The notes under the pieces were generated by a model that was not told the DNA's origin, made no database searches, and saw nothing but the letters and a program-made list of their open reading frames with translations. This document shows, piece after piece, positions 1-64,000 of a stretch of DNA of 64,000 nt (position 1 is its first letter; every line of letters starts with the position of its first letter). Made by a program: the position numbers and the translations under genes. Origin of the DNA: Emticicia sp. C21 (GTDB lineage Bacteria; Bacteroidota; Bacteroidia; Cytophagales; Spirosomataceae). The stretch covers positions 186,279 to 250,278 of the forward strand of contig NZ_QVMT01000005.1 in assembly GCF_003418935.1 (NCBI RefSeq), given 5' to 3'.

Positions 1-170
1 TTAGGCATCATCACATCGCAGATGCATAGATCATAATTGCCTTTCTCAATAAACATTTTGATGCCTTCTTCGCCGTTTTTCGCTAAGTCAGTGTCAAATC
101 CTTTGGCGTTCAGGTACTCTTGCAAGAGCATACCTAAATTAGGGTCATCTTCTGTCAATAAAACTTTCAT
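1..170 (-). CDS. Response regulator receiver domain, truncated by the window edge
   Basis: Only the first 56 codons lie in the window; the gene runs off the left end. The start of a CheY-like receiver domain is visible: MKVLLTEDDPN with the acidic pair that binds Mg2+, then the phosphoacceptor strand ending CDVMMP, where the Asp is the expected phosphorylation site. It begins 32 bp after the stop of the sensor kinase and on the same strand, so it is the cognate regulator in a two-gene operon. The output domain is outside the window; an OmpR-type winged helix is common with this kinase architecture but cannot be seen here. Confidence 0.9.
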   Translation of the reverse strand, partial: MKVLLTEDDPNLGMLLQEYLNAKGFDTDLAKNGEEGIKMFIEKGNYDLCICDVMMP

Positions 171-202
171 ATCGTAGCCCTCATGGGATTTAAGTACAAC
201 AA

Positions 203-2152
203 TTAGACTCTTCTGTTCAAAGGCAGATAAACTTCAAAGCTACTGCCCTCTCCTATTTTACTTTCAACATTTATCATCCCCTGATGCGATTCTACCATTT
301 TCTTCACATAGCTTAAACCTAAGCCAAACCCTTTTACATCGTGCAGGTTTCCGGTTGGTACTCGATAAAAACGTTCGAATATCTTGTTCAGTTGCTCTTT
401 GGTCATACCTATACCTTTATCAGCAATGATTATTTTCAGGAAGCCTTCCTCGTTCTCTGTTTTAATAGTAATCTCTGGGTTTTCCGGCGAATACTTATTG
501 GCGTTGTCAAGCAAGTTATAGATAATATTGGTTACATGCACATCATCTGCCTCTATTTCGGGGTTATCAGCATCCAGTTCCAGATTTACGGTACCGTTCT
601 TTTGCTCAATCTGTACGCTCAGGTTATGCAATACCTGCTCAATGGTTTCATGGATATTTACCCTTTCCAGTTTTAGTTTCACATCTCCTTTATCCAATAA
701 TGCCATTTGTAATACCTTTTCTACCTGCGTACCCAATCGGCGGTTTTCATCCTGAATAATATTCAGATACCGATTCATTTTGCTGCTATCTTTCTTCACT
801 TCGTTATCTTTCATTACTTCTACTGCCAATGAGATAGTAGAAATAGGTGTTTTAAACTCGTGAGTCATATTATTGATGAAATCATTCTTGATAGTAGCCA
901 GTTTTTTCTGTTTCAACATCGTATTAACTGATGTATAGAAAATACCGCCAATCATCAGAATCAAAAAGACAGAGCTCGCGAAAACCGTCCACATATTACG
1001 AAGGATGAATCCTTGTGTATTTGGGAAGTGTACATATAAGTAATGATTCTGAGGCTGTAAGTCACTAGGGAAAAGTTGTGCTTTATACGCATCTCTCACA
1101 AAATTCGGAATAGAGTTTTCAGCAAAAGAGGCGAAAATCATATTCGACGGATTCTTTACAATATATTGATAAGGAATAGAAATACCTCTGCTCTTCAACT
1201 CTTTTTTCAAAAGCGTATCTAAAGAAATACGGTCGAGGCGTTCGTGTATATCACGTGAACCATGAATTACATCAGTTAATACATCCTTTACCAACTCTGC
1301 TTTGTTTTTCGTACGTTCCATGTTCTCCTGTTCAACCGTAGCTATTGGTTCCGCTTTCGGTGCTTGAGTCACCCTCTTTTTCCTGGGTTTTGTATAAACT
1401 ATGTGCGAACTATCGATCACTGGTGTCGTAAAGGTATAACCAAAACTAATTCCGGTACTATGCTCATCAATTCCATCAATACTTAATATCTGATGGCTTT
1501 CGTTCATATTTTTATTCAAAACAAGTACCTGACGATTAAACTCTTTGACTAAATCTTCGGCGGTTTTCTGCCGCATCAGGTTATTTCGCATCGGTTGGTT
1601 TAAATCTTCTAAGGCTATATTTTGCTCTTCCAGCATTTCTTTGATTAAATCCATCTGACGGCCGGGAATTTCAAGCAAACGGGTAGCACCAAATACATCA
1701 GTAACAGCTACTGTATTGTTCCCTCTGCCTGCTCTTGATCTTACTTTTGCCAGAGGTTCTATGCCTTGTGGCGTATAATAGGCATTATAGCCCTTGTACA
1801 TTTGCGGCTGAACAGGACTTTCGGGTGATTCCGGGGCAAAGATTACACCGAAATCTTCTGGGTGTTCAACTTTTGCGGGTTTATATACTCGTTTCTTTTC
1901 CTGCTTCTTTTGTGTAATAGCCAGAAGCTTTTTCTGCTCCTCTATTTTCATTTTCTGATTAGCCAGAAAAATAATCTCTTGCTTCTCAATTTTCTTGACC
2001 GTTTCCTGCAAAGCATCGTTTACATTACGGTCAAACTGTTCTTGTCTGACAGAAATAGCATTCTCAATCCAGTACCATTGAAAAGTGATTAAACCTATCA
2101 TGGCAATGAGCATAAATATGATAATATTCCTGAAATTCATCTTCTGATACAT
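203..2152 (-). CDS. Membrane sensor histidine kinase (HisKA/HATPase_c)
   Basis: A 649-residue kinase. TM1 spans about residues 9-28 and TM2 about 387-408, enclosing a large extracytoplasmic region of about 355 residues with no recognised sensor domain and a charged, Pro-rich stretch near 85-120. The HisKA H-box is INNMTHEFKTP with phosphoacceptor His431. The ATPase domain shows the N-box (NLLDNANKY, 546-554), G1 (DKGIGM, 578), F-box (FERFYRV) and G2 (GFGLGLS, 608-614). All catalytic motifs are intact. The response regulator follows at 170. Met5 is an alternative start. This layout is common in Bacteroidota envelope-sensing kinases; the signal is not predictable. A consensus promoter lies upstream at 2181-2213. 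Confidence 0.95.
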   Translation of the reverse strand: MYQKMNFRNIIIFMLIAMIGLITFQWYWIENAISVRQEQFDRNVNDALQETVKKIEKQEIIFLANQKMKIEEQKKLLAITQKKQEKKRVYKPAKVEHPEDFGVIFAPESPESPVQPQMYKGYNAYYTPQGIEPLAKVRSRAGRGNNTVAVTDVFGATRLLEIPGRQMDLIKEMLEEQNIALEDLNQPMRNNLMRQKTAEDLVKEFNRQVLVLNKNMNESHQILSIDGIDEHSTGISFGYTFTTPVIDSSHIVYTKPRKKRVTQAPKAEPIATVEQENMERTKNKAELVKDVLTDVIHGSRDIHERLDRISLDTLLKKELKSRGISIPYQYIVKNPSNMIFASFAENSIPNFVRDAYKAQLFPSDLQPQNHYLYVHFPNTQGFILRNMWTVFASSVFLILMIGGIFYTSVNTMLKQKKLATIKNDFINNMTHEFKTPISTISLAVEVMKDNEVKKDSSKMNRYLNIIQDENRRLGTQVEKVLQMALLDKGDVKLKLERVNIHETIEQVLHNLSVQIEQKNGTVNLELDADNPEIEADDVHVTNIIYNLLDNANKYSPENPEITIKTENEEGFLKIIIADKGIGMTKEQLNKIFERFYRVPTGNLHDVKGFGLGLSYVKKMVESHQGMINVESKIGEGSSFEVYLPLNRRV

Positions 2153-2180
2153 TTACCTGCGACTACTCTTTCTAATAAAA

Positions 2181-2213
2181 CAAACTTATTTCACGAAATT
2201 AACGCCAAACAAA
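2181..2213 (-). promoter_or_regulatory. Bacteroidota-type promoter for the sensor kinase operon
   Basis: On the minus strand, TTTG (2210-2213) and TAAGTTTG (2181-2188) are separated by 21 bp, matching the TTTG/TAnnTTTG pattern. It lies 29 bp upstream of the kinase start. Confidence 0.6.
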
Positions 2214-2253
2214 CAAAAATGTGTCTTATTTAACACTTTTTAACATCAAATGT

Positions 2254-2261
2254 TATCTTTG
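2254..2261 (+). promoter_or_regulatory. Candidate -7 element for the SGNH-FMO-PLP operon
   Basis: TATCTTTG fits TAnnTTTG and lies 33 bp before the SGNH gene. No clear TTG-type -33 element is present at the usual distance, so this is only a partial match. Confidence 0.35.
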
Positions 2262-2294
2262 AGGTTATATTTTTAACCATTATTATACCCCCGA

Positions 2295-3143
2295 ATGCTT
2301 TGGCTACTATCGATAGGCTTTCTGATATGGCTGGTTGTTATTTTTTATTGGTTGTGGCAGAAAGTTACTAACCAACGACCAGAGAGTTATCCCACACTAC
2401 AGAACCGACAAAAAATATATAGTTCAAAAAAGACTTTGGTCTGCTTTGGAGACAGTAATACGCATGGCAATGTCAGCTATAACTGGGTAAGTGATTTAGG
2501 CATAATTTTTCAGGATTTGCAGGTATTGAATGCCGGAGTAAATTCAGATCTGACTTATTCACTCTTACAACGAATAGATGATGTGATAGCCTGTCAACCT
2601 GATTTTATCACGATTCTCATAGGGACTAACGATGTTAGTGCAAGTGTCAGTGAGGAATTGGAAAGTAGTTTTAAACAGATTAATAGAATCCCAAAGGACA
2701 TGAAGCCTGATTTTGATTTGTTTAAGAAAAACTATCAGGAAATCATTCTCCGACTGAAACAGGAAACCAAAGCAAAAATTGCTTTAATTTCATTGCCTGT
2801 CATGAGTGAAGATTTAAAACATGAGGCTAATATAAAAGCGGATAAATATAGCGGATATATTAAGGAATTAGCACAAACGCAAAAATTGACCTATCTGCCT
2901 TTGAGAGAAAAAGAGAAAGAATATTTAGGGGCTAACCCCCGGCCTTTGAAACATACATTTGACGAGACCTATAAACTGCTGATATTCTCCATTATAAACC
3001 ATTATATATTAGGTAAGGATTGGGATTATACAAGCAAGAAACATGGGTATCAGCTTACGCCCGATAATATTCACCTGAATTCTGTTTCGGGAGGAATGCT
3101 TCGGGATTTAGTAAAAGGCTTTATTAAAACAACCCAAAAGTAA
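2295..3143 (+). CDS. Membrane-anchored SGNH/GDSL-family hydrolase
   Basis: A 282-residue protein. An N-terminal hydrophobic segment (residues 1-22) should anchor it in the membrane. The SGNH core follows: block I GDSN with nucleophile Ser54, a Gly in block II (NAG, 79-81), block III GTND (110-113), and block V DNIH with Asp257 and His260. The catalytic set is complete, so an active esterase, lipase or acyl-hydrolase is expected; the substrate cannot be read. It is the first gene of a three-gene operon, 24 bp before the flavin monooxygenase. Context suggests it may cleave or transfer an acyl or ester group on the product of the two downstream enzymes, which is inference. Confidence 0.88.
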   Translation: MLWLLSIGFLIWLVVIFYWLWQKVTNQRPESYPTLQNRQKIYSSKKTLVCFGDSNTHGNVSYNWVSDLGIIFQDLQVLNAGVNSDLTYSLLQRIDDVIACQPDFITILIGTNDVSASVSEELESSFKQINRIPKDMKPDFDLFKKNYQEIILRLKQETKAKIALISLPVMSEDLKHEANIKADKYSGYIKELAQTQKLTYLPLREKEKEYLGANPRPLKHTFDETYKLLIFSIINHYILGKDWDYTSKKHGYQLTPDNIHLNSVSGGMLRDLVKGFIKTTQK

Positions 3144-3167
3144 TTGACAACCCTTAACCTATAATTT

Positions 3168-4463
3168 ATGAAGCAGGTCTGTATCATTGGTGCAGGTTCC
3201 TCAGGAATTGTTGCTGCCAAAGTATTAAAAGAAAATGGTATTAGTTTCGATTGTTTTGAGAAAGGCTCAGACATTGGCGGAAACTGGCGTTTTAATAATG
3301 ATAATGGTGTTTCATCGGCCTATCGTTCTTTACATATTAATACCAATCGCAAGGCAATGGCTTTTGCTGACTACCCAATGCCGGATGATTACCCGATGTA
3401 TCCTCACCATAGTCATATTATTAAATACTTCGAAGATTACGTGGCACATTTTGGCATTCGTGAATATATTACTTTCAATACGGCTGTTACAGATGTAACC
3501 CAACGACCTGATGGCACTTATGTTGTTACATTTGATAATGGGAAAACAGAAAACTTTCAATATATAATAGTAGCTAACGGGCACCATTGGAAACCCCGTT
3601 TTCCTAATCCGGCGTTTAATGGTACTTTCACAGGAAAATCTTTCCATTCGCATGAGTATAAAGAATCAGCTCAGGTAAGAGATAAAGATGTATTAGTAGT
3701 GGGCATTGGCAACTCGGCAGTAGATATTGCTGCCGAAGCAGCAAGGTTGCATACGGGTAAAGTAGTTATTTCAACAAGAAGCGGAGCGCATATTACCCCT
3801 AACTGGATCTGGAGTATGCCTTTTGATAATCTGGCTAATGCTTTCACTTCAAAATTACCCCTTTCGATACAGAGATTAACCTTAAGTATTGTGCTATGGC
3901 TGGCGCGAGGTAAGCAGGAAGATTTTGGCGTACCTAAGCCTAAAAGACCTTTATTAAGTGAGCACCCGACTTTATCTCAGGATTTATTACATCTTTCAGG
4001 CAGAGGCGCAATTAAGTTTAAACCCAATATAAAAGAGTTTCAGGGTAAGACTGTTGTTTTTGAAGATGGCAGCCACCAGGATTTTGATGTAGTGATTTAT
4101 GCAACAGGGTATAAGCTATCATTTCCGTTCCTGAAACATTATATAGAATTTGACGTAGAAGAAACAAACGACCTGAGACTTTATAAAAGGGTTATCCATC
4201 CAAATTTTCCGAATCTTTTCTTTATCGGGCTTTTACAGCCTTTAGGGGCTATTATGCCCCTGGCTGAATTACAGGCTAAATGGATTGCGAAGATTGCGAA
4301 AGGTGAATGTAAGCTCCCATTAAAAGAAGAAATGCTCCGTTCTATAGAGGAAGATGCCAGAATACAACGCAAACGTTTTGATGAATCTCCAAGACATACT
4401 TTAGAAGTGGATTTCTTTGCTTATAAAAGCAGTGTAGAAAAAGAAATGAAGCGAAAGAGCTAA
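3168..4463 (+). CDS. Flavin-containing monooxygenase (FMO family)
   Basis: A 431-residue FAD/NADPH enzyme. The N-terminal FAD-binding Rossmann motif is GAGSSG (8-13), followed by an acidic turn and GGNW (37-40). The FMO fingerprint FxGxxxHxxxY is complete (Phe154, Gly156, His160, Tyr164). A second dinucleotide motif, GIGNSAVDIA (179-188), binds NADPH, and a C-terminal ATGY motif is present. FMOs oxygenate soft N or S nucleophiles, and relatives perform Baeyer-Villiger reactions. It sits between an SGNH hydrolase and an alpha-oxoamine-synthase-like enzyme with 22-24 bp gaps, so it probably acts on an amine or ketone produced by the downstream PLP enzyme. No signal peptide; cytosolic. Confidence 0.92.
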   Translation: MKQVCIIGAGSSGIVAAKVLKENGISFDCFEKGSDIGGNWRFNNDNGVSSAYRSLHINTNRKAMAFADYPMPDDYPMYPHHSHIIKYFEDYVAHFGIREYITFNTAVTDVTQRPDGTYVVTFDNGKTENFQYIIVANGHHWKPRFPNPAFNGTFTGKSFHSHEYKESAQVRDKDVLVVGIGNSAVDIAAEAARLHTGKVVISTRSGAHITPNWIWSMPFDNLANAFTSKLPLSIQRLTLSIVLWLARGKQEDFGVPKPKRPLLSEHPTLSQDLLHLSGRGAIKFKPNIKEFQGKTVVFEDGSHQDFDVVIYATGYKLSFPFLKHYIEFDVEETNDLRLYKRVIHPNFPNLFFIGLLQPLGAIMPLAELQAKWIAKIAKGECKLPLKEEMLRSIEEDARIQRKRFDESPRHTLEVDFFAYKSSVEKEMKRKS

Positions 4464-4485
4464 AAGATGCAATCATATAAGAATT

Positions 4486-5562
4486 ATGCACAACGATTTT
4501 ATTATTTATCAACAACCATCAAAAAAAATCAGGTTAAGAGAGAAAGACTATCACTTTTTTAGTGGTACGTCTTATCTGGGATTAAACCAGGATGAAGATT
4601 TTAAACAACTATTAATAGAGGGGCTACACCAATACGGCATGTCATTCGGCAGTTCCCGCAACGGGAATCTTCAATTAGCTATTTATACAACAGCTGAAAA
4701 CAAGATGGCTACCTGGGTAGGTGCAGAAAAAGCGCTTACAGTCTCGTCAGGTATGTTAGCAGGGCAATTAGTGGCTCAATATTTAAGAACGCAGCAGGTA
4801 ACCTATTTTTACGCTCCACAGAGCCACTCTGCTAACTTCCATGAGCCAATTGTTCAATTACCAGCCATAAGCTTTCAGGAGTGGACAAAACAGATTGAAA
4901 AGCAAATAAAAGAAACAAATGCCCCTCATTCGGTTATCGTTTGCAATTCAACCGATGGTTTGCGGGCTACCAGCTATAATTTTGATTGGATACAGGAGTT
5001 GCCCGAAAATCAGTTTATTACCTTAATTATAGATGATTCGCATGGTTTGGGAATAACAGGTAATAATGGGGCAGGGATTTTTCAGTCTATAACAGTAACG
5101 CCAAATATACGATTTATCGTAGTCTCTTCTTTGCATAAAGCCATGGGTATTCCGGGAGGAGTGGTTTTTGGGGATGAAGCTACGATTGAAACATTAAGAC
5201 ATACAGCTTTTTTTGCTTCCTGTTCACCGATAGCTCCGGCTTACTTATATGCTTATGTGAAAGCAGATAAAATTTATCAAAGAAATTTTGAACGTTTGCT
5301 GGCAAATATTGAGCGTTTCTCTTCGCAATTAGAAGCTGCAAGGAGTTTATTCAGCTTTCAGCCTGATTATCCAGTATTTTATACGGCTCAGGATGCATTA
5401 TATGAGTATCTGTTCAAAAACGATATTTTCATTTATAGCTTTGCTTATCCTATCAAGACCGGTAAACCTAATACAAGAATTGTGATAAGTGCCTGGCATG
5501 ATAAGGAACAGATAGATTTACTAGCAGCGAAATGTAATGAATTTGCAGAGAAAATGAATTAA
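4486..5562 (+). CDS. PLP-dependent enzyme of the alpha-oxoamine synthase (BioF/KBL/CqsA) family
   Basis: A 358-residue fold-type I PLP enzyme. Family landmarks are FFSGTSYLGL (24-33), SSGMLAG (87-93), the DDSHG motif (183-187) where Asp183 should contact the pyridine nitrogen, and the Schiff-base lysine Lys218 in SSLHKAMGIPGG. Members condense an acyl thioester with an amino acid, releasing CO2 (BioF, Kbl, serine palmitoyltransferase, CqsA). It is slightly shorter than BioF and no other biotin gene is nearby, so biotin synthesis is not assumed. Last gene of the SGNH-FMO-PLP operon. A lipid base, sulfonolipid-type or autoinducer-type product is possible. Its stop overlaps the convergent pyrR stop by 4 bp. 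Confidence 0.82.
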   Translation: MHNDFIIYQQPSKKIRLREKDYHFFSGTSYLGLNQDEDFKQLLIEGLHQYGMSFGSSRNGNLQLAIYTTAENKMATWVGAEKALTVSSGMLAGQLVAQYLRTQQVTYFYAPQSHSANFHEPIVQLPAISFQEWTKQIEKQIKETNAPHSVIVCNSTDGLRATSYNFDWIQELPENQFITLIIDDSHGLGITGNNGAGIFQSITVTPNIRFIVVSSLHKAMGIPGGVVFGDEATIETLRHTAFFASCSPIAPAYLYAYVKADKIYQRNFERLLANIERFSSQLEAARSLFSFQPDYPVFYTAQDALYEYLFKNDIFIYSFAYPIKTGKPNTRIVISAWHDKEQIDLLAAKCNEFAEKMN

Positions 5563-6092
5563 CCCATTAACCAGATTTTATCTTCTTCATGCCCTTGTTC
5601 TTTCCATTCTACCAATACGCGTTGGCTATCAAGCGTATTTACTTTCATACCTGTATAATCTGGTTGAATAGGCAGGTCGCGCACATAGCGGCGATTGATT
5701 AGACAGAGTAATTCAATTTTTTCCGGTCTTCCGAATGCCTGCATGGCATCAATAGCTGCACGAACCATGCGTCCGGTAGCTAGTACATCATCTATCAATA
5801 TTACCTTTTTGTTTTCAATCACAAAAGGAACTTTGGTTTCATTAGGTTTTAGCGGTGAATCTCTTCTTCGGAAATCATCACGGTAAAATGTAGCATCCAG
5901 ATAACCTAATTTGATAGAACCACCTGTTTCCTGCTGTAACTTCTGGTGAATACGCTCGGCTAAGAATATGCCACGTGGTTGTAGACCAAGAATAACAGAG
6001 TTTGAAAAATCTTTATGGTTCTCAATCAGTTGTTGACATAAGCGATTCAGCGTAATATCAAGAAGCGGATTGGCTAAAATAAGTCGTTTCAT
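5559..6092 (-). CDS. pyrR: PyrR-like uracil phosphoribosyltransferase / pyrimidine regulator
   Basis: A 177-residue type I phosphoribosyltransferase. The PRPP-binding loop is VILIDDVLATGR (97-108), and LQPRGIFLAERI (38-49) matches the PyrR substrate region. I chose ATG 6092 because MKRLILANP begins the conserved fold and gives the usual PyrR length; an in-frame start at 6185 would add 31 residues not expected in the family. In other phyla PyrR binds pyr mRNA and also makes UMP from uracil and PRPP; whether the RNA-binding role exists in Bacteroidota is not shown here, and no pyr operon is adjacent. Divergent from pth. Confidence 0.85.
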   Translation of the reverse strand: MKRLILANPLLDITLNRLCQQLIENHKDFSNSVILGLQPRGIFLAERIHQKLQQETGGSIKLGYLDATFYRDDFRRRDSPLKPNETKVPFVIENKKVILIDDVLATGRMVRAAIDAMQAFGRPEKIELLCLINRRYVRDLPIQPDYTGMKVNTLDSQRVLVEWKEQGHEEDKIWLMG

Positions 6093-6170
6093 ACAAAAAT
6101 TGATAAATGATACCTGTGTGATTGCTATAGCAGCAACAAGATTCTCGGTAAATTTTCGGAACTTTGCCAA

Positions 6171-6178
6171 CAAATTTA
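6171..6178 (-). promoter_or_regulatory. Candidate -7 element for pyrR
   Basis: Minus-strand TAAATTTG fits TAnnTTTG. It is 79 bp upstream of the pyrR start, with no convincing -33 element. If used, it places ATG 6185 at or before the transcript start, supporting the shorter pyrR. Confidence 0.3.
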
Positions 6179-6219
6179 TTGACATATTTTCTCATTCACT
6201 CATTCACTCGTTAAAAAAA

Positions 6220-6780
6220 ATGAAATATCTCATTGCCGGGCTCGGAAACATTGGTCCTGAATATGCTTTTACCCGTCACAATGTGGGTTTTATGGTACTC
6301 GACCGTCTGGCGGCACAAAACGATTTCTCTTTTAAAATGGAAAGGCTCGCCTACACGGCCGAGTTTAAATATAAAGGTAAACAGATACATTGTATTAAGC
6401 CTACTACTTATATGAATCTGAGTGGCAATGCCGTGAACTACTGGTTACAGGCTTTAAAGATACCCGTTGAGAATCTATTGGTGATCTGTGATGATATAGC
6501 CTTACCATTCGGGAAGCTGCGCATGAAAACCAAAGGTTCGCATGGCGGACAGAACGGATTAAGAAATATTGAAGAAAAATTAGGTACCCAGAATTATAAT
6601 AGATTGCGCTTTGGAATAGGCAATAATTTTCATGCCGGAAGGCAGGTAAATTACGTTTTAGAGCCTTTCAGCGAAGATGAAATGAGCCAATTGGTCGCAA
6701 GATTAGACCGGGCAGACGACATAATTACCAGCTTTTGTAGCATTGGGGTAGAGCGAACAATGAATTTTTTCAACGAATGA
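6220..6780 (+). CDS. pth: Peptidyl-tRNA hydrolase
   Basis: A 186-residue Pth, the usual family length. It hydrolyses peptidyl-tRNA released by stalled ribosomes, recycling tRNA in the cytosol. Signatures are AGLGNIGPEY (6-15), TRHNVGF with catalytic His20, the MNLSG segment (Asn contact), DDIALPFG with the conserved Asp, and GSHGGQNGLR. The usual Pro of GLGNPG is Ile here, a mild variation. The start at 6220 follows an A-rich stretch and gives the canonical N-terminus MKYLIAGLGN; longer in-frame readings that overlap pyrR add unrelated residues. Monocistronic, divergent from pyrR. Confidence 0.95.
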   Translation: MKYLIAGLGNIGPEYAFTRHNVGFMVLDRLAAQNDFSFKMERLAYTAEFKYKGKQIHCIKPTTYMNLSGNAVNYWLQALKIPVENLLVICDDIALPFGKLRMKTKGSHGGQNGLRNIEEKLGTQNYNRLRFGIGNNFHAGRQVNYVLEPFSEDEMSQLVARLDRADDIITSFCSIGVERTMNFFNE

Positions 6781-6954
6781 TTGTACTTTTTAAAGAATTT
6801 TCATGTTAGTCAATATTGGAATAATATATAAGTTGTACTTTTCTAAGACGAATAATATTCTGATTATTGGTAATAAATAGCTATAAGATTCGCATTTTTG
6901 TTTCGTATAACAAATAAAATTAGAACAATATTCGGAGTTTTGGCCTGACACACA

Positions 6955-6986
6955 TTTGGATTATATTAATTTTCGTTGTAGTTTTG
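6955..6986 (+). promoter_or_regulatory. Bacteroidota-type promoter for the 153-aa exported protein
   Basis: TTTG (6955-6958), a 20-bp spacer and TAGTTTTG (6979-6986) match the TTTG/TAnnTTTG consensus fully. Start codon is 36 bp downstream. Bases 6781-6954 hold nothing else that I can recognise. Confidence 0.65.
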
Positions 6987-7021
6987 CATCATCATCCACG
7001 AAAGAAAAATAGAACAAAACA

Positions 7022-7483
7022 ATGAAAAATTCATTTAAATCCGTTATATTTGCAGTTACACTTGGGTCATTCTTGATTTCTGCAAATATTGTAAATGCAA
7101 ATGACCACGATTCAGCTAAGAGTGAAGTAATGTTGGTAAAGGGAGCTGAAGTAAATTTCGCGAACTTCATGTCGAAAAAAGCGAAAAAATTTGTAAAGAC
7201 CGAAGATTGGGTTATATTTGTAAATGTTGTGAAATTATATAACAACTCACCAGCCAGATTTATGGCATTGAGTTCTTCACAAAAAGCAGAATTTAACGAA
7301 GCGGCAAACAACATAGAAGCAAAAGTTGCAAAGCTAAGAGGAGATGAGGCTAAAGCCTGGAGAAACAAAGTAGTAGCAACAACAAAAATTTTGAATGTGT
7401 TGTGGAATTACCAATCAAACGTTGGGCCAGTTGACCAGGAAAACGCGGTAAGTCCGGTTGTGACTGAAATGTTAGGTCGCTAA
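7022..7483 (+). CDS. Small exported protein of unknown function
   Basis: 153 residues. The N-terminus (residues 1-26, ending NVNANDH) is a typical Sec signal peptide with a cleavage site near Ala25. The mature part is mainly helical, rich in Lys, Ala and Asn, with no Cys and no recognised domain. A full consensus promoter precedes it and a strong terminator follows, so it is a single-gene unit, possibly highly expressed. Likely periplasmic or secreted. I do not recognise the family. Confidence 0.75.
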   Translation: MKNSFKSVIFAVTLGSFLISANIVNANDHDSAKSEVMLVKGAEVNFANFMSKKAKKFVKTEDWVIFVNVVKLYNNSPARFMALSSSQKAEFNEAANNIEAKVAKLRGDEAKAWRNKVVATTKILNVLWNYQSNVGPVDQENAVSPVVTEMLGR

Positions 7484-7554
7484 GGCTCAACTTAGCAAAG
7501 AACAAAATATTAAGTTTTTCATAGTTTAATAGGTTAGGGTTGAATAGATGGACG

Positions 7555-7593
7555 CTTACCCCACTGCTTCTGGCGGTGGGGTTAAGTTTTTTT
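7555..7593 (+). terminator. Rho-independent terminator
   Basis: A GC-rich hairpin pairing CTTACCCCAC with GTGGGGTTAAG is followed by seven T residues. It terminates the 153-aa exported protein gene. Confidence 0.8.
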
Positions 7594-7678
7594 ATGGGGA
7601 TTCTGTTTGCCTCCTGGAACATCTAAGCCCTCAAATTGCGTTACACTGTATATCCAATAACTTATCTTTCTTAACCCG

Positions 7679-8215
7679 ATGCGTACTGTATTATTACTGT
7701 TTCTTTTTCTGGCTTCATGTACTCAAAGCGAGAACAAAATCCAATCAAAGACTTATTATGACCTTGCCGGATTAATTAATCAGCAAATCAGCGATTTATC
7801 GGCTAAGAAACCTTTGGTTGAAAAAACAGTAGTATTGGCTCATAAACAGGAGCGCATTGAGACCAAGGATATTGACTGGAATAAAGAGTTAGAATTATTT
7901 CTGCAAGCTGACCTGAATAAGCAATCGTATCAATCAGGCTATACTATTGATACAAAGGATAAAAGAGTTAGTTATCAGTTAAAAGCAGGTGAAAAACTGT
8001 CGGTAACTCAACTGTTGATAGAATTTGACGAAAAAGATTTGCCCAAGCATATAGAAGCTACTATGCATACAAATAACTATCTATATGAATCAGATAAAAA
8101 ACTCACGGCAGATTTGGTGAATAACCAATTAAAAAGCTATAAAATAGAGGGATATAAGGAGTTGTTTATTGGTAGCAGGAAGAATTTTAGTGTTGAAGGC
8201 AAAATAAAAAACTAA
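7679..8215 (+). CDS. Lipoprotein of unknown function
   Basis: 178 residues. The signal sequence ends in a lipobox, LFLASC, with lipidation at Cys14. The mature chain begins with polar and acidic residues (TQSENK), resembling the lipoprotein export signal that places Bacteroidota lipoproteins on the surface, although this is suggestive only. The rest is Lys/Asp/Glu-rich with alternating hydrophobic segments and no recognised domain. It follows the terminator at 7593 and is convergent with the XRE/ImmA gene. Confidence 0.72.
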   Translation: MRTVLLLFLFLASCTQSENKIQSKTYYDLAGLINQQISDLSAKKPLVEKTVVLAHKQERIETKDIDWNKELELFLQADLNKQSYQSGYTIDTKDKRVSYQLKAGEKLSVTQLLIEFDEKDLPKHIEATMHTNNYLYESDKKLTADLVNNQLKSYKIEGYKELFIGSRKNFSVEGKIKN

Positions 8216-8244
8216 TAGTTCGCTTTAATTTGCCTTCACCTAAA

Positions 8245-9306
8245 TTATCTTATAATTTGTAACGGCTTTCGAAGGTTACCTTCATAATAATAATAATAAT
8301 CATCAACACCTAATGAGAGAATTTCGGCTATTTCTATACTCGAAAGTTCAAAATCTTGCTTGTGAACTTCGATAATTTCTTTAACTAGAGATGGTTGTTC
8401 TTTTGCAAAATCTAATTCTTCTGGTTCTCTGAGACGGTAAGGTGCCATTTGTTGCCAAAGATACTTTTCTTCATTTGGAGTAAGTATGCCTATATTTGAA
8501 GCTTTGACAATAAGTGAACTCATTGAAACTTTCCAAAACCGTTTAAGGTTTGCAAGTGTTTTTAAGTTTAATTTTGCAAAACTTCTCCTAAAATCAAATT
8601 CAGGTACAAGAAATTCACTTCCAAATCTAAATGCTTCTTTCTCTAGGTCTCTATCTTTTTCAGTAATCTTACTAAAGTGTAATACTAGATGGCCTAACTC
8701 ATGAGCTAATGTTAGTCTTTCCTTATCTGAGGGTAATTGAGAATTAACATAAATAATCGGTTGATTTTTAACTGTAAATAAACTTAAACCATCTATCTTA
8801 TCAGTATTAAAATCGAAACGAATTACGATTATTCCATTATCTTCCAATAAACGAGTAATATTTTCAATCTTGCCTTTTGGTAATCGCCATTTTTCTCTTA
8901 AAAATAAAGCCGCCTTTTCAGGTTGCCCATGCTTCTCAACATCCCAATCAATTAAGTTTGCATCAGGGATCTCAACTCGCTTTAATAATTTTTCAATATG
9001 AATACGTATAATATTCATTTGAGCCTCAAACTGCTTTTGTGTTCTGCCGGGAACTTTTGCTTTTCTACGATAATAAATTAAACTTGGTGGATAAATTTCA
9101 TCTTTTAGTAAGAAAAAAGATTTCGGATAATTTAATATATCTGATATTTTTTCTATATAATCATCTGATAAGAATAATTCGTTATTTTCAAGCTTTGATA
9201 CTGTTCCCTGACGAACATTCATTTTTTCGCATAATTCAGTTTGAGTAAATCCTCGTGATTCACGAGCAAGTTCAATCATTTTAGGATTGTACGAAAAAGT
9301 ATTCAT
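8245..9306 (-). CDS. XRE-family regulator fused to an ImmA/IrrE-type zinc metallopeptidase (COG2856)
   Basis: 353 residues. Residues 8-62 form an XRE helix-turn-helix (GFTQTELCEKMNVRQGTVSKLE). The C-terminal half carries HELGH (202-206), the zinc site, with a downstream acidic residue in EKEAFRFGSEFLVP (222-235) as third ligand. Relatives include ImmA, which cleaves the ICEBs1 repressor, IrrE, and predicted toxin-antitoxin components. Position 239 onwards is helical. A run of ATA/TAA trinucleotides near 8284-8300 encodes five consecutive Tyr close to the C-terminus. It is the second gene of a pair, 43 bp after the 206-aa gene. Probably a DNA-binding sensor or antitoxin that is inactivated by, or performs, proteolysis. 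Confidence 0.88.
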   Translation of the reverse strand: MNTFSYNPKMIELARESRGFTQTELCEKMNVRQGTVSKLENNELFLSDDYIEKISDILNYPKSFFLLKDEIYPPSLIYYRRKAKVPGRTQKQFEAQMNIIRIHIEKLLKRVEIPDANLIDWDVEKHGQPEKAALFLREKWRLPKGKIENITRLLEDNGIIVIRFDFNTDKIDGLSLFTVKNQPIIYVNSQLPSDKERLTLAHELGHLVLHFSKITEKDRDLEKEAFRFGSEFLVPEFDFRRSFAKLNLKTLANLKRFWKVSMSSLIVKASNIGILTPNEEKYLWQQMAPYRLREPEELDFAKEQPSLVKEIIEVHKQDFELSSIEIAEILSLGVDDYYYYYEGNLRKPLQIIR

Positions 9307-9349
9307 TATTTATTGTTATAAAGTCAAAGGGTAACTTTACTTTTTTTAC

Positions 9350-9970
9350 TTAACCATTTGTCCCATCTCTTTGTTCTTGAGAAGGCTTAATCGCTTTAAC
9401 TCTATTTGTATTCTCGCTTGAAGGTTCATTTGATAATGAGAGACCGAGAGTTAATTGCGTCATTTCATGCTTCATGTCTTTATGCCATATTACGGTTTGG
9501 CCTTTACGACAGACTAGAGGAATATTTACTAAGTTTGTCCAAGTTTTATTAGGTATATAGCCTGCATAAAAAAGGGTTAATTCATCTGGGAAAGCACTCA
9601 TGCTTAACTGATTTATATACTTTAAAGATTGCTTAGTTTCTAAACTTGACATTTTAAAGTCTTTAGCATCTTTCATTTTCTTAAAACGAACAACAATCTT
9701 CTTTTCTATTATAAGATAGAAAATACCACGTGCTTCCCCACTAATAACTTCAGCGTCACTGCCAAACTCTTCAGTTGCTCTCGCACGAATGAAATCTAAA
9801 ATTAAAGAACAAATACTTCGAGCCTTAAAATCTAAGCAAGCGATTTGACTTAATTTAATATTAGCTATTTCCGAGTAATCTTGAAAAGAGGTTTGAACAA
9901 CCGTTGAAATCCTTTCGTAATACTTTGAAGCTGTTGCTTCAATTTCTTCTTCCGATAAAATATTTCTCAT
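9350..9970 (-). CDS. Unknown protein paired with the XRE/ImmA regulator
   Basis: 206 residues, no signal peptide or membrane segment. The N-terminal 70 residues look helical. The middle (about 80-105) is an alpha/beta stretch containing FYLIIEKKIVVRFKKM. The C-terminal 30 residues are polar and likely disordered. I recognise no catalytic motif. It is the first gene of a two-gene unit with the XRE/ImmA protein and has a consensus promoter of its own. By analogy with other XRE-COG2856 gene pairs it may be the effector, toxin or protease substrate, which is inference only. Confidence 0.7.
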   Translation of the reverse strand: MRNILSEEEIEATASKYYERISTVVQTSFQDYSEIANIKLSQIACLDFKARSICSLILDFIRARATEEFGSDAEVISGEARGIFYLIIEKKIVVRFKKMKDAKDFKMSSLETKQSLKYINQLSMSAFPDELTLFYAGYIPNKTWTNLVNIPLVCRKGQTVIWHKDMKHEMTQLTLGLSLSNEPSSENTNRVKAIKPSQEQRDGTNG

Positions 9971-9999
9971 GTATAATAGATTTGTATGTAGATCTAAAA

Positions 10000-10030
10000 C
10001 AAAGTTACTCCGGTTTTTCCATTTATCAAA
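10000..10030 (-). promoter_or_regulatory. Bacteroidota-type promoter for the XRE/ImmA cassette
   Basis: On the minus strand TTTG (10027-10030), a 19-bp spacer and TAACTTTG (10000-10007) match the consensus. It is 30 bp upstream of the 206-aa gene. Confidence 0.65.
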
Positions 10031-10092
10031 ATTTTTATTCCAATTTTTTCTTTTTTAATAAAAAATATTCCAAAACGCAATAGATAATGTAT

Positions 10093-10126
10093 AAAAAAAG
10101 GTATTACTATATGTAAAGTAATACCT
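10093..10126 (-). terminator. Rho-independent terminator of the lemA-TPM operon
   Basis: An 8-bp stem (GGTATTAC with GTAATACC) is followed on the minus strand by seven T residues, 23 bp after the last gene of the operon. Confidence 0.75.
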
Positions 10127-10148
10127 CTTAATGATTGTATTTATTCTA

Positions 10149-10907
10149 TTAATAATCTCCTCCGGCGCCACCGCCACCAAAATCTCCCCCACCAAAGTCG
10201 AAACCTCCACCACCACTGCTTCCGCCGCCACCAGACCAACCGCCTGACGAGCTTCCCCAGCCTGTATAGGTAGTATACGGAATCCAGCCGCCACCGCGGT
10301 TGCCGCTATTGCCTCCTCCTTTTCTGTTTTTTCCTATGATATAGAAGACGATAATCAGGATGATAATAAAGATAAGGATACCTATAAAAGCACCTCCATC
10401 ATCTTCATCGTCCGGGTCTGCTTTAAATTCTCCTTTGGCATAATTAATAATCTTGTCTACCGCTGCATTAAGTCCTTCGTAATACCTTAGTTCTTTGAAA
10501 TTAGGCTTTATATCCTGCTCTATAATGCGTTTGCTATATGCATCGGTAATAGAGCCCTCCATGCCGTATCCGGTGGCTATAAACACCTTTCTGTCTCCTG
10601 GAGCCCAGAGTATAATAATACCGTTGTTTTTACCTTTTTCACCTACTCCCCAGGCACGACCTAACTTAAAGGCATATTCGCTGATGTCGTAAGGCTGAAC
10701 GGTTTTAACAATAACAACAACAATTTGAGTAGAAGTGGTGTCGTAATAAGCCTTTAACTTTGACTCCAATTGGCTGGTTTCGCTTTGACTTAACAAACCA
10801 CCTACAAAATCATTGACAAATCGGGCAGGATTCGGTTTGTCCGGAACATCCTGCGCAAAAGCCATGCTTTGTAGCAGCAGTAGTAATATGAGTAGTTTCT
10901 TAAACAT
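10149..10907 (-). CDS. TPM-domain membrane protein (YgcG family)
   Basis: 252 residues. A signal peptide (1-18, ending AFAQ) is followed by a TPM domain (about 27-160) with the conserved GRAWGVGEKGKNNG and ATGYGMEG segments. A hydrophobic helix (about 173-192) anchors the protein, and the last 55 residues are an extreme Gly/Ser-rich tail ending GGGGAGGDY. TPM domains in plants have been linked to photosystem II repair and acid phosphatase activity; in bacteria the role is unsettled. Third gene of lemA-TPM-TPM, 8 bp from the previous gene. The Gly-rich tail is typical for YgcG-type members. Confidence 0.9.
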   Translation of the reverse strand: MFKKLLILLLLLQSMAFAQDVPDKPNPARFVNDFVGGLLSQSETSQLESKLKAYYDTTSTQIVVVIVKTVQPYDISEYAFKLGRAWGVGEKGKNNGIIILWAPGDRKVFIATGYGMEGSITDAYSKRIIEQDIKPNFKELRYYEGLNAAVDKIINYAKGEFKADPDDEDDGGAFIGILIFIIILIIVFYIIGKNRKGGGNSGNRGGGWIPYTTYTGWGSSSGGWSGGGGSSGGGGFDFGGGDFGGGGAGGDY

Positions 10908-10915
10908 TTTCCAGG

Positions 10916-11350
10916 TTAAGGTATAGGTTCTGTTGAAATATCATCAGAAAGTTCATTTACGTCGTCCTGATGATACGGAAAAAATTTCTTTAACTGATTG
11001 CCGGCTTCACGAATCCCCATCTGTAAACCTCCAGCAAAGTCTTCCTGCAAAAAATACTGTCTCATACTGTCTCTGATACCTTCCCAAAAGTTAATCGGGA
11101 CTACTTTATCGATGCCCTCATCACCCAATATGGCAAATTTGTGGCTTACATGAGCTAGATAAAACAAAACACCGTTTCTTTGGGCTGTTCTATCAAGTGC
11201 CAGGTAATGAAATACCTGTTTCGCACGTTCCATTGGGTCTTCGGTTGGACAAGTATCTTCTATATGAACCTTTACCTCTCCCGAAGTATTGAGCTCTGCA
11301 TCTTTGATTGCTTTCACAATCCTTTCTTTGGCGGTCTCTGTCAGAAACAT
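10916..11350 (-). CDS. TPM-domain protein, cytosolic form
   Basis: 144 residues, a second TPM domain without a signal peptide. Conserved parts are ELNTSGEVKVHIED (18-31), ERAKQVFHYLAL and KFAILGDEGI. The C-terminal end is acidic and Pro-containing. It sits between lemA and the membrane-bound TPM gene, which it precedes by 8 bp, a gene order often seen in Bacteroidota. Function not established. A perfect 11-bp hairpin separates it from lemA. Confidence 0.88.
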   Translation of the reverse strand: MFLTETAKERIVKAIKDAELNTSGEVKVHIEDTCPTEDPMERAKQVFHYLALDRTAQRNGVLFYLAHVSHKFAILGDEGIDKVVPINFWEGIRDSMRQYFLQEDFAGGLQMGIREAGNQLKKFFPYHQDDVNELSDDISTEPIP

Positions 11351-11386
11351 GATTGTATGAGATAAGATTTTCTGAAAAAATAAATA

Positions 11387-11418
11387 GCACTTACAGGATT
11401 ATGAGGCCCTGTAAGTGC
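11387..11418 (-). other. Intercistronic hairpin between lemA and the TPM genes
   Basis: An 11-bp perfect inverted repeat (GCACTTACAGG and its complement, 10-nt loop) lies in the 88-bp gap. On the transcribed strand it is followed by a T-rich stretch broken by A residues, so it could be a leaky terminator or an mRNA-processing element that sets the lemA:TPM ratio. Confidence 0.6.
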
Positions 11419-11438
11419 ATACAATATGCTTTGTGAGA

Positions 11439-12020
11439 TTAGAATTTAACCGTTGGAGCCGATTGGGCGGAGTCAGATGCCTGGAAGAAACCTTTTTCAT
11501 TGAATCCGAATATCTTGGCAAAAATAACTGTCGGGAAGCTCAATGCTGAGGCATTGTAGGTCTGAACCGAACCGTTGAAATCATTACGTGCTACACCAAT
11601 CCGGTTTTCAGTGCCTTCCAATTGAGATTGCAATTCCAGGAAGTTTTGGTTCGCCTTTAACTGAGGATATTGCTCTACCGAAACCAATAAGCGGCTCAAA
11701 GCCCCACTTAACTGATCTTGTGCAGCCTGAAACTTCTGAATATTTTCAGGAGTCAGATTATCCGGGCTGATTTGCATAGAAGTGGCTTTCGCACGCGCTT
11801 CGATTACTTGTGTTAAGGTACTTTTTTCGAAATCAGCAGCACCCTTTACTGTATTTACTAAGTTTGGAATCAAGTCTGAACGACGTTGGTATTGGGTTTG
11901 TACATTAGCCCATTTTCCTTTCACGTCCTGATCTTTGCCAACCAGGCCATTATAAGAACTACAACCATATACACAGAAAATCAATACTACGCCAATTATA
12001 ATTAAGGTGCTTCTTTTCAT
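11439..12020 (-). CDS. lemA: LemA family lipoprotein
   Basis: 193 residues. The N-terminus has a hydrophobic segment and a probable lipobox (CVYGC, Cys20), then the LemA signature: YNGLVGKDQDVKGKWANVQ, YQRRSDLIPNLVNTVKG and a long helical-bundle body. The fold has an extracytoplasmic N-terminus in other bacteria; its molecular job is unclear. First gene of a three-gene operon with two TPM-domain proteins, suggesting a joint envelope function. A consensus promoter lies at 12061-12091. Confidence 0.92.
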   Translation of the reverse strand: MKRSTLIIIGVVLIFCVYGCSSYNGLVGKDQDVKGKWANVQTQYQRRSDLIPNLVNTVKGAADFEKSTLTQVIEARAKATSMQISPDNLTPENIQKFQAAQDQLSGALSRLLVSVEQYPQLKANQNFLELQSQLEGTENRIGVARNDFNGSVQTYNASALSFPTVIFAKIFGFNEKGFFQASDSAQSAPTVKF

Positions 12021-12060
12021 TTTTTAACAGAGTTTTTGTGTTTAAACTAATAATTTTGCT

Positions 12061-12091
12061 CAAATGTAATACTTTGGAAATAATATGCAAG
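12061..12091 (-). promoter_or_regulatory. Bacteroidota-type promoter for lemA
   Basis: Minus strand: CTTG (12088-12091), 19-bp spacer, TACATTTG (12061-12068). The -7 element is a full match and the -33 has the core TTG. It is 40 bp before the lemA start. Confidence 0.55.
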
Positions 12092-12121
12092 AATTACATA
12101 AGTATAAGTGGGTAAAAACAT

Positions 12122-13429
12122 TTATGAATGGATATTTTCGCCTAGCCACAATTTTATATACTCCTGTTCAGGGTCATAAAAATCAGCTTGTTGCTGTGTA
12201 TCAAACTTTCTGCCCTCTTGCGGGTCATTACCTACACCGGCTATATAATTCCAGTTGCCCCAGTTAATACACACATCATAATCAATCAGAGCGCTTTCAA
12301 AATAGGCAGCACCCCAGGTCCAGTCAATGCCTAAGTCTTTAGCTAAATAACTGGCTACATTCTGTCTCCCTCTATTAGATAAATAGCCTGTTAGCTGCAA
12401 CTCACGCATATTGGCATCAATAAAAGGTACACCTGTTTCACCTTTTACCCATGTTTCAAAAGTAGATTTATTCCGGCTCCATTGTCTCATCAGGTCATTC
12501 TTGATGCCACTGGCTTTAAACATACGTGTGCCATGTTTCAATGCACTAAAATAGAAATAATCACGCCATATCAATTCAAAAATCAACCAATAGGTAGATT
12601 CATTCGCAACTACTTCCGACTCATATTTCTTTACTTGCTCATAAACCTGACGGGGGGAGATACAGCCTAAGCTCAACCAAGGTGATATTTTAGAAGAATA
12701 ATCTTCTCCTATTAACCCATTGCGGGTTTCTTTATAGGTTTTAAGTAAACCCTTTTGCCAGATAAACTCATTCAATCGCTTCAAGCCCTCGGTTTCACCT
12801 CCTTTAAAATTAAAAGCTGAGCGTTCGTCTAGTACAGGTTCAGTCTCAAACCCTAAATCCTGATAAGTTGGGATATGGCCTTGATCAATGCCTTCAACTT
12901 TTGGCAATTGTGCAGGAGCATCAAATGTTTTACGGACTTTAGTAGCCTGTTCTATCTTTTTTCGGAAATCAGTAAAGACTTTAGGCAGGAAATTTATCTG
13001 GAAAGGTAAATCACGGGCATGGAAGAGGGTAGCAGACCAGATAAGGTCAATATCTATATTGAGCGGTTTTAAGGTCTTGGAAAGTAATGCTTCAATGGTT
13101 GTCTCATCCTGAGTTACTTCTTTGCTGGCGAATACAGCAGAAGCTTCCAGTTCTTCAGCCATCTGCGCAATTATTTCTTCGGCATGACCAATTCTTATAA
13201 TGAGCTCAGAGCCTTTATCGCGTAGATTTTTTCTTAAATCTTCAACAGCTTCTAATAAAAACTTTGTTCTGAAAAGTCCGGTTCTTTTAAGTCCCAGAAA
13301 GTTTTTCTCAAAATAGCGGGTATCGAAAACATATACCGGAACCACATTACCCGCTTTTGAGGCTTCAAGAAAAGCTTCGTTATCGTGTAATCGCAAATCG
13401 TTTCTAAACCAGAAAATTATATTTTGCAT
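12122..13429 (-). CDS. DASH-type cryptochrome / photolyase
   Basis: 435 residues from ATG 13429. This start gives the canonical N-terminus MQNIIFWFRNDLRLHDNEAF of the photolyase family; an upstream in-frame start would add 37 unconserved residues. The antenna-binding Rossmann domain fills about 1-135 and the FAD-binding helical domain the rest. DASH-like signatures are SSKISPWLSLGCIS, STYWLIFELIWRDYF, and the Trp-rich DWTWGAAYFESALIDYD followed by NWGNW. CRY-DASH proteins repair cyclobutane dimers, mainly in single-stranded DNA, using blue light. It is alone in its transcription unit. An ordinary CPD photolyase is less likely given these motifs. Confidence 0.9.
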   Translation of the reverse strand: MQNIIFWFRNDLRLHDNEAFLEASKAGNVVPVYVFDTRYFEKNFLGLKRTGLFRTKFLLEAVEDLRKNLRDKGSELIIRIGHAEEIIAQMAEELEASAVFASKEVTQDETTIEALLSKTLKPLNIDIDLIWSATLFHARDLPFQINFLPKVFTDFRKKIEQATKVRKTFDAPAQLPKVEGIDQGHIPTYQDLGFETEPVLDERSAFNFKGGETEGLKRLNEFIWQKGLLKTYKETRNGLIGEDYSSKISPWLSLGCISPRQVYEQVKKYESEVVANESTYWLIFELIWRDYFYFSALKHGTRMFKASGIKNDLMRQWSRNKSTFETWVKGETGVPFIDANMRELQLTGYLSNRGRQNVASYLAKDLGIDWTWGAAYFESALIDYDVCINWGNWNYIAGVGNDPQEGRKFDTQQQADFYDPEQEYIKLWLGENIHS

Positions 13430-13612
13430 GCCTGTAATTAAGATAAATGATGGTGTCTTTATTGTCTTATGCCTGCTTTTCAGTGCATAGCAATAACCCT
13501 GACAAATATTTGTGGTGCAAATATCCGTTGGTACTGACACTTTTCAAACCTTAATTAACATAAATAAAAGAAGATAGCGTTCCAGGACGAATCCTAGTGC
13601 TAAAATATACAC

Positions 13613-14425
13613 TTACAAACAAACAAACTCGAAAGCAATTTTGCGGGCTGTTTTTACATTATTAGCATCAATCAACGTTTGGTCAGCGTTTGTTACAATT
13701 CCGCTCTTATCGTATTGGTAGCTGGTTTGGGTAGTTTCGTTCAGCTTACCGTTATCATCATAAACTTTTACCATCGTTGGGTTATTTTTACCTAATGAAG
13801 CAAAGAAATTATTGGCAAGTCCTACAAACCCTAAAGCCATTGTGCGATAGCCTGTTGGCATATATTGTGGTTTATCATCATAACTTACGCCTTCAAAAGT
13901 AAGTAATTCAGGGTAACCATCTATTTGTGTATAAACTTTTGACACATTGCTATTCAGGTATTCTACGCGAGTTTTGCCTTTGGCAGTACTTCCAAAAATA
14001 TCAAACTGCGTATTAACCGCTACAATATTATCACCCTCATACATAAACTCGTTAGTCATGAACTGATAGTCTCTGATAGAGGTTTTTGATTTGATGATTT
14101 TTCCGGCAGAATTATACTCAAAAACAACAGTATACTGATCAGAAGAGCTTCCAGCTTCAATAATCAACTTTTCAATATTGTTTTTAAGATTATAATTAAA
14201 GAGAGTAGATACTTCCGTGCCTTCACGGGTAACAATTCGTTTAATGCGCCCCAGAGTATATTCGAAAGAAAAAACGGGTGCTCCGGTTCCGGAACTTACA
14301 TTCCTGAGCGGGCACTTAGCTAATTTCGATAATGCGTCAGGGTCAATGTCGCCGTCTCCGACGCGCGTACAGGAGGCTATGAGATCCACAAGGGCCACAG
14401 CCAGAAAAATGGCAAAACGTTTCAT
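13613..14425 (-). CDS. Lipoprotein with YD-repeat-like sequence
   Basis: 270 residues. Signal sequence with lipobox LIASC (Cys19), followed by an Asp/Gly-rich tether (TRVGDGDIDPDA). The body has repeated strands of the kind F-x-Y-x-x-x-G-[KR]-I (FSFEYTLGRIKRI, FEYNSAGKIIKS, YDDNGKLNE, YQYDKSGIVT), resembling the YD repeats of Rhs-type proteins and of Bacteroidota cell-surface lipoproteins. Function unknown; probably exposed at the outer membrane. Alone in its transcription unit. Confidence 0.75.
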   Translation of the reverse strand: MKRFAIFLAVALVDLIASCTRVGDGDIDPDALSKLAKCPLRNVSSGTGAPVFSFEYTLGRIKRIVTREGTEVSTLFNYNLKNNIEKLIIEAGSSSDQYTVVFEYNSAGKIIKSKTSIRDYQFMTNEFMYEGDNIVAVNTQFDIFGSTAKGKTRVEYLNSNVSKVYTQIDGYPELLTFEGVSYDDKPQYMPTGYRTMALGFVGLANNFFASLGKNNPTMVKVYDDNGKLNETTQTSYQYDKSGIVTNADQTLIDANNVKTARKIAFEFVCL

Positions 14426-14516
14426 TGTAATTTTATAATAAAGATTCTTTCAATAGCAATGAAGAATCAAGCAAAAAACGTGCCTGTTTTAAGAGGGGAG
14501 AAGAGTTTTAATCTAA

Positions 14517-14541
14517 CAAAAAAGCCCTCTTTCAGAGGGCC
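14517..14541 (-). terminator. Rho-independent terminator of purQ-udk
   Basis: Stem GCCCTCT/AGAGGGC with a 3-nt loop; on the minus strand it is followed by six T residues. It lies 8 bp after the udk stop. Confidence 0.85.
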
Positions 14542-14548
14542 AAATGAC

Positions 14549-15163
14549 TTATAATTTGGTCTTTAGAAAGGCTGTTAAGATAGCCAGACCTTTTTCGAAG
14601 TGAGTATTATTGTTAATGATGATATCGGCATCATATTTGGTAGGCTCGATAAACTTCTCGTAAGTAGGCGCCACATGGTTTTCCCAGCGGTATAAAACAT
14701 CTGTAAGGTCATATCCTCTTTCACTTCCGTCTCTGATGATTCGACGTTTGATCTTCACATGTTCACGGGCATCAATGAATACCTTTAAGTCGAGCAACCG
14801 AGAAACTTCCACAGAATGAAAGACGAAAATACCTTCTACCACGATGATTGGCGCAGGATTGAAAGTAAGGATATTGGGAACAACCGCCGGATTATTGAAA
14901 GTATATTCTTTTTGCTGAACTACTTTCCCGTTTTTTAACTCCTCTACATGTTTGGCATACAACTCAAAGTCTATCGCCTCAGGTAAATCGTAATTCTCAA
15001 TATTATTGGCATCTTTAGGCACCAGAGGCTTTGGACGGTAATAATTATCCTGAGAAATAAGACAGGTTTCATCAGGAGAAAAAGAACTTAGTAGCTGATG
15101 CAAAAAGTATGTTTTTCCTGATGCACTCCCCCCTGTAATACCAACAATATATGGTTGTTTCAT
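14549..15163 (-). CDS. udk: Uridine kinase
   Basis: 204 residues. The Walker A loop is GGSASGKT (11-18) and the uridine-binding part includes SQDNYYRPK; a lid region with RIIRDGSERG follows. The enzyme phosphorylates uridine and cytidine to UMP and CMP for pyrimidine salvage. It starts 2 bp after the purQ stop, so the two are co-transcribed and probably translationally coupled. Purine synthesis and pyrimidine salvage are thus in one operon. Length matches the bacterial family (about 205-215 aa). Confidence 0.93.
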   Translation of the reverse strand: MKQPYIVGITGGSASGKTYFLHQLLSSFSPDETCLISQDNYYRPKPLVPKDANNIENYDLPEAIDFELYAKHVEELKNGKVVQQKEYTFNNPAVVPNILTFNPAPIIVVEGIFVFHSVEVSRLLDLKVFIDAREHVKIKRRIIRDGSERGYDLTDVLYRWENHVAPTYEKFIEPTKYDADIIINNNTHFEKGLAILTAFLKTKL

Positions 15164-15165
15164 AC

Positions 15166-15852
15166 TTAAGCCAAAACTTGTATAACTTGTTCCAGGATAA
15201 AACGTCCGTCAATATTGCCTAAGGCTTCGTCAGAAGCACGCTCAGGGTGCGGCATCATACCAAATACATTTTTTCCGGCATTAGTTACCCCAGCAATGTT
15301 TTCGATGCTACCGTTATGGTTAGCTTCCGGACAAATGACACCAGATTCATCACAGTAACGAAACAATACCTGATCGTTATCGTTGATTTGCTTCAATGTA
15401 TCTTCATCGGCAAAGTAACGGCCATCACCATGAGCAATTGGTATTTTATAAGCCCTGTCTTCTAAACCTGCCGTAAGCAATGTAGAGCTGCTTTGTGGTT
15501 TCAGATAGATATTACTACAGATATATTTACGCTCAATATTTCTCAATAAAGCACCCGGTACCAATCCGGCCTCAGCTAAAATCTGAAATCCGTTACAGAT
15601 ACCCATCACATAGCCACCTTTATTGGCGTGGGCAATCACTTCGTTCATAATAGGCGAGAAACGAGCAATAGCACCCGAACGCAAGTAATCTCCATAAGAG
15701 AATCCACCCGGTAATATGACAAAATCACAACCCTGAAGGTCGTGGTCTTTGTGCCAAAGTTTAACTATTTCTTGTCCGAGGTTGTGACGGAATGCAAAAA
15801 CGGTATCGTCTTCACAGTTAGAACCAGGAAATACTACTACGCCGAATTTCAT
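15166..15852 (-). CDS. purQ: Phosphoribosylformylglycinamidine synthase, glutaminase subunit PurQ
   Basis: 228 residues. Class I glutamine amidotransferase with nucleophile Cys86 in GICNGFQ and the His202/Glu204 pair in MMPHPERA. The N-terminus MKFGVVVFPGSNCEDD is diagnostic for PurQ. It supplies ammonia from glutamine to PurL for the fourth step of IMP synthesis, together with PurS. The separate small PurQ implies separate purL and purS elsewhere. No purL or purS is seen next to it; udk follows 2 bp downstream. Confidence 0.95.
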   Translation of the reverse strand: MKFGVVVFPGSNCEDDTVFAFRHNLGQEIVKLWHKDHDLQGCDFVILPGGFSYGDYLRSGAIARFSPIMNEVIAHANKGGYVMGICNGFQILAEAGLVPGALLRNIERKYICSNIYLKPQSSSTLLTAGLEDRAYKIPIAHGDGRYFADEDTLKQINDNDQVLFRYCDESGVICPEANHNGSIENIAGVTNAGKNVFGMMPHPERASDEALGNIDGRFILEQVIQVLA

Positions 15853-15917
15853 AAGTTACGAATCCCGAAGACGAATCTGTAGGATTGATTTGAATTTGAA
15901 TGAAAAGAATTTTTACA

Positions 15918-15925
15918 CAAAATTA
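15918..15925 (-). promoter_or_regulatory. Candidate -7 element for purQ-udk
   Basis: Minus-strand TAATTTTG matches TAnnTTTG, 65 bp upstream of purQ. No TTG-type -33 at the expected distance. Confidence 0.35.
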
Positions 15926-16011
15926 CGAAAAATCTATAGGATATAGCCTAATAATTTTCAGAAATTGCTGGCAAATATTCTGGCACCCCAACTCATACGA
16001 ATACTATCTGA

Positions 16012-17157
16012 ATGAAAACCGCTAAAAAAATATCAGTTTATCTGGCGACAGGCTTATTCCTATTAATTATTGCCTACCAGGTATGGGCAAATATAGGGCT
16101 TGGCTCGAAAGCGCCTCAAACGCTAAAACTGGATGTAACAGAAGCCTTTGGAGATTCAAGTAGTAAGGGTAATATAGTAGGAGTCCAGGCATTTATGGAG
16201 CCAATCGACTATGCTTCAGAGAAAAATTTCAGTAGTAAGATACGCTTTTATTTAGATGAAGCAAAAAAGAAAAACTGGTTAATTCCGGGAAAAACTATTG
16301 TGGTATTTCCAGAATACTTTGGTACCTGGCTGGTAGCCTTAGATGAAAAGGAAAGTATTTACCACACACCAAAAATAGAAGAAGGCTTACAAAAGATAGT
16401 AATGAGGAATGTCGGCAAATTCTTTAAAACCTATATCAGTAGCCCGGATTCAGTAAAAGATAAAGTAAAGTACAGTGTTTTTGCGATGAAAGCTTCTACT
16501 ATCGCAAAAGTTTATCAGGAGACTTTTGCGGCTTTAGCAAAAGAATATCAGGTAACCATTGTTGGGGGTTCTGTTTTATTACCCGAACCAAGCGTTGAAT
16601 ATGGCGTATTGAAAACAGGAAACGGACAATTATTTAATACTTCGGTAGTTTTTGAGTTTGATGGACAAATTAATTCAAAATTGATTAAAAAAGCTTTCCC
16701 AACGGCTGATGAATTAGGATTTATTTGTCCGGTTGATGCCAAATCGATTCCTGTATTTCAGACTAATGTCGGAAGAATGGGGGTCTTGATTTGTGCAGAT
16801 GCCTGGTTTTCGGATGCTTATAAGGCTTTAAAAACAAAAGCAGTTGATTTTGTGATAACTCCCTCTTACTCCAATGGAATCGGTTATTGGAATAAACCCT
16901 GGAGTGGTTATTCAGGTGCAGAAACGCCTAAAGAGGCAAAAGCCGATATAGATAAAATCTCCTTAGGTGAAGCATGGATCAAATATGCGATGGGTACACG
17001 AGCCAAAGAAGAAGCAGGTGTTAAGAAAGGCATGAATGTTTTTCTCCAAGGCAACTTATGGGATTTGGGTGCTGATGGCTCAACAATTATCTTGAGCGAT
17101 TCAGCACGTGCAACGCCTTATATAGGAAAGTCAGCTTTGATTAATCTTTGGTTATAA
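16012..17157 (+). CDS. Membrane-anchored carbon-nitrogen hydrolase (nitrilase superfamily)
   Basis: 381 residues. An N-terminal hydrophobic helix (7-25) anchors it, placing the catalytic domain outside the cytoplasm. The nitrilase catalytic triad is visible: Glu101 in VVFPEYFG, Lys226 or Lys227 in LIKKAFP, and Cys261 in GVLICADAW. It should hydrolyse an amide or nitrile; the substrate is not apparent. It is not an Lnt (no multi-TM N-terminal part). Preceded by the divergent purQ-udk operon and convergent with DUF983. Confidence 0.85.
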   Translation: MKTAKKISVYLATGLFLLIIAYQVWANIGLGSKAPQTLKLDVTEAFGDSSSKGNIVGVQAFMEPIDYASEKNFSSKIRFYLDEAKKKNWLIPGKTIVVFPEYFGTWLVALDEKESIYHTPKIEEGLQKIVMRNVGKFFKTYISSPDSVKDKVKYSVFAMKASTIAKVYQETFAALAKEYQVTIVGGSVLLPEPSVEYGVLKTGNGQLFNTSVVFEFDGQINSKLIKKAFPTADELGFICPVDAKSIPVFQTNVGRMGVLICADAWFSDAYKALKTKAVDFVITPSYSNGIGYWNKPWSGYSGAETPKEAKADIDKISLGEAWIKYAMGTRAKEEAGVKKGMNVFLQGNLWDLGADGSTIILSDSARATPYIGKSALINLWL

Positions 17158-17167
17158 GTAGGAGAAT

Positions 17168-17548
17168 CTACTTCTGGCCAGATTTATCAGGTTCATACTT
17201 AATAAAAACCTGCAACCAGATAGAACGGGATAAACGATAAAGCAGCGGAAATAATAGAAAGGTAAGTGCTACATAACCCAAAATATACCATAACCAATAT
17301 ACCCTTTCCTCAAAGAATAAATAGTAGGCTACTGTGGCGGTGACAAACAGGGCAATATTAAAGATATAGCTTACATACATAGCACCATAAAAGAAACCAC
17401 TTTCTCTTTCATACCTTAATCCACACTTCGGACAATTTTTATGCATAGCAGTCATCTTGCCCAGGTTATAAGGATTTTTAGTTTCAAAAATCTCTCCCTC
17501 ATGACAACGAGGACATTTCATCTGTACAGCAGCTTCTACTTTATTCAT
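17168..17548 (-). CDS. DUF983 membrane protein
   Basis: 126 residues. Two CxxC pairs (CPRC 12-15, CPKC 39-42) form a probable zinc-binding module, followed by two hydrophobic segments (about 56-75 and 82-103). This matches DUF983, found in Bacteroidota and alphaproteobacteria, with no assigned function. It starts 7 bp after the TSUP exporter stop, so the two form an operon. Confidence 0.85.
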   Translation of the reverse strand: MNKVEAAVQMKCPRCHEGEIFETKNPYNLGKMTAMHKNCPKCGLRYERESGFFYGAMYVSYIFNIALFVTATVAYYLFFEERVYWLWYILGYVALTFLLFPLLYRLSRSIWLQVFIKYEPDKSGQK

Positions 17549-17555
17549 TTTGTTT

Positions 17556-18350
17556 TTACTTTAATACCGTTTCTTTAATAATAATCCAACACCCCATCAC
17601 TAAGATAAACCAACCGAAAGCAGGTTTTAGTTTCTCTCCATCTACTCTTTTCGATAAATAGCTTCCAATTAATACACCACTAATAGTGCAGCCAACAAAT
17701 TTCAAGAGAAATCCCCAATCTAATACAACGCCGGCCGAGAAATCGCCTATGGCCCCGAACAAAGAATTTATAGTAATAATCAACAGAGAAGTTCCTACGG
17801 CTTCTTTCATAGGTAATTGTGCAAAAATAACCAAAGCCGGAATAATCATAAAACCGCCACCTGCGCCTACAAATCCGGTTAATGCCCCTACAATAATCCC
17901 TTCTAAAAAAATTACCCAATAACTTACTTTTGTTTTAATCAGATCATTAGCTTCCTTACGGCTTTTAATGATTGAATAAGACGCCCCAATCATCAATAAG
18001 CCAAAAAGTAACATTATCATCAGGTTTTTAGTAAAGGTAAAGTCTCCTGACTGATAAATTACTTCGGGTATTCGGTGCATCACAAACTTTCGCATGGTAA
18101 ATACCATCACAAAAGCAGGAAAAGAGAAAAATAATCCTTTCCGAATATCTACCAATCCTTTCCTCAAATAGTCAATAGAGCCTACTAATGAGCTGATACC
18201 GACAATAAAAAGGGAATAGGTTGTAGCCGTAGTAGGGCTTATACCCATAATATAAACCAATACGGTTACAGTCAGAATAGAGCCTCCGGCACCAATCAAT
18301 CCCAAGGTAATACCAATCAAAAAAGCCAAGCCAAAACCTATTATTTCCAT
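17556..18350 (-). CDS. TSUP (TauE/SafE) family membrane transporter
   Basis: 264 residues from ATG 18350, where MEIIGFGLAFLIG begins the first membrane helix; a longer in-frame reading adds 36 non-membrane residues. About eight hydrophobic helices occur in two halves, each with the Gly-rich family signature (LGLIGAGGS near residue 17 and GFVGAGGGFMIIP in the second half). Members export sulfite, sulfonates or sulfoacetate, or move other organic anions; the substrate here is open. DUF983 follows 7 bp downstream. Confidence 0.9.
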   Translation of the reverse strand: MEIIGFGLAFLIGITLGLIGAGGSILTVTVLVYIMGISPTTATTYSLFIVGISSLVGSIDYLRKGLVDIRKGLFFSFPAFVMVFTMRKFVMHRIPEVIYQSGDFTFTKNLMIMLLFGLLMIGASYSIIKSRKEANDLIKTKVSYWVIFLEGIIVGALTGFVGAGGGFMIIPALVIFAQLPMKEAVGTSLLIITINSLFGAIGDFSAGVVLDWGFLLKFVGCTISGVLIGSYLSKRVDGEKLKPAFGWFILVMGCWIIIKETVLK

Positions 18351-18473
18351 AGAATTTAACGAGAGAATCTTTGTCTTTTTCAAAGATTCAGCTAGTGAAA
18401 AAATGGTGCAATTTAAGGAAATGGAATGAAAGTGCAGAATTAAGATTGTATTTTTCAAATATCCATCCCACTT

Positions 18474-18537
18474 AAGCTGATTATTTTTCAGATTACTATA
18501 GAATTATACTGAAAGCTGATTATTTTTGTTAAAAACC
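18474..18537. repeat. Pair of 15-bp direct repeats upstream of the amidohydrolase gene
   Basis: AAGCTGATTATTTTT occurs at 18474-18488 and again at 18523-18537, spaced 49 bp start to start, ending 10 bp before the amidohydrolase start. Could be operators or chance in AT-rich DNA. Confidence 0.5.
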
Positions 18538-18547
18538 TGAACTTTCT

Positions 18548-20164
18548 ATGTATAAGAAAATTACACTTCTTCTCAGCTTTGTAACCACCACTTTAGTAGC
18601 CCAGATTGAAAAAGCTCCACCAAGAGCCGAGGGCGAATACGCCAATCGTTTAATCATCAGAGGCGTTACGCTAATCAATAGTACGGGTGCTCCACCTGTG
18701 GGTCCTGTTGATATTGTCGTAGAAAAAAATAAGATAGCACAGATTCGTCAGGTGGGTTATCCCGGTGTGCCTATTGAGCCTAAAAGTCGCCCGAAATTGA
18801 ATGAAGGAGATAAAGAATTAGATTGTACAGGCATGTATCTGATGCCGGGTTTTGTGGATATGCACGGGCATATAGGTGGTAAATCACAAGGTACTCCGGC
18901 TGAATATGTGTTTAAACTATGGTTAGCACATGGTATCACTACTATTCGTGACCCATCGGCAGGGAATGGTTTGGAATGGACGCTTGACCAGAAAAAGAAA
19001 AGTGAAAAGAATGAAATAACTGCCCCCCGTATCAAAGCTTATACAGCCTTTGGGATGGGTTCAGATAAACCCATTAATACACCCGAAGAGGCTCGCCAGT
19101 GGGTAAGAGATAATGCCGCTAAAGGAGCAGATGGTATTAAGTTTTTCGGTGCATCACCTGAGGTTTTCAGAGCAGCTTTGGAAGAAAACAAAAAAATAGG
19201 TTTACGTTCGGCCTGCCATCATGCACAATTGGAAGTGGGTCGAATGAATGTATTAGCTACAGCCAAAGCAGGTTTAACTACCATGGAACACTGGTATGGT
19301 CTACCGGAAGCCTTGTTTGATGAGAGAACCTTACAGAATTATCCGCCTGATTATAATTATAACAACGAACAGAATCGTTTTGAAGAGGCAGGAAAATTAT
19401 GGAAGCAAGCAGCAGAACCTGGTTCAGCTAAATGGTATCAGGTAATGGATGAGTTATTGAAATTGGATTTTACACTTGACCCAACCTTTAATATTTATGA
19501 AGCTAACCGTGAATTAATGCTGGCTCGCCGGGCAGAATGGCATGATGAATATACTTTGCCATCGGTTTGGCGTTTCTATGGTCCAAGCCGTATTTCTCAT
19601 GGTTCCTACTGGCTAAACTGGGGAACAGAGCAGGAGGTAGCGTGGAAAGAGAATTATCGCATCTGGATGCGTTTTGTGAATGAATATAAAAACAAAGGCG
19701 GACGTGTAACGACTGGCTCAGACTCAGGCTTTATTTATCAGTTATACGGCTTTGCGTATATCAGAGAGCTGGAACTATTGCGTGAAGCAGGATTTCATCC
19801 GTTAGAAGTAATCAGAGCAGCTACATTAAAAGGAGCAGAAGCTTTGGGTATGGCCGACCAGATTGGTACAGTAGAAGTAGGTAAATTCGCTGATTTTGTG
19901 ATAACAGAAGAGAATCCATTGGCGAACCTGAAAACTTTATATGGTACAGGAGCTATCAGAGTCAATGATAAGAACGAAGTAGTGAGAGTAGGGGGCGTAA
20001 AATATACCGTGAAAGACGGCGTGGTATATGATGCTAAAAAACTATTGGCTGATGTACGCAAAATTGTAGCAGATGCCAAAGCTAAAGAGGGCTTTGAAAT
20101 TACCCAGCCGGGTATTCCGCAAAAAGGACCATCAAAAGTGCAAGGGTCTGAAAAAAATCAATAG
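18548..20164 (+). CDS. Secreted amidohydrolase
   Basis: 538 residues. Signal peptide 1-18 (ending LVAQ). The amidohydrolase metal site begins with HxH in VDMHGHIGG (His106, His108); Lys198 in GIKFFG fits the carboxylated or metal-bridging lysine, a HH pair follows in SACHHAQLE, and the C-terminal Asp is in TTGSDSGF. The fold then closes with the typical KFADFVI segment. Related to imidazolonepropionase/prolidase-like amidohydrolases acting on peptides or cyclic amides in the periplasm; substrate unknown. Monocistronic with a strong bidirectional terminator at 20171. Confidence 0.9.
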   Translation: MYKKITLLLSFVTTTLVAQIEKAPPRAEGEYANRLIIRGVTLINSTGAPPVGPVDIVVEKNKIAQIRQVGYPGVPIEPKSRPKLNEGDKELDCTGMYLMPGFVDMHGHIGGKSQGTPAEYVFKLWLAHGITTIRDPSAGNGLEWTLDQKKKSEKNEITAPRIKAYTAFGMGSDKPINTPEEARQWVRDNAAKGADGIKFFGASPEVFRAALEENKKIGLRSACHHAQLEVGRMNVLATAKAGLTTMEHWYGLPEALFDERTLQNYPPDYNYNNEQNRFEEAGKLWKQAAEPGSAKWYQVMDELLKLDFTLDPTFNIYEANRELMLARRAEWHDEYTLPSVWRFYGPSRISHGSYWLNWGTEQEVAWKENYRIWMRFVNEYKNKGGRVTTGSDSGFIYQLYGFAYIRELELLREAGFHPLEVIRAATLKGAEALGMADQIGTVEVGKFADFVITEENPLANLKTLYGTGAIRVNDKNEVVRVGGVKYTVKDGVVYDAKKLLADVRKIVADAKAKEGFEITQPGIPQKGPSKVQGSEKNQ

Positions 20165-20168
20165 AAAC

Positions 20169-20206
20169 AAAAAGGGCTTTCAGATTTCGCTGAAAGCCCT
20201 TTTTGT
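20169..20206. terminator. Bidirectional rho-independent terminator
   Basis: A 12-bp stem (GGGCTTTCAG with CTGAAAGCCC, extended by A:T pairs) has A residues on one side and T residues on the other. It separates the convergent amidohydrolase and glycosyltransferase genes. Confidence 0.88.
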
Positions 20207-20207
20207 T

Positions 20208-20942
20208 TTATTTCTTCTTATAATCTCCACGAGAGAAATGTTTCTCAATCCAGCAGTACATCAGAATAAAGAAGTATCTGCTACCCATTTCTTTAATCTT
20301 CAACTTTGATTCGCCGTATTTGCGGTTTGTCCAGCTGTTGGGTACTACGGCAAAGGTATATCCTCTTACCATCGCTTTCAGTGGAAGTTCAACGGTTAAA
20401 TTGAAGTGGGGAGATAAAAAAGGCTTGATGCCCTCAATGGTTTCTCTTTTATATAGTTTAAAAGCATTCGTAGTATCATTGTATTTGATACCCATCATGT
20501 TTTTAATAATAAAGTTTGCAATGCGGTTAATGAATTTCTTTAATGGCGGGTAATCAATCACTTTCCCTCCTTTTACCCAACGACTACCAAATACGGCATC
20601 CACATTCTCGCTGAGCATGGTTTTGTAGTATTTAACTAAATCTTCCGGGTCGTCAGACATATCGGCCATAAATACCGCTACACAATCGCCAGAGAATCGC
20701 TCTAGGCCATAACGAACAGCATAGCCAAAGCCATTAGGTCCTTTATTGGTTTCAAAAACTAAGGTCGGAATCTCTCTCGAAAGTTCGTGCAACACATTCA
20801 GCGTCTGGTCTTTTGAATTATCGTTCGTTACCCAGATTTCGTGCGGAATATCGTATTTTTTGAGCGTAGCATATAAAGTGCGAAGAGTTTCAGGAATACT
20901 TTCTTGTTCGTTATAAGCAGGAATAACAACGCTTAGTTTCAT
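20208..20942 (-). CDS. Family 2 glycosyltransferase, polyprenyl-phosphate sugar synthase type
   Basis: 244 residues from ATG 20942, where MKLSVVIPAYNEQESIPETL is the canonical GT2 N-terminus. The GT-A fold shows TNDNSKDQT (nucleotide binding) and an acidic metal site, FMADMSDDP (Asp94 and neighbours). Sequence such as GPNGFGYAVRYGLE and TTNAFKLYKRE resembles dolichol-/undecaprenyl-phosphate mannosyl- or glucosyltransferases. No C-terminal membrane helices, like DPM1. Likely supplies lipid-linked sugar for glycan assembly or protein O-glycosylation. Single gene. Confidence 0.88.
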   Translation of the reverse strand: MKLSVVIPAYNEQESIPETLRTLYATLKKYDIPHEIWVTNDNSKDQTLNVLHELSREIPTLVFETNKGPNGFGYAVRYGLERFSGDCVAVFMADMSDDPEDLVKYYKTMLSENVDAVFGSRWVKGGKVIDYPPLKKFINRIANFIIKNMMGIKYNDTTNAFKLYKRETIEGIKPFLSPHFNLTVELPLKAMVRGYTFAVVPNSWTNRKYGESKLKIKEMGSRYFFILMYCWIEKHFSRGDYKKK

Positions 20943-21209
20943 TATTTTTTCTTTGGATATAAGTCTGTGAAAGATACGCAGCCTTGAAGTACGGTTCAAT
21001 TAAAACGCAAATGTCTGAAAACTAAGGTTAAAATCAAAATGGGGGAGGAAATGGGGTAGATGGAATAGCAATAAATTTATTTAACTGCAATATAATTAAA
21101 TCAAAAAGTTGATTTAATAACCTTGAAAGAAGAAGTTATTCTATTCGAAATCCAAGTTAAATGTGATTACCTTCAATTTTAGCGCGGTTAAGGATTTATG
21201 TCTTTTATA

Positions 21210-22925
21210 TTACTTAGCCTTAACAGCAACTCTTTTAGTAAGATTCGCATTGGGGTAAGTGGCGGATAATCGTTTGATTATATTCTTATTATTAACAAAA
21301 AAGTTTCTTTCAAAACTGAAACTTTCTAATTTGGGTAAATGATAAATTCCTTCCGGCAGTAAACTGATAGGATTAAAATCAATATTAATTTCTATCAGGT
21401 TTTTCAATTTCTCAAAACCTTCTGGTAATGAGGTTAATGCGTTAGTAGTCAAATTAACTTGTCGCAAATTGCTTAAATTAACAAAATCAGCAGGTAATTT
21501 AGAAAGCTTGCTGCTTCTTATTTCCAGTACTTCAAGCTTTTTTAATTTATTAATGCCATTTGGTAACTTTTCTAATTTTGATAAAGAAAGATGTAATTCT
21601 TTTAATTCAGTGAAATTGTAGATATTGGCAGGTAAGATTTTAGTAGCATTAGCCGTATAACTATATTGTGATAGATAAAGTCTTTTTAGATTTTTACATT
21701 TCCATAGTTTTTCCGGTAAATTTCTTGCCTCATGATCTGACAAAGAAACCCATATTACTAATTCGGGATTTTGGAGTTTTTCAAATTGTTTGAGGCTTGA
21801 AATTACCATAAAAGGCACCTTCTTTTCCCATAGCAGATTTCCTTTGTGGTCGAAATAGCTTCCGAGATGGCCAATGTAAATGATGTTTTCATCCCACCAG
21901 ATAAAACCTTCACCCCAATAACCCTCTAAAATAACCTTACCGGTTCTATCAAATATCTGAGACATTTGATCTGGTTTAAAGCCCAAACCAAGTCCATTAC
22001 TAAAAATAGAAGTATGTTGATAGATAGGAGGAATTGCCCAATCTCCTGTTGAGTCAATATATCCTGCTTTCTGTGTCTCTAAATCTCTTACATTGGCTAA
22101 ACCTTCTGAGAATCCGGGAAATTCATAAGGGCCAAATGCATTTGGCTGAAATTTTTTCTTGAAAAGATCTTTGCCATTCTTGTCAACAAACCAGGAGTAT
22201 TCAGGTTCGTCTTGGCCAACAAAGATTTTTCCTTCATTGATTGATCGGGCAAACTGAAAAACAGGAGCAAGAACAACATTTCCTTTTGTATCCATTAACC
22301 CTTGTTTCCAGACGCTGCGATCACCTGCATTGGTTGGCTTCACTTCAACATTAAACCTTGCAACCCCATTGTGAAATCTGAAATTATATGTTTGCCCTTT
22401 AGCTTCATACGCAGGTTTAGAAAAAACAAGCTGACCTGTTTTATCAATGAACTCCATTTTGTCCATACAACGCCGCACAAAAAGACCCTCTCCTGCATAA
22501 ATTAAGTCTTTATTCTCTTCGCTCAGGGGTATTAGTATTTTTCCTTCAAAATTAATTGCACCTTTCATCTTAGGATTAATCGCGCCAGACACAACGGCTA
22601 CACTGTCTTGAAATGGGGTATTGAAGGGGTCATATATTCTCAACCACCAAATTTCCCGGACGGTCTTCCCTTTATTATCAATAATTATGGTTGCCCTTTT
22701 TTCACTATCATAATAAGTGAGATATCCATTATAATACTTTCTGTTCATCTCCACATACTTTGATGCTAATGAATCTAAGGTGAATATAAGCTCTCCTTTT
22801 TTGTTTATATAAGAAGCGAATCCTTCTTTAATTTCAGCAGGGTAAAGGTTTTCAGGCACGTGGCTTTGAGCCCATAGAATCGTAGATGTAATACAGAAAA
22901 AAATAAGCAGTTTGATTTTTTTCAT
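21210..22925 (-). CDS. Exported WG-repeat and leucine-rich-repeat protein
   Basis: 571 residues. Signal peptide 1-19 (ILWAQ). Residues about 30-370 contain WG/KWG-type repeats with the pattern G-F/L-x-x-[FY]-x-x-x-x-G (EGFASYINKKGELIF, QKAGYIDSTGDWAIPPIY). Residues about 400-560 are leucine-rich repeats with LPxG/LxxL spacing (KLEKLPNGINKLKKLEVLEI). Both are interaction modules, so a binding or adhesion role is likely; no enzyme motif is seen. Second gene of an operon, 19 bp after the 293-aa gene. Confidence 0.85.
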   Translation of the reverse strand: MKKIKLLIFFCITSTILWAQSHVPENLYPAEIKEGFASYINKKGELIFTLDSLASKYVEMNRKYYNGYLTYYDSEKRATIIIDNKGKTVREIWWLRIYDPFNTPFQDSVAVVSGAINPKMKGAINFEGKILIPLSEENKDLIYAGEGLFVRRCMDKMEFIDKTGQLVFSKPAYEAKGQTYNFRFHNGVARFNVEVKPTNAGDRSVWKQGLMDTKGNVVLAPVFQFARSINEGKIFVGQDEPEYSWFVDKNGKDLFKKKFQPNAFGPYEFPGFSEGLANVRDLETQKAGYIDSTGDWAIPPIYQHTSIFSNGLGLGFKPDQMSQIFDRTGKVILEGYWGEGFIWWDENIIYIGHLGSYFDHKGNLLWEKKVPFMVISSLKQFEKLQNPELVIWVSLSDHEARNLPEKLWKCKNLKRLYLSQYSYTANATKILPANIYNFTELKELHLSLSKLEKLPNGINKLKKLEVLEIRSSKLSKLPADFVNLSNLRQVNLTTNALTSLPEGFEKLKNLIEINIDFNPISLLPEGIYHLPKLESFSFERNFFVNNKNIIKRLSATYPNANLTKRVAVKAK

Positions 22926-22944
22926 AAATCAGATATTCAATACA

Positions 22945-23826
22945 CTATTTTTTCAATTTCATAAATTCACCCAATAAAGGGGCTAAACCCTCTTCATTCA
23001 GGTTGTCATTATTCCAATGGCTCATTACACAGTTTACATAGTTATCTCTTACTTCAGTGGCTACATAATAGATAATTAATTGCTTGGCACCGACCATTAT
23101 TCCTATCCCTGCGCCAAATTTGTAGACTATCTTTTTAGCTACCGTTTCTGTACCTTCAAAAATTACTTTAATATCTTCTTCAACTATTATTTTACCTGTC
23201 TTTTTTGATTTGGTTGCCAGTTCCTGATACTGTACAGCGTTTTGAGCATCAATTAACGTACTATGAACCGACCAATTCATTTCACCCATATACGGACATT
23301 GAATCGTATTTACCTCAGTCCAATAACAGGCATCATTCATTTTTACTTTTCTGCCAACAAAATTGATAGTCTCGGGCTTTAAGGCATTAAAGGCTTCTTT
23401 AGGAATTTTGTCTTCTATAATATCTCTGACAATAAGCCTTTCTAAATCTTTATTCTGATAATTAACATTGTCAAAGAAAACAACAATAACATTCTTGTCT
23501 ATGTTTTCAACAAAATAAGAGGAAGAAAACTGCATAAGGCCATCGCCAATTGATTCGCTTTTTTCAAAATATACATTTTTAAAACCAAGCTTGTCGTCTG
23601 CTTTTCCTGCTGAAGGCTGCTTTTTATATTCTTTGAAAAGACTTTTTAGATTATCATCATTATAGACTTTTTTTTCTACTTTACTTGAAATTGCATAGCT
23701 ATCAGTGTTATAATAAATAGCATCCTTATTGATAATAGCCTGTATCCGGTTTCTATAACTTTCAAGTTGTGCCTGTACTGTTGAGTGTATAAATAGAATC
23801 AGAAAAACGGAAAGCAAACTTTTCAT
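22945..23826 (-). CDS. Exported protein of unknown function
   Basis: 293 residues. Signal peptide 1-19 (TVQAQ). The chain is Lys/Asn-rich, with a hydrophobic stretch near 238-252 (FGAGIGIMVGAKQLIIYYVA) that may be buried rather than membrane-spanning. Three Cys are present. No recognised domain. Transcribed ahead of the WG/LRR protein with a 19-bp gap; the two probably act at the same envelope site. Confidence 0.7.
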   Translation of the reverse strand: MKSLLSVFLILFIHSTVQAQLESYRNRIQAIINKDAIYYNTDSYAISSKVEKKVYNDDNLKSLFKEYKKQPSAGKADDKLGFKNVYFEKSESIGDGLMQFSSSYFVENIDKNVIVVFFDNVNYQNKDLERLIVRDIIEDKIPKEAFNALKPETINFVGRKVKMNDACYWTEVNTIQCPYMGEMNWSVHSTLIDAQNAVQYQELATKSKKTGKIIVEEDIKVIFEGTETVAKKIVYKFGAGIGIMVGAKQLIIYYVATEVRDNYVNCVMSHWNNDNLNEEGLAPLLGEFMKLKK

Positions 23827-24025
23827 TTTTTTTAGGCGTTAAAAAAGGCGTAAATTTATAAATCAGATTAGGAAGAGACTACTCAGCCTAATCCCTATGC
23901 AATAAAACAAAAATAAATGAAAATGGCAGAATGGGATTATTAAAAACAGAAACATTTATACAGATTTATCCCAACTTATTCACTTAAATTATTTTACGAC
24001 AACTTCCTTAAAACTACTCTGAAAC

Positions 24026-25093
24026 TTGACCCGCAAAATCATACATATTGATATGGATGCTTTCTACGCTTCGGTAGAGCAAAGAGATTTTGCCGATTTA
24101 CGAGGGAAACCTATTGCCGTTGGTGGAAGTAGTGAACGTGGGGTAGTAGCTGCTGCCAGTTATGAGGCCCGGAAGTTTGGCGTTCGTTCAGCCATGTCTG
24201 CCCGGATTGCCAAGCAAAAATGCCCACAATTGATTTTTGTAAGACCCCGTTTTGAAGTATACAAGCAGGTATCTAATGAAATAAGAGAGATTTTTCTTGA
24301 ATATACCCCTTTGGTTGAGCCACTCTCTTTAGATGAAGCTTATCTGGATGTGACTGAAAACCTGAAAGGCATTGAAACCGCTACTGAGATAGCCCAGGAA
24401 ATAAAAACACGAATCAAAGAAAAAACGGGCTTAACCGCATCGGCGGGAGTTTCGGTAAATAAATTTTTGGCTAAAATAGCCTCAGATTATAAGAAACCGG
24501 ATGGGTTATTCGTGATAAAACCGGCACAGGCTGAAAAATTTGTGGAAGAACTGGAAATCAATAAATTTCATGGGATTGGCAGGGTAACGGCAGAGAAAAT
24601 GCATAAAATGGGCATTTTTACAGGCAAAGACCTGAAAGCCAAAAGCATAGATTTTCTGATAAATCATTTCGGCAAAGTTGGTAGATACTATTTTGAAATA
24701 GCGCAAGGTTTGGATAACCGACAGGTAAGCCCCGACCGTATCAGGAAATCAATAGGTGTAGAAAATACTTTTGACAGAGACTTTACCGAACCTGATGATC
24801 TTTACAGAGAAATAGATGATATTCTTGAACAAATCTGGCGAAGGATGTCCAGAATAAAAGCTTATGGGAAGACAATCACTTTAAAGATAAAATTTGCCGA
24901 TTTTGAGAGTATTACCCGTAGTCGTACCTCACAGCTGCCTATCTTGGAGGAGAAACTTCTCGCAAAAATCTCTTATGAAATGCTTCATGCCTTATTGCCT
25001 ATGCCTAAGGGCGTGCGTTTATTAGGTATTTACCTATCTAATCTTGAATTTGAAGACGAAATGCTGGGCCGACAACTGACTTTAAGTTTCTAA
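24026..25093 (+). CDS. dinB: DNA polymerase IV (Y-family)
   Basis: 355 residues. Translesion polymerase with catalytic carboxylates Asp9 (HIDMDAFYASVE) and Asp103/Glu104 (SLDEAYLDVT), the steric-gate Tyr/Phe region at FYASVE, helix-hairpin-helix (HGIGRVTAEKM) and the little-finger domain. The start is TTG at 24026: it gives the family N-terminus MTRKIIHIDMDAF, and an in-frame stop lies at 24020, so no upstream ATG is possible. No clear beta-clamp motif could be picked with confidence in the short C-terminus (QLTLSF may serve). No LexA box recognised. Confidence 0.94.
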   Translation: MTRKIIHIDMDAFYASVEQRDFADLRGKPIAVGGSSERGVVAAASYEARKFGVRSAMSARIAKQKCPQLIFVRPRFEVYKQVSNEIREIFLEYTPLVEPLSLDEAYLDVTENLKGIETATEIAQEIKTRIKEKTGLTASAGVSVNKFLAKIASDYKKPDGLFVIKPAQAEKFVEELEINKFHGIGRVTAEKMHKMGIFTGKDLKAKSIDFLINHFGKVGRYYFEIAQGLDNRQVSPDRIRKSIGVENTFDRDFTEPDDLYREIDDILEQIWRRMSRIKAYGKTITLKIKFADFESITRSRTSQLPILEEKLLAKISYEMLHALLPMPKGVRLLGIYLSNLEFEDEMLGRQLTLSF

Positions 25094-25106
25094 AAACTAA
25101 GCCAAT

Positions 25107-25133
25107 AAAAAAGCCCATCAATTAAGATGAGCC
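25107..25133 (-). terminator. Terminator of pyk
   Basis: On the minus strand, GCTCATC pairs with GATGGGC (one G:U) and is followed by six T residues. It is poorer on the plus strand (one C:A mismatch), so it mainly serves pyk. Confidence 0.65.
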
Positions 25134-25160
25134 CTTCTATGTATTTGATTCAGATTAGTA

Positions 25161-26612
25161 TTATTCTACTTTGCTAAGCTTTATCGTATTTGTACGATTA
25201 TTTTCCTGTAAAGGCATACTTAGGGTATTAATAAATAAATCTCCGGCTTCTAACTCCCCTTTTTCTACTAGAAAATCGCGGATATTGCCTACTACTTCTT
25301 CTACGCTACGGTCTTTCAGATGATTGTATTTAAACGCATTGATACCTGAATAAAGGCTCAATTGTGTGAGAAGCTTTTCGTTACCTGTAAAAATGAAAGT
25401 ATTAGCTTTTGGTCTGTGGTGAGACAAGCGAACAGCTGTATAACCTGAAGTAGTAATACCAATGATAGCTTTTACACGTAAGTCACGGGCTAATCTGGAT
25501 GCAGTCATTACCACATTGTCATTTTCTTTTTCATCCGATTCGTAGCCTGGCTCTGTAACGCGTGTATGATGGCGGTAATACAATTTCTTGGCATCATTAT
25601 CATGCTCTACTTTCAGAATGGTATTGACCATTGTTTGTACAGCCAGGATTGGATATTTACCTGAAGCACTTTCTGCACTTAGCATCACGGCATCAGCACC
25701 ATCTAATACAGCATTGGCTACGTCACCTACCTCTGCACGAGTCGGGCGTGGGCTATCAATCATGCTTTCAAGCATCTGAGTAGCCACAATAACAGGTTTA
25801 GCTGCCAGATTTGATTTTTCAACCAGACGTTTCTGAATCATAGGCACATCTTCCGATGGAATCTCAACACCCAAATCACCACGAGCTACCATGATAGCGT
25901 CAGTTGCTTCAATGATAGAATCCATATTAGTAACCGCTTCCGGTTTTTCCATTTTAGCAACTACCTTAGCTTCACTACCCTGTTCCTGAATATATTTCTG
26001 GATTTCTAAGATTTCTTCAGCTGTTCTTACAAATGATAGTGCTATCCAGTCTACATCGTTTTTCAAACCGAACTTCAAATCTTCCCAGTCTTTTTCTGTA
26101 ACTGATGGTTGAGAGATATTGGTATTAGGTAGGTTAACCCCTTTTTTTTGTTTCAACAGACCACCATAAACTACTTCGGTAATTACATCCATGCCATCAA
26201 CGCCTACTACTTTTACCTCAAGTTTACCGTCATCCATTAAAATTCTTTCACCCAATTGCACGTCTCTGTACATACCTTTATAAGGTGTACTTACGCGTTG
26301 GGCATTTCCTACTATATCTTCGTTGGTAAAAACTAATTTATCGCCTGCAAAAATCTCAACCCCCTCATTTCCTTTTTCCATCAAACCAATTCTGATTTTC
26401 GGTCCTTGCAAATCCTGTAAGATGGCACATTTGAAACCATGTTCGGCATTTACTTTACGAATACGGTCAATCCGCGCTTGATGGTCTTCGTGTGTCCCAT
26501 GTGAGAAGTTTAAACGGAAAACATTTACGCCTGCTTTGGCTAGTGCCAATAGCATTTCTTCACTTTCTGAAGCAGGTCCGACTGTAGCTACAATTTTGGT
26601 TTTTCTATGCAT
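25161..26612 (-). CDS. pyk: Pyruvate kinase
   Basis: 483 residues from ATG 26612. This start gives MHRKTKIVATVGPAS, the normal family N-terminus; a longer in-frame reading adds 41 AT-coded residues with no similarity. The TIM barrel shows RLNFSHG, the signature with catalytic Lys in AKMEKPEAV, the Mg2+ site MVARGDLGVEIP, and ATQMLESMI. The C-terminal domain (about 370-483) should bind effectors. Converts phosphoenolpyruvate and ADP to pyruvate and ATP, the last step of glycolysis. Monocistronic. Confidence 0.96.
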   Translation of the reverse strand: MHRKTKIVATVGPASESEEMLLALAKAGVNVFRLNFSHGTHEDHQARIDRIRKVNAEHGFKCAILQDLQGPKIRIGLMEKGNEGVEIFAGDKLVFTNEDIVGNAQRVSTPYKGMYRDVQLGERILMDDGKLEVKVVGVDGMDVITEVVYGGLLKQKKGVNLPNTNISQPSVTEKDWEDLKFGLKNDVDWIALSFVRTAEEILEIQKYIQEQGSEAKVVAKMEKPEAVTNMDSIIEATDAIMVARGDLGVEIPSEDVPMIQKRLVEKSNLAAKPVIVATQMLESMIDSPRPTRAEVGDVANAVLDGADAVMLSAESASGKYPILAVQTMVNTILKVEHDNDAKKLYYRHHTRVTEPGYESDEKENDNVVMTASRLARDLRVKAIIGITTSGYTAVRLSHHRPKANTFIFTGNEKLLTQLSLYSGINAFKYNHLKDRSVEEVVGNIRDFLVEKGELEAGDLFINTLSMPLQENNRTNTIKLSKVE

Positions 26613-26649
26613 ATTTAAAATAAAATATTTCTTCGCCTTGAGAATCTCG

Positions 26650-26657
26650 CAAAAATA
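26650..26657 (-). promoter_or_regulatory. Candidate -7 element for pyk
   Basis: Minus-strand TATTTTTG fits TAnnTTTG, 37 bp upstream of pyk; no good -33 seen. If used it rules out the longer pyk start. Confidence 0.3.
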
Positions 26658-26930
26658 ATAACTATTTATGAGAATTACCGAATAAAGTATTTTGAAATCT
26701 ATAATTAAGATTTTGCCAAAATAAAAAATAAACAAGATAAGTAGTTTATATTCAGTTATTTAAAGCTCTGTTAAGTTTTAATAAAGAAAGCGTTTGAGTT
26801 TGTTAAATTATAAAAATAGTCTTTAATACCTGATTGAAAGTATTAATAAATGAGAAAAAACGATTAATCTTTCATAGAACGCTAATTGGATTAAAGTAAG
26901 AAATGGCATTTGAAAAAAAAGTGCAGATTC

Positions 26931-26961
26931 TTTGCCAAAAAAAAATATTCTACTAAATTTG
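26931..26961 (+). promoter_or_regulatory. Bacteroidota-type promoter of the leuA leader
   Basis: TTTG (26931-26934), a 19-bp spacer and TAAATTTG (26954-26961) match the consensus. Transcription would start near 26968, about 250 nt before leuA and just ahead of the leader peptide ORF. Confidence 0.7.
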
Positions 26962-26985
26962 TGTCCTTGGAAAATTCAAAAACAA

Positions 26986-27042
26986 TTGAAACAAACCGCA
27001 TTCGCAATTTCACTTCTCCTTCTACTCAGCTTTACAGTGTGA
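26986..27042 (+). CDS. Leucine-rich leader peptide of leuA
   Basis: An 18-codon ORF starting with TTG: MKQTAFAISLLLLLSFTV. Codons 10-14 are five successive Leu codons (CTT CTC CTT CTA CTC, 27013-27027), all of the CUN type including CUA and CUC, which look scarce in this AT-rich genome. It lies between a consensus promoter and a strong terminator, upstream of leuA, exactly as expected of an attenuation leader. Ribosome stalling at these codons under leucine-charged tRNA shortage would free the antiterminator. The start codon is a weak point: no ATG or Shine-Dalgarno, but leaderless or weak SD initiation is normal in this phylum. Confidence 0.75.
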   Translation: MKQTAFAISLLLLLSFTV

Positions 27043-27105
27043 GAAACGGAGACTTTGTATAAATCAAAAGCCCTTTCTTGCACTCGGTGAGAAAGGGCTT
27101 TTTTT
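27013..27105 (+). promoter_or_regulatory. Leucine transcription attenuator upstream of leuA
   Basis: Four segments can be drawn. Segment 1, CTCCTTCT (27016-27023, in the Leu codons), can pair with AGAA..GGAG (27042-27051). Segment 2, GAGAAACGG (27041-27049), can pair with segment 3, CCCTTTCTT (27071-27079), in 8 of 9 positions (one G:U, one C:C mismatch). Segment 3 otherwise pairs with segment 4 to form the terminator. The 1:2, 2:3 and 3:4 alternatives are the classical attenuator logic. The leader stop codon (27040-27042) overlaps segment 2, so a ribosome that finishes the leader masks it and allows termination. Confidence 0.7.
27067..27105 (+). terminator. Attenuator terminator hairpin
   Basis: AAGCCCTTTCT pairs with AGAAAGGGCTT over 11-13 bp with a short loop, followed by seven T residues. 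It lies 112 bp before the leuA start codon, so it is an upstream regulatory terminator rather than the end of a larger gene. Confidence 0.88.
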
Positions 27106-27217
27106 GCGAGTAATAGCAGATTTAAATATTGTTATTCTGACTTTGCAGTTCGAAGCATAATTTTTAGATATGCTCTATAAAGAAGTAGTACAAAATAACT
27201 AAACACCTCATTCAGCG

Positions 27218-28372
27218 ATGAGCCAAAAGATTTATGTTTTCGACACCACCTTACGAGATGGAGAACAAGTTCCCGGTTGTCAGTTAACAACCGATGAAAA
27301 GGTAATGATTGCCAAGCAACTCGAAAAACTGGGTGTCGATATTATTGAAGCAGGGTTCCCTATTTCAAGCCCGGGTGATTTCAAATCGGTTGTGGAAGTA
27401 TCTAAAGCCGTAACAGAGCCAACCGTTTGTGCCTTGTCAAGAGCGGTTAAAGGCGATATTGAGGCAGCTGCAGAAGCCCTGAAATTTGCTAAGCGCCCAC
27501 GTATCCATACCGGAATCGGGGCATCTGATATCCACATCAAACATAAATTTAACAGTACCCGCGAGCAGATTATTGAACAAGCTATTGCAGCAGTAAAGCA
27601 TGCGAAAAAGTTTGTAGAAGACGTAGAGTTCTATGCAGAAGACTCTGGTCGTGCTGATTTAGAGTTTTTAGCAAAACTAACCGACGAGGTAATCAAAGCA
27701 GGTGCAACTGTAGTAAACTTGCCGGATACAACCGGATATGTATTGCCTCACGAAATGTTTGAGCGTATTTCATATATCATGAATAACGTACCAAATATTG
27801 ATAAGGCTATCATTTCAATGCATAACCATAACGATTTAGGCTTGGCTACAGCTAATACAATAGCCGGAATTCAGGCTGGCGCAAGACAGGTAGAGGTAAC
27901 GATAAATGGTATTGGTGAGCGTGCAGGAAATACTTCATTAGAAGAAGTAGCGATGATTCTGAAAGTACATAAATCTTTAGGACTCCATACGAATATTGAA
28001 AGTACATTGCTCTCTCCTTTGAGTAATCTGGTTTCTCAAACCATGAGAATGCCTGTACAAGCCAATAAAGCGATTGTAGGACGTAATGCCTTTGCTCACT
28101 CTTCTGGGATCCATCAGGATGGTTTCTTGAAGCATACAGAAAACTATGAAATTATCAATCCGCAGGAAGTGGGTGTTGATAAATCATCTATTGTGTTGAC
28201 AGCCAGAAGCGGCCGCCATGCTCTGAAGCATCGTCTTGAGATGCTAGGCTTCAAGTTGGAGAAACCTGAAATTGATGATGCTTACAGCCGTTTCTTGGAT
28301 TTGGCCGATAGAATCAAAGAAGTAAATGATAAAGACCTGGTTATCTTGATGAAAGAAACCGTTTCTGCATAA
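27218..28372 (+). CDS. leuA: 2-isopropylmalate synthase, short form without regulatory domain
   Basis: 384 residues. It condenses acetyl-CoA with 2-oxoisovalerate, the first committed step of leucine synthesis. HMGL-like TIM barrel: [11 protein letters not shown] with Arg13, Asp14 and Glu16; SMHNHNDLG with metal ligands His202 and His204; NGIGERAGN; and the [11 protein letters not shown] segment. The chain stops after the linker subdomains, so the C-terminal LeuA allosteric domain that binds leucine in the about 520-640-aa enzymes is missing. Homocitrate and citramalate synthases are related, but the upstream leucine attenuator supports LeuA. Monocistronic, ending in a terminator; no leuBCD nearby. 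Confidence 0.88.
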
Positions 28373-28393
28373 GAATAATAGGACAAAATTCTG

Positions 28394-28430
28394 AAAAGGG
28401 CTTGTTGAATCGTTCATCAAGCCTTTTTTT
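28394..28430 (+). terminator. Rho-independent terminator of leuA
   Basis: AAAAGGGCTTG pairs with CAAGCCTTTTT (one G:U), then a T run. It isolates leuA from the downstream peptidase gene. Confidence 0.8.
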
Positions 28431-28481
28431 GTTTACTTTGCATAGATAAATCTTACAATAAACCCCACTTCATCAAACTCC

Positions 28482-29525
28482 ATGACTGACCGTCGCCATT
28501 TTCTCAATACTACTTTATTAGCAAGCTTGGGCTTGACTAATATGAATTTTGCATTCAGAGATACGAAAGCTAAAACCCTGAAACCTACTGCCCTGAAAAA
28601 AGGTGATACGATTGGTTTGGTTTGCCCCGCTTATTCAGCTTTTGTGAAAGAAGATGTACAGATAACCATCGAAAGTCTGGAAGTACTTGGATTTAAAGTG
28701 AAAAAGGGCGACCATATATTTGATAGATATGGGTATCTGGCAGGTAGTGACGAAGACCGTGCAGCTGATATTAACAAAATGTTTGCCGATAAAAGCATTA
28801 ATGGCATCATGGCTATGCACGGCGGCTGGGGTTGTGCAAGAATATTACCACTTTTAGATTATAAAACCATTCAACAGAACCCAAAGGTTTTTATTGGCTA
28901 TAGTGATATTACAGCCTTGTTGTTGGGTATTTTTGCTAAAGCAGGTCTTGTTACCTTTCATGGCCCGGTAGGTTCATCTACATGGAATAATTTCTCAGTT
29001 GAAAACTTCAGGAATATGCTAATAGAAGGTAGTATTGTACAGATGAACAATCCGACCAAGAAAGGAGACAATCTAGTGCAAGTTGACGACAGAATTTATA
29101 CGATTAATGGAGGAAAAGCTACTGGTCGATTAATTGGGGGTAACCTCACTGTATTAAGCCATATTGTAGGCTCCCCTTATGTACCTGATTTTAAAGGTAA
29201 TATTCTGTTTTTAGAAGATGTAGGCGAAGATATTTACCGTATCGACCGGATGATTACCCAATTGAAAATTGCCGGCTTATTGAGTCAACTTTCAGGTTTC
29301 GTATTCGGTAAATGTACTGATTGTCCGCCATCAAAAGGCGGCTATGGCTCATTGACAATGGAAGATATTTTTGAAGATCATATCAAGCCTTTAAAAATAC
29401 CATCCTTTTCAGGTGCAATGATAGGGCATATTAAAGATAAATTTACTGTTCCGGTTGGCTTGGAAGCTACCATTGATGCTGGGGTTGGAAGTATTACATT
29501 GAGTGAGGCAGCGGTTAATAAATGA
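28482..29525 (+). CDS. LD-carboxypeptidase (peptidase family S66)
   Basis: 347 residues. The N-terminus RRHFLNTTLLASLG (4-17) looks like a Tat or Sec signal, so the enzyme is exported. The S66 triad is visible: Ser141 in IGYSDIT, Glu245 in FLEDVGED, His316 in IGHIKD. Nucleophile-elbow context GGWGCARILPLLDY also matches. S66 enzymes remove the terminal D-Ala from muramoyl tetrapeptides during peptidoglycan recycling (LdcA-type), although exported members may act on the sacculus or on microcin-like peptides. Convergent with the haem-binding gene across a palindromic repeat. Confidence 0.9.
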   Translation: MTDRRHFLNTTLLASLGLTNMNFAFRDTKAKTLKPTALKKGDTIGLVCPAYSAFVKEDVQITIESLEVLGFKVKKGDHIFDRYGYLAGSDEDRAADINKMFADKSINGIMAMHGGWGCARILPLLDYKTIQQNPKVFIGYSDITALLLGIFAKAGLVTFHGPVGSSTWNNFSVENFRNMLIEGSIVQMNNPTKKGDNLVQVDDRIYTINGGKATGRLIGGNLTVLSHIVGSPYVPDFKGNILFLEDVGEDIYRIDRMITQLKIAGLLSQLSGFVFGKCTDCPPSKGGYGSLTMEDIFEDHIKPLKIPSFSGAMIGHIKDKFTVPVGLEATIDAGVGSITLSEAAVNK

Positions 29526-29539
29526 TTCAAAAGTATATT

Positions 29540-29653
29540 TTGCCACAATGTACACGATTAAAAGCATAGGGACACCTAGTCAATGTTACATAATAGGCTT
29601 GCTTCATTAAATTGTGTAACATTGACTGGGCGCCCTTGTGTACATTGTGGCAA
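29540..29653. repeat. Palindromic intergenic repeat, copy 1
   Basis: A 114-bp inverted-repeat element. Outer arms TTGCCACAATGTACAC (29540-29555) and its exact complement (29638-29653) pair over 16 bp. Inner arms AGTCAATGTTACA (29578-29590) and complement (29615-29627) pair over 13 bp, with partly paired AGGG/CCCT between. It fills the gap between two convergent genes, so it may also act as a terminator. A diverged copy is at 45734-45818. MITE-like or REPIN-like in form; no flanking target-site duplication was obvious. Confidence 0.85.
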
Positions 29654-29671
29654 TTTTATTTATATGCGATT

Positions 29672-30181
29672 TTAATTAGCAGGGGATGGGGTTCTTCTCT
29701 TAAGCACCAAACTATCAGCCGGATAACTGGCTTTTAATGTATCCATTTGTGCCTTCGCCCAATCAATAATAGCTTTTCTTTCTTCATCGCTTAGATTAGC
29801 TTCCTTATGCATACCCAGATAAGTATAAGATGGTAAAGGCATTTCCTTATCCTCAATCATCTCTATGATTTCTTCAAATTTATGGTTCTGAATGGCAATC
29901 GGAAGCAAGGTAAAGGTAGAAAAATTAAGGTGGTATTTGCCACCGTTTACATGAGCATTCAACCAGCTAGCCTCAGGTTGTATCTCCGAATACCATGGAT
30001 AGGTAGTTTTATTACTGTGGCAATCATTACAAGCCACTTCTAATAAATGATTGACATTAGCTGGAATGGTATATTTAGTAGAAATATCATGCGTTTTATC
30101 ATTCGATTCATTTTTTTCCGGGCGAATAAATTGCATGAGTATCAGAACGATACCGAGCCCTAATAGGGTTTTCTTTTTCAT
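29672..30181 (-). CDS. Exported haem-binding-domain protein
   Basis: 169 residues. An N-terminal hydrophobic helix (5-18) acts as signal anchor. A single c-type haem motif, CNDCH (51-55), sits in a domain resembling the Haem_bd family of Bacteroidota; conserved neighbours include YPWYSEIQP and MPLPSYTYLG. Probably a periplasmic electron carrier or haem sensor. Monocistronic. Confidence 0.85.
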   Translation of the reverse strand: MKKKTLLGLGIVLILMQFIRPEKNESNDKTHDISTKYTIPANVNHLLEVACNDCHSNKTTYPWYSEIQPEASWLNAHVNGGKYHLNFSTFTLLPIAIQNHKFEEIIEMIEDKEMPLPSYTYLGMHKEANLSDEERKAIIDWAKAQMDTLKASYPADSLVLKRRTPSPAN

Positions 30182-30314
30182 AATGGTAATAGATTAGTGT
30201 TTGGAATATTTCTGCAATCAATAGATAGGGGTATTCATGTATAAATATAAGATTTGCGAGTGATAACTAATGTTTAGTAAGAAATTTTGTTTTTAAACCC
30301 TTTAATATAAAATT

Positions 30315-30348
30315 AAAAACCCTTTCAAGTCTTCTTGAAAGGGTTTTT
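30315..30348. terminator. Bidirectional rho-independent terminator
   Basis: AAAAACCCTTTCAAG pairs with CTTGAAAGGGTTTTT around a short loop. It ends the M14 peptidase gene on the minus strand. Confidence 0.85.
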
Positions 30349-30367
30349 ACTGATACCTCAATACTGA

Positions 30368-32899
30368 TTATTCTTCCCCAACAAATCTTCCTCCACCAAT
30401 AATATGACCAAAGAAAAGGGTATTCAGGAATAGTTTATTTGTACCATACCAGAATGCTCTGAAATTTGGGTTTTCAGACATTAATATGATTTTGCCTGCA
30501 CCTAAATTCTGGGTAATAACGGCAGGTGAGTTCTTAATTAATGCCTCATTTTTAGGATGAACATATCCCGCAATCAATGGATTATTTGTAAAAATAAGCG
30601 GTGTATTATAAGGATTTTTAGTGTCTTCAAAGAAAATGTTGTTGTCTTTAAATAAAGCCAGTTTATCTTGTGTATAACCAAAGCAAATTGGGTGAGTCGG
30701 GTCTATTTTCGCCTCAAATATAGTACCTGCTGTTTCCATAGCTCCGGTAAATTTCTCTTGCAATACATAAGGGCGCTTTTCATTGCCATCATTGGTTGGA
30801 CGAGCCTTAACAGTTATGGATGCTATTTTCTTATTAGCCGCCCATTCAGCGCCTTCAGTCATGGCTACTAATACGCCACCGCCTTGCACAAAGCGTTTGA
30901 TTTTTTCGTCTGATAGATTGTTATAGCCGCCACCTGCCATCACTATGTGGGTGTATTTATCCAGATTCACGCGATTCGCCGTTTCAATATCAGAGGTGGT
31001 AAGCGGAATATTAATTCTTGTATCCAGCAGATGCCATATTTCTCCTGCATCGTTGGCATTCACACCCGGCCCGGCTAACATCAATACTTTAGGCTGTCTC
31101 AAACGGCGGAATTTTTCACTACCTAAATCAATACCGTTTGGTGTTAAGCCTGTTACAGTCGCATAAAAATCAACGCCATCTCTTTCAGCAAGGGTTTTCA
31201 ATACATCACTTGGGTCGCTGCCATTACAGACAACCTGAATCGTCCCATAATCAAACTTCTGCTCTTTGCCATTGACAATGGCTGTTAAGGGCTCAACGGC
31301 TACTTTTAAGGTATAACCTTTTTTGAGCAATTCATAAGCTGTTCTTGGGGCATAATAGCTATTCCATTCAAAGAAATAAGCATAAGTGCTACTACCAATT
31401 ACTTTACCTTTTGGAAAGTCATTTATACTTACTTTTTCACCTAAGGAAACAGAGCCTTTGGCTTCTGCTGTTGGCGTATTCATACAATATTGGAGCGACC
31501 ATGCCGAAATATCGTAGAAAAGACTGTCTTCAAACTTCGTACGTTTCTCAAACATAGATTTGATTAATCTATGTTGTGGCTGATTCATTGGCACGGCATA
31601 AGAAGTGTTTTTATCGAATGAAGTGCCATCAATGGTTTCGTCTTTGCCCAGTTTATATACATCAATCTGGTTTCTTTTCAGCATATTCACCATTTCCCAG
31701 GTTTTCACGGCGTCTTTACTTCCTCCAAAAACATAGGCTTTTACGGCATTAGTAGAGTTTTCTTTGTAGAAATTACGCATATGATCTAATAGCTCTACAC
31801 GCATAGCTCTGGCCGCTTTCAGAGTCGACATAGTGGCTGATACCTGATTACGAATCGTAAAAGGAAAACTTAACAAACCATTTGATGTTTCCTGCAAATG
31901 CCCACGTGAAGAAGCCTGTTCAAACAAAATACCAATAGAACCATTCACGTCAGGCAAGGTAGACCCTTTGCCATAATAGAAATCATCATAATTTTCTTGA
32001 GTATAATATGCTGAATTAATCTTATCTAAGCCTGCCGCATGGAATTTGCCGATTTTAGCAGTTAATTCGATATTGCTTTTAGGCGTCAAGGGATGCGTAC
32101 GGGCAGGGATACCGGGTTGAAAGAAGAAAGAAGAGGCGCTGCCCATCTCATGGTGGTCGGTCAATATATTCGGTCTCCACTCATAGAATTTTACCAGACG
32201 GCCTTTACTTTCAGGCATTTGTTGATAGAGCCAGTCACGGTTTAAATCAAACCAATAGTGATTGGTACGTCCACCTGGCCATGTTTCACTGAACTCACGA
32301 CTATTGATATCACTTACCAGGGTTGTACTTCTATTGATATTTACCCATGTTGCAAAACGGTTTCCCCCATCAGCATTGATACATGGGTCTATTAAAATAA
32401 CAGCTTCATTTAGTAAAGAATCTACACCTGCTCCTTGCGCAGCAGCCAGATAATAAGCCGACATCAGGTTTGAATTTGTACCACTAGCCTCATTCCCATG
32501 CACGGAATAACCCATCCATACCACAATAGGCATTTTCCTGGTATCTACACTGCCCGATTGTGAGGGATTCACTAATTTCTGATGTTCTGATTTTATCTGC
32601 TCCAATTGAGAATGGTTTTTCGGAGAAGTAACGGTCAGCAGCAAAAGCTCACGGTTTTCAAAAGTTTTGCCATAAATCTCAACCTTGAACCTATCTGATA
32701 AACGAGCTAATTCTCTCATATAAGCGTATTGTTCGTAGGGTGTTACGTGTTGCTCACCTACCTGATAGCCCAGGAATTGTTTCGGGGTCGGAATTTTAGG
32801 GTCATAGGTTACGTCCTGCGGCAAATAATAATTATCCGCTACTTGTCCGTAAGCGCATAAGTTTACAATGATGAAGAGTAAGAGTAGTACTTTTTTCAT
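30368..32899 (-). CDS. Secreted zinc carboxypeptidase (peptidase family M14)
   Basis: 843 residues. Signal peptide 1-19 (CAYGQ). The M14 catalytic domain (about 50-350) has the zinc HxxE motif in SVHGNEASG (His134, Glu137), substrate-binding NADGGNRF, FDLNRDW and a third His in LTDHHEMGS (249/250). The remaining 450 residues form accessory domains, including a glutamine-amidotransferase-like Rossmann section (VMAGGGYNNLSDEKIKRFV) that may shape substrate access. Extracellular peptide degradation is the likely role. A large, common family in Bacteroidota. Monocistronic. Confidence 0.92.
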   Translation of the reverse strand: MKKVLLLLFIIVNLCAYGQVADNYYLPQDVTYDPKIPTPKQFLGYQVGEQHVTPYEQYAYMRELARLSDRFKVEIYGKTFENRELLLLTVTSPKNHSQLEQIKSEHQKLVNPSQSGSVDTRKMPIVVWMGYSVHGNEASGTNSNLMSAYYLAAAQGAGVDSLLNEAVILIDPCINADGGNRFATWVNINRSTTLVSDINSREFSETWPGGRTNHYWFDLNRDWLYQQMPESKGRLVKFYEWRPNILTDHHEMGSASSFFFQPGIPARTHPLTPKSNIELTAKIGKFHAAGLDKINSAYYTQENYDDFYYGKGSTLPDVNGSIGILFEQASSRGHLQETSNGLLSFPFTIRNQVSATMSTLKAARAMRVELLDHMRNFYKENSTNAVKAYVFGGSKDAVKTWEMVNMLKRNQIDVYKLGKDETIDGTSFDKNTSYAVPMNQPQHRLIKSMFEKRTKFEDSLFYDISAWSLQYCMNTPTAEAKGSVSLGEKVSINDFPKGKVIGSSTYAYFFEWNSYYAPRTAYELLKKGYTLKVAVEPLTAIVNGKEQKFDYGTIQVVCNGSDPSDVLKTLAERDGVDFYATVTGLTPNGIDLGSEKFRRLRQPKVLMLAGPGVNANDAGEIWHLLDTRINIPLTTSDIETANRVNLDKYTHIVMAGGGYNNLSDEKIKRFVQGGGVLVAMTEGAEWAANKKIASITVKARPTNDGNEKRPYVLQEKFTGAMETAGTIFEAKIDPTHPICFGYTQDKLALFKDNNIFFEDTKNPYNTPLIFTNNPLIAGYVHPKNEALIKNSPAVITQNLGAGKIILMSENPNFRAFWYGTNKLFLNTLFFGHIIGGGRFVGEE

Positions 32900-32951
32900 G
32901 AAAAATGGGGTAGTTTATTTAGCAATTAAGCACTTTTCTGCCTAAAAATAC

Positions 32952-32978
32952 AAAAAGCCTCTGACACAGAGGCTTTTT
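32952..32978. terminator. Rho-independent terminator
   Basis: GCCTCTG/CAGAGGC stem with a 3-nt loop flanked by A and T tracts. It fits the end of the DksA-like gene on the minus strand, about 105 bp past its stop. Confidence 0.75.
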
Positions 32979-33084
32979 GTATAGACAAAGAATCTACAAA
33001 CCTTAAAAATGCGGTTCAAAGAGTGTAGTTAACACCTTTTCTCTTCTATTTTAAGGAATCTATTTAATAAGGTGGTCGAAAGAA

Positions 33085-33474
33085 TTAGTTCGACGCTTTT
33101 AATTTAGCTTCAATAGTTTGCTGCGTGTGCGGCACCGCTCTTAAGCGTTCTTTTGGTATCAGCTTACCAGTATCTTTACAAATACCGTAGGTACCATTTT
33201 TAATCCGGATTAATGCAGCTTCCAATTGTTGAGCAAACTTTTGTAAACGTCCAGCCGATTGACTCAATTGTTCTTTTTCACTTACATCAGCGCCATCTTC
33301 CAGTAATTTTGTGCTGCTTGATGTGTAATCAGTACCATTGTCATTTTTACGACTTAGCGTTTCCTTAATAAAGTTCAACTCATTTCTTGTTGCTTCCAAT
33401 TTGTTGGTAATGATTACCTCAAATTCCCTCAGTTCTTCTTCTGAATAACGGGTTTTTTCTTCAACTACGGCCAT
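33085..33474 (-). CDS. TraR/DksA-family regulator with degenerate zinc finger
   Basis: 129 residues. An N-terminal coiled coil (about 10-90) and a C-terminal globular part match DksA/TraR proteins, which enter the RNA polymerase secondary channel and modulate stringent-response promoters. The zinc finger is degenerate: only Cys99 of the four Cys remains (GICKDTGKLIPKERL), the others being replaced, as is frequent in Bacteroidota. The tip acidic residues could not be assigned with certainty. Monocistronic with a consensus promoter. Confidence 0.85.
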   Translation of the reverse strand: MAVVEEKTRYSEEELREFEVIITNKLEATRNELNFIKETLSRKNDNGTDYTSSSTKLLEDGADVSEKEQLSQSAGRLQKFAQQLEAALIRIKNGTYGICKDTGKLIPKERLRAVPHTQQTIEAKLKASN

Positions 33475-33526
33475 AATCGTAATGCAGTAAATTGTTAAAT
33501 TGGGTACATGCTCTAAAAAAACGCCA

Positions 33527-33558
33527 CAAAGATAGCGTTTTTCGCCCGTTTTAACAAC
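33527..33558 (-). promoter_or_regulatory. Bacteroidota-type promoter for the DksA-like gene
   Basis: Minus strand: GTTG (33555-33558), 20-bp spacer, TATCTTTG (33527-33534). The -7 element is full, the -33 has TTG. It lies 52 bp upstream of the gene. Confidence 0.55.
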
Positions 33559-33739
33559 CGCTTAATTAAAATATTGGCAAACCATCAAAAAAATTTATTT
33601 AAAGGTAATGAGTCGAAAACAGTAAATTATTTGGCGAAGTAGAAAATTGTCAGTTTAAGACATAAGTAGATACTTTAAAATTAAGAGAAAGTTATGATTT
33701 TGTAAAATTTCACAATTTTAAGAAATACTTTCTTTTTTC

Positions 33740-33747
33740 TAAGTTTG
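33740..33747 (+). promoter_or_regulatory. Candidate -7 element for glutamate dehydrogenase
   Basis: TAAGTTTG fits TAnnTTTG, 38 bp before the gene. The expected -33 region is TTTT/TTTA rather than TTTG, so it is a partial promoter. The 311-bp divergent gap 33475-33785 holds this and the DksA-like promoter. Confidence 0.45.
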
Positions 33748-33785
33748 CACCCTAAAAATAATCATCAACAATAGAAAATCCTGTT

Positions 33786-35063
33786 ATGAATTACATAGAA
33801 CCGGCTCCGATAAAGGATACAGAAAATCCTTTGGAGTCTATGATGTCGAGGTTTGATGCAGCTGTGAAGATTTTAGGGATAAGCGAAGAAATGTATTATA
33901 TCCTGAAAGTACCTGCACGTCAAGTAACTGTTGGATTGCCTGTGACAATGGATAACGGGCAAATAAAGGTTTTTGAGGGATATAGAGTAATTCACTCAAC
34001 TATCCTGGGGCCAAGTAAAGGGGGAATTCGTTTTGACCCTGCTGTGAATATTGATGAAGTGCGCGCTCTGGCCGCATGGATGACCTGGAAGTGTGCGGTA
34101 GTAGATATACCTTACGGCGGAGCAAAAGGCGGAATTGCCTGCAACCCACGTGAAATGTCTGCTGGTGAAATGGAGCGTTTGATGCGTGCCTATACTTTAT
34201 CGATGCTAGATATATTTGGTCCGGATAAGGATATTCCGGCACCGGATATGGGTACAGGCCCTCGTGAAATGGCCTGGTTGATGGACGAATACTCAAAGGC
34301 AAAAGGCATGACTGTAAACGCTGTTGTTACTGGAAAACCTCTGGTTTTAGGCGGTTCACTGGGAAGAACTGAGGCAACGGGGCGTGGTGTAATGGTTTCA
34401 GCCCTTTCTGGTATGGAAAAATTGCGTTTGAATCCGTACAGAACAACTGCTGCCGTGCAGGGCTTTGGTAATGTGGGTTCTTATGCGGCGCAATTGCTTC
34501 AAGAAAAAGGGGTAACTATTTGTGGTATCAGCGATATATCCGGAGCTTATTATAATGCTAAGGGTATTGATATTGAAAAAGCTATTGCTTACCGAAATGC
34601 AAATAGAGGTAGCCTGGAAGGCTTCAAGGAGGCAGAACTGATAAGTAATGAAGAGTTATTAGCGCTGAATGTGGATGTATTAGTGCCGGCAGCGAAAGAA
34701 GACGTGATTACGCATGATAATGCCGCTAACATCCAGGCAAAATTAATTGTAGAGGGTGCCAATGGCCCGACTTCTGCCAGTGCAGATGATATTATCAACG
34801 AAAAAGGAATCATGGTTGTGCCTGATATTTTAGCCAATGCAGGTGGCGTAACCGTTTCTTATTTTGAATGGGTACAAAACCGTATCGGTTATAAATGGGC
34901 GTTGGATAGAATCAATCGTCGTTGCGACCGTATGATGAAAGATGCCTTTGATAAAGTATTTGAAACATCACAGAAACACAAGGTATCTATGCGTCTGGCA
35001 GCTTATATTGTGGCAATTGATAAGGTGGCCAGTACCTATAAGTTCCGTGGTGGTTATGGTTGA
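33786..35063 (+). CDS. Glutamate dehydrogenase (Glu/Leu/Phe/Val dehydrogenase family)
   Basis: 425 residues, hexameric-type GDH length. Substrate-binding GPSKGGIRFDP (75-85), catalytic lysine Lys114 in YGGAKGGI, and the nucleotide-binding GFGNVGS (226-232). PAPDMGTGPREMAW matches glutamate dehydrogenases of the Gdh/RocG group. It interconverts glutamate and 2-oxoglutarate plus ammonia, linking nitrogen and carbon metabolism. NAD or NADP preference not decidable by eye. Monocistronic. Confidence 0.93.
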   Translation: MNYIEPAPIKDTENPLESMMSRFDAAVKILGISEEMYYILKVPARQVTVGLPVTMDNGQIKVFEGYRVIHSTILGPSKGGIRFDPAVNIDEVRALAAWMTWKCAVVDIPYGGAKGGIACNPREMSAGEMERLMRAYTLSMLDIFGPDKDIPAPDMGTGPREMAWLMDEYSKAKGMTVNAVVTGKPLVLGGSLGRTEATGRGVMVSALSGMEKLRLNPYRTTAAVQGFGNVGSYAAQLLQEKGVTICGISDISGAYYNAKGIDIEKAIAYRNANRGSLEGFKEAELISNEELLALNVDVLVPAAKEDVITHDNAANIQAKLIVEGANGPTSASADDIINEKGIMVVPDILANAGGVTVSYFEWVQNRIGYKWALDRINRRCDRMMKDAFDKVFETSQKHKVSMRLAAYIVAIDKVASTYKFRGGYG

Positions 35064-35190
35064 TAATAGCAATTAATATGAAGTATAACAGACCCATTTG
35101 TTGAATAAAAAGACAGATGGGTTTTTGTTAAAAACAAGTTCAATTTTTTACATATTCTTAATAAAGCATATACAGTTAAGTTAAATTGAG

Positions 35191-35198
35191 TATTTTTG
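35191..35198 (+). promoter_or_regulatory. Candidate -7 element for ndk
   Basis: TATTTTTG fits TAnnTTTG, 23 bp before the ATG at 35222. A TTG reading frame start at 35186 would lie upstream of the transcript start, supporting ATG 35222. Confidence 0.4.
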
Positions 35199-35221
35199 CG
35201 AAAATTCAAAAAACTAAAGAT

Positions 35222-35641
35222 ATGGCAAGTAACAGAACTTTCACAATGATTAAACCTCATGCGGTGGCTGATAATCATATTGGTGGAATCATAGCTATGA
35301 TTGAAGCAGCTGGCTTTAGAATTGTAGCCATGAAAAAAACGCAATTGACCCCTGCTTTAGCGGGTAAATTCTACGAAGTACATAAAGAAAGAGGTTTTTA
35401 TGGTGAATTGTGTGAAATGATGTCTTCGGGACCAATCGTTCCTATGATTTTAGAAAAAGAAAATGCAGTAACTGATTTCCGTACTTTGATTGGGGCAACG
35501 AATCCGGCTAATGCGGAAGAAGGGACTATCCGTAAAAAATATGCTAAATCTTTGGGAGAAAACGCTATCCACGGTTCAGATTCAGATGAAAATGCAGCTA
35601 TAGAAGGTTCATTCTTCTTTGGTGTGACAGAGCAATACTAA
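35222..35641 (+). CDS. ndk: Nucleoside diphosphate kinase
   Basis: 139 residues from ATG 35222, the normal Ndk length. [15 protein letters not shown] is the canonical N-terminus. The phosphohistidine is His117 in NAIHGSDS. It transfers gamma-phosphate between nucleotides to balance NTP and dNTP pools. Followed by a bidirectional terminator. Confidence 0.97.
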
Positions 35642-35653
35642 GAGTTTCTCTAT

Positions 35654-35695
35654 AAAAAATAAGCCTTGGCGAATTTCGTCAAGGCTTATTTTTTT
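35654..35695. terminator. Bidirectional rho-independent terminator
   Basis: AATAAGCCTTG pairs with CAAGGCTTATT; A residues on one flank, seven T on the other. It separates convergent ndk and the Gfo/Idh gene. Confidence 0.88.
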
Positions 35696-35732
35696 GGTGC
35701 TTTATTAGAAAGACTTTATTTGTCAGAATTAA

Positions 35733-36719
35733 TCAATCGTCAATTCCATCATATTTAATACCCGCTTTCTGACGGATTTCATCTAATAGGCTCATGAGTT
35801 TCACGCTCATAGAAAGAGGCATTTTCACACTTTCTTTTTTATTATTTCTCAGGCAATTGTTAACTTCTTCAATTTCAAAGTTATATCCTTTAGTTTCTTG
35901 TTCAAAAGTGAAAGTAATCGGGTCTTTATCAGTTTCATAGAGTGTGAGTGTTCTGGTTTCATGAAAACGCTCAGGCAAATGAATATATCCTTTTTCTCCA
36001 TAAATCAAGGCTTCTGTGCGAGTCCGGGAGGCAAAAGTCGCATTCATTAAGGCAGTAGCCTGTGGGTATTTGAAAACAAAACTGGTCGTTTCATCGACAC
36101 CTGTTTGCCCGAATATACTTACTGCATGAATTGCTGTTGGATAGTCTAATAATAAAAGACTTAAATAAGCCGGATAAATCCCAATATCAAGCAAAGCGCC
36201 ACCACCGAGCACAGGATTTAAAGTTCTTCGTTCGGGAGTAAAAGGTGCTACAAACCCGAAATCGGCATGAATGGTCTTTATTTTTCCTATTCTATCTTCA
36301 GCAATCAACTCTTGTGTTTTCTGAATTACAGGTATAAAGCGCGTCCACATCGCTTCCATCAGAAAAGTATCGTTCTCGCGGGCTGTGTCAACCATTTTTT
36401 GAACTTCTTTCAGGTTCATAGCAAATGGTTTCTCACAAAGGACGGCCATTTTATTCTTCAGGCAAAGAATGGCATTTTCGGCATGAGAAGTATGCGGTGT
36501 GGCTATATAAATAACATCTAAATCTGGTGTTTTGAATATATCCTGATATGAATTGTAATGATAAGGGACACTGAATTTTTGGGCAAAGTCCTGTGCCCGA
36601 TCTATTGAGGTAGAAGCAACAGCATGTAGTTTTGTATCGGGTACTTTTACTAAATCGTTTGCAAATTTTTCCGCAATTCTACCAAGCCCTATAATACCCC
36701 ATCTGATTGGTTTAGCCAT
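35733..36719 (-). CDS. Gfo/Idh/MocA-family oxidoreductase
   Basis: 328 residues. N-terminal Rossmann fold with GLGRIAEKFA (11-20), the family EKP motif at 96-98 (CEKPFA) and the C-terminal alpha/beta domain with GGALLDIGIYP. This subfamily resembles dihydrodiol dehydrogenase and sugar or inositol dehydrogenases, NAD(P)-dependent; substrate unknown. No signal peptide, so cytosolic, unlike many Bacteroidota glycoside-type members. Monocistronic. Confidence 0.9.
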   Translation of the reverse strand: MAKPIRWGIIGLGRIAEKFANDLVKVPDTKLHAVASTSIDRAQDFAQKFSVPYHYNSYQDIFKTPDLDVIYIATPHTSHAENAILCLKNKMAVLCEKPFAMNLKEVQKMVDTARENDTFLMEAMWTRFIPVIQKTQELIAEDRIGKIKTIHADFGFVAPFTPERRTLNPVLGGGALLDIGIYPAYLSLLLLDYPTAIHAVSIFGQTGVDETTSFVFKYPQATALMNATFASRTRTEALIYGEKGYIHLPERFHETRTLTLYETDKDPITFTFEQETKGYNFEIEEVNNCLRNNKKESVKMPLSMSVKLMSLLDEIRQKAGIKYDGIDD

Positions 36720-36820
36720 TTTTATAAAAAGATATAATCAGATAACGCCACACTTACCTGATTGATGTATAAAACAGTTTGAATTATTGATTCAAAACTT
36801 AAATGTAGGTATAAAAGTGT

Positions 36821-38707
36821 TTACGGAACAATCAATTTCTTAACGATTTTATTTCGCCCGTTATCGCATATTAAGAAGTACAACCCCGGGTTAAGGTTTT
36901 GCTTTACTGTAAAACGACTTAGTGTAGCATCTAAAACCTCTATTTCAAGAGTGAAAGTTCTCCCTCTTACATCAATAAGATCAGGAGTCTTTAAGAGAAA
37001 CTTCTCTGCTGATTTTATATAAAAGGAAGAGCCTGAAACTGGATTGGGGAAAATAGTTAATGAATTGTCTGATTCTGATTCATTCGCTAATAAAGAAACC
37101 GTAGCTGAGACGGTTTTATAGATAAACTCTTTATTAGCGTCATCATAGAATTTTAAGCGATAATAGTTTTTACCAATGACAGGTTTAGTATCGGTAATTG
37201 AATAAGATTTTGCAGTGTTGCTTGTTCCGGTGGCATTTACTTGACCTATGAAGGTGAATCTTAAGAGGTCGAAGCTTCGTTCGATGACAAAGTTTTTAGC
37301 CTTTACTTCACTAAGCGATGTCCACGATAATTTTACATATTGCTCATTAGTTAATGCCGCCGAAAAACTTCCTAAGGTAGCAGGTAAAGGTGTACCTGTT
37401 TTTACCAGCCAGAAATCAGTATTGCCATTGTTTTGGGTTAAGTCTCCATCGACAGAATTGGTATTGGCAGCAACGATAAATCCACCGTCGTTTGTTGGAA
37501 AAGCACCACGGGCAATATCAATGTCTGCTCCACCGAATAGTGCATTTTCTTTCAGACTGCCATTGGTTTCGTCTATCTGTGTAATCCATACATCTCCGAC
37601 AGAGCCTTTTGGTTTTACATTACCAAGTGTTGAATTACTTTGCCCGAATCCATAAATTTTTCCAGTAGAAGATTTTCGAATCGCATAAAGGCCGTCTGAA
37701 TAGGTTCCTCCTACCTGTTTTTTCCATTGTATAGAACCACTATTGGAGAGTCGCAATATAAATCCATCCTTTTCACCGAGATTCGCAGCTAAATCACCAT
37801 TGGTAGAGTTACTTTCGCCGACAATAATAAAAGAGCCATCTGCCAACTGTGTGCTAGAAAATGCCTCATCTAAATTTGCACCTCCTAAGCCTTTTTGCCA
37901 TTGTAAGACACCTGTGGCGTCTACTTTTATGATATAAATATCAATAAATCCATTGCCTGCTCCAGGGACATCATTATTATTGGCTTCTGTTCCTCCAACC
38001 ATCAAATATCCTCCATCAGCACATGTAATCACCTCGTTTACCCAATCATTCTGGTTTGTGCCATAGGTTTTTGTCCATAAGATTTCGGCATTTTCAGTAA
38101 CTTTCGCCAGCCATACATCAGTCTTAATCAGGGGTAGAATATTGGCGCTAATAACATAATTGCCATCACTCGTAGATTTTATGTTGGGTTTAGAATAGGC
38201 ATCTGCTTTTGTGAATGATATATCACCTACATTATACCCTCCAGCAAAAACTTTTCTCCAGAGCACACTCCCGTCGGTCTTTAACTTTAATAGTATTAAT
38301 CCTCCACGAGAACCATTTCCTAAGGCATCACCATCAGCAGAGGCTGAAGTTGCCAGGACAAGAATATTTTTATCTTTGGTTTCTATTACGTCAGTAGCAA
38401 TATCATCTTTTGTGCCACCAAAAGTTTTAGACCAGAGAATTTCTCCCCAGATATTCACCTTTATTACCCATATATCAGTACCACCCAAGCCATTAAATGC
38501 TTTGGACGTGGGTACATCGCCATCATTATTGCTATTTGTTGAGCCTACTATGATATATCCACCGTCGGCAGTAGGGGTAGAAGCATAGGCATATTCATTG
38601 TTTTTTCCCCCCATGCTCTTTTGCCATTGCATGGCACTTTGTGCATGGGTATAAAAATTGTAAAGTAAGCAGCAAAAGCATAGGAAACTTCTCAAGTGCA
38701 ATCTCAT
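36821..38707 (-). CDS. Surface/secreted repeat protein with T9SS C-terminal sorting domain
   Basis: 628 residues from ATG 38707, which begins the signal peptide MRLHLRSFLCFCC... ending THAQ; a TTG further up would put a charged stretch ahead of it. The body has five to six repeats of about 60 residues with GG-x3-D and DGGYIIVG motifs, a beta-propeller-like repeat set. Residues about 460-540 resemble a fibronectin-like strand domain. The last 75 residues are a type A sorting domain: FPNPVSG start, ending with KKLIVP. Export is therefore by type IX secretion to the surface or medium. Function unknown. Confidence 0.85.
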   Translation of the reverse strand: MRLHLRSFLCFCCLLYNFYTHAQSAMQWQKSMGGKNNEYAYASTPTADGGYIIVGSTNSNNDGDVPTSKAFNGLGGTDIWVIKVNIWGEILWSKTFGGTKDDIATDVIETKDKNILVLATSASADGDALGNGSRGGLILLKLKTDGSVLWRKVFAGGYNVGDISFTKADAYSKPNIKSTSDGNYVISANILPLIKTDVWLAKVTENAEILWTKTYGTNQNDWVNEVITCADGGYLMVGGTEANNNDVPGAGNGFIDIYIIKVDATGVLQWQKGLGGANLDEAFSSTQLADGSFIIVGESNSTNGDLAANLGEKDGFILRLSNSGSIQWKKQVGGTYSDGLYAIRKSSTGKIYGFGQSNSTLGNVKPKGSVGDVWITQIDETNGSLKENALFGGADIDIARGAFPTNDGGFIVAANTNSVDGDLTQNNGNTDFWLVKTGTPLPATLGSFSAALTNEQYVKLSWTSLSEVKAKNFVIERSFDLLRFTFIGQVNATGTSNTAKSYSITDTKPVIGKNYYRLKFYDDANKEFIYKTVSATVSLLANESESDNSLTIFPNPVSGSSFYIKSAEKFLLKTPDLIDVRGRTFTLEIEVLDATLSRFTVKQNLNPGLYFLICDNGRNKIVKKLIVP

Positions 38708-38760
38708 CTCATAATCCGAATAAGTATGACGAAATTTGAGCAAACATCATACCATACGAA

Positions 38761-38793
38761 CAACAAAACGCCCTGACTACAAGAGCCAAGGCG
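38761..38793 (-). terminator. Terminator of icd
   Basis: On the minus strand CGCCTTG pairs with CAGGGCG (one G:U) followed by TTTTGTTG. Located 26 bp past the icd stop. Confidence 0.6.
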
Positions 38794-38818
38794 CGTGGGG
38801 CAACGTAAATAGAAAATC

Positions 38819-40048
38819 TTACTTACCTAATTTGATTTTCAGGTTTTGGTCTAATGCTTCCAAAAACTCTTCTGTATATAGGTAATGTTCGCCATGGTTT
38901 ACTTTATTACCATGAATACAAACTGCTAAATCTTTTGTCATTTTACCAGACTCAACTGTTTCAACGCAAACTTCTTCCAGCGCGTGACAGAAGTCGATAA
39001 GCGCCTGATTGCCATCTTTTTTACCACGGAATTCTAATCCACGAGTCCATGCAAAGATAGAAGCAATTGGGTTAGTTGAGGTTGGTTTACCTGCCTGATG
39101 GTCACGGAAGTGGCGTGTTACGGTTCCGTGTGCAGCTTCTGCTTCCATTGTTTCACCATCTGGTGTAACTAGCACGGAAGTCATTAGGCCTAATGAACCG
39201 AAACCTTGCGCTACTGAGTCAGACTGTACATCGCCATCGTAGTTTTTACAAGCCCATACAAACGAACCATTCCATTTTAAGGCTGAAGCTACCATGTCGT
39301 CAATCAAACGGTGTTCGTAAACGATACCTGCAGCTTCAAACTTAGTTTTGTAATCTGCCTGATAGATTTCTTCGAAAATATCTTTGAAACGACCATCGTA
39401 TTTTTTCAGGATGGTGTTTTTAGTAGATAGATATAAAGGCCATTTTTTGTTCAAAGCAACGTTGAAACAAGAGTGTGCAAAACCACGGATTGATTCATCT
39501 GTGTTATACATACCCATAGCTACTCCGCCCCCTTTGAAATTATATACATCAAACTCTTTCACACTACCATCTGCACCTTCAAATTTCATCGTCAATTTAC
39601 CCGGGCCATCTACTACGAAGTCAGTCGCACGGTATTGGTCACCGAAAGCATGACGACCCACAATGATTGGGGATGTCCAGTTAGAAACCAAACGAGGTAC
39701 GTTCTGACAAACGATTGGCTCACGGAAAACGGTACCGTCCAGGATATTACGGATAGTACCATTTGGTGATTTCCACATTTGTTTCAGATTAAATTCTTTT
39801 ACACGTGCTTCGTCAGGAGTAATAGTAGCACATTTGATACCCACACCATATTGTTTGATAGCATTGGCAGAATCGATAGTTACCTGGTCATTGGTTTCAT
39901 CACGATATTCAACACCAAGGTCATAATATTTAATATCTACATCAATATATGGTAGAATCAATTTGTCTTTGATAAAACGCCAGATGATGCGGGTCATCTC
40001 GTCTCCGTCTAGTTCAACAACGGGGTTTGCTACTTTAATCTTATCCAT
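38819..40048 (-). CDS. icd: NADP-dependent isocitrate dehydrogenase, eukaryote-type
   Basis: 409 residues. The N-terminus [36 protein letters not shown] and the C-terminal [13 protein letters not shown] are signatures of the homodimeric eukaryote-like NADP-IDH, not of the E. coli Icd type. It converts isocitrate to 2-oxoglutarate and CO2 in the TCA cycle, making NADPH. Start and length agree with the family. Monocistronic, with a terminator downstream. Confidence 0.95.
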
Positions 40049-40140
40049 GATTATTTGTTTAATTAATAAATGCGGTTGTAAAGTTATGCACAGAATGTGA
40101 AAAAATGTATAATTAAATCGAATTTTCTATCGGAAACCAT

Positions 40141-40172
40141 AAAAAAAGAGCCCCCAATCGGAAGCTCTTTTT
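40141..40172. terminator. Rho-independent terminator of the TonB receptor gene
   Basis: AAAAAGAGC pairs with GCTCTTTTT around a 12-nt loop; extra A/T tracts on both sides. It lies 38 bp past the receptor stop on the minus strand. Confidence 0.7.
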
Positions 40173-40210
40173 AACTTAAACCAAAGAAAATTATGAAAAT
40201 TAATAAAATC

Positions 40211-43195
40211 TTATTTATTCAGTAGTTCGTCAAATGATAAAGCTACATAATACATTGAACCTACTGACGCACTACCAAATGCCTGAACGTAAGGTTTACC
40301 ACCAATATTTGTGCCGCCAAGCTTAATAATAGACTTTATACTTGGTACTTTTAAGCTAACTTGTGCATCAATGTTATTGATAGCCTTAATTTGAGTGTTG
40401 GTAAAGGCAGCTATTGTAGCATCAGATGGTCTTGTAAAACTTGCTTCCCAATTAAATCCATCTTGATGGCGGAAATTGATATTAAAACCAAATTTACTAC
40501 CGCTCACTAATCTTTTTCCGAAACTCAAGTTATAGCGATTTTTTGGTGTATTATAACCTGCATATTGTTGCTCAGAAGAGGCCGTAAATCCGATAAGATT
40601 GTTTTGGGCAAAATTGGCTCCAATATTATATCCTTTTGTTAAAGAATAGTTAGCACTAATACCAAATCCATTGGCTGTTATTCTCTCTTTTGTGTTTGAA
40701 GGACGAGAAAAACCAATATAATTGCCTATGCCAATTCCTGATTGAATCGGTAATATCCCTTCCAGCGCTGATTTAGTAGGCACGACTATAGAAGTACCAC
40801 CAATAAAATTGTTATACAAACTATAGTAGAAATAAGTATCAATAAACAATTTATCAGCAATAAGGCCTTTATAACCTATTTCAAAAGACTGTATTTTTTC
40901 TGGTTGCAAAGGAACAGCTTTGTATTTAGGTAATAAACCTAAGGCAAAGCCCCTTCCGAAATCACTAGCGTTCTTAGTTACTAATCCTGTAATAGTAGTT
41001 TTAATAGCATCACTTGTCATTTGTTGTTGAACTTGAGCAGCTATAACAGCAGGTGCTTGTGCTGGAGGAATCTGCCCTGCGGCTACTGCAGCCTGAACCT
41101 GTGCCGTTACAGCAGCTACAACTTGTGCTTGTACTCCAGCAATAACCTGTGCCTGTATTGTTGGAAGCGCAGCATTAACTACCTGAGTAACCCCTGCTCT
41201 ATCAGCATCAGTCAGGTACTTAGTAGCAAGACCTTTAGCGGCAAAATCAGCTAAAATATCCTGAGTAATTCCTATAGATAAATTATATCGGGTATCAAAT
41301 TCCGGCTGCCCTCCAATCAATATACCAAGAGGAGTAGCTAAGTCAATATACTGATTTTGTGTGGTTGGAATACGGTAACCTGTTTGATAAGACGCACGGA
41401 TATTGTGTTGACCGAATGAGCCAACTGCCGATACACGTGGAGTGAAGAATCCTTCGAAGTTTTTACTCTTATCATAACGAAGCGAGGCAGATAGTTTTAA
41501 ATGATCATCAAACAAACTTTTACCCGCCTGTAGAAATGCCCCATATTCATTAATTGATATTGTTCCATCTCTACCATCTTTCGTATCAGAAAAAAGAGTT
41601 CCTTCTGAGCGCAGCTGATATTGTCTGAAGCTTGCACCACCTAACAATTCAATAAATTTAATCTGATTTTTGAAATTATAAATTCCCTCGGCATGATATA
41701 GATTAGTTTTATCCAGAAAGCCACCGCCTTTGTTGTTAGCATCAGTAGCATTAATAGAAGTGCTTCTTGCGGTTTCCAGAAGATTTTTAAAGGCATCAGT
41801 TCCTGGAGCAGGCATTCCTGCATCTGCTGCTGCACGCCCTCCTGTTGCATAATCCGCAAACCATTTATCATCTGACTTAACAGCTCTTTGCATGGCTAAG
41901 GCTACTAAACCTGCTGTATATGAATCTCCGGAACGTTCCTGAGTAGTATAAGTTCTCAAGGTGAAATTATCTCCGCGCAACTCTAGCTTGCCTTGTGTAA
42001 GGTTAAAGTTTCTAAGTGCATAGCGACCTGTACCCGTATAAACGGTAGTACCAAAACCATAGTTTACTTGTCCTATTAACTCAACTTTCTCATTGATACG
42101 ATAGTGTAATGCAATATTAGTTTTAAAACTTTTGGTGTTATAATCAACCAGATCTTTTTCTAAAAGACCAGTTCTAGTTACAGGAACTCCATTAACAACT
42201 CTTCTGGTTTCATCTCCATAAACATTGACGCCATCATAATCAGCGTCTGTTCCTGTGCCACGCTTAGGGTCAGCATTACCGCCTACGTTTAAATTTGTAT
42301 AATCTGTAGCTTCCCAATCTTTTGCAGTTATGTAGGCTAAATTAACTTTAAAAGCAAATTTATCATTAAATGCTTTGGCATAGCGCAACGATAAATCGTA
42401 GAAAGGAGTAGTAGTCTTTTCTCTGTTAGAAGCACTCATTACTCCACTTTTTACAGTAGCACTTAGTCCCTGATATAGGAATGGGCTTTTACTATTCATT
42501 AATATCAAACCATTGATTGCATTAGGGCCATAAAGGGCAGAAGCTGCACCGGGCAATAACTCTACACTTTCAACGTCTAATTCAGGCATACCTACAATGT
42601 TATCAACAGGAAAATTCAGGCCTGGAGCCTGATTATCCATTCCATCAATCATTTGTACAGTACGAGGGTTTCCGGTTGCACCAAATCCACGCATGTTAAT
42701 TGATTTGAATAATAAACCCTGAGTGGTCATGTCAACGCCTTTCATATTAGAAAGTGCATCGTAGAAAGAAGGAGAAGTTGATTCGCGAATGGCGCGAATG
42801 TCCATTTTTTCAACAGCAACAGGCGATTTCATCACGGTTTCTTCAACACGTGAAGCCGCTACTACCACTTCTTGCCCTAAAATGGCTTGTTCTTTCAATG
42901 AAATGTTGATAGCAGCGTTATTACCTGAAACGCTTACTTCCTGACTTTCATAACCCACTGAGGTAATTAATAGCGTGAAAGGAGGAGGTGTTGACGTGCT
43001 GAAAGAGAAGTTTCCTTTGGTATCAGTAATGGTACCAATCACTTTTCCTTTTACTTGCACACTTACTCCAATCAGAGGTTCTTTTGTAACAGCGTCTGTT
43101 ATTGTACCGGAAACTTTAGTCTGAGCTAAGACTACTTGCGTGATGAAAAAGCAACAGAATCCGAACAACAATTTTTTTACGGAAAGTTTCTGCAT
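40211..43195 (-). CDS. TonB-dependent receptor with CarboxypepD_reg domain and Ala/Gln/Val-rich insertion
   Basis: 994 residues from ATG 43195, giving a clean signal peptide (MQKLSVKKLLFG to VVLAQ). A CarboxypepD_reg-like domain (about 25-105) precedes the plug (about 115-235: SINMRGFGATGNPRTVQMIDG, LLPGAASALYGPNAING) and a 22-strand-type barrel. Imports a large ligand such as a siderophore, glycan or peptide at the cost of proton motive force through TonB. Residues about 665-722 are a low-complexity AQV-rich helix-prone stretch with repeated QAQV and AAV units, probably an extracellular loop. No SusD partner is adjacent, so a sugar-utilisation locus is not indicated. Confidence 0.92.
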   Translation of the reverse strand: MQKLSVKKLLFGFCCFFITQVVLAQTKVSGTITDAVTKEPLIGVSVQVKGKVIGTITDTKGNFSFSTSTPPPFTLLITSVGYESQEVSVSGNNAAINISLKEQAILGQEVVVAASRVEETVMKSPVAVEKMDIRAIRESTSPSFYDALSNMKGVDMTTQGLLFKSINMRGFGATGNPRTVQMIDGMDNQAPGLNFPVDNIVGMPELDVESVELLPGAASALYGPNAINGLILMNSKSPFLYQGLSATVKSGVMSASNREKTTTPFYDLSLRYAKAFNDKFAFKVNLAYITAKDWEATDYTNLNVGGNADPKRGTGTDADYDGVNVYGDETRRVVNGVPVTRTGLLEKDLVDYNTKSFKTNIALHYRINEKVELIGQVNYGFGTTVYTGTGRYALRNFNLTQGKLELRGDNFTLRTYTTQERSGDSYTAGLVALAMQRAVKSDDKWFADYATGGRAAADAGMPAPGTDAFKNLLETARSTSINATDANNKGGGFLDKTNLYHAEGIYNFKNQIKFIELLGGASFRQYQLRSEGTLFSDTKDGRDGTISINEYGAFLQAGKSLFDDHLKLSASLRYDKSKNFEGFFTPRVSAVGSFGQHNIRASYQTGYRIPTTQNQYIDLATPLGILIGGQPEFDTRYNLSIGITQDILADFAAKGLATKYLTDADRAGVTQVVNAALPTIQAQVIAGVQAQVVAAVTAQVQAAVAAGQIPPAQAPAVIAAQVQQQMTSDAIKTTITGLVTKNASDFGRGFALGLLPKYKAVPLQPEKIQSFEIGYKGLIADKLFIDTYFYYSLYNNFIGGTSIVVPTKSALEGILPIQSGIGIGNYIGFSRPSNTKERITANGFGISANYSLTKGYNIGANFAQNNLIGFTASSEQQYAGYNTPKNRYNLSFGKRLVSGSKFGFNINFRHQDGFNWEASFTRPSDATIAAFTNTQIKAINNIDAQVSLKVPSIKSIIKLGGTNIGGKPYVQAFGSASVGSMYYVALSFDELLNK

Positions 43196-43236
43196 GAGGG
43201 TATTGGTTAGTGGGTTAACAAAACGTAATTTTGTGT

Positions 43237-43268
43237 CAAACATAGAAAAGAAAACAATAATATGCAAG
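43237..43268 (-). promoter_or_regulatory. Bacteroidota-type promoter for the TonB receptor
   Basis: Minus strand: CTTG (43265-43268), 20-bp spacer, TATGTTTG (43237-43244). The -7 is full, the -33 has TTG; 41 bp before the receptor start. A plus-strand TAATTTTG at 43226-43233 might serve the divergent DUF3089 gene. Confidence 0.55.
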
Positions 43269-43327
43269 CATACTATTGTTAGATTTTATAAAAATTTTAC
43301 AATTTTACCAAAAAATAATTATATAAG

Positions 43328-44371
43328 ATGAGAAAAGTTTTTTTTTCATATTTATTTTTGTTTTTCTCCTTATTTGAAGCCCATTTATATGCCCAGAAGT
43401 ATGTAATTCTTGCCTCCAGTTTCGATTCTACGCATGTTCCACCAGTCCCGGATTATAGCTTAAAAGACACCTGGGCGGCGCTACCTGATAAAGAAGATGC
43501 AGCCGATAAATTACCTTTGAAGTCAAATCTGAAAGATGGCCAGAAGGAAGCTAAAGTCGATGTTTTCTTCTTGCATCCAACTATTTATACCTATACTCCG
43601 AAGAACCAATATCTCTGGAATGCTGATGTAAATGATGCAGAGTTAAATGCAATGGTAGACAACTCAACCATCCTGAATCAGGCCTCAGCTTTTAATGGTT
43701 CGGGTAGGGTATTTGCACCCCGATACCGACAGGCACATTATTATAGCTTTCTTACCAAGAACGCTGATGATAAAAAACAGGCCTTAGATTTAGCTTATGC
43801 AGATGTAAAATCGGCGTTTGAGTATTACCTTAGCCATTGGAATCAGGGGCGCCCGATTATTATAGCCTCTCATAGCCAGGGAACAGTCTTGGCCAAGCGT
43901 TTGCTAAAAGAGTTTTTTGATGGTAAACCTTTGCAAAAACAATTGGTAGAAGCCTATCTGATTGGTATTGCTACAACAGCAGATACCTTTGAAAATATTA
44001 AGCCCAGCCAATCGGCAGAAGAAATTGGTGGTTTTGTTTCGTGGAATACTTTTGCCCGGAAATTTGTTCCACCTTATTATAAAGATGGTTTAGATAAAGC
44101 AGTGTGTACTAATCCACTCTCATGGAAACTGAATGAAGATTTCGTTTCAAAAAAGGAAAATAAGGGAGGAGTCGGTTTGAAATTTACTTTTGTAAAAGAA
44201 GCCGCAGATGCACAGGTGCACGAGGGTATTCTCTGGATTAACAAACCTTATGTGAGGGGCAGAGCATTCTTGCGTACTAAAATATGGCATCGTGCAGATA
44301 TAAACTTATTTTGGATGAATATCAGAGAAAACGTAGCTTTACGTACAGAAAAATACTTTAGTCAACAATAA
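43328..44371 (+). CDS. Exported DUF3089 alpha/beta-hydrolase-like protein
   Basis: 347 residues. Signal peptide about 1-22 (LYAQK). DUF3089 hallmarks are VDVFFLHPTIYT, the NQASAFNGSGRVFAPRYRQA stretch and the nucleophile elbow SHSQGT, which suggests a serine hydrolase or lipase. Periplasmic or lipidless envelope enzyme, substrate unknown. Divergent from the TonB receptor, with start sites 132 bp apart, so they may share control. Confidence 0.87.
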   Translation: MRKVFFSYLFLFFSLFEAHLYAQKYVILASSFDSTHVPPVPDYSLKDTWAALPDKEDAADKLPLKSNLKDGQKEAKVDVFFLHPTIYTYTPKNQYLWNADVNDAELNAMVDNSTILNQASAFNGSGRVFAPRYRQAHYYSFLTKNADDKKQALDLAYADVKSAFEYYLSHWNQGRPIIIASHSQGTVLAKRLLKEFFDGKPLQKQLVEAYLIGIATTADTFENIKPSQSAEEIGGFVSWNTFARKFVPPYYKDGLDKAVCTNPLSWKLNEDFVSKKENKGGVGLKFTFVKEAADAQVHEGILWINKPYVRGRAFLRTKIWHRADINLFWMNIRENVALRTEKYFSQQ

Positions 44372-44636
44372 TATTTACTCGAACAGTTTATAAAAACTCA
44401 TTTATTCACTTCATAAAACAAACAACGTTCAAATATTCATCATCAACCCAGTAAACTATCAATCAACAAATTAGTTTTAATCATTGGATTAAAACTTGCT
44501 TATAAATTTTAGTAATTAAAACCAGATAAAATATCATACACTGCACAGTACAAAACCCACAGAAAGTGGGCATCCCAAATAGATGTTCCCTTTTAAAATC
44601 TGTGATTCGTACATTTTAACATTTGAAGCATTATTA

Positions 44637-45704
44637 ATGAAAGATAATTACGTAATTATAATGGCAGGAGGCGTAGGAACGAGATTCTGGCCTTTCAGCC
44701 GCACCACCAACCCAAAACAATTTCACGATGTTTTAGGCGTTGGTAAAACTATGATTCAACAAACTGTTGAGCGTTTTGAAGGTGTTTGTCCAAAAGAAAA
44801 TATCTATATAGTTACGAGCGAAGAATATTACGATTTATGCAAGCAACAAATGCCGTATCTGTCAGACGACCAGATATTGTTAGAGCCGAGTCGTAGAAAT
44901 ACAGCCCCTTGTATTGGGTATGCCTGTTATAAAATTGCTTCCAGAAATCCAGATGCGAATATTGTGGTAGCACCTGCCGACCATATTATTTTAAAAGAAG
45001 ATGAGTTTCGTGAGAAGATTAAAATAGCGTTACATTTTTCAGCAAAGAACGATGTATTGGTTACACTGGGTATTAAACCTACCCGCCCGGATACAGGCTA
45101 TGGATATATCCAGTTTATGGAGTCAGAGGGAGATATTAAGCGGGTAAGAACTTTTACAGAGAAACCAAATCTTGAATGGGCTGTAAAATTTATTGAAAGC
45201 GGAGAGTTTGTCTGGAACGCAGGTATTTTCATCTGGAATGTACAGACAATCAAGAAATCTTTTGAAATGTTCTTACCTGAAATGGCCGAGGCTTTCGAAG
45301 AAATCAAGAAAGATTTTTATTCTGATAGAGAAGCTGAAGCTTTGAAAAAGGCATATCCACAGTGCAAAAATATCTCGATTGATAATGGTGTGATGGAAAA
45401 AGCCGAAAATGTTTTTGTTGTGCTTTCGGATATTGGCTGGTCTGATTTAGGTACCTGGAAATCGTTATATGACGTATCTCCCAAAGATGAAAACCAGAAT
45501 GTGATAGACGGAGAAACCTTGCTATACGATACAAAGAACTCGATTATCAAAACTCCTCACGATAGACTGGTCGTAATCAATGGCTTAGATGGCTATATTG
45601 TAGCAGAGTCTGATAATGTGCTGATGATTTGTAAAAAAGAGGACGAACAGAAAGTAAAAGAGTTTGTGGCAACAGCCGGAAATAAAGGGAAAGAATTTGT
45701 TTAG
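44637..45704 (+). CDS. manC: Mannose-1-phosphate guanylyltransferase
   Basis: 355 residues from ATG 44637, which begins the family N-terminus MKDNYVIIMAGGVGTRFWPFSR; a longer in-frame reading adds 18 residues. The nucleotidyl-transfer loop GGVGTRFWP and the FTEKP (residues about 177-181) motif are present, with NAGIFIWN following. It makes GDP-mannose from mannose-1-phosphate and GTP for cell-surface glycans. It lacks the fused C-terminal phosphomannose isomerase domain found in many ManC. Preceded by a small CCCAC/GTGGG hairpin at 44555-44571, of uncertain meaning. Confidence 0.92.
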   Translation: MKDNYVIIMAGGVGTRFWPFSRTTNPKQFHDVLGVGKTMIQQTVERFEGVCPKENIYIVTSEEYYDLCKQQMPYLSDDQILLEPSRRNTAPCIGYACYKIASRNPDANIVVAPADHIILKEDEFREKIKIALHFSAKNDVLVTLGIKPTRPDTGYGYIQFMESEGDIKRVRTFTEKPNLEWAVKFIESGEFVWNAGIFIWNVQTIKKSFEMFLPEMAEAFEEIKKDFYSDREAEALKKAYPQCKNISIDNGVMEKAENVFVVLSDIGWSDLGTWKSLYDVSPKDENQNVIDGETLLYDTKNSIIKTPHDRLVVINGLDGYIVAESDNVLMICKKEDEQKVKEFVATAGNKGKEFV

Positions 45705-45733
45705 TAACTGATATAATACAGTACAATAGTAAA

Positions 45734-45818
45734 TTGCCACAATGTACACCAAGGTACGATGTTACACAATTGGCTCTAATAGTGTAACCTTGTGTTTCTC
45801 TTGTTTACATCGTGGCAA
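45734..45818. repeat. Palindromic intergenic repeat, copy 2
   Basis: The left arm TTGCCACAATGTACAC (45734-45749) is identical to copy 1 at 29540. The right arm (45803-45818) matches the complement with two mismatches. The inner GTTACAC/GTGTAAC pairing is preserved but the intervening sequence is shorter and has diverged from copy 1 (85 versus 114 bp). It lies between manC and a lipoprotein gene. Confidence 0.8.
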
Positions 45819-45847
45819 AATTGTTTACTAAAATTAAGGAATAATAT

Positions 45848-46420
45848 ATGAAAAATAATAAATTCTGGATAGTAGGCATATTTCTGACGCAATTTGGTTG
45901 CTCAAACCTGGAGCGTTTAGATACTACTGAAGTAAAGCAAGAAATGGAAGGCTACAAAATAAAGCGTATTTCGCCCGCACAGATTATGGAGCAAGTAGAG
46001 ATTCTGGGTAGTGGTATTGCGGCCACTTTGACCAAAGATTTTGAGAAGCAGATGAAAGAGGCTTCAGAGGCACGTACTGAGGAAATCTGTCAGCTGAAAA
46101 ATATGCGGATAATAGATTCAGTATCTAAAAAGTATAACCTAAAAGTCCGTTTATTAGGTCAGCCCGATATTGGGAGTAATAAAAGCCTGTATCCTAAAGA
46201 AAAAGAGGTATTGGAAGCCTATGCCGATAATGCAATGCAAAGGCTGCCTATGAGCAATAATATCCAGAGTATAGACGATTCGCTTTTTGTATATACTGCT
46301 CCTATACGGGCCGATAAAGGTGTAGGAAAGCTCTGTTTCAGCGATGATTCTGGTTTTGCTATCTGGAGTATTGTTCTGAAGAAATCAGAGGTTGTAAAAA
46401 GTATCAAACCTAAGAAATAG
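45848..46420 (+). CDS. Lipoprotein, possibly DUF3365/Tll0287-like without haem motif
   Basis: 190 residues. Lipobox FGC with Cys18 after a hydrophobic segment. The pattern of helical segment, VRLLGQPDIGSNKSLYPKE and YTAPIRADKGVGKLCF loosely resembles the Tll0287/DUF3365 haem-binding fold, but no CxxCH is present, so haem binding is doubtful. Function unknown; probably anchored in the periplasm. Just downstream of repeat copy 2. Confidence 0.65.
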   Translation: MKNNKFWIVGIFLTQFGCSNLERLDTTEVKQEMEGYKIKRISPAQIMEQVEILGSGIAATLTKDFEKQMKEASEARTEEICQLKNMRIIDSVSKKYNLKVRLLGQPDIGSNKSLYPKEKEVLEAYADNAMQRLPMSNNIQSIDDSLFVYTAPIRADKGVGKLCFSDDSGFAIWSIVLKKSEVVKSIKPKK

Positions 46421-46423
46421 AAA

Positions 46424-46454
46424 GAGAGCTACCCAATAGGTAGCTCCTTTAAAA
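46424..46454. terminator. Hairpin terminator
   Basis: GAGCTACC pairs with GGTAGCTC (5-nt loop) followed by CTTTAAAA. Lies between the lipoprotein and the convergent receptor gene. Modest T tail. Confidence 0.55.
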
Positions 46455-46487
46455 ACAAAACTATAAAAAACCTAATTTTGAAAATCC

Positions 46488-49043
46488 TTAGTTGTTATTA
46501 TTATTATCTCCTGCCTTCACATCATCATTTCTCACCGATTTTGTTTTCTTTTGCTCAACCATTCTCATATTACCAATTTTGTAGCTGAAAGTCAGTTTCA
46601 CGTTTTGGTTATAGATATTGTTGATGCTTGTTTGCTTGAATTGAGCAGTATTTAATGTTGACTTCATCACCATACCTCCCAGGAAGTTGTCTGTAGCTAA
46701 ACCAAGACTTCCTTTCTTGTTTTTGAAATCTTTTCTGAAACCAACCGAGTACATATAGAAGCTACCTTGTATACCCTGTAATTGTATCTGGTTACCTCTG
46801 AAAAAGCTGAATCCTTGAATACCCCAACCGTTTTTCAATTGGATTTGCGTCTGTAAACGGCCACCGATTACTACACCCGAATTGCTTATTAGTGTAGATT
46901 TACCGTCCAGGCCTTGCGCTTGTCCTTCCAGGTAGTTATAGAACACATCAATACCTGCATTCACTGACCATTTTGGTGTGATGCTTACGTTTCCGTAAAT
47001 ATTAGAACCAAATACCTGTTGTGTACCGATATTCTGAAATGTTGTGATAATAGCACCAAGCAATGTATCAGAAGGAGAGCTCAGACGAATGATTGAGTTA
47101 TTTGTCTGACGACCAAACACTGAAGCATTCAGATATACTTTTTTAATGTTTGAACTGGCACTTAATTCAAAGTTATCAGTGATTTCAGGGCGAAGGCTTG
47201 GGTTACCGATGGTAATATTCTGAGGGTTAGCTAGATTAAAGTTTGGGTTCAATTGTTGTAAGCCCGGGCGTTGAATACGTTTGTTATAAGCCGCTTTCAA
47301 GGTTGTATTACCAAAAGTCTTCGAGACGTTTACACTTGGTACCAAGTTTCCGTAAGCCGGAATATTAATGTCTTTTGTCTGGTCTCTGGCATCAATGGTA
47401 GTATATTCGTAACGGGTACCTACTTTAAAAGTATATTTATTCTTGGTTGAATACGTATAAGACAAATATACCGAAGCAATGTTCTGTGAGTAATCTAACA
47501 AACCGGCAGGGTTTCTTACATCAGAAGCAAACTCTCCTGTTGAACCTGCAACCAGATAACTGAAATCGCTATTTACCTGACGGAATATACCTTTCACACC
47601 TAATTCCAACATCTGATTAGTTTTGATTGGTGTCTGGAAATCTGTTTGTAAGGTAACCTCCTGGTTTATATTGTTATTGAGGTTTTTCTGTCGGCTCAAT
47701 GTAGTGCCTGAATCGTTCAATAAATCAGCTAAGAAATTATTTTTAAGATTACTCTTGCTGTATTGAGTTGAAACCGACCATTCTTGCGAAGGTTTGAAAG
47801 TACGTATATAATCTAAATTAACATCAACAGAGTTTGACAAGTCTTTACTATCTACATTTCTAAAAGAAGTCGAATTTAAAACGTTGTTACTATAGATATT
47901 TGTGGTAAAATCCTGAGTTCTGATAAAATTACGAGTACCAAAGTTAACACCTGCGGTTAAAGACTGGTTTTTAGAAATATCATAATCGAAACCTAAGTTA
48001 TAACGGCCAAATAAACCGTTATCAAAAGCATCAGCCGTTTGTTTAGTTAATATTGTATTCCCATTTACTAAAGTACTTTGGGCTAATGAAACACCTGCTT
48101 TGTTATAGAAAGCACGGCCACCGCCACCCATGGTCACACCTAATTTACCTTTACGGATGCTACCATTCAAACCTAAGTTAGAACCACGAATACCTGCACC
48201 AGCATCAACGTTTAATGTTAAGCCTTGAATCGTACTTTTCTTGGTAATAATATTAATGATACCTCCTGAACCTTCAGCATCATATTTAGCAGATGGCGAA
48301 GTAATCACCTCTACCGATTTAATCAAGTCAGAAGGAATCATTTTCAAGGCATCAGCAATACTGCTGGCAATGATTGTAGAAGGTTTGTTGTTGATTAAAA
48401 CTCTGATGTTTGAAGTTCCACGTAAAGATACGTTGCCGTCAAGGTCAACAGTCAATAAAGGTACCTTGCGCAATACATCAGCGGCATCACCACCTTTAGA
48501 TGTAATATCTTTTTCTGCATTATAAACCAATCGGTCAACTTTCTCTTCAATCATTGATTTTTCGGCTGATACTGTTACTTCATCCAATTGTTTGGCACTT
48601 GTTGCCAGCTTTATCACACCTAAATCAATGTCTTTTCCTTTCTCAACTTTTATATTATCAATTGTTTTTTCAGCATAACCAATGAAAGTTACCACCAATT
48701 TAAATTCACCTGCAGCTACTCTTGATAAAGTGAATTTTCCTTTTTCGTCAGCCATTGCTCCGTCTACTACTTTATTATCTTTATTGTAAAGTGCAATGTT
48801 GGCAAACTCCACTGCTGTGGTTACGGCTTCATCAATTACAAAACCTGTAATCTTAGAGTTACCTTTTGGTGCATTGCCTTCAAGATTTAAAGTTGGTGTC
48901 TGTTGTTGGCCCAGACGTCCGTTTCCATCTCCTCTCTGACCACCTCTACCTCCCGGGCCACCAGGACCTCCTCCGGGAAATTGTGCCATTATGGAAGTGC
49001 TGGCCAAAGAAATTAAACTTAGAATAGTGATAAACTTTTTCAT
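46488..49043 (-). CDS. Outer-membrane beta-barrel receptor (TonB-dependent receptor family)
   Basis: 851 residues. Signal peptide 1-20 (SIMAQ) followed by a Gly/Arg/Gln-rich segment (FPGGGPGGPGGRGGQ, about 22-50). A CarboxypepD_reg-like domain (about 65-150) and plug (DAADVLRKVPLLTVDLDGNVSLRG) lead into an OMP_b-brl_3-type barrel. The C-terminus ends in a polar tail with five Asn, encoded by an AAC/AAT repeat. No obvious TonB box. The Gly-rich linker is unusual in length but common in this family of Bacteroidota. Monocistronic. Confidence 0.9.
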   Translation of the reverse strand: MKKFITILSLISLASTSIMAQFPGGGPGGPGGRGGQRGDGNGRLGQQQTPTLNLEGNAPKGNSKITGFVIDEAVTTAVEFANIALYNKDNKVVDGAMADEKGKFTLSRVAAGEFKLVVTFIGYAEKTIDNIKVEKGKDIDLGVIKLATSAKQLDEVTVSAEKSMIEEKVDRLVYNAEKDITSKGGDAADVLRKVPLLTVDLDGNVSLRGTSNIRVLINNKPSTIIASSIADALKMIPSDLIKSVEVITSPSAKYDAEGSGGIINIITKKSTIQGLTLNVDAGAGIRGSNLGLNGSIRKGKLGVTMGGGGRAFYNKAGVSLAQSTLVNGNTILTKQTADAFDNGLFGRYNLGFDYDISKNQSLTAGVNFGTRNFIRTQDFTTNIYSNNVLNSTSFRNVDSKDLSNSVDVNLDYIRTFKPSQEWSVSTQYSKSNLKNNFLADLLNDSGTTLSRQKNLNNNINQEVTLQTDFQTPIKTNQMLELGVKGIFRQVNSDFSYLVAGSTGEFASDVRNPAGLLDYSQNIASVYLSYTYSTKNKYTFKVGTRYEYTTIDARDQTKDINIPAYGNLVPSVNVSKTFGNTTLKAAYNKRIQRPGLQQLNPNFNLANPQNITIGNPSLRPEITDNFELSASSNIKKVYLNASVFGRQTNNSIIRLSSPSDTLLGAIITTFQNIGTQQVFGSNIYGNVSITPKWSVNAGIDVFYNYLEGQAQGLDGKSTLISNSGVVIGGRLQTQIQLKNGWGIQGFSFFRGNQIQLQGIQGSFYMYSVGFRKDFKNKKGSLGLATDNFLGGMVMKSTLNTAQFKQTSINNIYNQNVKLTFSYKIGNMRMVEQKKTKSVRNDDVKAGDNNNNN

Positions 49044-49394
49044 TGTAATTATTTTTTATGTTTTGTTTTTTCTGTCGCTAATGATTTAACGACACAAAAT
49101 AAACGTGTGTTTTTTGTACATTTTTATAGAATAGATGAAATACAGAAGATAGACGATGAAAGATGAAATAAGGCTTATGTAGATAGAAAAACGCTTCAAA
49201 ATAGACGGAAAGAGGGTTTTGATTGCGCTTTAAGGATTTTTGTCTTCGAATTGAGAACTTTGGTCTGTTTGATGATAATTGAATTATTTTAATAGTATAG
49301 ATTTGTTTGCGTTTTGTACTTTCCGCATCTTATAAACTAGCTAAACTATAAACTTGAAAAAGTGCAAAATTTTATAAAAACAATTTAACAATTA
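49044..49394. other. Divergent intergenic region, 351 bp
   Basis: Between the receptor and the LytS kinase. AT-rich, with no ORF, hairpin or repeat I can support. The only signal is a plus-strand TAGATTTG at 49298-49305, a possible -7 element for the kinase; no -33 at a fitting distance. Upstream of the receptor no clear promoter is seen. Confidence 0.5.
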
Positions 49395-50450
49395 ATGACT
49401 ATACTTAATAGAAAAATATCAGTTGAATACCTCTTTCGTCTGCTGTTTCATATATTGTTCTGGGGAGTATGGGTGGTTTGGCCCATTATTAATGCCTACC
49501 TGAATGACACCGAAAGAGACAGATGGTATTTAGGACATATTGCACCACTATCCATTACGCACGTCCCTCAGTTTTTTATCAATACATTAATATTAATGCC
49601 TTATTTCCTTCGCAAAAGGGGCGTTGGGTCTTATATATTCTCCGTAATTGTATTGAGCTTTGTTTTCATAATTATTCAGTATTTTTTGAAACTCGGATTG
49701 TGGGAAAACCCTGTTGATATGAATGGGCATCAAATAAAGCTTTTTGAGATGAAGACCATGTTTCCGATTCTTTTTGTGAGTGCCATAAGTACCGTATATG
49801 GACTTATTCTTTATATGGCAGACCAGGAAAAGACTAAGCAGGAGGAAAAACAGGAAAAATTGCAAGCCGAGCTATCGTTTCTTCGCTCACAAATCAGCCC
49901 ACACTTTATTTTCAATGTACTTAACAGTATTGTATATCTTATTCGCACCAAATCAAGTGCAGCCGAGCCCGTTACCATTCAGTTATCAGAATTAATGCGT
50001 TACATGTTATATGAGGCCGATGACGTGCAGGTATCTTTAGATAAGGAAATTAATTATCTGAATAACTATATTGATTTGCAACGAGTGAGGTTTGAGGAAG
50101 ATGTAGAGATAAATATGAAAGTAGAGGGGAATATCGGCTCACAGATTATAGAACCCATGTTATTGATTCCGTTTGTAGAAAATGCTTTTAAGCATGGGGT
50201 GGGGATGATAGATACTCCTATAATTGATGTACTGGTAAGATGCGAGGGCCAGGACCTATATTATGAAGTAAAAAATAAGATAGCTCCTGAATTAGCCGAA
50301 GATAAAGACAATAGCTCAGGTATTGGTTTGAAGAATGTGAAACGCAGATTAGAACTCTTATACGCTGATAAGCACAAGTTAGAGATTAAAAAAGAGGATA
50401 ATTGGTTTATTATTTCTCTATTTTTACAATTAAAAACGATTGGCTCATGA
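49395..50450 (+). CDS. LytS-type sensor histidine kinase
   Basis: 351 residues. Four hydrophobic segments (about 14-34, 53-71, 78-100, 122-141) form a membrane sensor. The His_kinase domain has LRSQISPHFIFNVLNSI with His170. The ATPase part shows PFVENAFKHG and GIGLKNVKRRL. The stop overlaps the next gene's start (ATGA), so the response regulator is translationally coupled. The LytTR output system commonly regulates surface or regulatory functions. Signal unknown. Confidence 0.93.
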   Translation: MTILNRKISVEYLFRLLFHILFWGVWVVWPIINAYLNDTERDRWYLGHIAPLSITHVPQFFINTLILMPYFLRKRGVGSYIFSVIVLSFVFIIIQYFLKLGLWENPVDMNGHQIKLFEMKTMFPILFVSAISTVYGLILYMADQEKTKQEEKQEKLQAELSFLRSQISPHFIFNVLNSIVYLIRTKSSAAEPVTIQLSELMRYMLYEADDVQVSLDKEINYLNNYIDLQRVRFEEDVEINMKVEGNIGSQIIEPMLLIPFVENAFKHGVGMIDTPIIDVLVRCEGQDLYYEVKNKIAPELAEDKDNSSGIGLKNVKRRLELLYADKHKLEIKKEDNWFIISLFLQLKTIGS

Positions 50451-51193
50451 CACTCAGATGTATTGCCGTTGATGACGAAAGTATGGGACGCAAACTCCTC
50501 GAAGAGAATATCAAACAGATACCTTTCCTGGAGTTAGTTCGTACCTGTAAAAATCCTTTTGAAGCCATGCAGGCTTTACAGGAGGAGAAAATTGACCTGA
50601 TGTTTCTGGATATTCAGATGCCCGGCATGTTAGGAACCAAGTTTCTGCAAAGTTTGAGAGAAAAACCACTCGTAATCTTTGTAACTGCTTATGCAAACTA
50701 TGCAGTTGAAAGCTATGATTTAGATGTGGTTGATTATCTGATGAAACCCGTCAGCTTAGAACGCTTTACTAAGGCAACGTATAAAGCCTTAGAAATATAT
50801 ACCAAAAACCACATGGCTGCTACGGCCCCTGCCACAGTATCTACCGAGCCTGCTACAAAAGCGGATGAATTCCCTGAGTTTTTCTTCATTAATGTTGAGT
50901 ACTCATTAGTGAAGATTGTCATTAAGGATATTACGCATATAGAGGGTTTGAAAGACTATATCAAAATCTTCCTGACAACCCAGACCAAACCTATTCTTAC
51001 TAAATCGACCATGAAGGCAATTGAAGAGAAACTGCCTTCAAAGCAGTTTATGCGTATCCATAAGTCTTTCATTGTCAATACCGATAAAATAGAATCAATC
51101 AGAGGGCAACGGATTAAGATAGGCATACATGATATTCCTGTCAGTGAATCAAGTATTGATGAGTTATTAAAGCTATTGAATTATTCTAAGTAA
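50447..51193 (+). CDS. LytTR-family response regulator
   Basis: 248 residues from ATG 50447. A longer reading that starts upstream lies inside the kinase and is not expected. Receiver domain with the acid pair DDE (9-11) and phosphoacceptor Asp55 in LFLDIQMPG; the Lys is in MKPVS. A 40-residue Ala/Thr-rich linker leads to a LytTR DNA-binding domain (about 145-245, FFINVEYSLVKI, RIHKSFIVN). Partner of the overlapping kinase. Targets unknown; the multidomain dehydrogenase gene follows 101 bp later and may be a target or neighbour. Confidence 0.93.
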   Translation: MTLRCIAVDDESMGRKLLEENIKQIPFLELVRTCKNPFEAMQALQEEKIDLMFLDIQMPGMLGTKFLQSLREKPLVIFVTAYANYAVESYDLDVVDYLMKPVSLERFTKATYKALEIYTKNHMAATAPATVSTEPATKADEFPEFFFINVEYSLVKIVIKDITHIEGLKDYIKIFLTTQTKPILTKSTMKAIEEKLPSKQFMRIHKSFIVNTDKIESIRGQRIKIGIHDIPVSESSIDELLKLLNYSK

Positions 51194-51294
51194 TAAGAGT
51201 TGGTAGAAAATATCTGGCCTTTTCCACTATGTATGGCATATTGTCTCTAATATTTATTTTTACTTATACAAAAACCCGTTTACCAGTTCAAACT

Positions 51295-54144
51295 ATGATG
51301 AACAAGAAATTTACAAAACTCTTTGTAGGAGGACTATTTATTGCCCTGCAAAGCCTTGCCCAGGTGCCCGAAGAAAATCGCTTCACCAAGGTTGTACTCG
51401 GTGAGAAACTAGATGAACCGATGGAAATGGCCTTATTAAAAGATGGCCGTGTGCTATTCGTGGAGCGTAAGGGAGCCTTAAAACAGTATAGTCCTGTAAC
51501 GAAAGAAATCAAAATCTTGGCCACAATTCCGGTTAATACCAAATATACGAACCGTGAAGGTGTAAAGCGCGAGGCAGAAGAAGGCTTGATGGGTTTGATA
51601 CAAGACCCGAATTTTGAGAAAAATCACTGGATTTATATGTATTATGCTGATCCTGATGTAGCTAAGCACGTATTGGCTCGTTGGGAATTAAAAGGTGAAG
51701 AACTGGTAGAAGCTTCAAAGAAAGTAATTCTGGAAGTACCAACTCAAAGACATGAATGTTGCCATACTGGTGGTGGTATGGTATTCGATAAGGCAGGTAA
51801 TTTATTTCTGACCGTTGGTAATAATACAAGTAATAGTAATTCAGAGGGATATGCAACAATCGATGAACGCCCGAATCAGGAAGACTGGGATGATCAACGT
51901 GGTGCTTCCAATACCAATGATTTACGTGGTAAAATCCTGAGAATTAAACCGGAAGCAAACGGTACTTACTCAATTCCAAAAGGAAACCTTTTTCCTGAAG
52001 GAACACCTAAAACCCGTCCGGAAATTTATACAATGGGTCACCGCAATCCATGGAGACCAAGTATTGATAGCAAAACAGGTTATTTATACTGGGGAGAAGT
52101 TGGCCCTGATGCCTCGAAAGATTCGGAACGTGGTCCTCGTGGATACGACGAGTTCAATCAGGCCAAAGGCCCGGGCTTTTTTGGTTGGCCATATTTCATC
52201 GGTGATAGCAAACCTTATACAGACTGGGATTTTGTCACCAATAAACCAAAGTTGGATTCAAAGTTTGACCCTGCCAAACCTATCAACGATTCTCCGAACA
52301 ATACAGGTTTGAGAGAATTACCTCCAGCACAAAAAGCCTTTATCTGGTATCCGTATGCAATTTCAGAAGAATTCCCGTTAGTGGGTAGCTCTGGCCGTAG
52401 TGCTACGGGTGGTCCAGTATATCACCGCTCTGATTTCCCGATAGCTAAACGCCCTTTTCCTGATTATTATGAAGGTAAATGGTTGATTGTAGAGTTTATG
52501 CGTGGCTGGATTATGAGTGTAACGATGGACGAAAACGGCAACTATAAATCAATGGAGCGTTTTATGCCTAATACCGATTTCGGTAGCGCTATCGATATTG
52601 ATTTTGCCCCTGACGGAGATTTATATGTATTAGAATATGGTACGGCGTGGTTTAAAGGTAACGACAATGCAAGATTAGTAAAAGTAGAATACAATGCGGG
52701 TAACCGCAAACCGGAAGTACAGATTGCTTCGGATAAAACGGGTGGTGCTATTCCGTTAAAAGTAAATTTCTCTTCAGAAGGAAGTAAAGATGCTGATGGC
52801 GATGCCCTGACCTACGAATGGAAAGTGAGTAATAAAACTGCCGGCACAAGAGTATTTAAAACAGCTAATCCAACAGTAAGTTTTGATAAAGCAGGGGTTT
52901 ATAAAGCTACTTTGACTGTAACAGATGCCAAAGGCGCTAAAAACAGCCAGTCTTTAGATATTAAAGTAGGTAACGAACCTCCGATAGTTGCTTTTGATAT
53001 CCTGAAAGGTAATAAAACGTTCTACTTCCCGAATAAACCAATTGAGTATGATGTAAAGGTAGACGATAAGGAAGATGGTAGCCTGAGTAATGGTAAAATC
53101 AAACCAGAACAAGTGGCCGTGAATATCGATTATATGCCTATTGGTTACGATAAAATTGAAGTTTCTCAAAACCATAGAGGAGCTGACGCCGCAGCCTTCG
53201 CATCAACCGGTCAACGTTTGATGGCAGCCAGTGACTGTAAAGCCTGCCACGTGATTGATAAAAAATCTGTTGGTCCAAGTTATACCGATATTGCCAATAA
53301 ATACAGAGGTAATGCCGGAATTACTGAGCAATTAGCTAAGAAAGTAATCAGTGGTGGTATGGGTGTCTGGGGAGAGCATGCCATGAGTGCCCACCCGACA
53401 TTATCACAAAGTGATGCTACTTCAATGGTTGAATACATTTTAAGTATTGGTGAGAAAAAAGATGTGAAAACTTATCCGACTAAAGGTAGTTATACAACAG
53501 CTATTCCTGCCGGACAAAAAGAAAACGGCTCATTTGTGCTAAGGGCTTCTTATAAAGACAGAGGTACGAAATTGATGCCCGCTTTAGCTTCTGAGCAAAC
53601 GATTGTATTAAGACACCCATTCCTGGATCCTGAATTAGCCAATAAAGCCAAAGGCACACAAAAAGTAATGACTCCATCTAAGTCATTTTTTGTAGTAGGT
53701 GATAACGCTTATATTGGTTATGATAAAATAGACTTTACTAATATAAGTCAAATAGACTTTTTAGTAATGGCTACTACACGTGTAGGTGCTGCTGGAGGTG
53801 TAATAGAAGTTCATTTAGATTCTCCAAACGGACCATTAGTAGGCAAAACAGAAATGGTAGAGGTGAAAGAACCTGCTCCATTCCGTCCGCCTGCCACTAC
53901 ACCAGCTGCTCCGGCGCAAGGAAATGCTGCTAATCAGCAACAGCAAAGACCTGCTAATACAACGGCTCCGGCTATGCCTGATATGAATGCGATGATGCGC
54001 AGAGGAGCAACTAAAGCAACGGTGAATGTTTCAACCAGTGGAACGCATGATGTGTATTTCGTCTTTAAAAACGAAAAAGCATTGCCAACACAAATATTAA
54101 TGCAGGTAATAGGAGCAGAATTTAAAAGTAATACTAACTTGTAA
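51295..54144 (+). CDS. Secreted multidomain PQQ-type sugar dehydrogenase with PKD, cytochrome c and CBM-like domains
   Basis: 949 residues from ATG 51295 (51298 also possible). Signal peptide MMNKKFTKLFVGG to LAQ. Residues about 25-465 form a GSDH/sorbosone-type beta-propeller with HECCHTGGGM and DFAPDGDLYVLEYG. A PKD domain (about 470-560) follows. A cytochrome c domain (about 630-720) has SDCKACH with CxxCH near residue 648 and Met ligands such as GGMGVWG. The C-terminus resembles a CBM6/PA14-like carbohydrate-binding domain interrupted by a Pro/Ala/Gln-rich linker (about 855-900). Oxidises sugar in the periplasm and passes electrons to its own haem. Common in Bacteroidota. Confidence 0.88.
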   Translation: MMNKKFTKLFVGGLFIALQSLAQVPEENRFTKVVLGEKLDEPMEMALLKDGRVLFVERKGALKQYSPVTKEIKILATIPVNTKYTNREGVKREAEEGLMGLIQDPNFEKNHWIYMYYADPDVAKHVLARWELKGEELVEASKKVILEVPTQRHECCHTGGGMVFDKAGNLFLTVGNNTSNSNSEGYATIDERPNQEDWDDQRGASNTNDLRGKILRIKPEANGTYSIPKGNLFPEGTPKTRPEIYTMGHRNPWRPSIDSKTGYLYWGEVGPDASKDSERGPRGYDEFNQAKGPGFFGWPYFIGDSKPYTDWDFVTNKPKLDSKFDPAKPINDSPNNTGLRELPPAQKAFIWYPYAISEEFPLVGSSGRSATGGPVYHRSDFPIAKRPFPDYYEGKWLIVEFMRGWIMSVTMDENGNYKSMERFMPNTDFGSAIDIDFAPDGDLYVLEYGTAWFKGNDNARLVKVEYNAGNRKPEVQIASDKTGGAIPLKVNFSSEGSKDADGDALTYEWKVSNKTAGTRVFKTANPTVSFDKAGVYKATLTVTDAKGAKNSQSLDIKVGNEPPIVAFDILKGNKTFYFPNKPIEYDVKVDDKEDGSLSNGKIKPEQVAVNIDYMPIGYDKIEVSQNHRGADAAAFASTGQRLMAASDCKACHVIDKKSVGPSYTDIANKYRGNAGITEQLAKKVISGGMGVWGEHAMSAHPTLSQSDATSMVEYILSIGEKKDVKTYPTKGSYTTAIPAGQKENGSFVLRASYKDRGTKLMPALASEQTIVLRHPFLDPELANKAKGTQKVMTPSKSFFVVGDNAYIGYDKIDFTNISQIDFLVMATTRVGAAGGVIEVHLDSPNGPLVGKTEMVEVKEPAPFRPPATTPAAPAQGNAANQQQQRPANTTAPAMPDMNAMMRRGATKATVNVSTSGTHDVYFVFKNEKALPTQILMQVIGAEFKSNTNL

Positions 54145-54179
54145 TTCTTTTCAACTCAATTACTATTTAACCTCTTGAT

Positions 54180-55865
54180 ATGATGAAAATCTTAAACTTA
54201 AGAACAATCCTTTTAGGGATTGTTCTTTTTTCGTTCAATTTCGTTTCGTTCGGGCAAAAACTGGCTTCCGGGCCACAGGTACTTACTTTCCATTCTGATG
54301 TGGATGATACCGAACAGCCTTACGGCTTATACTTGCCCAAAAACTACAATGCCAAGAAAAAGTATCCGCTTGTGGTAATGCTTCATGGCGCAGGTTCTAA
54401 TCATCGTCTGGCTTTACGTCGGGTTTTTGGTAAAAGTAATGCTGAAGGAGAGTCTGATGTAGAAGCAAGTCGCTATTTTCCTGAATGGAAAGATGTCGAT
54501 TATATTGTGATAAGTTCTTTTGCCCGTGGTACTATGGGCTATCAGGGCGTAGCAGAAAAAGATGTCATGGACATGGTAGCCGATGCTAAGAAACGCTTTT
54601 CTATAGATGAAAACCGTACTTACCTGACTGGCCTTTCAATGGGTGGTGGTGGAACCATGTGGATTGGATTAAGCTATCCTGATATGTGGGCAGCTATTGC
54701 CCCTGTTTGTCCGGCCCCTCCTGGTGGAACACTCGAATTAGTACCTAATGCAATTAATTTTCCTGTTTATTTCTTTCAGGGAGATGCTGACCCTGCAGTA
54801 AAAGTAGATTCTACTCGTAAATGGGTGCAACGTTTCAAAGATGCAGGTGTGCAGGTAGAATATACCGAGTATCCGGGTGTGAAACATGATAGCTGGGTAA
54901 ATGCCTACAAAGATGAGTTTATTTTCGATTGGTTTGCCAAGTTTAAACGTAATCCTTATCCTGACCATGTGCGTTTTGCGGCTACTCAGTATAAACACAA
55001 TAAATCTTATTGGGTAACTTTAGATGAATTTACACCGGGAACAACAGCATTGATTGATGCGAAGTTTACTACAAAAAACCGTTTGGAGATTAGCACCAAA
55101 GGTTTAAAAACTTTCACACTTAATCTGACAGACCATCCAAGTTTCAAATCAAAATCTCCTTTGGAGTTAGTGATTAATGGACAAACCATTCGCGCAGAAG
55201 CAGGTGCTACTTTGACATTGACACAAAGTGGAGATGCCTGGGCAGTAAATACATTGAATACTTTAGCTTCGGCCAAGAAACGTGGTGCAGAAGGCCCGAT
55301 GTCAGAAGCAATTGCTGACCGCCATGTATATGTCTATGGCACAGGTGGCAGTCCATCACAAGACGAATTAGCTAAAAGACGCGCAGAAGCTCAAAAAGCT
55401 ATGGAATGGTCTACCTATAGAGGTGATTTCTTAGGTAGAGTTATGGTTTTTCCGCGTTTATTGAGTGATAAGGAAGTTCGTCCAAGCGATATTGAAAGCT
55501 CAAACCTTATTCTTTTTGGTACTAAAGAAACAAACAGTTTGATTGAGAAATATAGTGATAAACTGCCTGTATCATTGAAAGCAGCGGCTGAGGGCTATGG
55601 CCTGGCTTATGTATTTCCAGTGGATAATCGTTATATATTAGTTAATTCTGGCTTACCTTGGTGGACATTATCAGACAATCCGAATGCACCTACCCGTCAG
55701 AACACACCTGCGCCAATGAATGTTCTGGGCAGATTCCAGGATTTTGTGCTTTTCAAAGGAACTATCAACAATGTGGTTTCAGGTGGAAGATTCAATAATG
55801 ACTGGACATTACCAAACACAGAAGTAGATAAAATGAAAGCCTCAGGAGTGGTGGTTTTTAAATAA
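54180..55865 (+). CDS. Secreted alpha/beta-hydrolase (esterase/PHB-depolymerase-like)
   Basis: 561 residues. Signal peptide MMKILNLRTIL to SFGQ. An alpha/beta-hydrolase with Ser153 in GLSMGGG, Asp202 or Asp204 in GDADPAV and His236 in GVKHDSW; oxyanion-hole HGAGSN. The second half (about 260-561) contains extra beta-rich regions of unknown role. Transcribed 35 bp after the dehydrogenase, probably an operon; may release sugars or acyl groups from the same polymer substrate. Terminator follows. Confidence 0.85.
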   Translation: MMKILNLRTILLGIVLFSFNFVSFGQKLASGPQVLTFHSDVDDTEQPYGLYLPKNYNAKKKYPLVVMLHGAGSNHRLALRRVFGKSNAEGESDVEASRYFPEWKDVDYIVISSFARGTMGYQGVAEKDVMDMVADAKKRFSIDENRTYLTGLSMGGGGTMWIGLSYPDMWAAIAPVCPAPPGGTLELVPNAINFPVYFFQGDADPAVKVDSTRKWVQRFKDAGVQVEYTEYPGVKHDSWVNAYKDEFIFDWFAKFKRNPYPDHVRFAATQYKHNKSYWVTLDEFTPGTTALIDAKFTTKNRLEISTKGLKTFTLNLTDHPSFKSKSPLELVINGQTIRAEAGATLTLTQSGDAWAVNTLNTLASAKKRGAEGPMSEAIADRHVYVYGTGGSPSQDELAKRRAEAQKAMEWSTYRGDFLGRVMVFPRLLSDKEVRPSDIESSNLILFGTKETNSLIEKYSDKLPVSLKAAAEGYGLAYVFPVDNRYILVNSGLPWWTLSDNPNAPTRQNTPAPMNVLGRFQDFVLFKGTINNVVSGGRFNNDWTLPNTEVDKMKASGVVVFK

Positions 55866-55887
55866 TAGACTTTTATTAAATCAATAT

Positions 55888-55937
55888 ACGTGCATTGTTC
55901 CGGATATAATTTTCCGGAACAATGCACGTTTTAGTTT
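55888..55937 (+). terminator. Strong hairpin terminator
   Basis: A 16-bp perfect stem, ACGTGCATTGTTCCGG with its complement (55888-55903, 55914-55929), followed by TTTTAGTTT. Ends the dehydrogenase-esterase operon. Unrelated to the TTGCCACAATG repeat. Confidence 0.8.
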
Positions 55938-55962
55938 AAATCATTGAAATTTTGGCATTAGA

Positions 55963-55995
55963 TTTGACTTATTTGGAGAAATTCTTGTAGCTTTG
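55963..55995 (+). promoter_or_regulatory. Bacteroidota-type promoter for the 124-aa protein
   Basis: TTTG (55963-55966), 21-bp spacer, TAGCTTTG (55988-55995). Full consensus. Only 9 bp before the annotated start, so the transcript would have an almost leaderless 5' end. Confidence 0.6.
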
Positions 55996-56004
55996 CAACC
56001 CTAA

Positions 56005-56379
56005 ATGAGAAAAAATACTTACATATCACGTTCTTTTGGACTTTTAATGTTCATCATTGTGGTTGTGACGAGTGTGATGGGTAAACAGATTTACCATGCA
56101 CATTCGAATCAAGCTCCTGTTGCTACAGAAAAAGTAAAGCCTAATAAGGCCGAAAAAGGAGAGCAGTCTAAAGAACAGACTGTTGTAAGTGAAGTGTCTC
56201 TGGAAGTAGTAGTGCCGAGTCATGCCTTCGATTTCGGCTATGATGCTATCATTTTACCTCTTCCGCAAGTAATTTATGTAATTGTTGAGACTTCTGTTAA
56301 AACTTTTACAAAACCGCTTTATAGGCTATCGTATTTCGAAAAATTGTATGAGCATCATATTGCTCCCAACGCCCCGTAA
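56005..56379 (+). CDS. Small membrane-anchored protein of unknown function
   Basis: 124 residues. One N-terminal hydrophobic helix (about 10-27) acts as a signal anchor, followed by a charged, Lys/Glu-rich linker and a C-terminal part with hydrophobic patches ending HHIAPNAP. No recognised domain. It precedes secDF by about 100 bp on the same strand and could share its transcript, though secDF relation is only positional. Start chosen at the ATG after the -7 promoter; because the promoter is very close, the actual start may be slightly downstream. Confidence 0.65.
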   Translation: MRKNTYISRSFGLLMFIIVVVTSVMGKQIYHAHSNQAPVATEKVKPNKAEKGEQSKEQTVVSEVSLEVVVPSHAFDFGYDAIILPLPQVIYVIVETSVKTFTKPLYRLSYFEKLYEHHIAPNAP

Positions 56380-56479
56380 TTGATGACCCTGAAAAGGGTA
56401 CCTCTTTCTTTTTATTCATGAGTCCTTCATGAAGTAATTTACTCAATTCAATTTTATTTTTTAAACATTATTCCCTATA

Positions 56480-59400
56480 ATGAGCAACAGAGGTGGAATT
56501 ATAGCACTTTTAGTGGCATTTCTGACACTTAGTGTTTACTTTTTATTACGTACCTGGAAAGCAAACGACATCAGAAACGATGCTGAAGCATTTGCTACTG
56601 ATAAATCAGGTAAAATAGATTATGCTAAAAAACAAAGATATCTTGACTCTTTGTGGAAACAGCCGGTATTTTTAGGTACAACAACCGAAGACCTTACCAA
56701 ACAAGAATTAGGCTTAGGTCTTGACTTGCAAGGTGGTATGAGTGTAATTCTTGAAGTATCTCCTGCCGAAATCGTTCGTTCTTTGGCCGGAAGCTCAAGA
56801 GATTCAAGAGTAGCTACTGCTCTTGCCAATGCGCAAAAAAGAGCCGTATCAAGCACAACAAACTTCGTCGATTTATTTGCTGATGAATTCAAAAAAGTAG
56901 CGCCTGATACCAAATTAGCGAATGTATTCTCTAATAGCTCTAACCGTGGCACGCTTAGCCTGGAATCATCAGATAATCAGGTTGTAAGCTATATCAAAAA
57001 AGAAGTAGATGGTGCATTTGACCGTGCGTTCAGAATCATCCAGACACGTGTCGATAAATTTGGTGTTGCTAACCCTAACTTACAAAGATTGTCAGGTACT
57101 AACCGTATCCAGGTAGAATTACCGGGTGTTGATAACCCTGACCGTGTGCGTAAATTATTGTCTGGTGCAGCGAAACTAGAATTCTGCGAAGTATATACGA
57201 TGCAGGAAATCGCTCCATCTTTCGATGGTTTGGCAAGTATCTTATTGCAAATGGATATTGATGCAAAAGGTAAAACAACAGCAACTACCGGAGCTAAAAA
57301 AGATACAACAGCTACAGCCACTGCAGCGAGTACAGATACATCTAAAAACAGCTTAAGTGCACAGTTAACAGGTGGTGGCGTCAAAGGCGATTCAACTAAA
57401 AAAGATTCAGCTTCATTGGCACAACGTCAGAACAATGCATTCAGTAACCTTTTTATTCCAACGGGTTATGGTGTAGCAGTTCGCACAAAAGACGTAGCAC
57501 GCGTAAAAGAGGTAATGGACCGTTCAGATGTTCGTGCTTTGTTCCCTGCTAATTCAAGCTATGTATTTGACATTAAACCACGTGCAAACGGCACAAACGT
57601 GAACGAGGAAATCGTGGATATGTATTTCGTGAAAGATTTAGGCAAAGCCCCTTTAGAAGGTGATGTGGTAACCAATGCTAACCAGGATTATGACGAGCGC
57701 GGAAAACCAGCCGTAGAAATGCAAATGAATGCAGAAGGTGCCAGAAAATGGAAAGCCCTTACAGGTGCAAACATTGGTCGCCCGATTGCTATCATTCTTG
57801 ATAACTATGTATATTCTGCTCCTAACGTAAACGGTGAAATCTCAGGTGGTCGTTCAAGCATCGCTGGTAACTTCACAGTTGAAGAAGCGCAAGACTTAGC
57901 AAACGTGTTGAAAGCCGGTAAATTACCTGCACCAACCAATATTATCTCTGAAGACATTGTAGGTGCTACGGTAGGTTCTGAAGCTGCTCAGGCAGGTATT
58001 ATCTCGTCATTGGTAGGTTTATTGGTAGTATTAGGCTTTGTGTTGATTTATTATAATAAAGCCGGTGTAATTGCCGATATCGCCCTTATTGTTAACTTAT
58101 TCTTATTATTAGGGGTTATGGCATCATTTGGTGCTACGCTTACACTACCAGGTATTGCAGGTATGGTATTATCGGTTGGGGTGTCTGTCGATGCTAACGT
58201 ACTAATCTACGAACGTATCAAAGAAGAATTGGCCTTGGGTAAAACGTTTAAAGATGCGGTAAGAGACGGTTTCAAAAATGCGATGTCATCAATCATTGAC
58301 TCAAACGTAACGACATTGATTACCGGGGTTGTCTTATTTGCCTTTGGTACAGGTTTGATTCTTGGTTTTGCCACTACCCTTTTGATTGGTATCTTCACCT
58401 CATTATTCTCAGCAATCTTCGTTTCTAGATTATTGTTCGAATACTATATTGGCAAAGGAAAAACCATTTCTTTCTCTACTAAATGGTCGGATAAACTTTT
58501 CAAAGATTCAAAATTCGACTTCGTTTCGAAACGTAAATTATATTACACTATTTCTAGTGCGATTATCATTGCAGGTATTATCTCTATCGCAGTTAAAGGC
58601 TTCGGTTTAGGTGTAGACTTCTTAGGGGGACGTACTTATATCGCCAAATTTGAGAAAACGGTTAATACCGAAGATATTGAAAATGCTTTGAAACCAACTT
58701 TCGAAGGTCAGGCGATTGAGGTAAAAACATTCGGTGGTTTTGATCAGGTAAAAATCACGACTCCTTACAAAATCGAGAATACCAATACAGAGGTTGAGCA
58801 GGAATTACAAGCGAATGTAAATAAAGCAATCACTAATGTAAATGGTAACTCAGGTAAAGTAGTAAGTTCATCTAAAGTTGGACCAACCATTGCGAATGAT
58901 GCTATCTGGGGTGCTGTAAAAGCAGTATTACTATCAATTATACTGGTATTTGCTTATATCTATATCCGATTCCGTAAACTCGCTTTCGCTTATGGTGCAT
59001 TGGTGGCCTTATCTCACGACGTCTTGATTATTCTTGGGGTGTTCTCAATCCTACGTGGTTTCTTGCCATTCTCTTTGGATGTTGACCAGGCTTTTGTAGG
59101 TGCGGTATTGACTATCATGGGTTATTCAATGAACGATACGGTCGTGGTATTTGACCGTGTACGTGAATATTTAGCTGAAAAACGTGGGGTAAGAGAAGAT
59201 ATTCCAACGGTTATCAACAATGCCTTGAACAGTACTTTGAGTAGAACAGCCGTAACCGGTTTCTCTACCCTATTGGTACTATTAGTATTATTGATTTTCG
59301 GTGGTGAAACTATCCGTGGTTTCGTATTTGCTATGTTTATCGGGGTAATCGTAGGTACTTACTCTTCACTGTTCGTAGCAACACCAATTGTTGTAGACGG

Positions 59401-59485
59401 TATGCAACGCGATATCAAGAAAGAAGATGAAAAACTGGCGGCTGCTCCGGTAGTAGTTGAAACCAAAAAGACTAAAAAGTCTTAA
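56480..59485 (+). CDS. secDF: Protein translocase subunit SecDF (fused)
   Basis: 1001 residues. SecD part: TM1 (about 5-25), the P1 periplasmic domain with LGLDLQGGMSVILEV (77-91), and a TM bundle starting about 500. SecF part: TM near 690, then GVDFLGGRTY (about 711-720) and a second P4-like domain and TM bundle, ending in a Lys-rich tail. SecDF uses the proton gradient to aid late stages of Sec export. Inside P1 (about 258-315) sits a low-complexity Thr/Ala/Lys/Ser-rich insertion, absent from E. coli SecD. Terminator at 59506. Confidence 0.94.
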   Translation: MSNRGGIIALLVAFLTLSVYFLLRTWKANDIRNDAEAFATDKSGKIDYAKKQRYLDSLWKQPVFLGTTTEDLTKQELGLGLDLQGGMSVILEVSPAEIVRSLAGSSRDSRVATALANAQKRAVSSTTNFVDLFADEFKKVAPDTKLANVFSNSSNRGTLSLESSDNQVVSYIKKEVDGAFDRAFRIIQTRVDKFGVANPNLQRLSGTNRIQVELPGVDNPDRVRKLLSGAAKLEFCEVYTMQEIAPSFDGLASILLQMDIDAKGKTTATTGAKKDTTATATAASTDTSKNSLSAQLTGGGVKGDSTKKDSASLAQRQNNAFSNLFIPTGYGVAVRTKDVARVKEVMDRSDVRALFPANSSYVFDIKPRANGTNVNEEIVDMYFVKDLGKAPLEGDVVTNANQDYDERGKPAVEMQMNAEGARKWKALTGANIGRPIAIILDNYVYSAPNVNGEISGGRSSIAGNFTVEEAQDLANVLKAGKLPAPTNIISEDIVGATVGSEAAQAGIISSLVGLLVVLGFVLIYYNKAGVIADIALIVNLFLLLGVMASFGATLTLPGIAGMVLSVGVSVDANVLIYERIKEELALGKTFKDAVRDGFKNAMSSIIDSNVTTLITGVVLFAFGTGLILGFATTLLIGIFTSLFSAIFVSRLLFEYYIGKGKTISFSTKWSDKLFKDSKFDFVSKRKLYYTISSAIIIAGIISIAVKGFGLGVDFLGGRTYIAKFEKTVNTEDIENALKPTFEGQAIEVKTFGGFDQVKITTPYKIENTNTEVEQELQANVNKAITNVNGNSGKVVSSSKVGPTIANDAIWGAVKAVLLSIILVFAYIYIRFRKLAFAYGALVALSHDVLIILGVFSILRGFLPFSLDVDQAFVGAVLTIMGYSMNDTVVVFDRVREYLAEKRGVREDIPTVINNALNSTLSRTAVTGFSTLLVLLVLLIFGGETIRGFVFAMFIGVIVGTYSSLFVATPIVVDGMQRDIKKEDEKLAAAPVVVETKKTKKS

Positions 59486-59505
59486 TAGTTAGCGTTTATA
59501 CAAAT

Positions 59506-59540
59506 AAAGCCCTGACTTGCAAAGGTCGGGGCTTTTGTTT
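59506..59540. terminator. Rho-independent terminator
   Basis: AAAGCCCTGAC pairs with GTCGGGGCTTT (one G:U-type imperfection) followed by TTTTGTTTT. Ends secDF; also between it and the convergent MerR gene. Confidence 0.75.
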
Positions 59541-59566
59541 TATATAGATATCTGAAATAAGGTAAA

Positions 59567-60451
59567 TCATGCCTTATGTTCAGCAATTTCTATTAATTGA
59601 CTGATATGTGTGATAATACTGGTATCTGGTCGGGTTTCAATACCTTGTCCGATTACCTGAAAGCCTGTTAGAAGAATCTTGATATTGGGAAATCTTTTTT
59701 CCAGTTTGCTGACATACTTCTGGGTTTCATCCTGAGAGGGATGTGAAGTAATGGCAGTAAATATATAGTCTGGCTTTTGAGTATCGCATACGTAAGCCAA
59801 TTCATCAAAAGGTAAGGTCTGCCCTAGATAAATGACTTTATTATTGCGACCCCTCAATACATAATTGGCAAAGAGTAAAGAGAGCTCATGCAATTCACCT
59901 TCGGGCAAAAATAAAACGAATTTTTTAGAATGAGGATTATGTCTTATTACCTGTCCATCAATCGCTACAATCAATTTCTGGCGAATCAGATTTGAAATAA
60001 AATGCTCTTGCGCTGGGCCGATAGACCCTGTCACCCATAAAATACCGATTCTATTGAGAAACGGATAAATGATATTAATCATCATATCCTCAAAGCCGAA
60101 TTTCAACGCATTGGTAGACATGATTTTCTCAAACTTTTCTTCGTCGAGGTCAATCATGGCAATGGTCAACGCATGAATCTGGTCAGGATAATTCTGTTTT
60201 TTGTCAGTAATACTAATGACCTCAGTCGACAATCGTTCAGCAGAGAGCTTGGCGATTTCAGAAATTTTATACTCGTGTTCTTTCAGCAGAGCGATATTCA
60301 GAACCAGTTTTAAGTCCTGGTCATCATAAATACGTATGTTCGTATCTGTTCTTTTAGGCGCAATAATATTATAACGTTGTTCCCAGATTCTGAGAGTATG
60401 CGCCTTAATGCCGGATAATTGCTCTAAATCTCGTATGGAGTAGTTACTCAT
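59567..60451 (-). CDS. MerR-family regulator with cobalamin-binding-type C-terminal domain
   Basis: 294 residues. MerR-type DNA-binding domain about 4-72 (SIRDLEQLSGIKAHTLRIWEQRY). Residues 95-165 form a four-helix region with a Wx9EH motif (Trp139, Glu149, His150). The Rossmann-like domain has ELHELS (186-191), close to the ExHxxG motif with His188 kept and Gly replaced by Ser. These are the cobalamin-contact positions of CarH/LitR light sensors. Thus a B12-type photoreceptor repressor is possible, but similar MerR proteins without B12 exist in Bacteroidota. Convergent with secDF; no carotenoid genes in the window. Confidence 0.85.
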   Translation of the reverse strand: MSNYSIRDLEQLSGIKAHTLRIWEQRYNIIAPKRTDTNIRIYDDQDLKLVLNIALLKEHEYKISEIAKLSAERLSTEVISITDKKQNYPDQIHALTIAMIDLDEEKFEKIMSTNALKFGFEDMMINIIYPFLNRIGILWVTGSIGPAQEHFISNLIRQKLIVAIDGQVIRHNPHSKKFVLFLPEGELHELSLLFANYVLRGRNNKVIYLGQTLPFDELAYVCDTQKPDYIFTAITSHPSQDETQKYVSKLEKRFPNIKILLTGFQVIGQGIETRPDTSIITHISQLIEIAEHKA

Positions 60452-60628
60452 TATATGTTAGGTTTTTCGCTTGAAAGGTGGTGTTTTACTAAAGGTGGAA
60501 TTTTAAATAAATTCAACACAGCTTTGGTTTATAGTATAGATATAACTTAAACCAATAGAATTTGTTTAAAAAATTAATGTCTAAGGTTTTATGTATAAAT
60601 GATGTTAAAGATAATCAAGAAAATTGAG

Positions 60629-60636
60629 TAGTTTTG
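60629..60636 (+). promoter_or_regulatory. Candidate -7 element for prfB
   Basis: TAGTTTTG fits TAnnTTTG, 60 bp upstream of the prfB start; no clear TTG-type -33. The transcript would start near 60643. Confidence 0.4.
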
Positions 60637-60695
60637 CACCCTGATTTATAGGAATGATAAATCAGTTTATTGAAAATAATTTTAAAACGCATAAT

Positions 60696-61770
60696 ATGAC
60701 TACCGAACAATTGAAGGAGTTAAAAGCCAGAGTAGCGGCTTTAAGGGGGTATCTTTGACTACGATAGTAAGAAAGAACAGTTAGATGACCTCGAAAACCA
60801 AACTGCTCAACCGGAGTTCTGGACAAATGCTGAAAAGGCTGAAAGCGTAATGAAACAAGTACGTGCCCTGAAAGGTTGGACAGTAGGCTACGAAAAGGCA
60901 GAAAGTGCTATCGGCGACCTTGAAACCCTATTTGAGTTTTACACGTTAGGCGAGGCTACCGAAGAAGAAGTAGACGAAGAAGGAAAGAAATTTGATGAAA
61001 TACTGGCAGAACTGGAATTGAAAAAAATGCTTTCGAATGAGGAAGATCAGTTTAGTGCAGTATTGGAGATAAACGCAGGTGCAGGAGGAACAGAAAGCCA
61101 GGACTGGACAAGTATGTTGATGCGTATGTATATGATGTGGGCCAATAAAAAAGGCTACAAGGTATCAGAACTGGATTATCAGGATGGTGATACAGCCGGA
61201 GTGAAATCCGTATCATTGCAGATTGAAGGCCCAATGGCCTATGGTTTCCTGAAATCAGAAAATGGGGTGCATCGTTTGGTAAGGGTTTCACCGTTCGATT
61301 CTAATGCCCGTCGCCACACTTCGTTTGCCTCAGTATACGCTTATCCATTAGTAGATGATACTATTGAGATTGAGATAAAAGATGCTGATATTGAAATCCA
61401 GACATCTCGCTCAGGTGGTGCAGGTGGACAGAACGTAAATAAGGTAGAAACAAAAGTACAGCTGACTCACAAACCCACTGGTATTATGATTACCTGCCAG
61501 ATAGAACGTAGCCAGCACGCTAACCGTGAACATGCGATGCAGATGTTAAAATCGAAATTGTATCAATTAGAGGTTGAAAAACGTAATGCGGCTAAAGCAG
61601 AAACGGAAGCTGGCAAGATGAAAATTGAGTGGGGTTCGCAGATTCGTAGTTATGTATTAGACGACCGTCGCGTAAAAGACCATCGTACCAATATTCAGAC
61701 ATCTAATACCGAAGCAGTTTTAAATGGTGATATTGATGAATTTATCAAAGGCTATTTAATGGCTAGTTAA
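60696..61770 (+). CDS. prfB: Peptide chain release factor 2 with programmed +1 frameshift
   Basis: 357 residues after frameshifting. The first 20 codons (60696-60755, [20 protein letters not shown]) end at an in-frame TGA (60756-60758). Reading resumes in the +1 frame at GAC 60757 ([15 protein letters not shown]). RF2 recognises UAA and UGA: the SPF tripeptide is in [14 protein letters not shown] and the peptidyl-hydrolysis loop in [16 protein letters not shown]. Length is normal for RF2 once the frames are joined. The frameshift is autoregulatory: low RF2 lets the ribosome slip past UGA. Not a pseudogene. Confidence 0.97.
60744..60759 (+). promoter_or_regulatory. prfB programmed frameshift site
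   Basis: Internal Shine-Dalgarno AGGGGG (60744-60749), 3-nt spacer TAT, slippery CTT (60753-60755), in-frame TGA (60756-60758) then C. This is the classical RF2 arrangement. Confidence 0.95.
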
Positions 61771-61787
61771 TCGGCTCTGCTTATAAA

Positions 61788-61838
61788 CAAAAATGCCCTG
61801 TAGAAATTCAAGGTTTTGAACCCTACAGGGCATTTTTT
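61788..61838. terminator. Bidirectional rho-independent terminator
   Basis: AAATGCCCTGTAG (61791-61803) pairs with its complement (61823-61835); A tract on one side, T tract on the other. Separates prfB and the convergent lgt copy. Confidence 0.88.
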
Positions 61839-62734
61839 ATTTTAAAAGATTTCTCTTTTTCCAGATCAAACTTATACTTGGAATAATACTCTGCATCTTT
61901 CTTCCCTTTTGTAAAAGCATAGTAAAGAATACCAACACCTAGTAATACAGCCGGAATACTTAGTATCTGGCCCATATTTAAAGTCATACTGTCTTCAAAT
62001 GTTTCCTGATTTTCTTTTAAAAACTCGTAGAAAAAACGCAAGGTAAATACCCAGATAAGCGATATGCCCAGTAATAATCCATGTGGCGTTTTTTCTTTTG
62101 TGCGATTCCACAAATAGAATAATAGCCCCCAAAGTATAAGGCAGGAAAGTGCTTCGTATAATTGCGCAGGGTGTCTGGTAAATGTTTCCGGGGTCATTGT
62201 CAAAGAACCATCAGGATTCATGCTGAATACATTGAAACGAAAAGCCCAGGGTACATTACTTTGTTTTCCTAAAATCTCGTGGTTCATCAGGTTTCCTAAG
62301 CGAATAAATGCTCCACCTAAAGCAGCAGTTATCACAATTCTGTCAGTAACCCATAAAAAAGGCTGGTCTTTATGTTTTCTGCTATAGATAAACAAGGCTA
62401 TCAGGGTACCAATAAGAAATCCGTGACTGGCAAGGCCACTATAAGGTGGCATAATCATATCTATCAGGAATTTGCCGGGATTTTGCTTGAAACTGTCAAA
62501 TTCATAGAAAAAATAATGACCAAAACGAGCACCGATAACCGTAGCAATTATCATAGTAAATAAAAGGATATCAAGGTCTTTGGCAGGTTTATGTTCTTTC
62601 TTGAAGACATGAGACATAATCTGGAAACCAATCAGGAAGCCAGAAGCAAAGAGTATTCCGTACCAACGCAGTTCAAATCCGCCAAGTTTCGCAATGATTG
62701 GATTGACATTCCAGGGGATTTCTAAAAATATCAT
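61823..62734 (-). CDS. lgt: Prolipoprotein diacylglyceryl transferase, copy 1
   Basis: 303 residues, about seven membrane helices. Lgt moves diacylglycerol from phosphatidylglycerol to the lipobox Cys of prolipoproteins. Family features include GLASHG (His104), GAFIRLGNLMNHEILG with Arg145, Asn148 and Glu153, and RHPAQLYEA. All key residues match copy 2, so both may be active. It is the downstream member of a tandem duplication: about 33 differences over the first 286 residues, roughly 88% identity by eye. The C-terminal tail is different (ending KIKNAL). Its own upstream segment is also duplicated. Confidence 0.94.
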   Translation of the reverse strand: MIFLEIPWNVNPIIAKLGGFELRWYGILFASGFLIGFQIMSHVFKKEHKPAKDLDILLFTMIIATVIGARFGHYFFYEFDSFKQNPGKFLIDMIMPPYSGLASHGFLIGTLIALFIYSRKHKDQPFLWVTDRIVITAALGGAFIRLGNLMNHEILGKQSNVPWAFRFNVFSMNPDGSLTMTPETFTRHPAQLYEALSCLILWGLLFYLWNRTKEKTPHGLLLGISLIWVFTLRFFYEFLKENQETFEDSMTLNMGQILSIPAVLLGVGILYYAFTKGKKDAEYYSKYKFDLEKEKSFKIKNAL

Positions 62735-62757
62735 ATTCTAGTGGTTTGATTTTTTCG

Positions 62758-62765
62758 CAAAACTA
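62758..62765 (-). promoter_or_regulatory. Candidate -7 element for lgt copy 1
   Basis: Minus-strand TAGTTTTG fits TAnnTTTG, 24 bp upstream of copy 1. It lies in a region (about 62741-62790) similar to that before copy 2, so the promoter was part of the duplication. Confidence 0.4.
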
Positions 62766-62933
62766 TAAGTTTTATCTGATACTTGGATAAAAGGAGATTT
62801 TACTTTAATGTAAACCGGGGATTATTTTATAATGAAAACAATACAGTATTAATGCTCTAAAAGCGTGAGCCATGGAATTAAATGTTAAGAAGAGAGGGAA
62901 AGATTGAGATCGAAGCTAGTCAGGATTGATAAA

Positions 62934-63001
62934 AATAAGGGTGTCTGAGTTTTTCTTCGCCAATAGTATTTTGCAGTTATTGACTTTTAGACACCCTTAT
63001 T
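62934..63001. terminator. Long-loop terminator between the lgt copies
   Basis: A 13-bp perfect stem, AATAAGGGTGTCT with its complement (62989-63001), with a 42-nt loop. A/T tracts flank both sides. It ends lgt copy 2 on the minus strand and separates the two duplicates. Confidence 0.75.
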
Positions 63002-63003
63002 TT

Positions 63004-63900
63004 TTATTTCGATTTGGCAGGTTTAGCTGTTTCAAATGTATGAGTAGAATAATACTCAGCATCTTTTTTGCCTTTTGTAAAGGCATAATATAGAACACCA
63101 ATGCCTAATAAAACAGCCGGAATACTTAATATCTGCCCCATATTCCATGTCATTTTATCTTCAAATGCTTCCTGATTTTCTTTCAAAAACTCATAGAAGA
63201 ATCTTAGCGTAAACACCCATATAAGGAATATTCCTAATAATAATCCATGTGGCATTTTTTCTTTGAAGCGGTTCCACAAATAGAATAGCAATCCACAAAG
63301 AATCAGACATGAAAGCGCCTCATATAGCTGTGCCGGATGACGAGTGAATGATTCTGGAGTCATCTTCATAGATCCATCAGGATTCAAGCTGAATGTATTA
63401 AAACGGAAAGCCCAGGGTACATTGCTTGGTTTGCCTAAAATTTCATGGTTCATCAGATTTCCTAAACGAATAAACGCTCCACCTAATGCTACGGTTATTA
63501 CCACACGGTCGGTAACCCATAAGAAAGGCTGGTCTTTATGTCTACGACCATATAGAAAAAGGGCAGTAAGAATACCGATAGTAGCTCCATGACTAGCCAG
63601 ACCATTATAAGGTGGTACAATCATATCAATCAGAAATTTGCCCGGGTTTTGAAGGAAACTATCGAATTCGTAGAAGAAATAATGTCCAAAACGAGCGCCA
63701 ATAACTGTGGCAATAATCATCACAAATAAAAGTGCATCAAGGTCTTTTTCAGGTTTATGTTCTTTTTTGAAAATATGCGACATTATCTGGTAGCCAATCA
63801 GGAAGCCCGAAGCAAATAATAATCCATACCAACGCAGTTCAAATCCACCAAGTTTTGCAATAATGGGATTGACATTCCAGGGAATTTCTAAAAATATCAT
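63004..63900 (-). CDS. lgt: Prolipoprotein diacylglyceryl transferase, copy 2
   Basis: 298 residues; same fold and catalytic residues as copy 1 (His104, Arg145, Asn148, Glu153, RHPAQLYEA at 187-195). Transcribed upstream of copy 1 in the same direction, from an apparently separate promoter, and ended by the hairpin at 62934. Differences from copy 1 are spread along the chain, mostly conservative, plus a distinct C-terminal tail (ETAKPAKSK). Both copies keep full length and reading frame, so neither looks decayed. The second copy may serve specialised lipoproteins or raise dosage. Confidence 0.94.
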   Translation of the reverse strand: MIFLEIPWNVNPIIAKLGGFELRWYGLLFASGFLIGYQIMSHIFKKEHKPEKDLDALLFVMIIATVIGARFGHYFFYEFDSFLQNPGKFLIDMIVPPYNGLASHGATIGILTALFLYGRRHKDQPFLWVTDRVVITVALGGAFIRLGNLMNHEILGKPSNVPWAFRFNTFSLNPDGSMKMTPESFTRHPAQLYEALSCLILCGLLFYLWNRFKEKMPHGLLLGIFLIWVFTLRFFYEFLKENQEAFEDKMTWNMGQILSIPAVLLGIGVLYYAFTKGKKDAEYYSTHTFETAKPAKSK

Positions 63901-63923
63901 GTTGTAGGTGTTTGATTTTTTCT

Positions 63924-63931
63924 CAAAAATA
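63924..63931 (-). promoter_or_regulatory. Candidate -7 element for lgt copy 2
   Basis: Minus-strand TATTTTTG fits TAnnTTTG, 24 bp before the gene, in the same relative place as in copy 1. A TTTG lies 24 bp further upstream (63956-63959), a longer spacer than usual. The window ends shortly after. Confidence 0.4.
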
Positions 63932-64000
63932 TAAGTTTTATCCGATAGATGGTTGCAAAAGTTTTAAAGAACTATGAAGATACGTTTAAAAAAGTATAAT

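Follow-up and report, generated by a model that had tools for sequence, protein, structure and literature searches.

The palindrome at positions 29540-29653 of a 64,000-nucleotide stretch of the Emticicia sp. C21 genome (hereafter the window) is very probably a pair of inverted arms without an open reading frame (ORF), belonging to a repeat family, here family A, that also frames a gene encoding a GxxExxY nuclease. The repeat unit is the single arm and not the palindrome, a point missed by the preliminary description. Taken as a whole, we read the palindrome tentatively as a non-autonomous copy, lacking the ORF, of a nuclease element carried on a hairpin; at this place it may also act as a two-way terminator. 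We rate this reading somewhat short of an even chance.

The palindrome lies outside rRNA, between two protein-coding genes (Table 1). Checking of the sequence confirmed the architecture described earlier: the outer inverted repeat of 16 bp (29540-29555 and 29638-29653) and the inner one of 13 bp (AGTCAATGTTACA and TGTAACATTGACT at 29578-29590 and 29615-29627) are both perfect, and the margins to the flanking stops are indeed 14 and 18 bp. The linker of the left arm is a long variant and ends with GGGACACCTAGT. The long hairpin claimed for either strand is borne out by RNA folding, which beats shuffled sequences on the forward strand (minimum free energy -62 kcal/mol, z -11.6, as good in 0 of 200 shuffles) and on the reverse strand (-54, z -8.7). 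A search of Rfam returned three matches at E values up to 1, all far below the gathering score. Elsewhere in the window, ordinary short perfect or near-perfect hairpins, unlike the arms, are found at 20165-20208, 30314-30349, 32948-32982 and 35654-35694; these are likely terminators.

Table 1. Positions of the palindromes, arms and neighbouring genes in the window, states of the leuB-upstream junction in the genus, and loci with inserts in their arms.
Feature	Position or site	Strand	Remarks
ORF-less inward pair of family-A arms	29540..29653	.	114 bp
Left arm	29540..29594	+	outer block 29540-29555; 25-nt linker; inner block 29581-29594
Right arm	29611..29653	-	inner block 29611-29624; 13-nt linker; outer block 29638-29653
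LD-carboxypeptidase gene (Peptidase_S66)	28482..29525	+	upstream of palindrome; stop 14 bp before it
Haem-binding domain protein gene	29672..30181	-	convergent; stop (29672) 18 bp from palindrome
Second family-A inward pair	45734..45818	.	orthologous place: present in G008, absent in G001 and G002
Family-B arms (AACCACGGAGTTTCAC) and another GxxExxY gene	leuB junction, 5/10 genomes		own genome included
Family-A arms and the G002 GxxExxY gene	leuB junction, 1/10
S23 four-helix-bundle gene in CACAAAG arms	leuB junction, 2/10		one with internal stop
Arms without gene	leuB junction, 1/10
No recognisable element	leuB junction, 1/10
Modular inserts in arms	L291, L335, L340, L344		GGGGACGCCCAGTC (family A) or GCGACCGACGCTCGG-like (family B)

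Each arm follows the plan TTGCCACWATGTACAC, a linker of 7-25 nt and CRATGTTWCACWAT, is about 37-55 bp long and is CAC-phased: among 113 distinct arms of the loci read, CAC spacing is 9 or 10 bases in 192 of 272 successive intervals. Certain arms, the present copy included, have a longer linker that contains GGGGACGCCCAGTC or a relative of it. Twenty regions were read in each of the genomes G001, G002 and G008 (about half of the G008 sites), with locus L056 of G002 in addition. Across four genomes 78 clusters were recorded, all of them extragenic, namely 25 inward pairs (two carrying an extra arm), 8 outward pairs and 45 singles, the arm pair around the G002 gene being entered as two singles. 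The flanking genes are co-directional at 48 clusters, convergent at 25 and divergent at 5. Arms of one element were compared with arms of different elements in 26 inward pairs, four others being left out since one arm failed the filter. Arms of the same element are no more alike, either in the linkers (0.534 within vs 0.522 between elements, p 0.27) or in the conserved blocks (0.845 vs 0.855, p 0.97). It is therefore the sequence and not the pairing that is conserved, and the palindrome results from two inverted copies of a conserved sequence; selection on pairing between arms was rejected on this comparison. Exceptions with identical linkers in both arms are the gene-bearing G002 copy and L006.

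Copies of the arm are found throughout the genome. The outer 16-mer with at most two mismatches has 43 matches in the whole 6.64-Mb genome of the strain itself (G000) against 0 for the reversed-pattern control, so the possibility raised earlier, that the window's two copies are the only ones, fails. At up to three mismatches the count is largely noise, because 89 matches stand against 34 in the control. The earlier suggestion of a dispersed extragenic repeat of the MITE or REPIN kind is upheld by these genome-wide copies between genes. The second copy in the window, also noted before, is real and folds at z -4.2; a further match to the 16-mer at 35001-35016, with three mismatches, may be due to chance. 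Within the genus the 16-mer is abundant in four of eleven members (G000 43, G001 19, G002 28, G008 53), and the remaining seven have 1 or 2 matches each, near the control. By the identity of one neighbouring protein, 84-90% among the four arm-rich genomes vs 72-74% in the others, the arm-rich genomes are the four closest relatives, and family A is therefore clade-specific. Outside the genus, the top counts are 10 (G011) and 9 (G021). Spread via phages or plasmids was rejected, as none of 50,697 phage records and 8 of 72,556 plasmid records have a match.

Orthologous sites reveal turnover. In G001 the two genes that flank 29540-29653 are 42 bp apart and the element is absent, and in G008 and G002 the orthologous gap contains another gene and, by inspection, ordinary hairpins. 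At the site of the second copy, the element is found in G008, and the gap between the genes measures 8 bp in G001 and 9 bp in G002. A conserved terminator of one gene pair, considered in the preliminary description, is excluded, because the G001 pair lacks the element and copies adjoin many different genes.

One copy of family A bears a gene. At L056 of G002, arms at 1202-1241 and 1635-1674 enclose an intact ORF (1246-1641), located between leuB and a gene that we call cimA-like because its best NCBIfam match is citramalate synthase. The ORF encodes a GxxExxY nuclease of the PD-(D/E)XK superfamily (TIGR04256, E 7e-40; PF13366, E 5e-39), and the whole copy folds as a single long stem with the ORF in the loop (z -7.6). 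No gene-bearing family-A copy was found in G000, G001 or G008. The sole PF13366 gene of G000 sits in family-B arms, and the mover is therefore only putative for the genome in which the palindrome was found. Comparison of the leuB-upstream junction (L241-L250) in the ten genus genomes with a LeuB match shows a hotspot with differing arm families, differing genes (GxxExxY, S23) or bare arms (Table 1). More S23 genes adjoin LeuD-like starts in G009 and G010.

Gene-less palindromes of family B are present in 11 of 13 regions read in the own genome and 6 of 6 in G008, the regions being drawn from 21 and 32 pattern matches, respectively; in the own genome they occur alongside a gene-bearing family-B copy. 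In some genus members the family-B counts are near the control (G006, 3 vs 1; G009, 9 vs 8). GCGACCGACGCTCGG-like modules lie inside family-B arms, the GGGGACGCCCAGTC module is repeated three times in tandem inside a family-A arm at L291, and a third, TTCCATTGYGGCAA-like module forms a tandem array at the edge of L003 and also occurs within arms of L030, L061 and L275. A second, larger palindromic family is built from octamer units (AATCACTCATTCACT) and has, with at most one mismatch, 268 matches in G000 vs 8 in the control; counts are 66 in G001, 104 in G002 and 122 in G008. Loci of this octamer family include L024, L138 and L284, with an S23 gene inside the arms at L138. In the window, 6194-6208 matches the 15-mer of the octamer family with one mismatch, possibly by chance.

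The GxxExxY protein keeps the catalytic residues and, judged from a predicted structure, the nuclease fold. The AlphaFold model (pLDDT 93.7) has Cas4 SSO0001 as its best structural match (Z 9.3, 98 residues, rmsd 3.2) and matches Hjc resolvases at Z 6.9, short of the value of 8 under which the tool advises caution; the match to the Cas4 profile is weak (E 0.003). Foldseek returned nothing at E 0.001 or below (best 0.013), and a search by sequence found no solved GxxExxY structure (best E 0.24). Across 40 sequences, residues D75, K87 and Q99 never vary and E85 hardly does. Among five family-B orthologues dN/dS is 0.05-0.16, with some dS values saturated, and the gene is therefore under purifying selection. 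The TIGR04256 and PF13366 entries give no function beyond the nuclease superfamily. The likeness of GxxExxY to Cas4 is illustrated by one published locus in the available text of PMC8934634.

A scan of GTDB genomes confirmed at least 566 GxxExxY relatives. The best 80 of these at least 566 are mostly from metagenome-assembled genomes (MAGs) and belong to Bacteroidota, Planctomycetota, several proteobacterial classes, Acidobacteria, Chloroflexi, Cyanobacteria, Verrucomicrobia and Spirochaetota, with one archaeal bin. Flanks were tested at 78 of the best 80 loci, each with 100 bases on both sides. Inverted flanks above the 99% shuffle score are present at 58 of the 78 loci vs 5 of 108 ORFs taken as controls on the same contigs, 20 loci being without significant inverted flanks; at least two CRCNNAG units on each side in mirror orientation are found at 49 of the 78 loci vs none of the 108 controls. 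Against swapped partners, 31 of the 78 loci exceed the 99% point of the null even though this null is contaminated, because the CRCNNAG motif is common to unrelated loci. Within the genus a fixed-score test was passed by 13 of 17 GxxExxY loci (of 28), 15 of 24 S23 loci (of 30 fetched from 41 matches) and none of nine controls, which comprise only 6 and 3 ORFs, and a few loci may be in the wrong frame. The nearest relatives of the G002 protein among the best 80 of at least 566 have CACNAAG-type arms, and a Nostoc locus has CGCAAAG arms. The motif of family A is CACAATG, not CRCNNAG; in our own reading of the motifs, a CAC skeleton appears to be common to both kinds of arm.

Arms could also be a host device, that is, tags behind genes which end transcription, protect mRNA or serve as binding sites for a nucleoid or regulatory protein, with the ORFs as passengers in neutral hairpins. 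Several observations agree with this: a gene start on both sides is seen at just 5 of the 78 clusters; of 29 single arms lying between co-directional genes, 21 have the inner end facing the upstream stop (p 0.024; with the arm pair around the G002 gene left out, 20 of 27, p 0.019); the orthologous gap of the siblings has ordinary hairpins by inspection; and in nine arm-bearing gaps common to two sisters by flanking orthologues, the arms align in seven. The palindrome itself combines a strong stem with UUUUAUUUAU after the stem on the forward strand, and a consensus terminator scan, covering loops of 3-8 only, makes no call there; a terminator role in the convergent gap seems plausible. A host device is nevertheless unlikely in our view, as the arms are restricted to four of the eleven genomes of the genus, one arm family has taken the place of another at a single site, and the arm-arm pairing that a terminator needs is not selected.

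The dinucleotides on the two sides of an inward pair are the same at 18 of 30 pairs vs 9.3 expected (reached in 0 of 3000 permutations, with 12 combinations of offset and length tried), which hints at a target duplication. Of the flanking duplications that the earlier description proposed to count, this 2-bp excess is thus an uncertain sign, and longer ones were rejected: a 4-bp match occurs in 3 of 30 pairs (p 0.036) and other lengths show no excess. A 2-bp duplication would fit a MITE whose DDE transposase is absent, has been lost or escaped recognition, a reading that we nonetheless judge to be quite improbable: the matching dinucleotides are AA/AA or TT/TT, with one TA/TA, and lie in flanks very rich in A and T, no arm pair surrounds a transposase among the sites read, where the family search was for Y1_Tnp only, and singles, at 45 of 78 clusters, are the commonest form, unlike a MITE. 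It is very improbable that the palindrome is a REPIN, in which a RAYT (Y1 HUH transposase) mobilises an inverted pair of REPs, even though inward pairs, outward pairs and singles, all intergenic, are what REPINs would give and the own genome has five Y1_Tnp genes (L031-L035, IS200/RAYT-type). Apart from one match with four mismatches beside L031, no arm lies within 1.5 kb of these five genes; the RAYT partner envisaged earlier is thus unlinked in the own genome, and a RAYT origin was rejected. The REP-like palindromic core did not materialise either, with 0 of 8 arms folding below z -2 vs shuffles (range -1.4 to +1.5), and the GTAG/CGTC tag, as given in the available text of PMC3733652, was not seen by inspection.

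For the hairpin-borne nuclease element, we count the dispersal of the arms, the G002 gene within them, the exchange at the leuB site, the breadth of inverted flanks, gene-less family-B palindromes beside a gene-bearing copy, conservation of sequence over pairing, the kept nuclease residues and dN/dS. Against it we count the three genomes G000, G001 and G008 without a gene-bearing family-A copy, an arm type that follows protein similarity only loosely, the family-A motif that departs from CRCNNAG, no observed jump, the loci without significant inverted flanks and the prevalence of MAGs among the best 80. That the GxxExxY nuclease moves the arms, a proposal modelled on RAYT and REPIN, is, from this analysis, possible but doubtful. 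The nuclease would recognise the arms by sequence, perhaps when extruded as a hairpin or cruciform, and cut there; repair or copying would then spread or swap arms at other intergenic hairpins. Gene-less copies would multiply in trans and settle behind genes, and a copy such as 29540-29653 could double as a two-way terminator.

These loci might, although this is less likely than not, represent a broad and so far undescribed class of selfish bacterial and archaeal elements. In such a class, a Cas4/Hjc-like GxxExxY gene would lie inside a DNA hairpin with arms built of CAC-phased tandem units, which the nuclease would recognise; the nuclease would drive arm copying into other intergenic hairpins and so give rise to swarms of ORF-less palindromes, as a nuclease-based counterpart of RAYT/REPIN with S23 genes as alternative cargo. 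If true, the S23 cargo would link the 23S rRNA intervening sequences (IVS), long a puzzle, to the same biology. In the literature searched, which included few subscription papers, no paper described dispersed hairpins around GxxExxY or S23 genes and PDDEXK_3 was not mentioned. The element class may be new; its components resemble REPIN and IVS. GxxExxY genes usually found inside inverted arms of short repeats give this family a testable role, and arms spreading without the gene would account for one kind of intergenic palindrome. Should S23 elements behave in the same way, it would also become possible to test where rRNA intervening sequences come from.

Several known systems share features with family A. 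Cyanobacterial small dispersed repeats, compared by description only, are likewise very small and dispersed and possibly mobile, but have no linked gene as described in the available text of PMC2884548. MITEs are also small, non-coding and dispersed with inverted ends, whereas the arms are mostly solo, have no transposase linked, and show a duplication of at most 2 bp that is uncertain. REP, BIME and REPIN sequences with their RAYT (TnpA-REP) correspond in being short extragenic units in both orientations, as inverted doublets and singlets, and for REP units a mover encoded elsewhere has been proposed in the available text of PMC3116915. The arm differs from them in having no palindromic core and no linked RAYT; the gene that is linked encodes a PD-(D/E)XK nuclease and lies between the arms. 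The G002 inter-arm gene is a clear member of GxxExxY/PDDEXK_3 (TIGR04256, PF13366), the Cas4-like nucleases, but the GxxExxY gene stands outside a CRISPR locus where seen and is framed by inverted repeats. Intervening sequences of 23S rRNA with an S23 ORF, proposed in the available text of PMC4990558 to be transposition remnants or mobile elements, differ in that our arms are intergenic and not in rRNA, the family-A ORF is GxxExxY and many copies are ORF-less; they are alike in that an ORF sits in the loop of a long inverted repeat, and S23 genes stand in similar arms within this genus.
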